Shown here piece by piece: positions 1 to 45,352 of a stretch of DNA of 45,352 bases (the stretch's first letter is position 1; the number at the start of each line of letters is the position of its first letter). Below the pieces are notes generated by a model. The model saw only the letters and a list, made by a program, of their open reading frames with translations. It had not been told where the DNA came from and did no database searches. Source of the stretch: Planctomycetota bacterium (GTDB lineage Bacteria > Planctomycetota > Planctomycetia > JALXBF01); the NCBI GenBank assembly GCA_026991575.1, contig JALXBF010000139.1:1-45352 (forward strand), given 5' to 3'. The translations under genes and the position numbers were made by a program.

Positions 1-338
1 AACGGCACCGCCGGCACCCCACGCGACAACAGCTCCCGCCTCACCGACCGCCACGCCAGCGCCATGTACTCCATCATGCGACCCAGCATGTCCTGCTCCA
101 CGGTGCGGGTGAATTCAAGCACCACCACCACGTACCGACCCTCTACCTCCGCAACCCACACCAGGTCTGCCAGCCGCGATCGGTCGGCACGCCGACTCAC
201 GTGGCCTTCCGCGGCGCGATAGAGGTTCTGAATCTGCACCGGCCGGTCCCACAGGAGGCGGAAGAGGACCGAGAGCAGTTCCGTGACCACTTCGGGGTTG
301 GCGAACAACTGTCTGTAGGCTTTGTCATGCATGCCCAT
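1..338 (-). CDS. Rpn-family PD-(D/E)XK recombination-promoting nuclease/putative transposase (C-terminus off the window)
   Basis: An open frame reads from an ATG at 338 leftwards off the window edge, so only the first 112 residues are visible. The N-terminus HDKAYRQLFANPE and the later LEFTRTVEQDMLGRMMEYMAL are typical of the Rpn/PD-(D/E)XK transposase-like family. The expected catalytic positions are probably D58 (ADLVW) and E75 (VLEF). The usual E-x-Q/K reads E-F-T here, which may mean weakened catalysis; this is inference. The next Met is only two codons downstream, so the start is nearly fixed. Rpn proteins are known as DNA endonucleases that stimulate RecA-independent recombination and are common in accessory DNA. 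The gene sits beside a long gene-free stretch with repeats. The C-terminal part cannot be judged. Confidence 0.75.
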   Translation of the reverse strand, partial: MGMHDKAYRQLFANPEVVTELLSVLFRLLWDRPVQIQNLYRAAEGHVSRRADRSRLADLVWVAEVEGRYVVVVLEFTRTVEQDMLGRMMEYMALAWRSVRRELLSRGVPAVP

Positions 339-989
339 CGTCCGCCACCGTCGGTTGTCTTGTGACAGTGACTTGTAGCCGTATCGCAGACTCCTGCTGG
401 TGACCTGGTCGGTGCAGCCGTGGCTACGGTTGGCCGGCCGCAGGCGGCCCTGTTCCCGCGCCCGGTGTACAGTTGGGCGTGGGGCGGGGTTGGTGGTTGT
501 CATGGTGGACGCTTATGGCACATGCCGTGCCGAAGCGGCCGGCTGGTGTGCGGTCTAGCCACATGTCTTGACAAGACAATACCTTATGTTGAGCACCGTG
601 AGGGCGCTAGTCGGCAAATGAGGGTCTGCGCGCGCCGCGCGCGCGGCGCTGGTCGGACAGGCTCCGGCTCGGTTGTGCTGCGTAGGCACGGGACAGCGGG
701 CGGCTGGGCTGGTGGGCGGATCATTTCAATCGGCCGATGTTTCTTCTGGGGGGTCGGTTCGACCGGATGCCCTACCCAGGGCGGGTGGGCGCCGCCGGAG
801 AGGATCTGAGGCTATGGGGAATACGGATACAGCCGATGGAAGAGGTGAATCCTACGCGGGGCATGAGGGGGCGTTTGACTTTTTGCAGCATGCCAGGTGC
901 GGACCCGGTCGTTGGGATTGGCGTCGAGCCAACGGCCGCGTTGTGCCCGGCGTGGTGTTGGTGGCGGGCGAAGCGGGCGTCCGGCGGAT

Positions 990-1054
990 CGGGCAGAGTG
1001 CTTCAAGCGAGGGCCAACCTGCTTCGAATGGACGGGCAGGCTGCTTCGCACCGG
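990..1054 (+). repeat. Imperfect 22-bp tandem repeat array (3 units)
   Basis: Units at 990-1011, 1012-1032 and 1033-1054 share a pattern close to CGGGCAG.CTGCTTC followed by a purine-rich half. The same unit occurs four times at 6227-6315. In both places the array is followed directly by a run of seven G and a hairpin. There are no unique spacers between units, so this is not a CRISPR. Confidence 0.55.
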
Positions 1055-1236
1055 CAAGGGGGGGCATGCTGGCCCCCCGCGTGTGCGTCGAACGCCCGCT
1101 CAGCGCGGTGCAAGTCCTCGCCGGGGGTTGGCATGAATCTTGTAGCCGAGGATAACTGCGTGCCTGCGAGGGGCCGTCGAGAGCAACAACCCCGCCGAGG
1201 GGATCGGTGAATCAACCCAGCAGCTTGCGTGAATGG

Positions 1237-1267
1237 GCGGCAGGGGGGCTTTATGCTCCCCTGCCGC
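1237..1267. repeat. Strong GC hairpin within repeat copy 1
   Basis: GCGGCAGGGG at 1237-1246 pairs perfectly with CCCCTGCCGC at 1258-1267. Three further inner pairs (one a G-T wobble) leave a TTTAT loop, giving about 13 bp of stem. No T-run follows on either strand, so it is not a canonical terminator. A similar hairpin lies at 6319-6338, where the loop side reads CTTCATG instead of CTTTATG, and another at 9196-9224. Confidence 0.6.
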
Positions 1268-1316
1268 AAGGTTGATGGGTAGCGCCGGCGCATCCCCAAG
1301 AAGTTCCTTCGCCGCC

Positions 1317-1350
1317 GAGCCGCGGGCAGGATCGATCCCGCCCGCGGCTC
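1317..1350. repeat. Inverted repeat with 11-bp arms
   Basis: GAGCCGCGGGC (1317-1327) and GCCCGCGGCTC (1340-1350) are perfect reverse complements around a 12-base centre that is itself partly self-complementary (GGATCGATCC). The equivalent place in repeat copy 2 also has an inverted repeat (GCGCCCGCGG at 6358-6367 with CCGCGGGCGC at 6397-6406). Structure is therefore kept while sequence is not. Confidence 0.5.
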
Positions 1351-1469
1351 GGGTCGTGGGATTTACTGGGGCCGGTGGTGAGGTCCCAGCCTGGTGTGGG
1401 TTGTTGAGCCTGGGGGCAGCCCACACGGAAGGTCAGTTGGTCCTCTTTGAGGTAAGACCGACGACCGGA

Positions 1470-1502
1470 GAGTCGGATGCGGGAGAACCGAGCGTCCGGT
1501 TC
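1470..1502 (+). ncRNA. Group II intron domain V-like hairpin (probable remnant)
   Basis: The 33 bases begin GAGTCGGATGCGG, have a GAGAA loop region and end CGTCCGGTTC. They follow the layout of bacterial group II intron domain V: a lower stem starting with the AGC-like triad (here AGT), an upper stem, and a bulge before the return strand. Two bases in the upper return strand (AG where CA is usual) weaken the stem. It is followed by a G-rich stretch that could be the domain V/VI linker and by a possible weak domain VI hairpin. No reverse transcriptase frame is present upstream. A decayed or ORF-less intron is my inference; a chance match is possible. Confidence 0.45.
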
Positions 1503-1722
1503 CGAGGGGGAGGGCCCTGGGCAACTGAGGCTTGGTACCCGTATCCCGTCGAAACAAGCAGGCCTATCTACCAGCCTCGAACCGCTCGAAGTGGTCCGCT
1601 GGCACGGCGAGCGTCTCCGTCAACGTATCGGCGGCACACAGAGCGAGCGACTGACCGGTGACCTGGGGGCAGATGCTGAAATGGGCCCTTGGGGTACCGG
1701 TAGCGTGGCTGCGTTGGATCGA

Positions 1723-2886
1723 TCACGCTCGTGCCCGGCGCAGGTACAGTCCCAGGCTCAGCCAGAGCGTGCCGACGGCTGCTATTGCCACGATGATCCA
1801 CGCCCGCTGCTGAGTCTTGGACGGTGCGGCAAGGTCGGCCTCGGTCGGCTGCTGATCAAGCGCTTCGGGTCCCACCTGGGGCGCTGCGCCGATGCTACCC
1901 TGAGGGAGCAACGCGACCGATGACCCGCCAGGTTCCGCAACCTCGACGGGTGGAGTTTGCGGACCCGCGGCGTCCTCCGGGGGTTCGATGCGAAAGTCAT
2001 CGTCCTCGAACCCCACGTTGACGCGAATGGAGTTGCCGATGACCACCAGGCGGAATTTGGAAACGATGGTCCTGGTCACCGTGCCGGTGCGGTACTCGTG
2101 CGTTTCGTCGATGACCCACTCGGCCGGGAACCACAGCTCGGACCGGTTGTCGCTCCACGTGACGCGATGTGCTTTCTTGATTTCCGCAGCCGCGAGCCAC
2201 TGCTTGGGCGGTTCTCGTCCCCCGTCGTGAACGGCCACTGCGGTGCGCAGTGCCAGCGCGCGGTCAACATCCAGCCAAACGTGCAATCCCAATAGACTGG
2301 GACCCCGCCCATCAGACTCCATGTACTCCGTCAACAGCTTGCCGAGGAATCTGCGGTCATAGATGGCGATGTGGGCGCATCGCGTACCCCCGAACCCAAG
2401 TGCGCCACCGACGTGTTCCCACCCGACGAGTTCGACAGCGTAATCAACCGGCCGGGCTGCCGCTACAAAATGCATGAGTGGACTGCAAAAACCGCTGCAT
2501 CCAATCTCATGTGCGGTACCCGACACGTAAGTCCGCTGCCGCCTGCCGCCTACGGTGCGCAAGCTGAGTATCGTCTCACTCCTGCCGAGCACGGCACGGT
2601 CCTGGAGTCGCTCGTGTGTGCCTCCCACGATGTGTGTTGTCATGCGATACGACCCGTCCAGAAAACGAAACTTCATGGTGCCCGATTGCGTTGTCACTTC
2701 GCTGTCGGTCCCGCCACCTATCGAGGCGTCGAAGTCGAACTGGACATCCTTCAAGTCGGCATAGCGCGTACGTAACGCTTCCATCAGGGCTTTGCCCTGT
2801 TCAAAACGCTCGCGTACCGATACCTGAGCGAATGCTAAGGTGCTAGCGTACACAACCAGAGCAGCCGACCACGCTGTCACTCCCAT
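1723..2886 (-). CDS. Exported LolA-like protein with C-terminal membrane anchor
   Basis: 387 residues. An ATG eight codons upstream (2910) exists, but the start at 2886 has a good ribosome site (GGGGAGGGTGAAG) and puts the signal sequence (GVTAWSAALVVYASTLAFA) at the very N-terminus. The mature part begins with a helix (RERFEQGKALMEALRTRYADLKDVQFDF) followed by alternating beta segments, the layout of LolA/LolB-like outer membrane lipoprotein carrier folds seen in many planctomycete secreted proteins. A Pro/Gly-rich linker leads to one C-terminal transmembrane helix (AWIIVAIAAVGTLWLSLGLY) with an RRARA end, so it is probably anchored with the bulk outside the cytoplasm. It is the last gene of a minus-strand set of exported proteins. 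I do not recognise a specific function. Confidence 0.6.
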   Translation of the reverse strand: MGVTAWSAALVVYASTLAFAQVSVRERFEQGKALMEALRTRYADLKDVQFDFDASIGGGTDSEVTTQSGTMKFRFLDGSYRMTTHIVGGTHERLQDRAVLGRSETILSLRTVGGRRQRTYVSGTAHEIGCSGFCSPLMHFVAAARPVDYAVELVGWEHVGGALGFGGTRCAHIAIYDRRFLGKLLTEYMESDGRGPSLLGLHVWLDVDRALALRTAVAVHDGGREPPKQWLAAAEIKKAHRVTWSDNRSELWFPAEWVIDETHEYRTGTVTRTIVSKFRLVVIGNSIRVNVGFEDDDFRIEPPEDAAGPQTPPVEVAEPGGSSVALLPQGSIGAAPQVGPEALDQQPTEADLAAPSKTQQRAWIIVAIAAVGTLWLSLGLYLRRARA

Positions 2887-3045
2887 GTCTTCACCCTCCC
2901 CTTGTGTCACACATCACCGAGGTCGTGCCGCAAGGCGTCGGAAGGCGTACCTCGAACGGACGCCAGAGGCGCGCCGCTGTACCGAAGTGTTCCTCCACCT
3001 TCGGCGACTCAATGACCAAGCTCGATTATTTCAGGTCAGGATCGT

Positions 3046-3447
3046 CTATGGGTCAACCACTGGCTGTGCGTCCGCGAGCGTCAGGTCACTACACTGGCTT
3101 TGACCAGGGACCACCGCGACGCACACGTTGTTGAAGCACGCCCCCGTCATCACCACGCCGCAGTCGAAGGTACCAACCACGATGTAGCCTTGTCCGTTAC
3201 CGGACAGATCGGCGACGAAGCGCGTTCCGGAGCTATACTGGCACTTCTGGCAAAGAGTACCTGGCGGCGTATTCGGGCCGCACGCGCCGGTAAAGCCGTT
3301 CTGCAAGTCGCACGTGGCCGTTGCCATACCAATGAATGTGTCGGCCAAAGCGGGACTTGCGCGGTGCAAGCGCTGCAGAACAAACCAAGCCAGCACAGCT
3401 CCGAGACTGACGGCAATGACAATCGAAATACGTGTCGCGCGAGTCAT
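3046..3447 (-). CDS. Small secreted or anchored cysteine-rich protein, function unknown
   Basis: 133 residues from the ATG at 3447, which has GTGGGAGGT as ribosome site; a longer frame up to 3540 lacks one. One hydrophobic segment (ISIVIAVSLGAVLAWFVL) acts as signal or anchor. The remaining roughly 100 residues carry eight cysteines, including CQKC and a final CSD, with few charged residues, which suggests disulfide bonds in an extracytoplasmic location. It lies 111 bases after the prepilin-like gene and 159 before the LolA-like gene, on the same strand. I recognise no family. Confidence 0.6.
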   Translation of the reverse strand: MTRATRISIVIAVSLGAVLAWFVLQRLHRASPALADTFIGMATATCDLQNGFTGACGPNTPPGTLCQKCQYSSGTRFVADLSGNGQGYIVVGTFDCGVVMTGACFNNVCVAVVPGQSQCSDLTLADAQPVVDP

Positions 3448-3558
3448 AGCGTACCTCCCACAAACCTTGGGACGCGAATCGGCATCTACAAGCCTTCCAC
3501 TACGCAGCACAAACGCTTGTTTACCAGTCCAACGATGCACGGACGGCCACGCAGCTTC

Positions 3559-4629
3559 TCAGAAGCCGTCTTCAATCGGTTCGCCGCCATCTCTGGTGCC
3601 CAGGGCACGCCACAGAGACAATTCGACGGAATCGCTCACAAACCGAACGTGCCCGTCTGCGAAAGCCACGTTCACACCGCCCGGATGCATACTCCGCGCG
3701 CTGACCGCCCCCCAGTGATCGGCGGTCAAGCAGTCGATGACCGCTGAATTTGGCGGCAGCACGTGGTTGTACAGCGTGTAGTACGGTCCGGTCAGCAGCC
3801 AGAACCGACCGGCGTAACCAAACGATGGCCGAGGCCCAGACCTGGTCAAGTGCGCGCAGATCGCCGTGTACTGATCCGTGCGATTCGGCGGAGGCACCAT
3901 CGAGAAGCGGTGGATTGCCCGGCGAGCACGACGATCCGCATCCGAGCGTGTTCCCACCAGGCGTTCGGACAGCGCGGCCGTCTGGGTCAGGCCATCGGCA
4001 ATGTGCGACGGCGAAATGGCCGGTGTCCGAAACACGCCGTGCCCGCTGTCTGGCCAGCCACGCCGAGTCGGAAGCGGGTCCAGCACGCCCGTGCTACCAC
4101 GGTACGAGCAGTAACCTCCTTCACGGGCCGCCTGATCGGCCGGACAGAGAAAAATCCCGACCGTTGTGTGGATCACCGTCCAGTTGGCTATGACGCCGTA
4201 CCCGGCGCCCTCAACATCGTTGACGCCGTCGACCGAAAAGTTGATCGCCTGATACAGATCGCTGCGTCCAAGAAACGGAAGTAGATGGCACAGAAACGAG
4301 AAGTTCCGGCGACCGGCAAGAACAGTCTGTCCGATATTGATCTCTCGGTGCCAGCTTGTGTTGAGAGGAGGATAGACCCGATGGGCATCAGTGTACTGCT
4401 GAAGACTCAGGGCAATCTGCCTCAGGTACTGCTGGCACGCCGTGCGGCGTGCGGCTGAACGGGCTCGCTGTAGAGCCGGCGTCAGAATGCTGAGCAGAAT
4501 CACAATGATCCCGACCACGGTCAGCAGCTCAGCAAGCGCCAAGCCCTTCGGCGTACGCAGGCGATTGGCTGATACGATGCCCTCTGTCGACTGTTGCCAC
4601 CTGTTAGGGACCTGGACTGGCTGGCACAT
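3559..4629 (-). CDS. Prepilin-like protein with H-X9-DG C-terminal motif (DUF1559 type)
   Basis: 356 residues. After a basic leader ending RTPKG comes the type IV prepilin segment LALAELLTVVGIIVILLSI. This fits cleavage after Gly with E at position 5 of the mature chain. The helix continues amphipathically (LQRARSAARRTACQQYLRQIALSLQQYTDAH). The C-terminus has HPGGVNVAFADGHVRF, the H-X9-DG motif that marks this very expanded planctomycete family. The role of the family is not settled; a pseudopilin or surface-associated role is inferred. The start at 4629 overlaps the end of the upstream DUF1573 gene by 26 bases and has GGAG upstream, suggesting coupled translation. Confidence 0.85.
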   Translation of the reverse strand: MCQPVQVPNRWQQSTEGIVSANRLRTPKGLALAELLTVVGIIVILLSILTPALQRARSAARRTACQQYLRQIALSLQQYTDAHRVYPPLNTSWHREINIGQTVLAGRRNFSFLCHLLPFLGRSDLYQAINFSVDGVNDVEGAGYGVIANWTVIHTTVGIFLCPADQAAREGGYCSYRGSTGVLDPLPTRRGWPDSGHGVFRTPAISPSHIADGLTQTAALSERLVGTRSDADRRARRAIHRFSMVPPPNRTDQYTAICAHLTRSGPRPSFGYAGRFWLLTGPYYTLYNHVLPPNSAVIDCLTADHWGAVSARSMHPGGVNVAFADGHVRFVSDSVELSLWRALGTRDGGEPIEDGF

Positions 4630-5761
4630 TGCTCAAAGCTCCATCACTTTCCGCAACGCGGCTACGCCCGGTGATGAGAATCGGAAACGTTGCTTCCGTC
4701 TGCGGCACCCCCTGCAACTTGAAACGAACGGTCTGAAGCGGCGCGGCGATCTGGGTACAGTGGATGATGAGGGTAACGTCCCAGCGCGATTCGCGCGCCC
4801 GCTCGATCGTTGCGGTCATACCGGTCGGCTCCTCAGCGCTTGTGATATCAAATGGCCTGCCTGTGTTTGCCTCCAGTGCGACGCGGACCATGTGTCCGGG
4901 GCAAGACCCCTGCGTGCTGGGACATCCGGGGACGACCGCACTGGGCGGCCTTGCCCGAACTAAGGGCTGAGCAACGACGGTAACGACGGCGCTGTCGGCG
5001 CGATCTGCGGCGGCAACCTCAACCGGAACGCCGTACGTTCCGGGTGTAGTGGGCACCCGGACCACGGTGCGTACGGGCCATCTCAGCTCAACCAGATCGC
5101 CCGTAGTGGACGACGTAGCCGGCCCGGCGAGCGCTAAGGTCAGCATGTTGTCGGCAACGCGAACCTCCGGAGGTGACGGAGACGGCGCACGCTCTTGTTT
5201 GGCCCGTCGCACGACAAGCCAACCGTTGACCACGAGTCGCTCACCGGTGGTTCCTTCAATGAGTGGCTGTGCACCGGCCCTGTCCTGTGAGTCGAGGACA
5301 AGTTCCAGTGCGGGCACCACTCTCCCGTCAAAAAAGACCCGACGGCGCACAACGCCGCTAGCGCCCGTGCCCTGAAGCTCAAGGAGGGCCCACCCGGAGA
5401 GGTCTTGGGCGTCAGTGGGAACGGCGACCTGGAAAGCCAACCTCTCAGTTGCGTGGGGAGGGACACGAACTGTACCGCGGAGCGCACGAACGCAGCAGGG
5501 CGAACTGGTTGCAATGACTCGGACGCTTACGACCGACAGGCTCTGATTTGTCACCGGGACGTGTGCCACCACTGAACGCGGCCCACCTGCCAATACCGTG
5601 CCCACGTGCACAACGTCCGGAATCGCCGCTTTCGGGACGGTGTCCTGTTGCAGTGGGCCACTGGAGCCGCTGCATCCGGCAACCGCGCTGGCCAGACCCA
5701 CCACGTGCGCCAGCAGCCAAGTCACCTCCCATTGCCAGGTAGGACGTGAACGTGCCGCCAT
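4604..5761 (-). CDS. DUF1573-type lipoprotein
   Basis: 385 residues. The start at 5761 is chosen because GGAGGGGAAGTG lies just upstream and the signal peptide then begins properly. The frame extends to 5932 but the extra part is basic and has no ribosome site. The lipobox is ASAVAGC. Two DUF1573-like beta-sandwich domains are suggested. The first is VVHVGTVLAGGP to SSPCCVRALRG, with the SPCC in place of the common SCGCT; the second repeats VRVPPHATERLAF and ends with a similar strand pattern. DUF1573 proteins are extracytoplasmic with unknown biochemical role. It heads the four-gene minus-strand set and has a promoter-like sequence 22 bases upstream. Confidence 0.7.
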   Translation of the reverse strand: MAARSRPTWQWEVTWLLAHVVGLASAVAGCSGSSGPLQQDTVPKAAIPDVVHVGTVLAGGPRSVVAHVPVTNQSLSVVSVRVIATSSPCCVRALRGTVRVPPHATERLAFQVAVPTDAQDLSGWALLELQGTGASGVVRRRVFFDGRVVPALELVLDSQDRAGAQPLIEGTTGERLVVNGWLVVRRAKQERAPSPSPPEVRVADNMLTLALAGPATSSTTGDLVELRWPVRTVVRVPTTPGTYGVPVEVAAADRADSAVVTVVAQPLVRARPPSAVVPGCPSTQGSCPGHMVRVALEANTGRPFDITSAEEPTGMTATIERARESRWDVTLIIHCTQIAAPLQTVRFKLQGVPQTEATFPILITGRSRVAESDGALSNVPASPGP

Positions 5762-5782
5762 CACTTCCCCTCCACCGTTGGC

Positions 5783-5811
5783 ACCGTACCCCATGATAGT
5801 GTGTGTGTCAA
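5783..5811 (-). promoter_or_regulatory. Candidate sigma70-type promoter of the exported-protein set
   Basis: Reading the minus strand, TTGACA (5811-5806), a 17-base spacer and TACGGT (5788-5783) precede the DUF1573 start at 5761. The -35 is perfect but the -10 matches only half the consensus. Transcription would start near 5776, leaving a short leader that just contains the ribosome site. Confidence 0.4.
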
Positions 5812-6180
5812 CCTCCCATCGCGGCTGCACATAATGGTGCTTCTTGCGAGAATTCAGTACGTGGGATCGTCGCGTGTGGGCCCCGTCCGATTCCTTTTCG
5901 CTGGCCCAACCGGGCCGTGCATCGCCTGGCAAGGACTGAACCGGGGACGATCGGTACGCACGGCGTGTTTGGATGCACTCGATCCGGCTTACTTACATCC
6001 GGCAGCGATGGAACCGAGCCGCCGAGGCTTCACCGCAGCAGTGCGCCGAAGTGCTGAACCAGCGGCGCGGTGGTCAACCGGCTAGGCATCCCTCCCGCTC
6101 GGGAGCGTTTCAGCATTTGGAGCACATCGGGTGGGGCGGGGCGGTGGTTCGCCGTCGCGCTGTGCCCCCGCTCGACCTGA

Positions 6181-6406
6181 TGTCCGGTGCGGTGGTGGTG
6201 GTAGGCGAAGCGAGAGCCGGACGGATCGGGCAGCCTACTTTGAACGGACGGGCGGCTTACTTCAAACGGGCCGATGGGGTAACCTACAGCGACCGGGCAG
6301 CCTGCTTCAAACGGTTAGGGGGGGCTTCATGTCCCCCCGCCGGAGGTTGATTGCATAGCGCCCGCGGTATCCTCGGAGTTTTCTTCTGCCCCGCTGCCGC
6401 GGGCGC
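6181..6406 (+). repeat. Dispersed non-coding repeat, copy 2
   Basis: Positions 6181-6233 match 944-996 at roughly 79 percent by hand alignment. A tandem array follows (6227-6315), then a hairpin of six G-C pairs (6319-6324 with 6333-6338, loop CTTCATGT). Positions 6346-6386 match 1271-1310, and a 10-bp-arm inverted repeat lies at 6358-6406. The module order equals copy 1 minus the part between its two hairpins. Confidence 0.6.
6227..6315 (+). repeat. Imperfect 22-bp tandem repeat array (4 units)
   Basis: Units lie at 6227-6248, 6249-6270, 6271-6293 and 6294-6315. The first, second and fourth follow CGGGC.GCCT.CTT..AACGG and the third has diverged. The array ends directly at the poly-G hairpin, as in copy 1. 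Confidence 0.55.
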
Positions 6407-6799
6407 TAACCGCGGCGGCAGGGCAGCGCGCGGGAACCGTGCCGTGGACGAAACCTCCCGCGGCACGGCCGACAGACACGTTGTTTCGATCAGCCGCGCG
6501 TTTCAAGCAAGCCGGCGGGTGCCGGGCGCAAAGCTCGCCCACCTGCCGGTCGAAGCAGGCTACCGGTTTCATCAACCAGCTTTCCTGGGACCACCTCATC
6601 GTCGTGGCGAGTGTGTCCAGCACCGTATTACGAGCACGGGCGGCATGCTCCCCCGGCCGAGCGCACAAACAACGCTGAATCGGACCTACCGGACGCACGT
6701 GTGGCTCGGTGACGGAACCACTTCACGGCGAGCCGCCGGTTGTCGTTGATCCCTCCGGCTCAGGCCTCAGCGTCGAGCAACGACTCGGAGCGGACCAAA

Positions 6800-6825
6800 C
6801 CAAGCGGCACGCCTTTCCGGCTTGG
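6800..6825 (-). terminator. Possible terminator of the ATPase/PIN-like pair
   Basis: On the minus strand, CCAAGCCGG, a 9-base loop and CCGCTTGG form a stem of eight pairs with one bulge, followed by TTTGG, about 25 bases after the stop codon at 6850. The T-run is short, so termination may be weak. Confidence 0.4.
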
Positions 6826-6849
6826 CCATCTCAGTCTGCCTCGTAGCTG

Positions 6850-7320
6850 TCACGCTTTGTCTTGACCGCGCGTGTACCACGATACGAAGCGGTCTCTGTG
6901 CCAGCAGCGGAGCTCATAGCCAGACAATGCCCTGATCAGGGGATGGTCGGTCGTAACGAGCAGCGATGCTCCGCTAGCCAGGTACGACCGGACGAGATAC
7001 CAGTCGTCAGGCTTTATCTTGGCGTACAGTTCCTCCGGCATCGGATGCAGCTCGTGGTCACGAAGGAGATGGCACTCATCGCAGTTCTCGATGAATTGCG
7101 TCCGAAACATCTTCACAATTGCACGTCGCGGATCCCCCGATGGCGCGTCCTTCGCCATGCGGTAGAACTTCCTTAGAAACGGGCTACCTGAGACGGCCAC
7201 TAATTGGTCGCATCTCTCGACGAGGGTTGCCAGTACGCGCACGGATTCCCTTTGTGCCCCCTCCCCGTGTTCTCCCCAAAGATCGGCCCACAGCCATTCG
7301 TCGAGGACGAAGCGCGCCAT
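6850..7320 (-). CDS. PIN-like domain protein paired with an AAA ATPase
   Basis: 156 residues from the ATG at 7320, five bases past the end of the ATPase gene, so the two are almost certainly translated together. The N-terminus MARFVLDEWLWADL fits the first PIN strand with its Asp. The C-terminal part KPDDWYLVRSYLASGASLLV runs into TTDHPLIRAL, as in the PIN pattern of acidic residue, helix, strand and TxD. Asp5, the acidic group ENCDE in the middle, and the two later Asp positions are candidate metal ligands. PIN domains are usually RNases (VapC-like), but I see no classical VapC N-terminus, so a divergent PIN-like nuclease is inferred. No antitoxin-like gene is adjacent; the partner is the ATPase. 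Alternative: an uncharacterised accessory subunit of an ATPase-driven defence complex. Confidence 0.55.
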   Translation of the reverse strand: MARFVLDEWLWADLWGEHGEGAQRESVRVLATLVERCDQLVAVSGSPFLRKFYRMAKDAPSGDPRRAIVKMFRTQFIENCDECHLLRDHELHPMPEELYAKIKPDDWYLVRSYLASGASLLVTTDHPLIRALSGYELRCWHRDRFVSWYTRGQDKA

Positions 7321-7324
7321 CGAA

Positions 7325-8518
7325 TCACCCGATGCCCAGCAGTTTCTTAAGGTCCTCCAGTTCCGCCTCGACAAAGGTCTCGAGCCCTCCAGAAATCTGG
7401 CCCTCCGGGGTTACATCCTGTCTTCGGACCACGGTGGCCCGTCCAGTCTTCTGGCACAGATAGCACCGTATCTCTTCCGGTGCCAGCTTTCCCTCCGCTA
7501 CAAGCGTCAGGACCGCGGTCACAAACAGCTCGCTGTGCGTTGTTACGACGACTTGCTTAGCCTCCGCCCGAACGATCTCACAGAGTACCCTGACGAAACT
7601 GCGTAATGCTGTGGGATGCAGGTGAACTTCCGGCTCTTCGATCAGAACCGTCCTCACTGTGGGTCGTAGAGTCTTTGCCAGGAGGTAGACGAGCTGGTTG
7701 ACGCCGAAGCCGTCATTGACGAGGAATCCCGGGGTACGTGATTCCTTGTCCGTCGTCTGAAAGAACACGCTGGCGGTACCCGGTGGCGTAAATGTACGAA
7801 AATCGCGACCGACGGCTTCCTCGAGATATGCGGAGATTCGTGCGTGAAGATGCCGGTCGTTGATGATCAGAGAAGCGACTTCGTCCTCCGTGACAGGCAG
7901 CGGAGAGACAGGGACGCTTGTGTAGCTTGGCTTGAAGAAGCCACGGATGGCTGGCGCAATGTCGATAGCTTTGATCTGTTCCGTGAGTGCATTGATGGCT
8001 ACGGATAGGTCGCGAGCACGCTGCTGTGTCTCCGGCGTGGGTTGGGCGGGCAAGACGGAAGAACAGGCGATACCGTTCCAGTTGATCTTGTACTCGGCTT
8101 CGCCCTCCACGTACGACAGGGAGAAGGTCTTGTTTAACGCGTACGGAACGGGGACCTCGCCATGAAGGATGAGTTCTCCCCAGCGTTGCTCAACTCGGGC
8201 GGCCTTCTGAGAGAAGGACAGTCGGTACGAAGAAGGACGGTTTCCTTGCCCGTCGGAGGAAAGTGTGATGGAGATCTCACGGTCCGGTTCGTGGTTGAAG
8301 ACGCAGGCATCGAACCCTCCGAGATCCATAAACCCGAGGTGAAGGTACGCATCGGCAGGCCGGTTCGGGTTGACCAAGAAGTTACGCAGCACCAGTGGCG
8401 CATACAGAAGGCTGGATTTCCCGGACGCTGTTGGTCCGTAGAGGAGCACGAGAGGTGCCAGTTCCAACTCGGCCTTTTCGATGGACCGGAAGTTTTCTAT
8501 GGTGACGGTGCGGATCAT
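7325..8518 (-). CDS. AAA family ATPase (SMC/ABC-type, AAA_15/AAA_21-like)
   Basis: 397 residues from ATG 8518, preceded by GGGAGGTGCACAG; the longer open frame to 8800 has no such site. Domains in order are: MIRTVTIENFRSIEKAELEL start strand, Walker A GPTASGKSS near residue 30, a central helical insert, an ABC-signature-like NDGFGVNQL, Walker B VLIEEPEVHLHP, and the H-loop TTHSELF. This is the arrangement of stand-alone ATPases such as those in OLD, Septu, PARIS and RloA-type systems. There is no TOPRIM domain at the C-terminus, so nuclease activity must come from elsewhere. The next gene, a PIN-like protein, starts five bases later. The pair stands alone between repeat-bearing gene-free stretches. 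Confidence 0.8.
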   Translation of the reverse strand: MIRTVTIENFRSIEKAELELAPLVLLYGPTASGKSSLLYAPLVLRNFLVNPNRPADAYLHLGFMDLGGFDACVFNHEPDREISITLSSDGQGNRPSSYRLSFSQKAARVEQRWGELILHGEVPVPYALNKTFSLSYVEGEAEYKINWNGIACSSVLPAQPTPETQQRARDLSVAINALTEQIKAIDIAPAIRGFFKPSYTSVPVSPLPVTEDEVASLIINDRHLHARISAYLEEAVGRDFRTFTPPGTASVFFQTTDKESRTPGFLVNDGFGVNQLVYLLAKTLRPTVRTVLIEEPEVHLHPTALRSFVRVLCEIVRAEAKQVVVTTHSELFVTAVLTLVAEGKLAPEEIRCYLCQKTGRATVVRRQDVTPEGQISGGLETFVEAELEDLKKLLGIG

Positions 8519-9170
8519 TCTGTGCACCTCCCTGGGAAGAATCGCCAACTCATCGGCGGTCGTGTGGGCGGCAGTGGCGACGCCCCCGAACGGACTGCTG
8601 GCCCCGCGGATGGACCGCGAAGGGCAACTAATGGTTCGTGGGGAGGAGACGCCCGAATCCGCAGCCCTTGTGCGTCGTCCGGCGCGTTGGTGCCCTACAG
8701 CCAGTGTACCTGGGCCCGCCGTGGTTGAATCGCCAGCTTCGCCGCAGGTCATAGCGGGTGGACACCACGGTCGTGACAGCGTGCGATCGCGCCAGCGCAA
8801 CTCTTGTGCCGACAGAAGCCCGGTGCACCGCGACTCGTTCTAAGGGCACCCGTTCCTCTGACTAAATCCGCCGTAGCTGGCGGTGTGACTCAACTCTTGC
8901 ACGCCGTTCGGACGCCCGATCGAGACGATCGGAGGTACTTCGTCCGCGCAGCAGCTCGAACGCATCCTCCCGACATCCAGAGCGTCTCGATTGCCGTTTC
9001 GCCCGCACGCGCAGCGGGCTAGCTACCGGTCAGACGCGGGCAAGGACTGAATCGGACGCCGTTGTCGACTTAGCGGATGCGATTCTGAGAAGGGGCGGCA
9101 CGACGGTGTCGAACCACTGAGGAGGACCGACTACAGCGGTCGGAACGTGTCGCGGACGGCAACGGGGATG

Positions 9171-9224
9171 AACCCGCCAGCTTCCTTCAATGGGCGGGAG
9201 GGAGGCGTACAGCCCCCCCCTCCC
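9171..9224 (+). repeat. Dispersed non-coding repeat, copy 3 (partial)
   Basis: Positions 9171-9206 match 1214-1249 with about 7 mismatches in 36, including AATGGGCGG. The match runs into a hairpin in which GGGAGGG (9196-9202) pairs with the C-rich strand ending CCCTCCC (to 9224). The 22-bp array is absent in this copy. Confidence 0.5.
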
Positions 9225-9614
9225 GAGATTTCCGGGAGGCTGGGGGGTTGAATGATTCTTCCACGCAGGCGGAACCAACCGGCGGCGAGGAGGTCCGGCC
9301 GGGCGGAGCCAAGGGTGGGACGACGGGAGCGGGAGGGCTGGCGAAGGGTGGGGAGAACATCGCGAGGCGTGTGGTTTCGGGAGAGCCAGCGGCGGGGTGT
9401 GCACATTTCGGGACGGGCCGGTCGTTCAGAGCTCCACGCTACGAGAGCAGCCGGCGAGTAGCCGGGACGCTGCGGCGGGAATGGGGGGGAAATGGGCAGC
9501 TCAACGGGAGAGGCGGACACAAAAAACGACCCGGTTGGCAGCCGCTCAACAGGGCCAGGTGGCAAAGGTAGTGTGGCGCGGCTATGATGACGGGTGTGGG
9601 CAAGAACGAGCCGC

Positions 9615-9645
9615 AGGTTAACCTACGCCGGTTAACCTCGCGAGG
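9615..9645. promoter_or_regulatory. Cluster of three palindromes, possible protein-binding site
   Basis: AGGTTAACCT (9615-9624), GGTTAACC (9630-9637) and CCTCGCGAGG (9636-9645) lie in tandem. The two TTAA-centred palindromes are 14 bp apart centre to centre. They are about 450 bases upstream of the kinase gene and no promoter motif is attached, so the role is unknown. Confidence 0.3.
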
Positions 9646-10008
9646 TACCGTGCCCGACGCCTTGACCCGTCGATCAAACGTCTGGCCCGTCCTTGCCTCA
9701 CACACGCCATCTCAGCCTGCCACCCCACACTTGGCTACCTGCTCCGGAGTGCCCTGTGTTTTCTTGGCTCCCATCCGGGTCCGCAGTGGGGCGATTCGAT
9801 CCGGTAGGCTGTGTATGCACCTCTCGTGCCATAGGCACGACGCAGGGGCCCCGGACCGAACGTTCTCTTGCAACACCAAATCCCTGAACCAGTTGCGTGC
9901 AGGGTGCCAGGATCCGATCGGAAGGGCGTTGCTTGGACCGCAGTGTTTAGTTTCTGAACACTTCGTCGGGCGCTCACGGTTCTTCGTTCGGGAACTCGGC
10001 GCAACCAC

Positions 10009-10037
10009 TTGTCAAAAGCGGCAATGTGTGCGAAAAT
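10009..10037 (+). promoter_or_regulatory. Weak candidate promoter of the signalling cassette
   Basis: TTGTCA (10009-10014), a 17-base spacer and GAAAAT (10032-10037) lie 55 bases before the ATG at 10092. If real, it rules out the upstream ATG at 10026, which would lie inside the promoter. Confidence 0.3.
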
Positions 10038-10091
10038 AGCGAGTGTCCGAATTGTGGCCACGTGTTCAGAATCTGGTCTAAGGCGGCTTGC

Positions 10092-11819
10092 ATGCAGGTG
10101 TCCAGGGCTAGGCCCGTACAACTCGGTTGGTTGACGCCGGTCGTGCTTCTGTTGCCGACCTTCAACGCTGCGGCGATCGTTTACCTTGCCCAGGGCCAGC
10201 TCCAGACCGATCCGATCGCCCCGTGGCGTACCGCTTACTTGGTCTCCGGCTGCCTAATTGTCCAGCTGCTGTTGCTGCTGATTACCGACACTGCCGCTCA
10301 CCGGCTCAGCGCCCACGCTGCCTTGTTTGCCGCCACGCTGAAGACATCGCTCTTGGCGGCCATTGCTCTGAAAACCGGAGGCTACTCGTTCGTTGCGTTC
10401 TACGTCTTGATTGTCCTGGTCGCTGCTGTTCGGTTTGGGCAATGGCCGGCGCTTGTGCATCTGCTCTGGATCACGCTCGTGCAGACGGCCGCGACGTACT
10501 GGAACCTGCCACTGATTCTGGGCATTCCGGACGTACAACCCCGGCTGGGCATTTCGGCGATCACCCCGGCTGCCACGTTGTGTCTGCTGGCCTTGGTTGG
10601 CTATGCAAGCTGGGTTATTCGGCGGCTCCGCTATCTGGAGACGCTCAGCCGGGCGATCTCCGACGGTGTCCTTGTGCTGTCGGAAGACGGAACGGTTCTG
10701 GAGGCGAATCGACAGGCCGCGGAGCAGGCGGGTCGGCAGCTTCCCGAGCTGCTGGGCCGGTCACTTTTTGAGTTGTGCACGTTGCCTGAAGGGGCCCACG
10801 AGGAGCTCCGCACGCTGTGGTCTGCTTGCCTGCGCAACGGGCACGCGCGCTTTGAGATGCTTTGGCAGCGGCCGGACGGGAGCACGTTACCGGCGGAGTT
10901 GGTGGCGGCGCGTGTCGAGGGGGTCAAGCCGGTTCGTGTGCAAGCGTTCACGCGCGACATGTCGCGTTGGAAGGAGATGGCCGCTGCGATCGAGCGGCAG
11001 AACGAGGAGTTGCGTCGCATGAACGTGGAGCTGGCGCGCAGCCGTGACCTGGCTCTGGAGGCCAGCCGGCTGAAGAGCCGGTTCCTGGCGACGATGTCCC
11101 ACGAGCTGCGCACGCCGCTGAATTCGATCATCGGCTACACGAAACTGCTGCTTGCTGGCCCCGAGCCGCTCAGTGATCAGGTCCGGCAGGACCTGGAGTG
11201 TGTCCTGCGGGCGGCCACTCACCTGCTGGACCTCATCAACGGCCTGCTCGATCTTGCCCGCATCGAGGCAGGCAAGGAGACGGTGGAGCGCGAGGCGGTC
11301 GAACTGCGCGATGTGGCGACGGCGGCGTTGGAATCGGTTGCCCCTCTGGCGCGCCAGAAAGAGCTGCCCGTGCGGCTCGTCGACCACTGTAGCCGTGAGA
11401 CCGTGCTGTGCACGGATCGCAAGAAGCTGTGGCGAATCCTGGTTAACCTACTGTCCAACGCAGTTCGCTTCACGGAGGAAGGCGAAGTGGTGCTGGAGCT
11501 GGCGGAGGCCGACGGGCTGGTCGTTCTGCGCGTGCGCGACACGGGCATCGGGATCCCGGCTGCCGACTTGCCGCACATCTTCGACGAGTTCCACCAGGTG
11601 AAGAACTGGCATCGCCAGACCGGTGCTGGCACCGGGCTGGGGCTGGCCATCACCAAGCGGCTGGTGGAGCTTCTGGGTGGCACGATCCTGGTGACCAGTG
11701 AGCCGGGCAGAGGCAGTACGTTCGAGGTCCGGCTGCCACTGACGCAACCGGCCGCAGCATCGCAGCAGCCGGCAGCGTCTGGGGCCGCAGTGAAGGGGGG
11801 GATGCGCGATGAGCAGTGA
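10092..11819 (+). CDS. Membrane PAS-domain sensor histidine kinase
   Basis: 575 residues from the ATG at 10092, which has AAGG upstream. An in-frame ATG at 10026 would add 22 residues with four Cys (ECPNCGHVF, zinc-ribbon-like) but has no ribosome site. Numbering from 10026, there are about five or six transmembrane helices (residues 34-198), then a PAS domain (about 205-315), a coiled helix, HisKA with FLATMSHELRTPLNSIIGY (His359), and HATPase with N box NLLSNAVRF, G1 DTGIGI and G2 GTGLGL. It probably autophosphorylates on His359 and passes phosphate to a receiver. The stop overlaps the next gene by 11 bases, and three signalling genes follow in a row. The stimulus is unknown; the compact membrane domain resembles those without a large external sensor. 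Confidence 0.9.
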   Translation: MQVSRARPVQLGWLTPVVLLLPTFNAAAIVYLAQGQLQTDPIAPWRTAYLVSGCLIVQLLLLLITDTAAHRLSAHAALFAATLKTSLLAAIALKTGGYSFVAFYVLIVLVAAVRFGQWPALVHLLWITLVQTAATYWNLPLILGIPDVQPRLGISAITPAATLCLLALVGYASWVIRRLRYLETLSRAISDGVLVLSEDGTVLEANRQAAEQAGRQLPELLGRSLFELCTLPEGAHEELRTLWSACLRNGHARFEMLWQRPDGSTLPAELVAARVEGVKPVRVQAFTRDMSRWKEMAAAIERQNEELRRMNVELARSRDLALEASRLKSRFLATMSHELRTPLNSIIGYTKLLLAGPEPLSDQVRQDLECVLRAATHLLDLINGLLDLARIEAGKETVEREAVELRDVATAALESVAPLARQKELPVRLVDHCSRETVLCTDRKKLWRILVNLLSNAVRFTEEGEVVLELAEADGLVVLRVRDTGIGIPAADLPHIFDEFHQVKNWHRQTGAGTGLGLAITKRLVELLGGTILVTSEPGRGSTFEVRLPLTQPAAASQQPAASGAAVKGGMRDEQ

Positions 11820-12987
11820 TTCGATCGACCGCTTACGTGCCGATGGCATTGTCATTGACGACAGCCCGGGTGCCGTGCTCGTGGTCGAGGATCAGCCCTT
11901 GGACCGCGACCTGATCGTGCGAGTGCTCCAGCGGGGGGGGCATCGGGTGCGGGCAGCGGCGTCGGCTGCCGAGGGGCTTGAGTTGCTCGAGCGCGAGCGG
12001 CCCGAATTGATCCTGTGCGATATTTCCATGCCGGGCATGGATGGGCTGGAGTTCTGCCGCACCGTCAAGGCGCGCCTGGGTGATGAGTTTGTGCCGTTTC
12101 TGTTTGTCACCGCGCTGACCCGCCCCGAGCACCTGCTGGCCGGCTTCGAGGCTGGGGCGGAGGACTACATCGAGAAGCCGTTCGAGTTCGAGGAACTGCT
12201 CGTGCGCGTGCGGACCATGCTGCGCATTCGCCGGCTTCATGCGGCGCTGCGCGAGCATGCGCGCCGCCTGCAGGAGGCTTATCACGAGACCGAAGAGCTG
12301 GTGCATGTTGTCTCGCACGATCTGCGCGCGCCGCTGGTGAGCATTGTCGCCGTCACCAACGAGCTGCTTGAGCGGTTCGCGTCCGGCCAGCCCGATCTGG
12401 CGGAGGTCCGCCGGCTGCTGGAAGAGCTGCGTGCGGCAGCGGCCCATTCGGCCGAACTGGCCAACAAGATCGTCGAGTATGGCCGCCTGGGCCGAAACAC
12501 CTCCGGTTGGATCCGATTCGATGTTGGCCTGGCCTTCGAGCAAGCACGCCGCAACGTGCAGGCCCAGCTGCGAGCGGCCGGGGCCGAGCTGAAAGTGCCT
12601 GACCGCTGGCCGGAGCTGTTCGGCGACCCGATTGGCATCTGCCAGGTGTTTCAGAACCTGCTGGACAACAGCTGCAAGTTCGCTGACCCGCACCGGCCTC
12701 TGCTCATCGAGGCTGGCTGGCAGCCGGTGCCCGGTGTCCCAAGACGCTACCGCTTCTGGGTGCGCGACACGGGACAAGGTATCGACCCGGCGCGACAACG
12801 TGATGTGTTCCGGCTCTTTGCTCGTGCCCACAGCGGGCAGCCCGGCTACGGCGTCGGCCTGGCGGCCGCCCAGCGCATCGTCCGCCGCCACGGCGGCCAG
12901 ATCGGGCTGGAGTCTGAGCCCGGGCAGGGTACCACCGTCTGGTTCATCCTGCCAGAAGGAACGGAGGTCCAGACCGCACAGCGTTGA
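11809..12987 (+). CDS. Receiver-histidine kinase hybrid
   Basis: 392 residues, starting inside the end of the preceding kinase gene. The receiver comes first (about residues 20-140) with VVEDQ, the phospho-acceptor Asp71 (ILCDISMPGMDG), the T/S switch in FVTAL and Lys123 (IEKPF). A linker coiled coil follows, then HisKA with VHVVSHDLRAPLVSIV (His170) and HATPase with FQNLLDNSCKF, RDTGQGI and GYGVGLA. The order receiver-kinase suggests it accepts phosphate from another kinase, most likely the one encoded just upstream, and controls its own kinase part. It has no membrane segment. The NtrC-type gene begins nine bases later, so this protein probably sits in the middle of a relay (inference). Confidence 0.9.
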   Translation: MSSDSIDRLRADGIVIDDSPGAVLVVEDQPLDRDLIVRVLQRGGHRVRAAASAAEGLELLERERPELILCDISMPGMDGLEFCRTVKARLGDEFVPFLFVTALTRPEHLLAGFEAGAEDYIEKPFEFEELLVRVRTMLRIRRLHAALREHARRLQEAYHETEELVHVVSHDLRAPLVSIVAVTNELLERFASGQPDLAEVRRLLEELRAAAAHSAELANKIVEYGRLGRNTSGWIRFDVGLAFEQARRNVQAQLRAAGAELKVPDRWPELFGDPIGICQVFQNLLDNSCKFADPHRPLLIEAGWQPVPGVPRRYRFWVRDTGQGIDPARQRDVFRLFARAHSGQPGYGVGLAAAQRIVRRHGGQIGLESEPGQGTTVWFILPEGTEVQTAQR

Positions 12988-12996
12988 GGTTAGCTG

Positions 12997-14421
12997 ATGT
13001 CGTTGACCGAACGCACTGCCGATCAAACGCAGCGCGTGACGCCTGCAGCCTTTCGACGTGTGCTCGTTGTGGACGACGATCCACTGCATCGGGAGCTGTC
13101 ACGCCGCGCTCTGGAGCGCGAGGGGCTGGCGGTGGAAGTGGCCGAATCGGCCGAGGAAGCTCTGGCCCGGCTCCGCGAGCAGCATTTCGATGCGGTCGTT
13201 TCCGACTACAAGTTGCCCGGCATGACTGGCCTCGAGTTGCTGCAGCGGCTGGGGCGGCCCCCGGCGGCCCCCCCACTGGTCCTCGTAACGGCGTTGGGCG
13301 ACCAGCGGGTGGCGGCCGAAGCGCTGAAGGCCGGGGCACAGGAATATGTGGTCAAGGACGTGCCGGCGCTGGGCTACCTGGAGATGCTGCCGACGCTGAT
13401 CCAGGAGGCGATCCGCCGTTCGGAACTGCTGCGCGAGAACGCAAGGCTCAGGGAACAGCTCCAACAGAGCAGCCCGGACGGTCTGCTTGTGGGACGCTCC
13501 GCAGCGATCCGTCGTGTGCTGGCCTTGATCGAAGAAGTAGCCCCGGTCGACTCCACCGTACTGATTACCGGCGAGAGTGGCACGGGCAAGGAGCTGGTGG
13601 CCAGGGCAATACATCGGCGAAGCCCGCGTGCGTCCGGCCCGTTCGTCGTGGCCAACTGTGCTGCGCTGCCGGAAAGTCTACTGGAAAGTGAACTGTTCGG
13701 GCACGAGGCCGGCGCGTTCACCGGGGCGCGCGCGGCACGCAAGGGCCGTTTCGAACGCGCCAACGGCGGAACACTGTTCCTCGACGAACTCGGGGACATT
13801 CCGCCCAAAGCCCAGGTTGACCTGCTGCGCGTGCTCCAGGAGCGCGAATTCGAGCGGGTCGGCGGCACGCAGACGATCCGTGTTGACGTCCGGATCATCG
13901 CAGCAACTAACCGCGACCTCCAGCAACTGGTGCGCGAAGGCAAGTTCCGCGAAGACCTGTACTACCGGGTCAACGTCATCCCGATCCACCTGCCCCCCCT
14001 GCGCGAACGACCTGAAGACATCGCACCGCTGGCTTACCACTTCCTGCGCCGGTTTGCTCGCCGGTTCAACAAGCCGATCGAAGGGTTCACGGCGCGGGCG
14101 ATGGAAGTGCTCACCGCTTACGCCTGGCCCGGCAACGTGCGGGAGCTAGAGAACTTGATCGAACGCGTCGTCGTGCTCTGCCGGGCTGATCGGATCGACG
14201 TCGAGGATCTGCCGTCACACCTGTGGCGCAAGAGCAAAACCATGCCCCTGGAAACGGTCGACAACCTGGAACTCGTCGAGAAGCTAACGATCGAACGCGT
14301 GGTGCGTACCAGTAGCACCGTGGCCGAAGCAGCCCGACGACTCGGCATCTCGCGCACCACGCTCTACGCTAAGATGCGCAAGTACGGCCTGGACACTACC
14401 CTCCTGAAGCACTCCTCCTGA
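12997..14421 (+). CDS. NtrC-family sigma54-dependent response regulator
   Basis: 474 residues, with GAGG upstream of the ATG. The receiver has VVDDDP, Asp70 (VVSDYKLPGMTG) and Lys120. The AAA+ domain has Walker A TGESGTGKE (near 191-199), the sigma54-contacting loop GAFTGA (239-244), Walker B TLFLDELGD and the sensor stretch VRIIAATNRDL. The C-terminal Fis-type helix-turn-helix is AEAARRLGISRTTLYAKMRKYGL. All elements needed to activate sigma54 RNA polymerase are present. It is the output of the three-gene cassette. The last 26 bases overlap tail to tail with the aminotransferase gene on the other strand. Target promoters are not visible in the window. Confidence 0.95.
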   Translation: MSLTERTADQTQRVTPAAFRRVLVVDDDPLHRELSRRALEREGLAVEVAESAEEALARLREQHFDAVVSDYKLPGMTGLELLQRLGRPPAAPPLVLVTALGDQRVAAEALKAGAQEYVVKDVPALGYLEMLPTLIQEAIRRSELLRENARLREQLQQSSPDGLLVGRSAAIRRVLALIEEVAPVDSTVLITGESGTGKELVARAIHRRSPRASGPFVVANCAALPESLLESELFGHEAGAFTGARAARKGRFERANGGTLFLDELGDIPPKAQVDLLRVLQEREFERVGGTQTIRVDVRIIAATNRDLQQLVREGKFREDLYYRVNVIPIHLPPLRERPEDIAPLAYHFLRRFARRFNKPIEGFTARAMEVLTAYAWPGNVRELENLIERVVVLCRADRIDVEDLPSHLWRKSKTMPLETVDNLELVEKLTIERVVRTSSTVAEAARRLGISRTTLYAKMRKYGLDTTLLKHSS

Positions 14422-15790
14422 CCAGCGTCTCCAACAGGCGGTAAAACAACTCCAACGAGTACTGCAGCTCCTCCTGCCGGATCACCAGCGGGGGGCTGAT
14501 CCGCAGTACGCACTTGGCCAATGGACCGATCAGATGGATCCCTTCGCCATCTTCGGTCCCCTGATAGCACCGTAGCACACAGTCGCATGCCATCGCACCG
14601 GCATCCCTGTTCGCGTAGTCGGTTATCTCCACCCCCCAGACCATCCCCTCACCACGCACGTACCGCACGAACGGCAGTTCCTTCAACCGGCACAAGCCTT
14701 CCTGGATGATCGGCTCGAGGCCCTCCACGTGGGCAACGATGTCGGTTGGTTCGAAGCAATCCAGCGTTGCCAGGACACCGGCGCAAGCGAGCGGGTTTCC
14801 GCTAAAAGTGTCGGACGCTTCGCCGTAGTCGAGCGCATCGAGCACATCGGCGCGGCCCACGGCTGCGCTGACCGGGATCCCATTGGCCATGCCCTTACCT
14901 AGCAACACGATATCCGGCTCGACACCATACCGTTCGAAAGCGAACATCGGGCCGGTGCGGCCGAAACAGGACTGGATCTCGTCCAGGATGAACACGATGT
15001 CGTGTTCCTTGCAGAAACGATCCAGGAGTTGCAAGTACTCGCGAGGGGGATGGAACGAACCGGCTGCGCCAAGGTAAGGCTCTGTGATCAGGCAGGCCAC
15101 CTTGCCGCCACATTCCTGCCACAGGGCTTCCAGTTCCTTGCGATACGGTTCCGGATCGAACGGTTGCTGTTCCCGCACGGTCACGTCGATGCATTCCTGT
15201 TTCGGGAACGAGATGAACTTCACGCGGGGATCCCGGTCCGGAGACTGCTCGTTGCCGGTGGTTGCTCCGGCCAACCCCTTCTTGCCGTGAAAGCCGTCGC
15301 GCGTTGCCCAGATGAAAGTGCGGCTCCGGTCGCGCGCCAGCGCTGCCCAGAGTGCCTTTTGCACCGCTTCAGAACCGGAGGCTGCCCAGATGACTTTCTC
15401 GGCGCGCCCGCCGCCCGGGTGGGCACGCACCGCCTGGACCAGGCGCTCACTGGCCATCGCCTCCAGCTCCGTCGCGCAGTTGTAGGCGGTCAACGGAGGC
15501 AGTGGCACATAGGCCGCCTCGTCGTCATCGTCGTCCAGCAGGCGGTCCCAACCCAGGTACTCCATGACACGCCGGATCCAAACCCGCGGATTGTGGCCGA
15601 GATTGGCTACCAGCACACCCGATGCATAGTCGTACAAGCGGCGGCCCTCCGGTGTGTAGTGGAACACGCCGGCACTGTGCTCTAACACGGCCAGCGACGG
15701 TGTGTACGTACGCTGGCCCCTGGCTTCGTACCGTGCGATCCGAGCACGAATGTCGTTGGACCGCGCTTCGCCGGGATGTTCAATCGTCAT
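14396..15790 (-). CDS. Class III PLP-dependent aminotransferase
   Basis: 464 residues from the ATG at 15790 (AGGTGG upstream); a GTG four codons earlier is possible. Fold-type I features are the ASGSEAVQKALWAA phosphate/PLP loop, FILDEIQSCFGRTG with the PLP-ring Asp, and LLGKGMANGIPVSA with the Schiff-base Lys, followed by SDTFSGNPLACAGVLA. These place it in the ornithine/acetylornithine/4-aminobutyrate aminotransferase superfamily. The substrate cannot be read from the motifs. It lies 77 bases after a Gfo/Idh/MocA oxidoreductase on the same strand, so the two may act in sequence on a keto intermediate (oxidation, then transamination), which is inference. The 3' end overlaps the NtrC-type gene by 26 bases. 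Confidence 0.85.
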   Translation of the reverse strand: MTIEHPGEARSNDIRARIARYEARGQRTYTPSLAVLEHSAGVFHYTPEGRRLYDYASGVLVANLGHNPRVWIRRVMEYLGWDRLLDDDDDEAAYVPLPPLTAYNCATELEAMASERLVQAVRAHPGGGRAEKVIWAASGSEAVQKALWAALARDRSRTFIWATRDGFHGKKGLAGATTGNEQSPDRDPRVKFISFPKQECIDVTVREQQPFDPEPYRKELEALWQECGGKVACLITEPYLGAAGSFHPPREYLQLLDRFCKEHDIVFILDEIQSCFGRTGPMFAFERYGVEPDIVLLGKGMANGIPVSAAVGRADVLDALDYGEASDTFSGNPLACAGVLATLDCFEPTDIVAHVEGLEPIIQEGLCRLKELPFVRYVRGEGMVWGVEITDYANRDAGAMACDCVLRCYQGTEDGEGIHLIGPLAKCVLRISPPLVIRQEELQYSLELFYRLLETLVRRSASGG

Positions 15791-15867
15791 TGCTTCGTCC
15801 ACCTAGGGGGTGCTACCACAGCCCGCCGGGCAGTTGCCCGTTGGCAAGTTTTCGGTTGCTCGCCAAG

Positions 15868-17148
15868 CTAGACCTCGCCTGCGTACAGCACCTTGGGGTC
15901 CGCGCTCCCCGGCCGATGCAGTACCAGGCCGCCGTCCGGGCAGTTCACATGCACGAGCGACCCCGGGTGGCCGCGCGCATGCTCCTCAAGAATGGCTTCC
16001 ATGGCCTGAACCGCAGCCACCACCTGACGGTCGGCGGCCAGGTCCGCGTAGTCCAGGGCACGTACCTCTTCCAGACGCCGTTCCCTCTGATCCTCGGCAC
16101 CGCCCAGCTCCACATAAGCGACCTCCTGGATAAACCGCTCGATCGCCTCCAGCCCGTAGCCGCGCACCGAACGCTCGTTCCACGGCTCCAGAAACGCCCC
16201 GTTGTAGTGGTTGTTCAGGTTGATCTTCAGCTCATGGGGGGTCAGGCCCTCCACGGTTACCTCCACGCCCCGACGCCGCTGATGCGCGTTCCAGACGCCA
16301 TTGTCAAAGCGAAACTGTACCTCTTGTTCGACGTAGCCCGGGAAGTTGTCTGGCGTCACCCAGCTGGTGTGGATGTCGAACGCCGCCTCGCGGCCGTCGT
16401 CGTAGCGGTACTCCAGCCGCAGCTGCACGGAGTCCCAGGTGTTCTCCTCCGGTGAGCCGACCAGGCCCCGCTGTCCCGTGGCGGTGACACGGGTGAGCCG
16501 GCCGCCGAACGTAAAGTCAATCAACTTGATGTAGTGCACAGCCACGTAGGTGCCCGGATTGCGGCCGGCAATCCACTCGGCGAACTGCTCAAAAGCGATC
16601 CGCTTCGGTTCCAGCAGCGAGCAGTAGCCGTTGTTGACGTGCTTGAGGACACCATCGGCCACCAGCGTGCGCAGCTTCTTGTGGTCCGGGTCGAACAACT
16701 TGTGATACACGACGCGCGCCAGGACACTGCGCTCGCGGGCCAGCTCCACCAGTTCGTCCAGCTCTTGCAGCCGCAGCACGGACGGCTTCTCGATCAACAC
16801 GTGCTTACCATGCTCAATTGCCAGCTTTGCCGCCGCGTAGTGCCGCGGGTCCGGGGTGGCCACGCATATGAAGTCCACGTCGGACTCGGCGAGCTGGCGG
16901 AGCGCATTTGGCCCGGCGTAGATTTCAAACGGATAGATCTTGCCTTTGGCCTGTTCCAGATAGCGTCGTGCACGGCGGCCCGTGCGCGAGGCGGTTGCCA
17001 CCAGCTCAACCTCTACCGGGCCCGAGGCCGGTGTGTAGAGCTTCTCCCGGTGGAGCCGCTCAAAGAGCGGCCGGTACGTCTCGTCAAAGATCATGCCCAT
17101 GCCGGCCATGCCGGCGCGAAGCAGGGGACGATTCCGCCGCGTAGGCAT
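15868..17148 (-). CDS. Gfo/Idh/MocA-family NAD(P)-dependent oxidoreductase
   Basis: 426 residues from the ATG at 17148, with GGGAGC upstream; an earlier in-frame start at 17178 has no site. The N-terminal Rossmann part starts LLRAGMAGMGMIFDETY in place of the more usual G-x-G-x-x-G/A. The middle has VDFICVATPDPRHYAAAKLA and then HVLIEKPSVL, the EKP motif with the Lys expected to act in catalysis. The C-terminal half has the alpha/beta GFO_IDH_MocA_C pattern including a YVAVHYIKLIDF segment. The family oxidises or reduces sugars, inositols and related compounds; the substrate is unknown. It is transcribed away from a TIM-barrel sugar isomerase-like gene and is followed by an aminotransferase. 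Confidence 0.85.
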   Translation of the reverse strand: MPTRRNRPLLRAGMAGMGMIFDETYRPLFERLHREKLYTPASGPVEVELVATASRTGRRARRYLEQAKGKIYPFEIYAGPNALRQLAESDVDFICVATPDPRHYAAAKLAIEHGKHVLIEKPSVLRLQELDELVELARERSVLARVVYHKLFDPDHKKLRTLVADGVLKHVNNGYCSLLEPKRIAFEQFAEWIAGRNPGTYVAVHYIKLIDFTFGGRLTRVTATGQRGLVGSPEENTWDSVQLRLEYRYDDGREAAFDIHTSWVTPDNFPGYVEQEVQFRFDNGVWNAHQRRRGVEVTVEGLTPHELKINLNNHYNGAFLEPWNERSVRGYGLEAIERFIQEVAYVELGGAEDQRERRLEEVRALDYADLAADRQVVAAVQAMEAILEEHARGHPGSLVHVNCPDGGLVLHRPGSADPKVLYAGEV

Positions 17149-17160
17149 CGTTCTGCTGCT

Positions 17161-17189
17161 CCCGATCAACTCGGGCAAACCGGTACAAT
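17161..17189 (+). promoter_or_regulatory. Inverted repeat and -10-like box between divergent genes
   Basis: The 111-bp gap between the divergent oxidoreductase and isomerase genes has CCCGA-N5-TCGGG (17161-17175) and TACAAT (17184-17189) on the plus strand. No good -35 is seen at the right distance, so this is only a candidate operator/promoter for the isomerase-like gene. Confidence 0.25.
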
Positions 17190-17259
17190 CTGCGTGCTGT
17201 CGAGGCTGTTCATTCTAGAGGGCCGCCGCAACCTTGCCCTGCATCCGAAGGAGAGTGCG

Positions 17260-18273
17260 ATGGCCGCGAAAGCAACCGTGCTCTTGAGCGGTTTTGCCGA
17301 TGAGGCAGCCTACTCGAAGGGGGCTGCCGAACAGCTGGGCGTCTTTGCCGCACTCGGACTGCAATACTACAGCTTGCGGTTCATCGACCTCGGCAACGGT
17401 GTCAAGAACGTCATGCAACTGTCGCCGGAAGAAATCAGCAGGCTCAAGGAGCTGCACCGCCGCTATGACATCCGCGTCTCGTCCATCGGCTCACCGATCG
17501 GCAAGGTCAAGCTACGCGACGTTGACGACGGCACGTCGAACCGCTATGTGCCGTTCGCCGAGTACCTGGACGAGGTGCGCCACGCGATCAGACTGGCCCA
17601 GGAGTTCGAGACAGTGCTGATCCGAGGCTTTTCCTTTTACCCCCCCCGTGGCCAGGAAGTTACCGAGGACATGATGGCCGAGGCCGCCGGGAAGCTGCGC
17701 GAGATTGTCGAACTCTGCGCCGAACACAGCGTGGTCTACGGTCTAGAAGTCGAAGCCAATCTGGTTGGTTGTGACGGTCCAAGTATGGCGGAGCTGTACC
17801 GCCGCGTGAACCATCCCAACCTGGTGCTGATCTTCGACGGCGGTAACCTCAGTACCCAGAACCGGCCGCCCGAAGTGGTCTTTGCTGATTACGAGGCGAT
17901 GAAGCCCGGTCTGGGCTGGCTACACATCAAGGACTACAAGATCGACCCGCTGTTGCAGTGGCAGGGGTACGTGGACGAGGAACGGCTCAAGAATTTTGTG
18001 CCCGTCGATGAAGGTGACAGCGGCCATGAGCGCATCCTGCGCGACCTTCGCGACTCGTTCCAACCGATCGAGGATCGCATGAGACGGCTCGGTGCCCCGG
18101 GCGTGTTCCTGGAGCTGGAGCCACACCTCCGAGCCGGAGGCCAGTTCGGCGGCTTCAGCGGTCCGGATGGCATGGGGATCGCGCTGCGGGCCCTGCTGAA
18201 GCTACTCGACTACGTGGGCATCGGATACAGCCTGCGCGATTTCGACTGGCTCCGGACCTCGCGCGGCTACTAG
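17260..18273 (+). CDS. TIM-barrel sugar phosphate isomerase/epimerase-like protein
   Basis: 337 residues. The open frame runs much further upstream, but the start at 17260 follows AAGGAGAGTGCG and the upstream part overlaps the divergent gene. Barrel features are SGFADEAAY at the first strand, LQYYSLRFIDLGNGVKNV, ETVLIRGFSFYPPRG, VYGLEVEANLVGCDG, NLVLIFDGGNL, WLHIKDYK and VFLELEPHL. The Glu, Asp, His and Glu at strand ends are the usual metal ligands of the xylose isomerase-like AP endonuclease 2 superfamily (E..D..H..E). Carbohydrate or inositol isomerisation is likely; the substrate is unknown. It is divergent to the oxidoreductase gene, a pairing common in sugar catabolism. Confidence 0.8.
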   Translation: MAAKATVLLSGFADEAAYSKGAAEQLGVFAALGLQYYSLRFIDLGNGVKNVMQLSPEEISRLKELHRRYDIRVSSIGSPIGKVKLRDVDDGTSNRYVPFAEYLDEVRHAIRLAQEFETVLIRGFSFYPPRGQEVTEDMMAEAAGKLREIVELCAEHSVVYGLEVEANLVGCDGPSMAELYRRVNHPNLVLIFDGGNLSTQNRPPEVVFADYEAMKPGLGWLHIKDYKIDPLLQWQGYVDEERLKNFVPVDEGDSGHERILRDLRDSFQPIEDRMRRLGAPGVFLELEPHLRAGGQFGGFSGPDGMGIALRALLKLLDYVGIGYSLRDFDWLRTSRGY

Positions 18274-18305
18274 TCAGGCATATGGCTCACGGTGCCAGGA
18301 CGGTG

Positions 18306-19673
18306 TCACGCGGGCTGCGCCGTGGGGTTGCCCAGCACGGGCAGGCGCGGCAGCCGCTCGATCGGCTCGGTCCACACCGGTCGACCCTCTAGATGGCCTT
18401 CGGCCATGCGCTCGGCGTGCACCTTCAGTAGGGTGCCCGGCTGCAGGACACCGGCCGGATCAGGCACGCGCACTTCGACATAGCGCTCCGCGGTGCCACG
18501 CAGCCAACCCGGCTGGTCGCGCGCCGGTCGCTCCAGCAGCACCTCCAGCGTGCGGCCCACGAGCCGCTGGCGGAAGCGACGGCCCAGCTCCTCGGCCACT
18601 TCGGCCAGTGCGGCACGTCGTGCCCGCACGACCGCCCGCGGTAACTGGTCCGGCATCGCCGCCGCCGGGGTTCCAGCGCGGGGACTGAACGGGAAGACAT
18701 GGATCCTGGCAAAACCAACCCGGCGGCACACGGCTATCGTCGCCTCGAAGTCGGCGTTGCTTTCGCCGGGAAAGCCGACGATGACGTCCGTCGTGATAGC
18801 CGGCTCATCCAGTGCTGCAAGGACGCGTTCCACACGCCGCAGGAACGCTGCCACCGTGTAGCGGCGTCGCATGCGGCGTAGCACCCGATCTGAGCCGCTT
18901 TGCAAGCATAAGTGCAGGTGGGGGCAGATGCGTCCGGCATGGTCGCGCAGGACGCGAATCAAGTTCTCGTCAACCTCGACCGCCTCCAGGCTCGACAGTC
19001 TCAACCGCCAGCGCCCCTCGATCCGCGCGAGCCGGTCGACCAACTGCCACAGTCGAGTGCGCTGCCGGATCGGCGCATCGAAGCCGTAGTGGCCCAGATG
19101 GATGCCCGTCAGGACAATCTCGCGGTAGCCACTGCGTATCAGCCCCCGCACCTCAGCCTCGATCTCCTCCGGCGGCCGACTGCGCAGCTTGGGCCGGACG
19201 CGCGGGATGATGCAGAAGGTGCACTTCAGGAGACAACCATCCTGGATCCGGACGAACGCGCGCTGGTGGCCGGCAAATCGACGGATGCGGGCCACCCAGC
19301 GCGTCACCCCGAAACGACGCAGGACGGTAGGTAGGTCATCCGGGTGCCGCACCACCGCACGCACCCCGGGCAGCTGGGCAAGTTGCTCAGGGTCGCGCGC
19401 CGCGTAGCAGCCCGTTACGACGATTGCCGCTCCGGGATGCTGTCGGGCCAGCCGGCGGATGAGCTGGCGGGCTTCCGCGTCAGCCTGATGCGTGACCGTG
19501 CACGTATTGACAATGCACAGATCCACAGCGTGCGACGAAGCGTCAGCCGGCACGAACCCGCTGGCCAGCAAGCTTTCCCGGATCAGCTCGCTGTCGTACT
19601 GGTTCGCCTTGCAGCCCAGCGTTACTAGCCGAAACGTTGCCCTCGACTTGTGGTCCTGCATGCCGTGCGCCAT
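18306..19673 (-). CDS. mtaB: tRNA (N6-threonylcarbamoyladenosine(37)-C2)-methylthiotransferase
   Basis: 455 residues from the ATG at 19673. GTG at 19703 or a later ATG four codons downstream are alternatives; none has a strong ribosome site. The N-terminal MTTase domain has LGCKANQYDSE (the MtaB-type signature), IVNTCTVTHQAD and TGCYAARDPEQL, whose Cys residues hold one iron-sulfur cluster. The radical SAM domain has the CLLKCTFC motif (CxxxCxxC). The C-terminal TRAM-like part has GRTLEVLLE and GTAERYVEVRV. The enzyme converts t6A37 to ms2t6A37 in tRNAs reading ANN codons. LGCKANQYDSE separates it from MiaB and RimO. It is convergent with the isomerase-like gene and divergent from ilvN. Confidence 0.9.
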   Translation of the reverse strand: MAHGMQDHKSRATFRLVTLGCKANQYDSELIRESLLASGFVPADASSHAVDLCIVNTCTVTHQADAEARQLIRRLARQHPGAAIVVTGCYAARDPEQLAQLPGVRAVVRHPDDLPTVLRRFGVTRWVARIRRFAGHQRAFVRIQDGCLLKCTFCIIPRVRPKLRSRPPEEIEAEVRGLIRSGYREIVLTGIHLGHYGFDAPIRQRTRLWQLVDRLARIEGRWRLRLSSLEAVEVDENLIRVLRDHAGRICPHLHLCLQSGSDRVLRRMRRRYTVAAFLRRVERVLAALDEPAITTDVIVGFPGESNADFEATIAVCRRVGFARIHVFPFSPRAGTPAAAMPDQLPRAVVRARRAALAEVAEELGRRFRQRLVGRTLEVLLERPARDQPGWLRGTAERYVEVRVPDPAGVLQPGTLLKVHAERMAEGHLEGRPVWTEPIERLPRLPVLGNPTAQPA

Positions 19674-19724
19674 CGTTAATGTTATCGCCACAGTCCGCGA
19701 CACCGAACGCCGGGAGGGGATTCG

Positions 19725-19730
19725 TAGAAT
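19725..19730 (+). promoter_or_regulatory. -10-like TAGAAT upstream of ilvN
   Basis: TAGAAT lies 120 bases before the ilvN start; no good -35 is visible at 16-17 bases. The same hexamer occurs at the rplM promoter and upstream of rnc. It would place transcription start near 19737, just after an in-frame upstream ATG at 19736, which supports the start at 19850. Confidence 0.3.
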
Positions 19731-19849
19731 TGCTGATGTGTCAGGCGAAGGCGACCCCGGCGCGCCAAGTGGCCGTTATGCAACCGCTGCTGCCGTGCAT
19801 GCAGAGCGCACGCCGGGTGACGGCAGATGGCAGGAAGGCAGGTGCGGCG

Positions 19850-20404
19850 ATGGACGAGATCTTCGACGAATTGAGCTCGGCTGGTCGAGAGCACCAGCGG
19901 CACGTGATCTCTGCGCTCGTGCAGAACCAGCCGGGTGTGCTTGCGCACATCGCCGGTATGCTTGCATCCCGCGGCTTCAACATAGACAGTCTGGCCGTGG
20001 GCGAGACGGAAAATCCCGAGCTTTCCCGCATGACGTTTGTGGTCGTCGGCAACAACCGCGTGCTTGATCAAGTCCGCAAACAGCTGGAGAAGATCGTCAC
20101 GGTCGTGCGCGTCCAGGACATCAGCTCAGAGGACTATGTCGAACGTGACCTGATGCTAATCCGAGTGACCTGCCCTCCGGAGCGACGGAGCGAAATCCGG
20201 GAGTTGGTCGAGATCTTTCGGGGCCGGGTTGTGGACGTCGGCCGCAATGACCTGATGATCGAGATCTCCGGGACAGAGAAGAAGGTCGAAGCGTTCATCG
20301 AGCTGATGCGGCCCTACGGGATCAAGGAACTGGTACGCAGCGGACGGATTGCACTGGTACGCAGCTCAAGTTTTCGCCAGGGCAACGGCCAGACGGGAAG
20401 CTGA
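19850..20404 (+). CDS. ilvN: Acetolactate synthase small (regulatory) subunit
   Basis: 184 residues from the ATG at 19850, preceded by GGAAGGCAGGTG. The frame is open for 71 codons upstream and an earlier ATG at 19736 exists, but HVISALVQNQPGVLAHIAG, the start of the ACT domain, follows the chosen start at the normal distance. ACT domain features are GMLASRGFNIDSLAVGETE and MTFVVVG. The C-terminal ALS_ss_C-type domain includes ERDLMLIRV, RGRVVDVG and GIKELVRSGRIALVR. The protein binds branched-chain amino acids and controls the catalytic IlvB subunit in valine, leucine and isoleucine synthesis. IlvB usually lies next door; here the neighbours are mtaB and a membrane protein gene, so the catalytic subunit must be elsewhere. 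Confidence 0.93.
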   Translation: MDEIFDELSSAGREHQRHVISALVQNQPGVLAHIAGMLASRGFNIDSLAVGETENPELSRMTFVVVGNNRVLDQVRKQLEKIVTVVRVQDISSEDYVERDLMLIRVTCPPERRSEIRELVEIFRGRVVDVGRNDLMIEISGTEKKVEAFIELMRPYGIKELVRSGRIALVRSSSFRQGNGQTGS

Positions 20405-20477
20405 CCGGGGCGGCAGCCCCCGGTCGCGATGAGCGGTGCCGACGCGTGCGGATTAGCCCGGCAGTGGAGCGACAGCG

Positions 20478-22337
20478 TTGGACGCAGCACCTGGCCGTAA
20501 CGCGACGCTGGTCGCCGTGGCGGTGTCCCTCTGCCTGCTGGGGGCCCACGGTTGGCTCTGCTGGCGCGCCTATCCCCCGGGCTACCCGGACCGGCCGGTG
20601 CCGTTTATGCAGAACGATCACACGTTCCACTTCTACTATGCCTGGCTTGCGGCACGCAGCGGCCAACCCAATCCTTCCAGCTATGACCCGTACTTCATGG
20701 CCGGCTATGCCAAGACCCTGCTGTTCCCATCCAGTAGCACCTACCCGGAGTTGATCGGCTGGCTCTTCCCCGAGCACGTGGCCTTTGCCTATCGGCTGTA
20801 CGTGCTGCTGGCCGCCTGGCTGACGCCTGCGCTACTGGCCGTAGCCGGGGCGATCGCCACCGGCCGTCCAACACCGGTTGCGACCGTCTTGGCGTGGGCA
20901 GTCGCCTGGTTCTGGGGGGCATTCCCGGCGACGTACGTGGACTGGGGGATGGCTGCGTTCGTCGTGACCTCCGCGATGACACTGCTGGCCTCGATTGTGC
21001 TGTGGCGCTGGCTGCGTGTCGGTGGGCTCAGCCGATGGGGGATCGGCACAGCGATGCTCTGTGCGGCTCAGGTCGGACACCCGTCCACGGCGGTAACTGC
21101 CGCAAGCGTGCTGGCGTGGCCGGCTCTGGCAACGCTGTGGCGCCGCGACGTTGGCCGCTTGGCGTCTCTGGCGGCCGCGGCCACGGTGGTCCTTGCGGTC
21201 TGGACTCCGTGGTGGTGGCCTGCGTGGCTGTGCCGCGATCAGCTGCGGTCGCTGGCAACAGGCTTTGTCAACGAGAACTTCTTGGGACGGATGCTCGAGC
21301 TGGCCCAGGCGCGGTTCCCGTTGGAGACGGCCCTGCTGGTAGCGGCAGTCGGTTCCTTTGCGGTGTTGGCGTACCGGCAGCGCGAGATGCTGACGACAGC
21401 CGCGGCCGGTGCCGTGCTGCTGTTCGCGCTGGGGTACGGTGCTGCGGCGGTGAAGGCGCTTGCCTGGCTGCAGCCTGGCCGCTATACCCAGCCCCTGTAT
21501 GCATGGTTGGTGCTTTGGAACGGTGCCGTGCTGGGCAGCGGTTGGCACCGCGGTTGCCGGCCCGCGGTGCGGGCTCTTTGGTTCGCGACCCAGGGCGTGG
21601 CGATAGCGCTGGCCGCCATGGCCGTACTCGGGCAGGCCGGACAGCTCGGCAGGCCGAGGTTAACGGCGGCGGTGCCACGTGCCGTGGCCGCTGTCTGCCG
21701 TGCGCTCCGGGACGCACCGCCCGAGGCGGGCCGAGTGCTATTCGAGGAGATGGAGCGGCGCGATTTGGCACTGCGTTGGCTGACGGTGCCAATCGATCCG
21801 TACGCGGGAACGAATCCGGCGGCCTATGTCGTGACGCGCACCGGCCACCAGCTCATCGGCGGGCCGTACCTGTACACGCACCTGAAGCAGAACGCGGTCC
21901 AGTTCGGGGACGGGCGGCTGTGCGGCCGGCCGATCGATCAAGTGGACCAGGCGTGGTTTTGGGAAGTGGCGCGGCGATACAACGTGCGTTGGCTGGTGGT
22001 GTGGTCGCGTCCGATGGTGCGCCTGGCAGAAGCAGCACCGGAGCGGTTCCGGCTCGTCTTGGAGGTCGACGGGTTACGGCTGTACGAGTTGCAAAGGCCG
22101 GCCAACTGGGCGATCGAAGGTTTCGCACGGTGTCGGGTGCAGCCCGGGAGAATCGAGGTGCTGAATGCCAAAGAAGGGAAGCGAGGCCTGTTGGTCCTGT
22201 CGTTCCACTGGGCGGCGGGGCTGGCTGCTGACGTGCGGTTGAGGCCGGTTCGTGTTGGCGACGATCCGGTGCCGTTCATCGGAGTGGAGGCCCCGCCCGA
22301 TCGGTTCACCGTCCGGTGGCGGCCGTGGCGGCGCTGA
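20478..22337 (+). CDS. Polytopic membrane protein, possible GT-C-fold glycosyltransferase
   Basis: 619 residues. The start is a TTG at 20478 (GTGGAG upstream); no ATG or GTG is available before the first membrane segment. About 10-12 transmembrane helices lie in residues 8-400. A loop after the first helix has MQNDHTFHFYYAWLAARSG, acidic/His residues placed like the first extracytoplasmic loop of GT-C glycosyltransferases. The C-terminal 200 residues are a soluble domain outside the membrane with RRYNVRWLVVWSRPM and a final beta-rich part. I do not recognise the exact family. A lipid-linked sugar transferase or a related 6-pyruvoyl-tetrahydropterin-synthase-related membrane protein are both possible. 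It follows ilvN by 73 bases and ends 20 bases from the convergent rnc gene. Confidence 0.5.
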   Translation: MDAAPGRNATLVAVAVSLCLLGAHGWLCWRAYPPGYPDRPVPFMQNDHTFHFYYAWLAARSGQPNPSSYDPYFMAGYAKTLLFPSSSTYPELIGWLFPEHVAFAYRLYVLLAAWLTPALLAVAGAIATGRPTPVATVLAWAVAWFWGAFPATYVDWGMAAFVVTSAMTLLASIVLWRWLRVGGLSRWGIGTAMLCAAQVGHPSTAVTAASVLAWPALATLWRRDVGRLASLAAAATVVLAVWTPWWWPAWLCRDQLRSLATGFVNENFLGRMLELAQARFPLETALLVAAVGSFAVLAYRQREMLTTAAAGAVLLFALGYGAAAVKALAWLQPGRYTQPLYAWLVLWNGAVLGSGWHRGCRPAVRALWFATQGVAIALAAMAVLGQAGQLGRPRLTAAVPRAVAAVCRALRDAPPEAGRVLFEEMERRDLALRWLTVPIDPYAGTNPAAYVVTRTGHQLIGGPYLYTHLKQNAVQFGDGRLCGRPIDQVDQAWFWEVARRYNVRWLVVWSRPMVRLAEAAPERFRLVLEVDGLRLYELQRPANWAIEGFARCRVQPGRIEVLNAKEGKRGLLVLSFHWAAGLAADVRLRPVRVGDDPVPFIGVEAPPDRFTVRWRPWRR

Positions 22338-22357
22338 CGTGTTGCGGCCGCGGGCGG

Positions 22358-23083
22358 TTACTTGCTCGAGGCTTCCTCGGGCTGTTTCTCCAGGGCGCCG
22401 ACAGCCAGCAGGGCGTTCCGGGCAGCTTTCTGTTCTGCGTCCTTCTTGGTGCGGCCCCATGCTGGTTCGTACTGTTTGTCGCCGAGTCGCACGGCGATGA
22501 GAAACGATTTGCTGTGGTCGGGTCCCTGTTCGCCGAGCACGACGTACGAGGGGGGATAGCCGAGGTGCTTTTGGGCGTAATGTTGGAGAAGGCTCTTGTA
22601 GTTCTCGTCGATGGCGTTCCTGGCGAAGCGGCGGATCTCGTCGCGGAACACACGGCGCACGAATTTCCGCGCCGCCTGGTACCCTCGGTCAAGAAAAATC
22701 GCCGCAATGACCGATTCAAGCGCGTCGGCCAGGACCGAGCGAGGCATTTCCGACTGGTTCGGCACCCCCTTGCCAAGCAGGATGAACTCGTGCAGGTCAA
22801 GCTTCTGAGCCACGCGAGCACACGATCGACGACTCACCACGGCTGACTTGATCCGCGTCAGCTCCCCTTCGAGCATGTCGGGAAATTCGCGGTAGAGCAG
22901 CTCGCAGATCACGGCTGCGAGAATGGCATCGCCGAGGAACTCGAGGCGTTCGTTCGAGCTGAGTCTGTCCTCGCTATGTGATGCGTGCGTCAGGGCGGCG
23001 AGGAGCAACTCCGGACGCTTAAATCGAACCCCTAGCCGCTCCTGGCATTGCTCTAACCGACGCTCCAGGACCTGTTCCGACAC
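22358..23083 (-). CDS. rnc: Ribonuclease III
   Basis: 241 residues from a GTG at 23083, which has GGGAGG five bases upstream. The open frame runs to 23200, but a TAGAAT box at 23209-23204 would put transcription start at about 23197, and the extension is not needed for the fold. The RNase III domain has the signature SSNERLEFLGDA and DALESVIAAIFLDRGY, giving the catalytic Glu and Asp residues. The C-terminal dsRNA-binding domain has SKSFLIAVRLGDKQ and GRTKKDAEQKAARNAL. It cleaves double-stranded RNA in rRNA processing and mRNA turnover. With this start its length is close to the usual 220-250 residues. It lies downstream of the sigma factor gene on the same strand. Confidence 0.95.
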   Translation of the reverse strand: MSEQVLERRLEQCQERLGVRFKRPELLLAALTHASHSEDRLSSNERLEFLGDAILAAVICELLYREFPDMLEGELTRIKSAVVSRRSCARVAQKLDLHEFILLGKGVPNQSEMPRSVLADALESVIAAIFLDRGYQAARKFVRRVFRDEIRRFARNAIDENYKSLLQHYAQKHLGYPPSYVVLGEQGPDHSKSFLIAVRLGDKQYEPAWGRTKKDAEQKAARNALLAVGALEKQPEEASSK

Positions 23084-23203
23084 CACTGCCTCCCATACGG
23101 TCCGCAGGACGTGGAGCCCCAGTCCTAGGCGCCGGGAAAGAAATCGCGCCGCCGAGGACGGGACTTCGGCGAAGCGATTCCTTTCCCAGCGAAGCACCAC
23201 TCC

Positions 23204-23209
23204 ATTCTA
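23204..23209 (-). promoter_or_regulatory. -10-like TAGAAT upstream of rnc
   Basis: TAGAAT on the minus strand, 121 bases before the proposed rnc start; the -35 region is GC-rich and poor. Weak support on its own, useful mainly for choosing the rnc start. Confidence 0.3.
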
Positions 23210-23328
23210 GCGGATACTCTCGTTGTCCGCACGGGCCGGCCAGCACGCACCCCCCCGTGGTTTCCTGCGAGCCGTCGGTCAGCAGTGAGTGCCACGGGCC
23301 GCGCCAGTGCGTGGATCGCCGGGAGCGG

Positions 23329-24876
23329 CTACGCGGATCGCGTTTCTTCCCTGCGCCGCCGTTGTTGCTGTTGCTGGCGATGGGCCAGGCGGAGCCGTCG
23401 GATCGGCTTCTGGAGCTTCCGCAGTGCTCTGGCTTCAATCTGGCGAATCCGCTCGCGCGTCACACCAAAGACCAGAGCACACTGTTCGAGTGTCTTTGGT
23501 GGATCGCCCTCAAGGCCGAACCGAAGCCGGATGATCTGGGCTTCGCGGGGCGTCAACTGGCGCAGCACCTGGGCGACCCAGTCGCGGAGCAGGTGACGAT
23601 CAGCCGCTTCGTGTGGATCTTCCACGTTACGGTCCGGGATCAGATCGCCGAAGGCTGTATCGTCGTCGCTGCCAATGGCGCGATCCAGGCTGAGCGGCAC
23701 ACGGGCGGAGCGCATGAGTTGCTCGACGGCTGCTCGATCCAGCCCGCTGGCCCGGGACATCTCCTCGACGGTCGGCGTCCGACCATGCCTCATTTCCAGA
23801 TCGCCTGCCGTGCGCCGCAGGTGCATCAAGTCGCTGGCCAGATGGTTGGGCAGCCGAATCAGCCGGGATTGGTCGGCCAACGCGCGAGTGACCCCCTGGC
23901 GGATCCACCACGTGGCATACGTGCTGAACTTGTGACCTAAACGGTACTCGTACTTGTCAACGGCGCGGAGCAGCCCAGCGTTGCCTTCCTGGATGAGATC
24001 TAGGAAACCGAGGCCCCGGCCACGGTACGCCTTGGCCACGGAGACAACCAGCCGTAGGTTGCGCTCGGCAAGCTCCCGGCGGGCAACCTGCCACTGGTCA
24101 AAGCGGGACTGGATCACGCGCAGCCGGCGGGACAGCGTCTCGGGCGTCTCCTGCAGTTTGCGCATCAGCGCCCGCAGCGTCTCACGCGCTTCCGTGTTGC
24201 TCTTGTCCTTGCGCAGCTTTTCCACCTGCTCCATCATCTCGTCGTAGTAGCCGCGCAACTCGCGCCACAGCATAATGACCTCCGCCGTGCGCAGCGACAA
24301 CTCCTCCAGCAGTCGCATGATCTTCCACCGCAGGCGCAATGCGCGGGCAAACACACGCGGCGAAATCCTGCCCCGGCACCGGCTGATCGACCGATCGAAG
24401 TGGGTACGTGCCCGCTGTAGCAGCCGCTCGAGCGTGGCGATGTGATGGGGCAGACGGCTGCGGATCTGGTGCGCCTGGAGCCTGGCAGTGACGGACGTTT
24501 CCACCGTGCGCTCCAGCGGAACCTCGCCACGCAGCACGCGGACAAAGACCCGGTAGGCCTGCTCCTGCGTGTACGCTGTCATGAACACGCTACGGCGGAA
24601 CCGATACCGGCCCTCTTCCACGCGGCGGGCCAATTCGATCTCCTCTTCGCGCGTCAGCAGCGGCAGCGCGCATGCCTGGCGCAGGTACAAGCCCAGCGGA
24701 TCATCGCGCCCGTTGCCGCCGTCTTCCTGCTCCGAGAAGACACTTGGCCCGAACAGCTCCTCGACGTCACTGCCCACGGTGTCTTCGTAGACCGCCTCCT
24801 GTTGGATTGCCTGGGCAGCCTGTTCCAGGCACAGTTCACGCTCTTCCAGATCCATCAACTCATCAACCATCGACAC
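23329..24876 (-). CDS. sigA: RpoD/SigA-type RNA polymerase sigma factor
   Basis: 515 residues from GTG 24876 (GAGGG six bases upstream); the ATG two codons later (24870) is also possible. Region 1.2 is DDPLGLYLRQACALPLLTREEE (near residue 58). A non-conserved helical insert of about 170 residues follows. Region 2 has LRLVVSVAKAYRGRGLGFLDL, then YATWWIRQGVTRALADQ, which melts and reads the -10 element. Region 3 starts at IRLPNHLASDL. Region 4 has LTPREAQIIRLRFGLEG and TLEQCALVFGVTRERIRQIE, the -35-binding helix-turn-helix. The last residues are an unusual Gln/Arg run. It is likely the housekeeping sigma or a close paralogue. A clear promoter lies over 500 bases upstream, giving a long leader. 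Confidence 0.93.
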   Translation of the reverse strand: MSMVDELMDLEERELCLEQAAQAIQQEAVYEDTVGSDVEELFGPSVFSEQEDGGNGRDDPLGLYLRQACALPLLTREEEIELARRVEEGRYRFRRSVFMTAYTQEQAYRVFVRVLRGEVPLERTVETSVTARLQAHQIRSRLPHHIATLERLLQRARTHFDRSISRCRGRISPRVFARALRLRWKIMRLLEELSLRTAEVIMLWRELRGYYDEMMEQVEKLRKDKSNTEARETLRALMRKLQETPETLSRRLRVIQSRFDQWQVARRELAERNLRLVVSVAKAYRGRGLGFLDLIQEGNAGLLRAVDKYEYRLGHKFSTYATWWIRQGVTRALADQSRLIRLPNHLASDLMHLRRTAGDLEMRHGRTPTVEEMSRASGLDRAAVEQLMRSARVPLSLDRAIGSDDDTAFGDLIPDRNVEDPHEAADRHLLRDWVAQVLRQLTPREAQIIRLRFGLEGDPPKTLEQCALVFGVTRERIRQIEARALRKLQKPIRRLRLAHRQQQQQRRRREETRSA

Positions 24877-25387
24877 TGGACACCCTCGCTACGAGCCCAA
24901 TGGGAACGTCCCGTTGCGCAGCGGCCGCCCGGCGGTGCCAGAGGAACCGACCGCTGCCACATGCCACAGGCACGCACTGCTGAGCCATGCCCGAACGGAG
25001 AGCACGCTGTCGGGGCGCCGATCGGTGAAGGAGGACCACAAGCGGTTGAATCACCCGAAGTGAGCGGCGATCAGCAGGGGGGAGAGAAGCGGTGCCAAAG
25101 GGTGAGCTGACGTCGCGAGCGCAGCTCCAGACTGCAGCGCCTCTGAGACGATGTCCCGCACGACGAAGGCCCTTTCGCAGCACAGTACCACTGCGGCAAC
25201 ACCGCCGCGCGGCACTGAAGCTCAGTTTCGGCCGGACATCCGTACGCACAGCCATCAACGGACGGCTTCCCCCCTTGGCGCGAGCACGGCATACCAACCC
25301 CGTGAACGGGCGATCTCCTTACCCCAGAGCACGCCCCGCTCGCTGTTATCAGGTGGTAATCTCCACACTCCGTCCGTAGGAGTGTCG
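24877..25387 (-). other. Long untranslated leader of the sigma factor gene
   Basis: About 500 bases lie between the promoter near 25400 and the start at 24876. The open frames inside are overlapping and Arg/Cys-rich and do not look like proteins. An inverted repeat at 25365-25385 sits at the very beginning. I recognise no riboswitch class. A leader this long for a sigma gene suggests post-transcriptional control or a second, unseen promoter. Confidence 0.4.
25365..25385 (-). promoter_or_regulatory. CIRCE-like inverted repeat at the sigma factor transcription start
   Basis: ACACTCC (25365-25371), seven bases, GGAGTGT (25379-25385). Counted as ACACTC-N9-GAGTGT it equals the core of the CIRCE element (GCACTC-N9-GAGTGC), the HrcA repressor site, except for the outermost base of each arm. 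The outer CIRCE bases TTA/TAA are not kept. It begins within a few bases of the -10 box, a normal place for a repressor site. Confidence 0.35.
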
Positions 25388-25415
25388 ATTTTACTAAATC
25401 TGACGGCCATGTCAA
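25388..25415 (-). promoter_or_regulatory. Sigma70-type promoter of the sigma factor gene
   Basis: Minus strand: TTGACA (25415-25410), 16-base spacer, TAAAAT (25393-25388). The surrounding 40 bases are clearly AT-richer than the rest of the window. It points at the sigma factor gene; the recJ gene on the same strand ends at 25467, just upstream. Confidence 0.65.
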
Positions 25416-25466
25416 ACGGTTTTTCCCGTCACGGTGGCATCTCCTGCCGCCGCCGTCGCGGTCAAC

Positions 25467-27224
25467 TCAGGCCCGCGCGACAGCCTCCGGCCCGCCGGCC
25501 GCCGGGCGAAAGTCCTGGACTTCCAGCCGCACCGACGTATAGCCCTGGTAGTGGTTCAGGTGGGCGGTGAACACGATGTCGTACCGGTTGCCGGCGACAA
25601 GCTCCTGAGCGCGTTCTGCCATGCCGAACGCAACCGCTCGCAGAGACGCTGAGTGCTGGCGCACGCGGAACATCAGATGACGCTGGTCTTTGCCCACAAT
25701 CCGCGGTTCTTCCAGCAGCTCCACGTCCGTAGCTAACAGCAATGGCCGCCGGTTCCCCTGGCCAAACGGACCCATTGCTTCCAACCACCGCACCGCGCCG
25801 ACGGTCAGCTCCGCCAGGATGACCTCGCTGTCGATGAGCAGCACTTCCTTGAGTTGCTCGGCGTCGAGCGCGGCTTCCGCGTGCGCGTTGAGCGCCTGGC
25901 GAAATTCGGTCAGCAGCTGAGGGCGCAACCGCACCCCTACGGCCGCGGCATGACCGCCGTAGCCGATGAGCCATTCCCGGCATGCTTCCAGCGCCGCACA
26001 CAGGTCGTAGCCCGGGATGGATCGCCCCGAGCCCTGCGCGATCGGTGCGGAGGTTGTTACCAGCACGGTGGGCTTCCAGAACCGGCGGACAAGCCGCGCA
26101 GCGACGATGCCCACGATGCCCGGGTGCCAAGACGGCTTGCCCAGGACGATGGCCCCGCCGGCGGCCAGCTCCGGCTGTTCCCGCACCAGCTCCAACGCTT
26201 CGCGGTAAACCCGGTTCTCCAGGCTCTGCCGCTGCCCGTTGAGCCGATCCAGGTGAGCGGCCAGCTCTTCGGCCCGCGCGGTGCTGCGGGTCATCAGCAA
26301 TTCGACCGCGTGCCGAGCATGCCCGAGCCGTCCGACGGCATTCAGCCGCGGCGCGATGCGGTAAGCAACCGCTTCGGCCGGCAGGTCATGGTCGCGGTCC
26401 ACGCCTGCCAACCGCATCAGTTCAGCCAGTCCGATCGGGGGGGCTTTGCGCAACGCCTTCAGGCCGTAGTGCACCAGGACGCGGTTCTCACCTTGCAGCG
26501 GCACGACGTCGGCCACGGTAGCGATCGCAGCCAGCAACAGGCAATCCCTCAAGTACTCCCGGTAACGCGGCGGCAGACGCCGCTGGCCAGTGAGGCGGCG
26601 GGCGATGGCCCAGGCCAGCTTCAGCGCTACGCCGGCGCCGCACAGAGACGCGCACGCGGCGCTGGAGCCGTTCAAACGGGGATGTACCACCGCGTCCGCA
26701 GCGGGCAATTCCGGGCCGGGATGGTGGTGGTCCGTCACGATCAGTTCGACGCCAAGCTGCCGTGCCAGATGGGCCTCCTCGACGCTGCGGATGCCACAGT
26801 CGACCGTGACCACCAGGTCGACCCGCCGTTCCGTGCGGAGATGCTCCAGGGCTGCCCGGTTCAGCCCATAGCCTTCCTCGATCCTCTGCGGTATGTAGTA
26901 TTCGACATCCGCTCCAGCCAGCTTCAAACAGCCAACCAGAATTGCGGTCGCGCAAACGCCGTCTGCGTCGTAATCGCCGTAGACACAGATCTTTTTCCCG
27001 GCGCGCACAGCCCGCACGATCCGTTCAGCAGCCTCGTCTGCCCCGGCCAGTTCGTCCGGCTCGGTCAGATCATTCAGCGATGGTGCCAGGAAACGCCGCG
27101 CTTGCTCAGGTTCGCTAACTCCACGCTGCACCAACAGCCGAGCCAGAAACGCCGGGATCCGCAACGCGCGGCTCAGCCGCGCAACTGGCTCGGAACGGAC
27201 CTCCACCAGCCGCCAGACTCTCAT
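25467..27224 (-). CDS. recJ: Single-stranded-DNA-specific exonuclease RecJ
   Basis: 585 residues from the ATG at 27224 (GGGAGC upstream); a start 12 codons earlier lacks a site. DHH-family motifs in order are ICVYGDYDADGVCATAI, VTVDCGIRSVEE and IVTDHHHPGPELPAADAVVHPR, then a DHHA1 region with GSGRSIPGYDL and GYGGHAAAVGVRL, and a C-terminal OB-like part (RPLLLATDVELLEEPRIVGKDQ). The Asp/His cluster binds two metal ions for 5'-3' degradation of single-stranded DNA in recombination and mismatch repair. Length matches the usual 560-600. It is divergent from aroA and ends just upstream of the sigma factor promoter. Confidence 0.95.
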   Translation of the reverse strand: MRVWRLVEVRSEPVARLSRALRIPAFLARLLVQRGVSEPEQARRFLAPSLNDLTEPDELAGADEAAERIVRAVRAGKKICVYGDYDADGVCATAILVGCLKLAGADVEYYIPQRIEEGYGLNRAALEHLRTERRVDLVVTVDCGIRSVEEAHLARQLGVELIVTDHHHPGPELPAADAVVHPRLNGSSAACASLCGAGVALKLAWAIARRLTGQRRLPPRYREYLRDCLLLAAIATVADVVPLQGENRVLVHYGLKALRKAPPIGLAELMRLAGVDRDHDLPAEAVAYRIAPRLNAVGRLGHARHAVELLMTRSTARAEELAAHLDRLNGQRQSLENRVYREALELVREQPELAAGGAIVLGKPSWHPGIVGIVAARLVRRFWKPTVLVTTSAPIAQGSGRSIPGYDLCAALEACREWLIGYGGHAAAVGVRLRPQLLTEFRQALNAHAEAALDAEQLKEVLLIDSEVILAELTVGAVRWLEAMGPFGQGNRRPLLLATDVELLEEPRIVGKDQRHLMFRVRQHSASLRAVAFGMAERAQELVAGNRYDIVFTAHLNHYQGYTSVRLEVQDFRPAAGGPEAVARA

Positions 27225-27399
27225 CAGCGCTCCCTTGCGGTTACACAGCCTCTGTTCCACGATACGGACCTGGCTTGCTCGGGGGAAGAGTCCCGCGGAC
27301 GCGCCCCGCGACTACGGCTGTGCGCCGCTCGGTGCTGTCCCTGCCCCGCTCCGGATCCCTATGCTTATCTGAGGCGCACAGACCGGGGAGCAGGACACG

Positions 27400-28734
27400 G
27401 TGATCGAACTGGCCGATCCGCTTGCAATACCAACGGGCCGCATAGCTCGCGGGATCATCCGACCGCCAGGCTCCAAGAGCATCACCAACCGGGCCCTCGT
27501 GCTGGCCGTGCTGGCGGGCCGGGACTGTCGGCTGATCGGCCCGCTGAGCTCCGAGGACACACACGTCATGGTCGAAGCCTGGCGCGCGGTCGGAGTCAAA
27601 ATCGACACGAGCGACCCTGGCTGCTGGATGGTGCAGCCACAGCGGTTCGTGCCGGACGGTGACCAGGAACTCTACGTGGCCAACTCCGGCACAACGGTGC
27701 GTTTCCTGACCGCTGCCCTGGCGACCCTGCAACAGGGGAGCTTTCGGGTGTATGGCGTTGAGCGGATGCATCAGCGACCGATTGGCCCGCTGGTTACAGC
27801 GCTTCGCCAACTCGGTGCCGCCATTGAATATGAGCAAGCCGAAGGTTATCCCCCGCTGGTCATCCGGCCGCGCGGCCTCCGAGGTGGCACGGTGACGATT
27901 AGCGGCAGTGAAAGCAGCCAGTTCGTCAGCGGTCTGCTCATGGCGGCAACACGTGCCGACGGGCCCGTCGAAATCGAACTTACCGGACCAGTCGTGTCGG
28001 CGCCGTTCGTGGAGCTGACCGTTCGCATGCTCAGCCAGTTTGGGGCCGAGGTCGAAGCGAGCTGGTACGTGCCGCTGGCGGAAAGCGAACGAGTGCCGCC
28101 GGGCAGGGCGGTGGCCCGGTTCCGGGTGCGGCCCGGCCTGGCCGGGGTTGCCGAGTACGAGATCGAGCCCGATGCGACAGCGGCGTCCTACTTCTGGGCT
28201 GCGGCCGCGCTCACAGGGGGCGACGTCCTGGTTGACGGCCTTGCCCGTGACCGATCGCTCCAGGGGGACGTTGCTTTCGTGGACGTGCTCCGCGACATGG
28301 GGGCCACAGTTCGCCAGGAAGGCAGCGGCATTCGTGTGCAGGGGGGAGCACTACACGCTGTCGACGTGAATCTGTCGGCCATCAGTGACACGACGCCGAC
28401 ATTTGCCGTGCTCGCGGCGTTTGCCGAGGGCGTCAGCCGCATTCGAGGGGTGCGGCACATCCGGCTGCAAGAAACGGACCGGATTTCGGCGATTGCCTCG
28501 GAGCTGCGACGGATTGGCGGGAAAGTACAAGAGCACGACGACGGACTGACGATCTACGGCCCCTGCCCCCTCCGCGGGGCCACCATCCAGACCTACCGTG
28601 ACCACCGGATCGCGATGGCCTTCGCGCTGGCCGGCCTGCGGGTACCCAACATACGTATCGCCAACCCCGGCTGCACGGCCAAGACCTACCCCAGTTATTG
28701 GACCGATCTGTTTGCGCTTCTCCAGCCTGCCTAG
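27400..28734 (+). CDS. aroA: 3-phosphoshikimate 1-carboxyvinyltransferase (EPSP synthase)
   Basis: 444 residues from GTG 27400 with GGGGAGCAGGACAC upstream. Motifs are PPGSKSITNRALVLA (shikimate-3-phosphate binding), VANSGTTVRFLTAAL, SSQFVSGLLMAA, EIEPDATAASYFWAAAAL, IRLQETDRISAIASELRRIGG and YRDHRIAMAFALAGL. All positions expected for an active enzyme (Lys of GSKS, Arg of NRA, Asp of SDTTPT, Glu/Arg of QETDR, Arg of DHR) are present. It catalyses PEP transfer to shikimate 3-phosphate, the sixth step of the shikimate pathway. It stands alone and is divergent from recJ. Confidence 0.97.
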   Translation: MIELADPLAIPTGRIARGIIRPPGSKSITNRALVLAVLAGRDCRLIGPLSSEDTHVMVEAWRAVGVKIDTSDPGCWMVQPQRFVPDGDQELYVANSGTTVRFLTAALATLQQGSFRVYGVERMHQRPIGPLVTALRQLGAAIEYEQAEGYPPLVIRPRGLRGGTVTISGSESSQFVSGLLMAATRADGPVEIELTGPVVSAPFVELTVRMLSQFGAEVEASWYVPLAESERVPPGRAVARFRVRPGLAGVAEYEIEPDATAASYFWAAAALTGGDVLVDGLARDRSLQGDVAFVDVLRDMGATVRQEGSGIRVQGGALHAVDVNLSAISDTTPTFAVLAAFAEGVSRIRGVRHIRLQETDRISAIASELRRIGGKVQEHDDGLTIYGPCPLRGATIQTYRDHRIAMAFALAGLRVPNIRIANPGCTAKTYPSYWTDLFALLQPA

Positions 28735-28756
28735 CACACCGCCGTGGTTACGCTGC

Positions 28757-30517
28757 CTAGGGGGAGCTCAATCGCTCGATCCACACGAAATAGGCCCCGT
28801 GCTCGGATCCGTCAGGCCGGGTCAGCCAGGTGGTGAGTTCACACGGGCCCTGGGGTAGTTCCAGCTCGAACGTGGCTGCCACCTCAGATCGGTCCATTGC
28901 CTTCTCTACCTCTTGCCCAGCGATCTTGATGCGGGCACGCACCCGGTCCGCCGGGCGGTTCAGCACGCGTGGCCACCGGTAGAGCGAAATCCGATAGCGT
29001 CCTGCCCGGCGCACGTACAGTGTCCAGTAACCATTGCCGCCGGCATCCTGCTCGACATGCCGCTGATTCCACGGGCAGTCCTTGATAGCCAGGCAGTGCC
29101 AGTCGTGGGCCGTCAGCCGGGTCGGGTTCTCCGCGTCAGATCCGACGTGGATCCGGACGTACTTACGAAACACCGGCGTCAGGCTTCGCCACCAACGCTC
29201 GTACGCCGCTTGTAAGCCGGCGACCACGTGCGGATGTTCGGACGCCACGTCCCGCCTCTGACCAGGATCACGCCGGATGTCATACAACGCGCTGCCATTC
29301 ACCAGACGCCAGCGGTCGGTCATGACCACGTAGTTACGCCCTTTCTCAGGGAACTGGATCCGTTGCGAGTGGACAATGAGCACGCGATCCCGGAGCGCCT
29401 GCCGGTCCCCGTACAGGATCGCTCGCAGTGAGGTGCCATCCAGCGGTGGGCCGGCTGGCTTGGTGAGATCGCAGAGGTCGATGAGCGTGGGCAGGACGTC
29501 GATGTGGGCCGTTAGCTGATCGACGTCGCGGCCGCCAACCAGCCCCCCGTCGGGCCAGTGAATGAAAAACGGCACACGATGACCCCCCTCGTAGACGGAT
29601 CCCTTCCGGCCGCGCATCCCGGCGTTAAATCCCTTCATCATGCGCCGCTGGGGCTGCCACCCGGCAGAAGTGCCGTTGTCCGTGGTGAAGATGAGGATGG
29701 TTTTCCGTGCCAGGTTAAGCTCTTCTAGCAGCAGACGCAGCTTGCCAATGTTCTCGTCGATGTTTGTGATCATGCCGTAGAACGCAGCCATCGGGGCCGG
29801 GACGCCCTTCTTCGTGTAACGCTCGGCGTACGCAACCGGAACACGGTACGGTGCGTGGGGAGCATTCGTGGCGATGTAGACGAAAAAGGGGCGGTTCCTG
29901 TTTGTGCGAATGAAGGCCATCGCCTCGCGGAACCAGACGTCCGTGCAGTAGCCTTCCATGCGCAGTACTTTGCCGTTTTTCCAGTAATGGTCGTCGAAAT
30001 AGTCGTTGCCCCACCAGTCGGGCGTCTGGCCGATACCGCCACCACCGTGTCGCACTACGTGGTCGAAGCCCTGGTCTTCAGCTCGTAGCGGGTAGTTGTC
30101 CCCCAGATGCCACTTGCCAAACATGGCTGTTCGATAGCCGTTGGCCCGAAACACCTCGGCCATCGTCACCTCGCGGGCGTCCATCAGCGACCTTCCCATG
30201 ACCGTGTGCCACACGCCGGTGCGGCTGCTGTAGCGGCCGGTCATCAGAGCCGCTCGCGTCGGCGAGCAGGTCGGATCGACGTGGTAGTTCGTCAACCGAA
30301 CACTGTCGGCGTAGAGCCGATCGAGATTAGGCGTTTCAATGATCGGATTGCCGTGGGCTGCGATGTCGCCATAGCCCTGGTCATCGGTAATGATCAGGAT
30401 AACGTTGGGACGGTCCGCACCGTTGGCGGTCCGTTCACAGACGGTGCCCACGGACCAAACGGTGACGACCACCAGAGCGGAGAGGGCAACGTGCCCGGGG
30501 CTACCACTTGCGTACAT
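28757..30517 (-). CDS. Secreted type I sulfatase
   Basis: 586 residues from the ATG at 30517 (GAGGACAGTGACG upstream). A signal peptide (VALSALVVVTVWSVGTVC) precedes RPNVILIITDDQGYGDIAAHGNP, where the Asp pair binds calcium. The formylglycine motif is CSPTRAALMTGR (Cys that must be converted by a formylglycine-generating enzyme), followed by YRTAMFGKWHLG and later TDNGTSAG and KGSVYEGGHRVPFFIHWPDG. The sulfatase domain takes about 430 residues. The C-terminal 120 residues look like a separate beta domain (WTLYVRRAGRYRISLYRWP), possibly for carbohydrate recognition. Planctomycetes encode many such enzymes for sulfated polysaccharides; the exact substrate is unknown. Confidence 0.93.
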   Translation of the reverse strand: MYASGSPGHVALSALVVVTVWSVGTVCERTANGADRPNVILIITDDQGYGDIAAHGNPIIETPNLDRLYADSVRLTNYHVDPTCSPTRAALMTGRYSSRTGVWHTVMGRSLMDAREVTMAEVFRANGYRTAMFGKWHLGDNYPLRAEDQGFDHVVRHGGGGIGQTPDWWGNDYFDDHYWKNGKVLRMEGYCTDVWFREAMAFIRTNRNRPFFVYIATNAPHAPYRVPVAYAERYTKKGVPAPMAAFYGMITNIDENIGKLRLLLEELNLARKTILIFTTDNGTSAGWQPQRRMMKGFNAGMRGRKGSVYEGGHRVPFFIHWPDGGLVGGRDVDQLTAHIDVLPTLIDLCDLTKPAGPPLDGTSLRAILYGDRQALRDRVLIVHSQRIQFPEKGRNYVVMTDRWRLVNGSALYDIRRDPGQRRDVASEHPHVVAGLQAAYERWWRSLTPVFRKYVRIHVGSDAENPTRLTAHDWHCLAIKDCPWNQRHVEQDAGGNGYWTLYVRRAGRYRISLYRWPRVLNRPADRVRARIKIAGQEVEKAMDRSEVAATFELELPQGPCELTTWLTRPDGSEHGAYFVWIERLSSP

Positions 30518-30836
30518 CGTCACTGTCCTCACCTGTTCGTTTCAGCTGGAGGCTAAGCATCATAGCCGGTTCCGACTGGTTCGGCGGGCCACGCTGGTGG
30601 GCAAAGCTGGCCGGCACTGCGTCAGGACGAGCAGTTACGTGACGCGATCGACTGACTTCTCCGGCAGGCGACAGCAAGCGGTTCGCTGTCCGGTCCCGGT
30701 TCCTGCCTCCCGGCTGGCGGTCGCGCGCCCCTTGGCATGCAATCCCCCACCCGGGAACCGGAACCAGATGCTAGGGCGGCAGGTGGTTCTGACGCGGGCT
30801 CTGTAGCGCGGGCGTCCGTGCGAGCGAATAAGTTGG
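30518..30836. other. Gap between sulfatase and hybrid kinase genes
   Basis: About 320 bases without a gene. The only readable element is TATGAT on the minus strand at 30564-30559, 42 bases before the sulfatase start, a good -10 without a recognisable -35. A GC-rich imperfect inverted repeat (CGGTTCC with GGAACCG) lies in the middle. Confidence 0.35.
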
Positions 30837-33380
30837 CTAACTGTGGGTGTGCCTGCCAGTAGCCGAAGTGGCCGGCTGCGGCAGGTGCCGCAAGATGATC
30901 TCGACCAGACGAGCTCGGTTGATCGGTTTTGTGGCGTAGTCGTCACAGCCAGCGGCAATCACTCTGTCCCGCTCACCGGCCATTGCGTGCGCGGTGAGTG
31001 CGATGATGAGGCCGCGGTAGCCCTGCTGGCGCAGCGTGCGCGTCGCAGCGTATCCGTCCAGGACAGGCATCTGCATGTCCATCAGGATGACGTCGAAGGG
31101 GGAACCGGCGGCCGCGGCATCAAGCGCTGCCTGGACGCCGTCACGGCCATTGCAGCGGACGGTCACCTCGGCTCCCTCCTTCCGGAGGAAATGGGCGATT
31201 AGCTTCTGGTTGTCCTTGGCGTCATCAACTAGAAGCACCCGCACGCCCGCCAGCCGCTCGGCAGGGCTGGTCGTCGTGGCTGCTGCCGCTGGCGTCGCTG
31301 CCTTGGGTTGCGACCTGTTGGTCGGACCGTTCAGGTCTGTGACGGTCCGGTTGAGCTCCTCGGCGGTTATGGGGATGACCAGGCGGAAGCGGCTACCGTG
31401 CCCCGGCCGGGAATGGACCAGGAACAGGTTCCCCCCAAGAAGGCGGGCTAGACGGCGGCTGATGGCCAAGCCGAGCCCCGTGCCGCCGTAGCGCCGGGTC
31501 GTTGAGCTATCGGCCTGTGTGAACGGCTCGAAGAGCGCTTCGGCGCGGGCGGGGTCGATGCCGCAGCCGGTGTCTACGACGTCGAATTCCAGCTTTGGTT
31601 CCTGATCGGCAGCCCGCACGCGGATGACCAGCTCCACGTGACCCCGGTCGGTGAACTTGACCGCGTTGGCCAGCAGATTGATCAGGATCTGCCGGAGCCT
31701 GGTCGGGTCACTCTGAATCGTGGCCGGCACGGGTGATTCGAGTCGGATGCGGAAGCTGACCGGTTTGCCCCGCGTACGCACCTGTATCAGTGATTCGAGG
31801 TCGGCGCACAGATCTCGCAGGTCGCAGTGGGTGCGTTCCACTTCTAGCTTGCCCGCCTCGATCTTGGACAGGTCCAGGATGTCGTTGATGATGTGGAGTA
31901 GGTAGTTGCCGTTGCGCTGGATGATTTCCAGGGCTTCGTGCACGAAGTGGGGTGCTTCCTGGGTGCGGGCCCAGTCGAGCAGGACCTCCGCGTAGCCGAG
32001 CACGGCGGTCATCGGGGTACGCAGTTCGTGGCTCATGTTGGCAAGAAACTCGCTCTTGCTGCGGTCCGCCGCTTCTGCTGCCTGCTTGGCCGCTTCGAGT
32101 TCTCGATTGATGCGCACGAGCAGGTTCCGCTGACGCTCTAGCTTGGCCTGTTGCTGCCTCAACCGATGTGCCGTTTCCTCAGCCCGCCGTTTACTGGCAC
32201 GCAGTGCGCTCTCGATCCGGTCAGCGCGCCGCTCGAGCCGGCGCGCCAGCCAGGAAAAGCAGACGACGAGGACCGTTCCGATCAGTCCGGCTGCTACCCA
32301 GGCGCCGGCAAGCACGCGGTGGGAGTGGCTGCGGAGGCGTTTGGTGACGGCGTACGTAAGCTCGATGAGCTCCCGCTCTGCCGCGATCAGGCGGTTATTC
32401 AGCTGCACCAAATCGTCACTAAGGCGGCGGCCCATCTGTCCCAGCAGCAACCGCCGCTGGTGCGCTCGATAGAATCCGCCTTCGCCGAGCACCAGGGTCT
32501 GATGGTCCAGGTCGTCGTGTGCTCCTTTGCCGAAGAGCGTCTCTTGCAGCTGAGCGACACAACGAGCCAGGTGACCACCGTCCAATGCCGCATGCCGGAG
32601 CGCGGCCTGGTGCAGGCGGCGGAGTGACAGGCGGATTTCGTTGTCCTTAAGGTTGTCGAGGCCGGCGATGCTGGTTTCTGACTGCAGCTCCTGCACCATG
32701 ACTGCCAGGTCGGCCAGCTCACGGGCGGCCGAGACCACGGCCCGGTCCACGGGCAGGCCACCGATGATTTGCCTGGCGAGCTGCAGAGCCGCTTCGCCGT
32801 CAAGTGAGCGGAATGCTCGGATCTGAAGTGCCCGGCGGACGCGATGTTGGCCTTCCAGACGATGGGCGGCTTCCTTTGCCTGGCGTAGGGCCAGTTGCGT
32901 TTCCTTCCAGAGGCGTTGCCATGTTTGCTCGGCCTGCCGTGTCTCTGCGGCCCAGTCTTCGATACGGGTGCGCAGCCCGCCACAGAGGCTGAAAACGGCG
33001 GCCAGCGCACCGGCCCGGCGGGCGTGCGCCGTTTGCGGTGCTATGGCACGGATCTGAGCTGCCACTCGGTTCGTGTGGCGCGCCAACTTGCGAAACGGCT
33101 CCTCCAGATCGGCCGCCTCCCGCGGTTGGCGCAGCGTGTTAGCGGCGCGCAGCATGGCGACTTCGCGCCACGCGCGGGCTGCATCCAGCGAACGCATGAT
33201 GCGCCGCTCCAATTCCGCACTGCGGCGGTCCGTCTGCCAGACGATCACCACCCCGACGGAAATCGCAACCAGCGTCAGCGTTCCCGCAACGGTGCTAAGG
33301 GTGGCGAGCACGCGGAGCAGCCGGGAGATCGGCAATGCGCTCTGCGGCGCCTCGTACTCTTGCCGGCTCATCACTGCCAT
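30837..33380 (-). CDS. Hybrid sensor histidine kinase with large external helical domain (TorS-like layout)
   Basis: 847 residues. The ATG at 33380 and another three codons later (33371) are both possible; GGAG lies just upstream. Transmembrane helix 1 is about 20-48. A mostly helical domain of about 300 residues outside the membrane follows, then transmembrane helix 2 (about 356-380) and a coiled coil. HisKA has SEFLANMSHELRTPMTAVLGY (His451), and HATPase has INLLANAVKF, DTGCGI and GGTGLGLAI. A Pro/Ala/Thr linker leads to a C-terminal receiver with VLLVDDAKDNQ, Asp768 (VILMDMQMPVLDG) and Lys818. The gene start lies inside the end of the binding-protein gene (86-base overlap), so the external domain probably senses that protein. 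No separate Hpt or regulator gene is next to it. Confidence 0.92.
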   Translation of the reverse strand: MAVMSRQEYEAPQSALPISRLLRVLATLSTVAGTLTLVAISVGVVIVWQTDRRSAELERRIMRSLDAARAWREVAMLRAANTLRQPREAADLEEPFRKLARHTNRVAAQIRAIAPQTAHARRAGALAAVFSLCGGLRTRIEDWAAETRQAEQTWQRLWKETQLALRQAKEAAHRLEGQHRVRRALQIRAFRSLDGEAALQLARQIIGGLPVDRAVVSAARELADLAVMVQELQSETSIAGLDNLKDNEIRLSLRRLHQAALRHAALDGGHLARCVAQLQETLFGKGAHDDLDHQTLVLGEGGFYRAHQRRLLLGQMGRRLSDDLVQLNNRLIAAERELIELTYAVTKRLRSHSHRVLAGAWVAAGLIGTVLVVCFSWLARRLERRADRIESALRASKRRAEETAHRLRQQQAKLERQRNLLVRINRELEAAKQAAEAADRSKSEFLANMSHELRTPMTAVLGYAEVLLDWARTQEAPHFVHEALEIIQRNGNYLLHIINDILDLSKIEAGKLEVERTHCDLRDLCADLESLIQVRTRGKPVSFRIRLESPVPATIQSDPTRLRQILINLLANAVKFTDRGHVELVIRVRAADQEPKLEFDVVDTGCGIDPARAEALFEPFTQADSSTTRRYGGTGLGLAISRRLARLLGGNLFLVHSRPGHGSRFRLVIPITAEELNRTVTDLNGPTNRSQPKAATPAAAATTTSPAERLAGVRVLLVDDAKDNQKLIAHFLRKEGAEVTVRCNGRDGVQAALDAAAAGSPFDVILMDMQMPVLDGYAATRTLRQQGYRGLIIALTAHAMAGERDRVIAAGCDDYATKPINRARLVEIILRHLPQPATSATGRHTHS

Positions 33381-34593
33381 CGCTCCAAGGCCGTTGTTTC
33401 GCCAGCTCTCGCCACTCGAACGGCACGAGCCTGCCGGCGCGAATCACGGTGGGCCAGACCGCGTCACAAGCCTGGTGGTCCTCCGGGCCGAGCGTTAACG
33501 GAACGCCCAGCCCGAGGTCAAATTGGCCGAGGTTTTCCAACGCCCGAACGACCCCCTCTCGCGTGGGCGTGCCCCGGTGCCGTGATAGAGCTTCAATCAG
33601 AATCCGCCCAACGATGTAGCCTTCCAGCGAAACGAACGTCGGTTCCAGCTCCGGCGCATACGCTTCGAGCGCCCGGCGATAGTCCCGCACGATCGGTAGA
33701 TCAGCCGCCACATGGGGCACCACCTGCGTAACGATGACCCCATCGCCTTCCGGACCAAGCTCGCGCGCCAGTGCCGTACTGCCCACGAAGGACACGTTCA
33801 AGAACGTAGCCGTGATGCCATGGCGTCGGGCCAGGCGAATGAACCGCGCACACGGCTTGTAAGCCCCGACCATGATCACTGCCTTGACCGGGCGGTCCCA
33901 CATCAGCAGATCCGCCAGGGCGTTTTCGACCGCAATCGTGTTCCGTTCGTAGCGAACGTGTAGTACGTCAGCGGGATTGCGGAGGCCGTACCGCTTCAGC
34001 GCCGCAATGCCACCCGCGAAGCCAGCATCGCCGTAGGCATCCCGCTGAGTGAAAAAGGCGATCTCCTCCGGTGCGACACCACCGTATGTGACCAGGGCGT
34101 CCACCATCGCGGCGGTTTCCTGGGCGTAGCTTGCGCGGAAGTTGATGACATAACGCTCCGGCGGTCGCTTGCGCAAGATGCCCGCGCCGGTAAACGCACC
34201 GAAGAACGGCGTGCCACTCTCGCGCACCAGGGGCAGGGCCGCGACGGCAGTCGGCGTGCCCACATTGCCCACCAGCGCCAGGACCCGTTCCTCGTAGATC
34301 AGCCGCCAGACATTCGGGCCGGTCAGCGTCGGTTCATAGCGATCATCCAGTGCGATCAGCCGCAGTGGACGGCCCCGGATGCCGCCGCGACGGTTGCACT
34401 CCTGGAACGCTGCCAGCACACCGGCCCGCATGTCGCGCCCCAGTGCCGCCGCCGGCCCGGTGAGGGCTGTGGACATGCCGAAGAGTAGAGGGGGCTTGTC
34501 CGCTGGCTTGGTGCGCCGTGGCGAAGGGATGGCCGCGCACGAAATCACCATAACGACCAGCCACACGCCTGGGCCGTCAAAGACCCTGTTCAT
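33295..34593 (-). CDS. Periplasmic ligand-binding protein (branched-chain amino acid/LivJ-type)
   Basis: 432 residues from the ATG at 34593 (GAGGAG upstream); the frame continues upstream without a site. A short hydrophobic segment ends in LVVMVISCAAIP, so it may be a lipoprotein with the Cys of VISC. The mature part reads LLFGMSTALTGPAAALGRDMRAG, AFQECNRRGGIRGRPLRLIALDDRYEP, VLALVGNVGTPTAVAALPL and TPFFGAFTGAGILR: the Peripla_BP_6 fold of amino acid-binding proteins. No ABC permease or ATPase genes are near. Instead its 3' end overlaps a hybrid sensor kinase by 86 bases, so it is more likely a signal receptor for that kinase than a transporter component (inference). The ligand is unknown. 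Confidence 0.85.
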   Translation of the reverse strand: MNRVFDGPGVWLVVMVISCAAIPSPRRTKPADKPPLLFGMSTALTGPAAALGRDMRAGVLAAFQECNRRGGIRGRPLRLIALDDRYEPTLTGPNVWRLIYEERVLALVGNVGTPTAVAALPLVRESGTPFFGAFTGAGILRKRPPERYVINFRASYAQETAAMVDALVTYGGVAPEEIAFFTQRDAYGDAGFAGGIAALKRYGLRNPADVLHVRYERNTIAVENALADLLMWDRPVKAVIMVGAYKPCARFIRLARRHGITATFLNVSFVGSTALARELGPEGDGVIVTQVVPHVAADLPIVRDYRRALEAYAPELEPTFVSLEGYIVGRILIEALSRHRGTPTREGVVRALENLGQFDLGLGVPLTLGPEDHQACDAVWPTVIRAGRLVPFEWRELAKQRPWSDGSDEPARVRGAAERIADLPAAPRARHP

Positions 34594-34750
34594 TACCAAG
34601 AACTCCTCTGTCGTTGTCGCGCCCGGGAGGGCTTTGAACGGTGGGTGGCCTTGGTCGGGAGGGCAGCGGTCTGCGGTGCTCGACCGCTGCTTCTGGCCTT
34701 TGCTCAACGAGTAGCTCACAAAGAGATGAACGTCAAACCATGCTAATGGG

Positions 34751-35896
34751 TTACGTCACATCCTCGGCGCTCAGGGCGTCCGCGAGCGCCTGGGCGAGAC
34801 GATCGAGTTGGTCGTCGGTGTGATCGGCGTGAATGGAGATGCGCAACCGAGCAGTGCCCGGCGGTACCGTTGGCGGTCGGATGGCCCGCACGTCGAAGCC
34901 CAGGGACTGCAACCGCTGCGCGACTCGAACCGTGCGGTCGTCGCTTCCGATGACGACTGGCACGATGTAGTGCTCACCCAGTGGCGTGATGCCTGCCTCC
35001 GCCAGCCTGGCGCGAAATCGTGCCGCGTTGCGGTGAAGCCGCTGCCGACGCTCTTCGCCCCGGCTCACCTGGGGCAGCCGATAGAGCCAGGCCGCGACCG
35101 CAGCCGGAGGCAGTGCGGTGGTAAAGATCAAGTGGCGGCAGCGATTGATCAGGTAGTCGCGGAGCAGGTCGGAGCAGCAGATATACGCCCCACAGCATGC
35201 AAGCGCCTTGCCGCCGGTGTGCACCGTTGCGAGCACGCGCCCACGTAGGCCAGCGGCGTCGACCAGCCCGCTGCCGTTGGGACCGAAGCAGCCGGTGGCA
35301 TGCGCTTCGTCAACGATCAGCGCTGCCTCGTAGCGATCTGCCAGCTCGGCCAACGCTCCCAGCGGGGCTGTGTCGCCCGTCATGCTGAAGAGACTTTCCG
35401 TGACGATGAACAGCGCCGTGTCCCGTTTGCGAGCGGCAGCTGCTGCGCGCAGCCCCTCCTCGAGGTGGTCCAGGTCGTTGTGGCGGAAGACGAATCGTTC
35501 TCCCTTTGCGAGCCGCAGGCCGTCGATGATGGACGCGTGGTTGAATTCGTCAGAAGCTACCCAGTCCCCACGCCGCACAAGCGTGGACAATAGACCTTCG
35601 TTGGCCACGTAGCCTGAATTCATTAGCAGCGCAGCCGGCGCCCCATGCCAGTTGGCCAGTGCCGTCTCGGCAGCTTCGTATTGTTCCCGGTGGCCCCGTA
35701 GCAGGCGGGACGCCATGCCGCTCCACAGCCGAAACGCCACCTCATCGGCCAAGGGCACTGGCACCGGTTCGGCACCGAAGCCGAGGTAATCATTCGAGGT
35801 GAAGTCGATGCCGCGGGGCAGCGACAAAGTGCGTCGCCTGCCAAGACGCGCCAGCATGGCTAACTCGCGACGCCACCGCTCTTGCAGCCGCTGCAT
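34751..35896 (-). CDS. bioF: 8-amino-7-oxononanoate synthase
   Basis: 381 residues; GAGGGCAGAGC precedes the ATG and the gene starts nine bases after bioB. Fold-type I PLP enzyme of the alpha-oxoamine synthase family: IDFTSNDYLGFG at the N-terminus, SRLLRGHREQYEAAETALA, LMNSGYVANEG, DEFNHASIIDG, ALIVDEAHATGCFGPNGSG with Asp196 and His199, and the Schiff-base Lys230 in TVHTGGKALACCGAY. The Lys context (HTGGKA) differs from the usual GTxGKA. It condenses pimeloyl thioester with alanine, the first ring-forming step of biotin synthesis. KBL (2-amino-3-ketobutyrate ligase) is the main alternative; the bioB partner argues for bioF. Confidence 0.9.
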   Translation of the reverse strand: MQRLQERWRRELAMLARLGRRRTLSLPRGIDFTSNDYLGFGAEPVPVPLADEVAFRLWSGMASRLLRGHREQYEAAETALANWHGAPAALLMNSGYVANEGLLSTLVRRGDWVASDEFNHASIIDGLRLAKGERFVFRHNDLDHLEEGLRAAAAARKRDTALFIVTESLFSMTGDTAPLGALAELADRYEAALIVDEAHATGCFGPNGSGLVDAAGLRGRVLATVHTGGKALACCGAYICCSDLLRDYLINRCRHLIFTTALPPAAVAAWLYRLPQVSRGEERRQRLHRNAARFRARLAEAGITPLGEHYIVPVVIGSDDRTVRVAQRLQSLGFDVRAIRPPTVPPGTARLRISIHADHTDDQLDRLAQALADALSAEDVT

Positions 35897-35905
35897 GCTC
35901 TGCCC

Positions 35906-36835
35906 TCAGCTCAGCGGCACCCCCAGTTCGCGCAGCAAACGGGCGTCCTCGCTCTCGTCCGGATTCGGAGCCGTCAGCAGTTTGTCCCCGTAGAAGATCG
36001 AGTTCGCGCCGGCCAGGAAACAGAGCACCTGCAGCTCTTTGCTCATGTTGGTTCGCCCCGCACTTAGCCGCACGCGACTCTTTGGGAACATGATCCGCGT
36101 CGTGGCGATCAGACGGACCAGTTCCAGCGGGTCCACCGGGGGGGCGTCTGCCAGCGGCGTTCCGGGAATGGGCACCAAGCAGTTGATCGGGATGCTCTCC
36201 GGCGGGACCTCCAGCTTGCTGAGCTCCTCCAACAGCCGCAGGCGGTCGTCCACCGACTCGCCCATCCCGATGATGCCGCCGCAACAGATGGCGATGCCGG
36301 CACGTGCGACGGCTCTTAGCGTGCGGAGCCGGTCCTCATAGCTTCTGGTCGTGATGATCCGACTGTAGAACTCGGGCGACGTATCCAGGTTGTGGTTGTA
36401 CGCCGTCAGGCCAGCGTCCTTCAGTCGCCGTGCCTGCTCCTCGGTCAGCATTCCCAGTGTGACGCAGACCTCCATCCCGAGCGCGGCGACCTGCCGAACC
36501 ATTTCCAAAACCGCCTCGAACTGAGGACCCTCACGAACCTCACGCCACGCTGCTCCCATACAGAACCGCGTTGCGCCACGCTCCTTGGCGGCCCGCGCCC
36601 GTGCGACCACGTCGGCCACGTCCATCAACGGGGTCGCCCTGATGCCGGTCTCGTACCGAGCACTCTGGGCACAGTAAGCACAATCCTCCGGACAGCCCCC
36701 AGTCTTGATACTCAGTAGCGTGCACCGCTGGATGTCGCGGGGATCATGGTGCTGTCGGAACACACGATGAGCTTCGTAGACGAGGTCCAACAGCGGGCGG
36801 TTGTAGACGGAACGGATGCGGTCAAGGGTCCACAT
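35906..36835 (-). CDS. bioB: Biotin synthase
   Basis: 309 residues from the ATG at 36835 (AGAGAG upstream). The radical SAM motif is GGCPEDCAYCAQSARY (CxxxCxxC). The [2Fe-2S] cluster ligands are in FCMGAAWRE, EVCVTLGML and the Asn-rich AYNHNLDTSPEFY. The final Arg ligand lies in RLSAGRTNMS, and CFLAGANSIFYGDKLLTAPN is typical. It inserts sulfur into dethiobiotin, the last step of biotin synthesis. Here bioB precedes bioF, and the fused bioD-bioA gene is 4 kb away on the other strand. The upstream neighbour on the same strand is purB, 78 bases away. Confidence 0.96.
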   Translation of the reverse strand: MWTLDRIRSVYNRPLLDLVYEAHRVFRQHHDPRDIQRCTLLSIKTGGCPEDCAYCAQSARYETGIRATPLMDVADVVARARAAKERGATRFCMGAAWREVREGPQFEAVLEMVRQVAALGMEVCVTLGMLTEEQARRLKDAGLTAYNHNLDTSPEFYSRIITTRSYEDRLRTLRAVARAGIAICCGGIIGMGESVDDRLRLLEELSKLEVPPESIPINCLVPIPGTPLADAPPVDPLELVRLIATTRIMFPKSRVRLSAGRTNMSKELQVLCFLAGANSIFYGDKLLTAPNPDESEDARLLRELGVPLS

Positions 36836-36913
36836 CGATTGCTCTCTGACACGAGGTTTCCTGGTCACTCGCGTTGCTGTTCCGCAGCCCAAGGCCGGTG
36901 CGCCACCGACCGA

Positions 36914-38335
36914 TCACACCTCCACAGGACTGTCTTCCTCACCCAGTGACGGTGCGTACCGCCGCCGCATCGGCTCGACGTACGCCTGCACAAATTCGTC
37001 GACCTGCTGCGGGGCTCGCCCCACATGCTGGCGCGGGTCTAGCAGCCGATCCCAGTCCAGGCCGGCAAAGAGCGGGTCCTGCTGCAGACGCTCGATGAGA
37101 TCGTTACCGTCTTGGCCGGCTCTCTGTGCCGCGGCGACCTCCATAGCCGCTCGGCGGAGCTTCTCGTGCACCTCCTGCCGGTCTGCCCCGGCTTTCACAG
37201 CAGCCATCATGATCGCCTCGGTGATGAGGAATGGTAACTCAGCAGCCAGGTTGGCACGCACCACGGCCTCGTTCACCTGCAGGCCAGCCACGATGGTGAG
37301 CAGCAGCCGCAGGATGGCATCGGCAGCAAGGAACGCTTCAGGTAGCACGATCCTGCGGACCGCCGAATCGTCCAACGACCGCTCCAGCCACTGGTTCGCC
37401 GCCGTGTGCCGCAGCGTGTCGGGCAGTTCGAACAAGTAGCGAGCGAGCGAGCAGATCCGCTCGGAACGCATTGGGTTCCGTTTGTAGGGCATGGCCGATG
37501 AGCCGATCTGACGCTCGCCCCACGGTTCCTCCAGCTCGCGACGACTGGCCAGCAGACGCAGATCCACTGCGAACTTGTGCGCCGACGTAGCGATGCTGGC
37601 CAACAGCTCCAGCAGTGCTAGATCTGTCTTGCGCGGGTAGGTCTGGCCGGTTACGGGGAAGGTCTGGCGAAAGCCGAGCTTCGCGGCAACCAATTCATCA
37701 AGTTGCCGGACCTTGTCGTGATCTCCCTCGAACAGTGTGAGGTAGCTAGCCTGGGTGCCCGTTGCCCCCTTTGCGCCACGGCACCGCATGCCATCCAGAA
37801 ACGTTTCCAACCGACGAAGGTCCTCCAGAAAGTCCCAGCACCACAGCGTTGCTCTCTTGCCCACGGTGGTGGGCTGGGCCGGTTGCAGGTGGGTCCAACC
37901 CAGGCAAGGTAAGTCACGATACTGCTGGGCGAACCGGGCCAGGCGGTCGATAGCGCGGACGAGGCGGTCTCGGAGAAGCCGCAGCGCGTCGCGCACGAGG
38001 ATCAGGTCGGCGTTGTCCGTGACGAATGCACTGGTGGCGCCCAGGTGGATGATCGGCTTTGCCCTGGGACACTGCTCACCGTAAGCGTGCACGTGTGCCA
38101 TGACGTCGTGGCGGAACTGCCGTTCCAGCTCCGCGGCGCGCTCTAGGTTCAGGTCGTCGACATGGGCACGGAGCTCTTGGAGCTGTTCCTCATCGATCGG
38201 GAGACCAAGTTCGTGTTCGGCCTCGGCCAGAGCTAGCCAAACGCGACGCCAGGTGCGGTAACGTCGTTCGTCGGACCAAAGCTCGATCATTTCCTTGCTG
38301 GCGTACCGCACAGCAAGGGGGTGTCGAAAGGCCAT
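36914..38335 (-). CDS. purB: Adenylosuccinate lyase, eukaryote-like form
   Basis: 473 residues from the ATG at 38335; the frame upstream has no site. Signature SSAMPYKRNPMRSERICSLA contains the mobile catalytic loop Ser. The catalytic His lies in LGWTHLQPAQPTTVGKR. The N-terminus (PLAVRYASKEM, RTWRRVWLALAEAEHELGLP, FRHDVMAHVHAYGEQCP, IHLGATSAFVTDNADL) and KGTTGTQAS-like KGATGTQASYLTLFEGD match, as I recall it, the animal ADSL sequence far better than the short Bacillus type, which reads SSAMPHKRNP. It acts twice in purine synthesis, on SAICAR and adenylosuccinate. It lies between rpsI (89 bases upstream) and bioB. Confidence 0.94.
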   Translation of the reverse strand: MAFRHPLAVRYASKEMIELWSDERRYRTWRRVWLALAEAEHELGLPIDEEQLQELRAHVDDLNLERAAELERQFRHDVMAHVHAYGEQCPRAKPIIHLGATSAFVTDNADLILVRDALRLLRDRLVRAIDRLARFAQQYRDLPCLGWTHLQPAQPTTVGKRATLWCWDFLEDLRRLETFLDGMRCRGAKGATGTQASYLTLFEGDHDKVRQLDELVAAKLGFRQTFPVTGQTYPRKTDLALLELLASIATSAHKFAVDLRLLASRRELEEPWGERQIGSSAMPYKRNPMRSERICSLARYLFELPDTLRHTAANQWLERSLDDSAVRRIVLPEAFLAADAILRLLLTIVAGLQVNEAVVRANLAAELPFLITEAIMMAAVKAGADRQEVHEKLRRAAMEVAAAQRAGQDGNDLIERLQQDPLFAGLDWDRLLDPRQHVGRAPQQVDEFVQAYVEPMRRRYAPSLGEEDSPVEV

Positions 38336-38424
38336 GGCCGGCGATTCCCACCGTGAGTAAGCCGTTGCGATGCGGCGACCGCGCGCGGGCAAGCCAACCG
38401 ACGAAGACCGTCGTCCGGAAAGGG

Positions 38425-38949
38425 TTAACGCTTGGAGAACTGGAAGCTCCGGCGAGCCTTGCGCTTGCCATACTTCTTCCGTTCTACCATGCGCGGATCA
38501 CGCGTCAGGAAGCCGTGTTCGCGGAGTTCGGGTTCCAGCTCCGGCCGCATGTTGCGGATAGCCCGGGCTAACCCCATTAGCACCGCACCGGCCTGGCCCG
38601 TCAGGCCACCGCCCCGGACGTTGACAAAGACATCGACTTTGCCTTCAAGATTCGTGACCTTCAACGGCAGGTAACACTGCAACTGCCAACGAAGGTCAGG
38701 AAAGTAGTCCGGTACTTCACGACCGTTGACCAGGAATACGCCGGTGCCCTCGCGGATGCGCACGCGCGCGGTGGACGTCTTCCGGCGACCGGTACCCCAG
38801 AAGTAACCGTTGACTGGACCGACCGGCTCCAGGCGCCGCTGTTGCTCAGGTGCCGTCGCGACACCAGTCGCACTACGGTCCGTTGCGTCAGCCTGCTCGC
38901 CGCCGCCTTCGGTTGCAGCTGCTTGCTTCAGTTCCTCTGCGTCGCTCAT
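38425..38949 (-). CDS. rpsI: 30S ribosomal protein S9
   Basis: 174 residues. The conserved S9 part begins at about residue 47: GYFWGTGRRKTSTARVRI, then GTGVFLVNGREVPDYFP, VNVRGGGLTGQAGAVLMGLARAI, and the C-terminal tail DPRMVERKKYGKRKARRSFQFSKR, whose last Lys-Arg reach the P-site tRNA. The N-terminal 45 residues (Ala, Glu, Gln and Thr rich) are an extension over the usual 130-residue protein. It follows rplM by 61 bases, the usual bacterial order. Confidence 0.97.
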   Translation of the reverse strand: MSDAEELKQAAATEGGGEQADATDRSATGVATAPEQQRRLEPVGPVNGYFWGTGRRKTSTARVRIREGTGVFLVNGREVPDYFPDLRWQLQCYLPLKVTNLEGKVDVFVNVRGGGLTGQAGAVLMGLARAIRNMRPELEPELREHGFLTRDPRMVERKKYGKRKARRSFQFSKR

Positions 38950-39010
38950 GGTCTTGTCTGCTTCCGCACAAGCCTCACGCTCGACCGTGCCACCGCACCG
39001 TCAGCACTGC

Positions 39011-39472
39011 CTATTGCCGTCGGGCGTCGATTTCCAGCGGTTCTGGCTGCTGCGCTGCGTGCGGGTGATTCGGGCCAGCATAGACCTTCAACCGCTGGAA
39101 CATCCGCCGGGCAAGACGGTTCTTGGGCAGCATCCGCTTAACGGCCAGGCGAAGAATCTCTTCCGGCTTCCTCTCCAGCATCCGCTTGGCCGGCGTCTCG
39201 ATCAATCCGCCCGGGTAACCGGTGTACCTCTTATACACCTTTTGCTCCCACTTCCGGCCCGTAAACACCACCTTCTCGGCGTTGACCACGATGACATAGT
39301 CGCCGCTGTCGGCATGGGGCGTGTAGTCCGGCTTGTGCTTGCCCATCAAGATGCGGGCAATCTGAGCGGCCAGACGACCAACGACCTGGCCGGTGCCGTC
39401 CACGACGTACCAACGGCGCCGGACCTCGCCCGGCTTGGCCATCGTTGTCTTCGGGATCAGAAGGGGTTGCAT
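39011..39472 (-). CDS. rplM: 50S ribosomal protein L13
   Basis: 153 residues from the ATG at 39472 (GGTGGAG upstream, promoter just before it). A second ATG ten codons in (39442) is possible. A longer open frame to 39766 runs through the promoter and reads as Arg/Pro-rich noise. Conserved parts are [59 protein letters not shown] and [34 protein letters not shown]. First gene of the run rplM-rpsI-purB-bioB-bioF. Confidence 0.97.
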
Positions 39473-39519
39473 GCCAGAGTGACTCCACCGGGAGGTTCGC
39501 AGCTCCTGCAGGTCATAGG

Positions 39520-39547
39520 ATTCTAGGTATGCCTTCCGCGCCGTCAA
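39520..39547 (-). promoter_or_regulatory. Sigma70-type promoter of rplM-rpsI
   Basis: Minus strand: TTGACG (39547-39542), 16-base spacer, TAGAAT (39525-39520). Transcription would start near 39513, about 40 bases before the rplM ATG. The 16-base spacing equals that of the sigma factor promoter at 25388-25415. Confidence 0.65.
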
Positions 39548-40065
39548 GGCCGCTGCCCTGCTGGTCCGCTGACGGCGGACTCGGCTTGCCTGCGCCGGCT
39601 TACGGAGCAGGGCACTGCGAGGTGCGGTGCGGCGTCGGGGCAAGGGCTCCCGCCGCGGGCACGTGCATGGGCTAGGCCGGACCGCGCTTACGGACGACGA
39701 TGGCCACGGCGGTCCCGACCGTTGTGACAGGTTGCGTTCTTCTGGGGCGTCGCGCCGTTTGCCCAACGACGTTGCCTAAGCTCGCTGCTCCAGCCAGCGG
39801 CACAACTCGGGCGCGTCGGCTTGCTGGAACCGTTCCAGCACCTCTCCGGGAAGTTACCGAGAGCCCGTCGCCAGAATGGTTTGATCGCGGCGATTTCGCC
39901 TGCTCGAAACGGTCATGCGTGCGGTAAGTGGCGGCGTCAGGCGGCTGTTACAACGCAGGCGGGCGAACCGCCTATCATGAGCCCCATGGGCGTTGGCCTA
40001 CTGGCTGACGGCGTACCACCAGGACCCATTGGCGATAAGCCGGTGGCCACGGTGAGCTGACAACC
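39548..40065. other. Gene-free gap between rplM promoter and bioDA
   Basis: About 520 bases. Open frames here are short and lack family features. I see no BirA operator-like inverted repeat, no riboswitch and no convincing promoter for the downstream biotin gene, only a GGTGAG ribosome site just before its ATG. Confidence 0.5.
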
Positions 40066-42021
40066 ATGCGCCTCGTTGTTCTCGGGACCGATACAGAAGC
40101 CGGAAAAACGACGCTGTGCGCCCTGCTGCTGGCAGCGTTCCCCGAGCGGCTCGTTTACTGGAAGCCGTTGCAGACGGGTCTGCCCGATAGCGATACGGTA
40201 GTCCGTCTGGTGCCGTCAGCTGTGTGCTACCCTGCGCTTGCTGCGTTCAACGATCCAGTTGCCCCGGTGCTGGCTGCCAGGCGGGAAGGGAAGGAATTGC
40301 CTGGTCCTGAGGAGATCGCCCGGGCGGTGCCGCAGCCCCCCCCGGGGCGCATCCTGCTGATCGAAACCTTCGGCGGCCCGCTCAGCCCATTGACAGACTC
40401 TACCCTCCAGATCGACTTCCTGCGTCTGCTGGCCGACGCGGCATTTGTTGTGGTCACGCCCAGTCGTGTCGGGGCTGTGGGGCGGGTGCTTCAGACGGTT
40501 CGGGCCGTGGAGAGTCACGGGCCATTGGTGCGAGCCGTTGTGCTACTGGGGCCCCGGGACGACTTTGCGCACAGCACACTGGTCCGCCATCTGCCGGGCC
40601 GGGCGGTGCTGTCGGTGCTGACGCCCGAGGAGTGGACGCCTGCTGCCTTTGAGCACGCTGCGGGGCGGCAGCGTGCGACACTGGCAACCCTGCTGGAGCT
40701 GTTTCAGCCGGGGCAGCGGCTGTCTGCTACGCCAGCGCGGGTCCTGTTGCCGGGGCCTGCCGAGCGGGCGCGACGGGTGAGCCGTGACCGGGCAGTCGTC
40801 TGGCACCCGTTCACGATGCTGACTGGGCCTGAGCCGCTGGAGGTTGTTGCCGGGGAGGACGAGTTCCTCGTGCTGGCGGATGGTCGCCGTGTCGTTGATG
40901 CGATCGGTTCCTGGTGGACCATCTTGCACGGACATCGTGACCCGCAGTTGGTTGCTGCTGCGGAGGCCACGTTGCAGGAACTGGATCATGTTCATTTTGC
41001 TGGGCTGACCCATCGCTGGGCAATTCGGCTTGCCGAGCTGTTGCTGGGGACGATGGCGTGGCCTGAAGGGGGGCGTGTCTTTTTCAGTGATGATGGCAGC
41101 ACGGCGGTCGAGGTAGCGGTGAAGCTGGCCTACCAGTACTGGTGCATCAAAGGGAAGCCGGAACGTAGCGAGTTTGTCGGTTTTGAGGGTGGCTATCATG
41201 GCGATACGTGCGGTGCGATGTCGGTCAGTCGCGACCGCGTGTTCTTCGGGCATTTCGAGCCACTGTTGTTCCCGGCACACATCACCCCGCTCTGCCCCGA
41301 TCGTCTGGGTGAACTGCTGCGCCGCAACGCCAACCGGATCGCGGCGATCGTGCTGGAGCCGCTGGTGCAAGGAGCCGGTGGGATGCGCATCTACACGGCG
41401 GAGCTCTTGCAGCGGCTGGTGGCGGTGGCCCGGCGTTACGATGTGCTGGTGATCTTCGACGAGGTGCTGACGGGCCTGTATCGCACCGGTCGGTTCTGGG
41501 CTCACGAGCACGCTGCCGTGGTACCTGATCTCCTCTGTACCGCCAAGGCGCTGGCGGGTGGGCTCTGCCCGGTGGCGGCCACGCTGGTGGCGCCGTGGGT
41601 GGTTGAGACGTTTCGCCAGGCAGAGCCCGAGCACGTCTTCTACCATGGCCACACGTTCACGGCGCACCCGGTTGCCTGCTCGGTGGCCGAGGCGAACGTG
41701 CGCAGGGTGCTGAGCGAGGGGGAGAGCCGGGTCGGACGGATCGAGCGGTTCTTCCGGCAGCGGCTGGCACCGCTTCGTGGCCGCCGCGGTGTGCGCGACG
41801 TGCGCATTTTGGGTAACATTGCGGCAGTGGAACTGGACCTGCCTGGGGGCTACCGGGCCGGAGTGCGCCAGACGGCTATTGCTGTTGGGCTGCACCACGG
41901 CGTCTTGCTCCGCCCCCTGGGACCCGTCCTCTACGCCATACCACCCTGGTGCATAAGCGACCGGTCACTCGAAGCAATAGCCGCGAGCTTCGAGGCGTGT
42001 GTCGCGGAACTGTTTGACTGA
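40066..42021 (+). CDS. bioDA: Fused dethiobiotin synthetase-adenosylmethionine-8-amino-7-oxononanoate aminotransferase
   Basis: 651 residues in one frame with no stop or frame change. Residues 1-215 are BioD: P-loop LGTDTEAGKTTLC (Lys14), YWKPLQTG (Lys33) and ETFGGPLSPLTD, where the usual EGAGG acidic loop is changed to ETFGG. Residues 240-650 are BioA: VVWHPFTML, DGRRVVDAIGSWWTILHGH, SDDGSTAVEVAVKLAYQYW, GFEGGYHGDTCGAMS, IFDEVLTGLYRTGRFWA with Asp465, the Schiff-base Lys494 in CTAKALAGG, and GHTFTAHPVACSVAEAN. The two catalyse successive steps (KAPA to DAPA, DAPA to dethiobiotin). The domain order D then A is that of the bifunctional plant and fungal enzyme. bioB and bioF are on the opposite strand 3-5 kb away. 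Confidence 0.95.
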   Translation: MRLVVLGTDTEAGKTTLCALLLAAFPERLVYWKPLQTGLPDSDTVVRLVPSAVCYPALAAFNDPVAPVLAARREGKELPGPEEIARAVPQPPPGRILLIETFGGPLSPLTDSTLQIDFLRLLADAAFVVVTPSRVGAVGRVLQTVRAVESHGPLVRAVVLLGPRDDFAHSTLVRHLPGRAVLSVLTPEEWTPAAFEHAAGRQRATLATLLELFQPGQRLSATPARVLLPGPAERARRVSRDRAVVWHPFTMLTGPEPLEVVAGEDEFLVLADGRRVVDAIGSWWTILHGHRDPQLVAAAEATLQELDHVHFAGLTHRWAIRLAELLLGTMAWPEGGRVFFSDDGSTAVEVAVKLAYQYWCIKGKPERSEFVGFEGGYHGDTCGAMSVSRDRVFFGHFEPLLFPAHITPLCPDRLGELLRRNANRIAAIVLEPLVQGAGGMRIYTAELLQRLVAVARRYDVLVIFDEVLTGLYRTGRFWAHEHAAVVPDLLCTAKALAGGLCPVAATLVAPWVVETFRQAEPEHVFYHGHTFTAHPVACSVAEANVRRVLSEGESRVGRIERFFRQRLAPLRGRRGVRDVRILGNIAAVELDLPGGYRAGVRQTAIAVGLHHGVLLRPLGPVLYAIPPWCISDRSLEAIAASFEACVAELFD

Positions 42022-42045
42022 CCTCTGGCTCTGGAGGAACACGGA

Positions 42046-44697
42046 ATGAGCGTACGCCTGCGCTGGCTGCTGCCCCTGCTGGCCACCTGGCTTGCTCTCC
42101 CCGCTCGTGCGGCCGACTTCGTTGTGCTTACCGAGAAGACCTGGGACGCGTACGTGCCGAAAGGCAAGGAGGTCGATGCCATCTATGGTGACTATGTCGT
42201 GCGCACCGACCGGTGGACTGCCACCATCGCCCAGGGGCAACCGTGGCGTAATGCGAACATGACCGTTCGCCAGGTGGGAGGGTGTGTGATCGATCTCACC
42301 GTGCTGGACCCACAGAGTGACCAGCTCAGCGCGTACTATCCTGGCGTTCGTCGTTACGACTACCGCCTGCTGCGGGTCGTGCTACCCAGGGGGGGCACGG
42401 TGCGCGATCAGGATGGCCAGCAGATCCGCCGGTCCGACGGTGAACTGGCGATCACGGCCGAGCAGCTTGCAGAACGGCCGGTGACGCTGAGTGGGCCCGA
42501 GATTCTGATCGTCTTCGAAGGGCTACCGCGCAACCGCCAGTGGGCACCGGCCGTGCTCACGTACGTTGTGCGTGACGGTGCCGACGGGCTGGTGATCCGT
42601 ACTGTGGCACGCAATGGCGGTAACCAGACGAAGGTTTTCTTTGCCATCGACGACTTCCGCGCTGACCGCACCTTCAGCAGTCCTCGCCCCGGGCTGACGC
42701 GGCTGGTATGGGTGTACGACAAGTGGTGGGGCCAAGCGTACGGCGTTGTTTCCAAGCACCGCATGCGGCTGTCGGGCAATCCGGCCGCCCCGCGGGTGAT
42801 TGAGTACCTTCTGAACGGTGGCCGCAGTGCGCGGTTGAACCTGAAGCCCGGTGAGCAGGTGGAGGTTGTCCGTGAGCTGATTCCGGCTGGCACGTTGCTG
42901 GCGCTGCGTGGTGTTGCGTTGGCGAAGCGGAGCGTGTCGGTCGTGCCGCACCGACTGGTTGTCGTGGATGGCCGTCAGCAGCCGGTCGCTGCCGCAGACG
43001 TGACTGTCGAGCTGCTGCGCGGCGAGGCCCGCAAAGAGCGCACCTTCTACGCAAACGGGCGCACCAACCGGAACGGAATCCTCGAATTCGCCTTGCCACC
43101 GGGCACGTACCAGCTCACGGTGACGGCCGTAGGCTTTGGCCGGCGTGAGCTGACGCTGACCGTGCCTGCGGAGGCTGCCCGGCGTCGAGAGATTCCCGTG
43201 GGGCTGGACACGCCCGCGTTCGTCGTGGCGGATATCCGTTCGGAGGACGGCGGCCCGATTCCGTGCAAAGTACAGTTCATCGGGATCAACGGCACGGCAT
43301 CGCCGTTCTGGTTCAACGACACGGGCGAACATCTGGTCCACAACCTGTATTACTCACACAACGGCCGCTTCCGCGTGCCGATTCCGCCAGGGCAGTATCG
43401 CGTGATTATCAGCCGCGGGCCCGAGTACGACGCCGTGGAGAAGACGATCCAGGTTCGCCCCGGGGCGGAAGTCCCCCTGCGTGCCACGTTGAAGCGGGTC
43501 GTCCAGACTCCCGGCTGGGTGTCGGCCGATTTCCATAGCCACTCGACCCCGTCCGGTGACAACGTCTCCAGTCAGCTCGGTCGCGTACTGAACTTGCTGT
43601 GCGAACACATTGAGTTCGCACCGTGTACCGAGCACAATCGCCTGAGCACGTATGTGCCTCATCTGAAGCGGCTCGGCGTGGAGCACCTGATGGCCACCTG
43701 CGTGGGCATTGAGCTGACGAATCGCCCCGGTTCGATTAACCACCAGAACGCATTCCCGCTCATTCGTAAGCCGCGCACGCAGGACAACGGCGCGCCCCAG
43801 CCAGACGACGACCCGGAGGTGCAGATCCGTCGGCTCGCGCTCTGGGACAACGGGTCCGAGAAGCTGGTTCAGACGAATCATCCGGACATCGGAGAGATGT
43901 TCTTCGATCGCGATGGCGATGGCCGCTACGACGGCGGCTACAAGGGAATGTTCGCGTATCAGGATGTCATCGAGGTGCATCCGCCCGAGACGCTGCTCAG
44001 CTTTAAGGCTTACTTCGTTCGCGACAACCGCAAGCAGAACAATCGCATCTTCAACTGGCTTCAGATGATCAACCTCGGACACTACATCCCGGGCGTGGTG
44101 AACACGGACGCTCACTACAACTACCACGGTTCCGGCTGGTTGCGCAACTACATCAAGTCTTCCACGGATGACCCAGCCAAGATCAACGTCATGGAAATGG
44201 TGCGTAACGCTGAGCGGGGGCACATCATCATGACCAATGGTCCGTATCTGGAGGTGACCGTCAAGGCGAAGGGGAGTGAGAAGGTCGCGATTGCCGGCGA
44301 CACGGTCGTTGCACCTGATGGCAAGATTCAGCTCTGGATCCGCGTGCAGTGCCCGAACTGGTTCGACATCGATCGTGTCCAGGTGCTCCGCAACGGTCGG
44401 CCCGACCCGGACCTGAACTGGACACGCCAGGCTAATCCCGATGCGTTCGGCAACGGAGTGGTGAAGTTCGAGCGCACGGTCAATCTGGAGCTGAAGCGGG
44501 ACGAGCATCTGATTGTCGTCGCCGCTGGCGAACGCTCCGGCTTCGGCGATGTCATGGGCCCCGCCCACCGGCAGCGTCGTCCTACCGCTCTGAACAATCC
44601 CATCTTCATCGATGTTGACGGAGATGGCTTCGAACCGAACGGGGATCCGCTTGGGTTCCCGTATCCGGTGAAGAGTGGACGGCCAGTGGCGCGTTAG
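42046..44697 (+). CDS. Secreted PHP-domain metallohydrolase (CehA/McbA-like) with carboxypeptidase-regulatory-like repeats
   Basis: 883 residues; GGAGGAACACGG precedes the ATG, 25 bases after bioDA. The signal peptide is RLRWLLPLLATWLALPARA|AD. Residues about 25-290 are a beta-rich domain. Residues about 300-480 hold two carboxypeptidase-regulatory/CNA-B-like sandwiches (YANGRTNRNGILEFALPPGTY, then NGRFRVPIPPGQYRVIISRGP). The PHP part starts near 494 with ADFHSHSTPSGDN, followed by APCTEHNRLS (about 525) and GVVNTDAHYNYHGSG (about 685). These His/Asp/Glu residues are the expected metal ligands. An inserted acidic FDRDGDGRYDGG loop and a final IDVDGDGFEPNGDP look like calcium-binding loops. 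The substrate is unknown; phosphoester or carbamate hydrolysis is possible by family. Confidence 0.85.
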   Translation: MSVRLRWLLPLLATWLALPARAADFVVLTEKTWDAYVPKGKEVDAIYGDYVVRTDRWTATIAQGQPWRNANMTVRQVGGCVIDLTVLDPQSDQLSAYYPGVRRYDYRLLRVVLPRGGTVRDQDGQQIRRSDGELAITAEQLAERPVTLSGPEILIVFEGLPRNRQWAPAVLTYVVRDGADGLVIRTVARNGGNQTKVFFAIDDFRADRTFSSPRPGLTRLVWVYDKWWGQAYGVVSKHRMRLSGNPAAPRVIEYLLNGGRSARLNLKPGEQVEVVRELIPAGTLLALRGVALAKRSVSVVPHRLVVVDGRQQPVAAADVTVELLRGEARKERTFYANGRTNRNGILEFALPPGTYQLTVTAVGFGRRELTLTVPAEAARRREIPVGLDTPAFVVADIRSEDGGPIPCKVQFIGINGTASPFWFNDTGEHLVHNLYYSHNGRFRVPIPPGQYRVIISRGPEYDAVEKTIQVRPGAEVPLRATLKRVVQTPGWVSADFHSHSTPSGDNVSSQLGRVLNLLCEHIEFAPCTEHNRLSTYVPHLKRLGVEHLMATCVGIELTNRPGSINHQNAFPLIRKPRTQDNGAPQPDDDPEVQIRRLALWDNGSEKLVQTNHPDIGEMFFDRDGDGRYDGGYKGMFAYQDVIEVHPPETLLSFKAYFVRDNRKQNNRIFNWLQMINLGHYIPGVVNTDAHYNYHGSGWLRNYIKSSTDDPAKINVMEMVRNAERGHIIMTNGPYLEVTVKAKGSEKVAIAGDTVVAPDGKIQLWIRVQCPNWFDIDRVQVLRNGRPDPDLNWTRQANPDAFGNGVVKFERTVNLELKRDEHLIVVAAGERSGFGDVMGPAHRQRRPTALNNPIFIDVDGDGFEPNGDPLGFPYPVKSGRPVAR

Positions 44698-44876
44698 CCG
44701 CGTGCCCGAGTCCGACCACCGTTCCTGCCAACCGGCAGCGGAGAGGCATGTGACTGGCACGCTTCGACGACGACCGGTGCCCGTCCGTTGCCAGGAACCT
44801 GCACTACGCGCTTGCGCCAGGTGCTGTGCCCTCGGTGCACCGTGCCGAACCAGCTTGCGAACACCCGGAGCCGATC
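44698..44876. other. Short gap without gene
   Basis: 179 bases; no promoter or terminator hairpin with a T-run recognised. The two secreted hydrolase genes may share a transcript. Confidence 0.4.
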
Positions 44877-45352
44877 ATGCGTCGAGCAACGATCCGGTTT
44901 CTGTTGCTGGCTGCGTGGCTTGCCAGGCCGACTAGTGGTGCCGAGCGGATTGCCCTCGACTTCGCCGCCCTCCAGGAGCGAGAGGAAATCTCCTTTAGTG
45001 AAGGGGGCGAGTACAAGGTCTGGATCTGGGGTAAGGGCAAGGAGCTGGCCATAGAGCTGGCAGGCAAGAAGTTTCAGGTTAACGCACGTCGTTTGGGGTG
45101 GCATGCGGCCGGGACGTACCATGCGGAGAAGGGAGCGTCCGTAACGCTGAAGGCGCCGGCGCTACCGGAGGACGGCGCCATTGAGAACGTGCCCGGATTC
45201 GTGGTGCTGACCAACGAGCCGGACTTTGAACCTCAGCGGTCCCGGTTACCTTACTTGCGCAGCCTTAACGACGGCGGCAGGTTCCTGACGCCACCTACGG
45301 AGCTCAGTACCTGGCAGCGGCGGCGTGAGTATCTGAAGGCGCAGATCCTGGT
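44877..45352 (+). CDS. Secreted esterase/hydrolase-like protein (C-terminus off the window)
   Basis: The frame opens at ATG 44877 (CCGGAG upstream) and runs off the end after 158 codons. The N-terminus has a signal peptide (RRATIRFLLLAAWLARPTSGA). The region FVVLTNEPDFE is a beta strand stretch. The segment TPPTELSTWQRRREYLKAQILV at the very end resembles the start of planctomycete acetylxylan-esterase or prolyl-oligopeptidase-like secreted proteins, where a W/Q-R-R-R-x-x-L/I-x-x-Q-I/V-L pattern precedes the hydrolase domain. The catalytic part lies outside the window, so the call is tentative. Confidence 0.5.
   Translation, partial: MRRATIRFLLLAAWLARPTSGAERIALDFAALQEREEISFSEGGEYKVWIWGKGKELAIELAGKKFQVNARRLGWHAAGTYHAEKGASVTLKAPALPEDGAIENVPGFVVLTNEPDFEPQRSRLPYLRSLNDGGRFLTPPTELSTWQRRREYLKAQIL

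Follow-up and report, generated by a model that had tools for sequence, protein, structure and literature searches.

OLD-type ABC ATPases paired with HNH, PD-(D/E)XK or PIN nucleases that replace the TOPRIM domain have been reported from 594 taxa (PMC12839542; gkag035, 2026). In that report, which cites an earlier ABC-ATPase classification (gkaa726), the OLD-ABC plus PIN dyads are described within BREX and BREX-related neighbourhoods, with coupling also in other R-M-like systems, and are proposed to act as phage-sensing suicidal effector pairs. A two-gene layout is likewise found in PARIS, where the gene for an AAA_15-type ATPase (AriA) is followed by a separate nuclease gene (AriB), and in HEC-03, a candidate system of PADLOC, which joins an ATPase (HEC-03B) to a small partner bearing a PIN-like motif (HEC-03A). 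Essential PIN domains are also present in the defence genes DS-3 and DS-5.

The stretch of DNA analysed here, 45,352 nucleotides of a Planctomycetota contig (the window), carries a comparable pair on its minus strand, with both reading frames intact and arranged as an operon. The first gene (7325-8518) encodes an ABC/OLD-type (AAA_15/AAA_21) ATPase of 397 aa, as assigned by Pfam, alignment and an AlphaFold model, and the second (6850-7320) encodes a PIN-fold, VapC-like predicted endoribonuclease of 156 aa, as assigned by AlphaFold, Foldseek and VIA. The ATPase frame is open upstream as far as a TTG at 8800; the ATG at 8518 was taken as the start, since it is common to all homologues and has a good ribosome-binding site, the Shine-Dalgarno-like GGGAGGTG at 8525-8532 (minus strand). 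The two genes are separated by 4 bases (TGA-TTCG-ATG), and not by the five given in an earlier sequence-only reading of this DNA. The pair is present in a single copy in the 4.96-Mb assembly. Its G+C content, 57.8%, is below the 64.3% of the window; at third codon positions the pair has 0.67-0.69, where most neighbours have 0.73-0.82 and DUF1559 likewise has 0.69. The window gene content includes DUF1559 proteins and a sulfatase, which points to Planctomycetota.

Like the OLD-ABC plus PIN dyads of PMC12839542, the window pair combines an OLD-type ABC ATPase with an adjoining PIN endoribonuclease, predicted in this case, and contains no TOPRIM. Features of such dyads found here are Walker A, the signature, an EEPE-HLHP Walker B/D-loop, HSE and an adjacent PIN-fold protein. 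The setting may differ: the described dyads sit in BREX neighbourhoods, and no BREX gene was recognised on general inspection of the window ORFs and of the related loci, several of which are on short contigs. ATPase-PIN dyads as a general kind have already been described, and the HEC-03 layout in PADLOC is similar, so the suggestion of the sequence-only reading that the pair is a candidate for an undescribed system is not supported as a concept.

Detailed inspection of the ATPase confirmed the four nucleotide-binding motifs previously claimed for it, all on the minus strand. The Walker A motif GPTASGKSS (residues 28-36, 8411-8437) was read in the sequence, with G28 and G33-K34-S35 invariant among nine homologues. 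The alignment showed an ABC signature-like motif NDGFGVNQ (residues 268-275, 7694-7717) with G272 and Q275 invariant, a Walker B/D-loop VLIEEPEVHLHP (residues 291-302, 7613-7648) with EPE-HLHP invariant, and an H-loop TTHSE (residues 326-330, 7529-7543) with HSE invariant. The C-terminal tail VTPEGQISGGLETFVEAELEDLKKLL (residues 370-395, 7334-7411) is DUF3696-like, its GGL..F being invariant in the nine homologues; the DUF3696 match of the L005 ATPase homologue had an E value of 0.0017, under the curated cut-off. Pfam searches assigned the protein to AAA_15 (3.6e-22) and AAA_21 (6.2e-19) and gave no TOPRIM match, in agreement with the earlier description, and the protein stops at residue 397 after the ABC head.

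The AlphaFold model of the ATPase (pLDDT 91.0) resembles SMC and Rad50 heads (the best matches by Z), PtuA (Z 19.6) and the Thermus OLD protein (Foldseek E 1.6e-12). Among PDB sequence-profile relatives the Thermus OLD nuclease was best, followed by PtuA and GajA, with AriA lower. In PADLOC the best match was NsnB (5e-33), followed by AriA, HEC-03B and many more, with 140 ATPase models matching. An NsnB identity was set aside as uninformative, since the NsnB model matches in 14 of 14 control genomes, and NsnA, the partner of NsnB, was not found. The protein is a member of the OLD-like group of ABC ATPases and not of AAA+, and the suspected kinship to the OLD, PARIS and Septu ATPases holds in the Pfam, PADLOC, PDB-profile and structural matches. 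Related ATPase heads occur in Septu PtuA-PtuB, retron PtuAB, OLD and Gabija GajA; the effectors there are HNH (PtuB) or fused TOPRIM (OLD, GajA), whereas the window pair has a separate PIN protein.

The PIN fold of the 156-aa partner is well supported. The AlphaFold model, made with a nine-sequence alignment, had a mean pLDDT of 91.6, and its best solved match was Pyrococcus VapC4 (Foldseek 4.6e-4; VIA Z 11.1, 134 residues, 3.7 A), with further matches to other VapC proteins, FitB, HARP/PRORP (RNase P) and SMG6. Independently of the model, a profile of the nine partners retrieved Pfam PIN, PIN_3 and PIN_9 proteins from Chloroflexi, Nitrospirae and archaeal genomes, so that the PIN-like nature proposed in the sequence-only reading was recovered by structure prediction, Foldseek and profile alike. 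Those retrieved proteins are weak matches (E 7e-5 to 1e-3) to ordinary PIN proteins, and were rejected as members of the pair because they are standalone. When the PIN profile was run against PDB sequences, no significant match appeared, so the fold assignment rests on the AlphaFold model and the profile-to-PIN matches. The viral structure library contained no match to the model at E 0.001, the best being giant-virus PIN-like proteins at ~2e-3. The window partner had no match in Pfam, PADLOC, NCBIfam or PHROGs, so that its PIN lineage is not recognised by these four collections.

The pair was found at 12 loci including the window, always with the ATPase gene first, the PIN gene adjacent and both on the same strand, the two genes overlapping by up to 11 bases or being separated by up to 11; the order and adjacency agree with the earlier view of a two-gene unit. 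These loci fall in six phylum-level groups: Planctomycetota, Nitrospirae, Ignavibacteriae, Acidobacteria, Chloroflexi (including Dehalococcoidia) and Methanoperedens archaea. The closest relatives belong to other phyla, with 55% in Nitrospirae, 52% in Ignavibacteriae, 48% in Acidobacteria and 40% in Chloroflexi. The ATPase orthologues in four other phyla are 40-56% identical over the full length with the partner gene adjoining, indicating that the pairing is more than chance. Methanoperedens, Dehalococcoidia and a further genome from the phylum of the window hold more distant pairs, and a third branch comprises three loci in that phylum. By profile comparison, the PIN proteins of all three branches form one family (98%, 96% and 91% probability). 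All homologues recovered in the survey were paired, so that one refuting outcome named in the sequence-only reading, homologues mostly apart, was not seen. Single-sequence PIN searches of the species genomes gave no confirmed match, so that the ATPase alignment was required, and plasmid searches with three PIN members gave nothing.

Pairwise distances of the ATPase and PIN proteins are correlated across the 12 loci (Mantel r 0.93, p 5e-5), showing that the two genes co-diverge; for the five closest pairs alone the correlation was not significant (r 0.61, p 0.15). The distribution is patchy. Within 392 genomes of the phylum, the PIN profile found four matches aside from the window locus, all adjoining such an ATPase, and the pair was absent from all 58 relatives. 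This absence, together with a G+C content lower than that of the neighbours, suits a recent acquisition in the window genome, and the overall distribution points to a conserved, rare and horizontally moving unit.

Comparison of the gene neighbourhoods (loci are given by L number) showed a clear defence context at two of the 12 loci. In L120 the pair lies inside a type I R-M cluster with hsdR-like and HNH-like genes, read from sequence, and an hsdS-type gene whose Pfam Methylase_S match falls slightly short of the curated cut-off. In L012, from Nitrospirae, the pair has a PLD/SNF2 helicase gene on one side and, on the other, an IS200-like transposase together with an Eco57I-type methylase/R-M gene. 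L015 has a phage terminase gene after the pair, and the neighbours in L013, L014, L016, L017, L018, L122 and L123 are housekeeping genes. No defence gene was found near the window pair, and none of the inspected loci revealed a third gene conserved beside it. The defence-island enrichment proposed earlier was thus only partly borne out, being clear for two loci and absent for most of the others; a mostly housekeeping context, the other neighbourhood outcome that the sequence-only reading gave as refuting, was not seen outright, though many homologues do sit among housekeeping genes. Near the pair in L012/L124, beside the R-M and helicase genes, a VapC-like PIN gene (12463-12879, plus strand) and a RelE-like gene (13535-13906, minus strand) were noted by eye.

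Two further claims concerned the surroundings of the pair within the window. The Rpn gene reported further to the left does exist, as an Rpn-like (PD-(D/E)XK) ORF at 3-503 on the minus strand, named by eye, which runs off the left window edge and lies ~6.3 kb from the pair. On the other hand, the pairing of repeat copies at 6181-6406 and 9171-9224, thought to bound the module, was not recovered; within the window, that stretch could be matched only as 6181-6240 with 944-1003 (77%). The flanking repeat is a dispersed genome-wide element with 37 matches, and repeats were therefore rejected as module borders. At 6170-6420 of the window the repeat is intergenic, ~250 nt long, and contains an internal G-run/C-run hairpin.

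As a working model, it seems fairly probable that the two translationally coupled genes form a toxin module gated by its ATPase and acting in defence. The SMC/Rad50-like head of an OLD-group ABC ATPase should dimerise on ATP, and the second gene would encode a metal-dependent PIN-fold endoribonuclease, possibly not active in every member. In a resting cell the PIN protein could be held in a complex with the ATPase dimer and restrained by it. A trigger, for which phage infection or one of its products is the likeliest source, would shift the nucleotide or oligomeric state of the ATPase and free the PIN protein. In the manner of VapC toxins, the freed protein could then cut RNA of the cell, tRNA or rRNA being the most likely targets, leading to growth arrest ahead of phage multiplication. 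The phage-factor trigger and the tRNA or rRNA target are suggested by analogy with PARIS.

This defence model is supported by the two predicted folds, the constant pairing, co-divergence and patchy spread of the genes, by the precedents of PARIS AriA/AriB, DS-3, DS-5 and the OLD-ABC plus PIN dyads, and by the R-M context in L120 and L012. It is weakened by the position of the window pair and most homologous loci outside defence islands, by the active-site substitutions described below, by the lack of significant co-divergence within the five closest pairs, and by the identical housekeeping site of the pair in both Methanoperedens genomes (L016, 6001-7819, and L017, 6001-7805), between mqnA-like and purN-like genes. 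The two Methanoperedens ATPases are 78% identical and their PIN proteins 48%, so the PIN protein is diverging much faster. PARIS shares the layout; AriA is a remote relative of the window ATPase, and AriB is a TOPRIM/DUF4435 protein that cuts tRNA, whereas the window partner has a PIN fold. A PARIS or TOPRIM identity was rejected on the partner, which gave no DUF4435, TOPRIM or AriB match.

The same Methanoperedens site would suit a chromosomal maintenance function. A toxin-antitoxin-like module for stress or for plasmid or chromosome maintenance, in which the ATPase is an antitoxin-like regulator and the PIN protein a VapC-like, growth-arresting toxin triggered by stress (for example, a drop in ATP) and not by phage in particular, is a rather unlikely alternative, one that fits the structural proximity of the PIN protein to VapC4 and other VapC toxins and the position of the pair, alone among housekeeping genes, at most loci. 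The PIN fold is indeed common to both, VapC proteins being the best structural matches, at a sequence identity to the window partner of about 8-16%. However, VapBC has a small VapB antitoxin and the window PIN protein has a 397-aa ATPase instead; no small VapB-like, DNA-binding antitoxin gene was found, and the upstream gene is the ATPase at 12 of 12 loci. In addition, ATPases of the same group (AriA, PtuA and GajA) regulate characterised defence systems, and two loci lie within R-M clusters, bearing in mind that the boundary between toxin-antitoxin and defence functions is not sharp.

A housekeeping role in RNA maturation or DNA repair, with a Rad50/SMC-like clamp on DNA or RNA and a structure-specific PIN nuclease, appears improbable. 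The ATPase head is closest to SMC and Rad50 by Z, the PIN model also matches the PRORP/HARP RNase P proteins and SMG6, and several genomes have housekeeping neighbours, but a processing or repair pair would hardly be expected to be so patchy (none in 58 relatives, few in 392 phylum genomes), to have its closest relatives in other phyla, or to lack the long coiled coil, of which none was present in the ATPase AlphaFold model.

Alignment and model placed three acidic residues of the PIN protein in the putative active site, all encoded on the minus strand: Asp7 at the end of strand 1 (7300-7302), Asp106 in the motif DDWYL, where the helix that precedes the last core strand begins (7003-7005), and Asp125 in the motif LVTTD (6946-6948). 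Asp106 and Asp125 are invariant. In L014 (5393-5842) and L015 (1586-2068) Asp7 is replaced by Asn with an acidic neighbour (INEW and INDW, respectively). In the five closest members, Ser-x-Phe/Trp takes the place of the Glu with which VapC proteins begin the helix that follows strand 2, an equivalence drawn from secondary-structure order and not from superposed coordinates. Judged by these residues, full catalytic competence is not assured, given the missing fourth PIN acid in the five closest members and the Asn in L014 and L015. The same substitutions could mean that some members of the family have a PIN protein without catalytic activity, which would bind nucleic acid and serve the ATPase as sensor or adaptor while a different effector is encoded elsewhere; this is very improbable in view of the invariant Asp106 and Asp125, the Glu/Asp at position 8 that could replace Asp7, and the lack of a third conserved gene beside the pair.

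Returning to the ATPase-gated defence module, it is conceivable, though on balance doubtful, that the pair represents a defence or toxin system of its own across bacteria and archaea, in which a TOPRIM-less OLD-type ATPase controls PIN RNases of a distinct lineage, without the usual active-site Glu and, in some members, with Asn for the first Asp; lying mostly outside defence islands, it would have been missed by guilt-by-association searches. Standard surveys would miss the pair, since most copies are outside such islands. The pair adds a rare, clearly bounded, cross-domain lineage to the ATPase-plus-RNase conflict systems and, if active, would show that the gating by OLD-type ATPases known for TOPRIM nucleases in PARIS can extend to VapC-like RNases.

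The HEC-03 layout is comparable to that of the window pair, and the window ATPase is homologous over its full length to HEC-03-like ATPases. Its match to HEC-03B (E 3.5e-25) is one of those to 140 PADLOC ATPase models, NsnB being better. Membership in HEC-03 was rejected on the partner, which fails the HEC-03A model: HEC-03A gave no match to it at E 1, nor to five homologues at E 0.1, and hhalign between the window PIN family and HEC-03A gave a 0.9% probability of relation. HEC-03-like plasmid loci contain the ATPase gene followed by a gene for a HEC-03A protein of ~170 aa with a PIN-like DTN motif. A PDB profile search with HEC-03A-like proteins returned designed proteins and one weak chance match only, so the assignment of HEC-03A as PIN rests on its motif.

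Three HEC-03-like plasmid loci differ further from the window pair in carrying an RNA ligase gene. The order is DUF3696 ATPase, HEC-03A and RNA ligase in L006 (3053-5681, Aeromonas), L011 (3056-5674, Azotobacter) and L010 (3125-5687, Rhodococcus), and the presence of a cutter and a ligase suggests a cut-and-reseal or self-repair logic. In phage and plasmid searches with the window ATPase, all matches were distant ATPases of the DUF3696 or AAA type, and their partners were different. In a P2 prophage region (L007, 243-2913, P2-EC5 record AM157364), a related AAA ATPase (ORF555) is followed by ORF333, which is weakly PD-(D/E)XK-like (E 0.08), possibly forming another ATPase-plus-nuclease pair. 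On a Methylocella plasmid (L008, 3986-6591), an ATPase and a 308-aa partner of no known family have a type I R-M set on one side and a SIR2 gene on the other.
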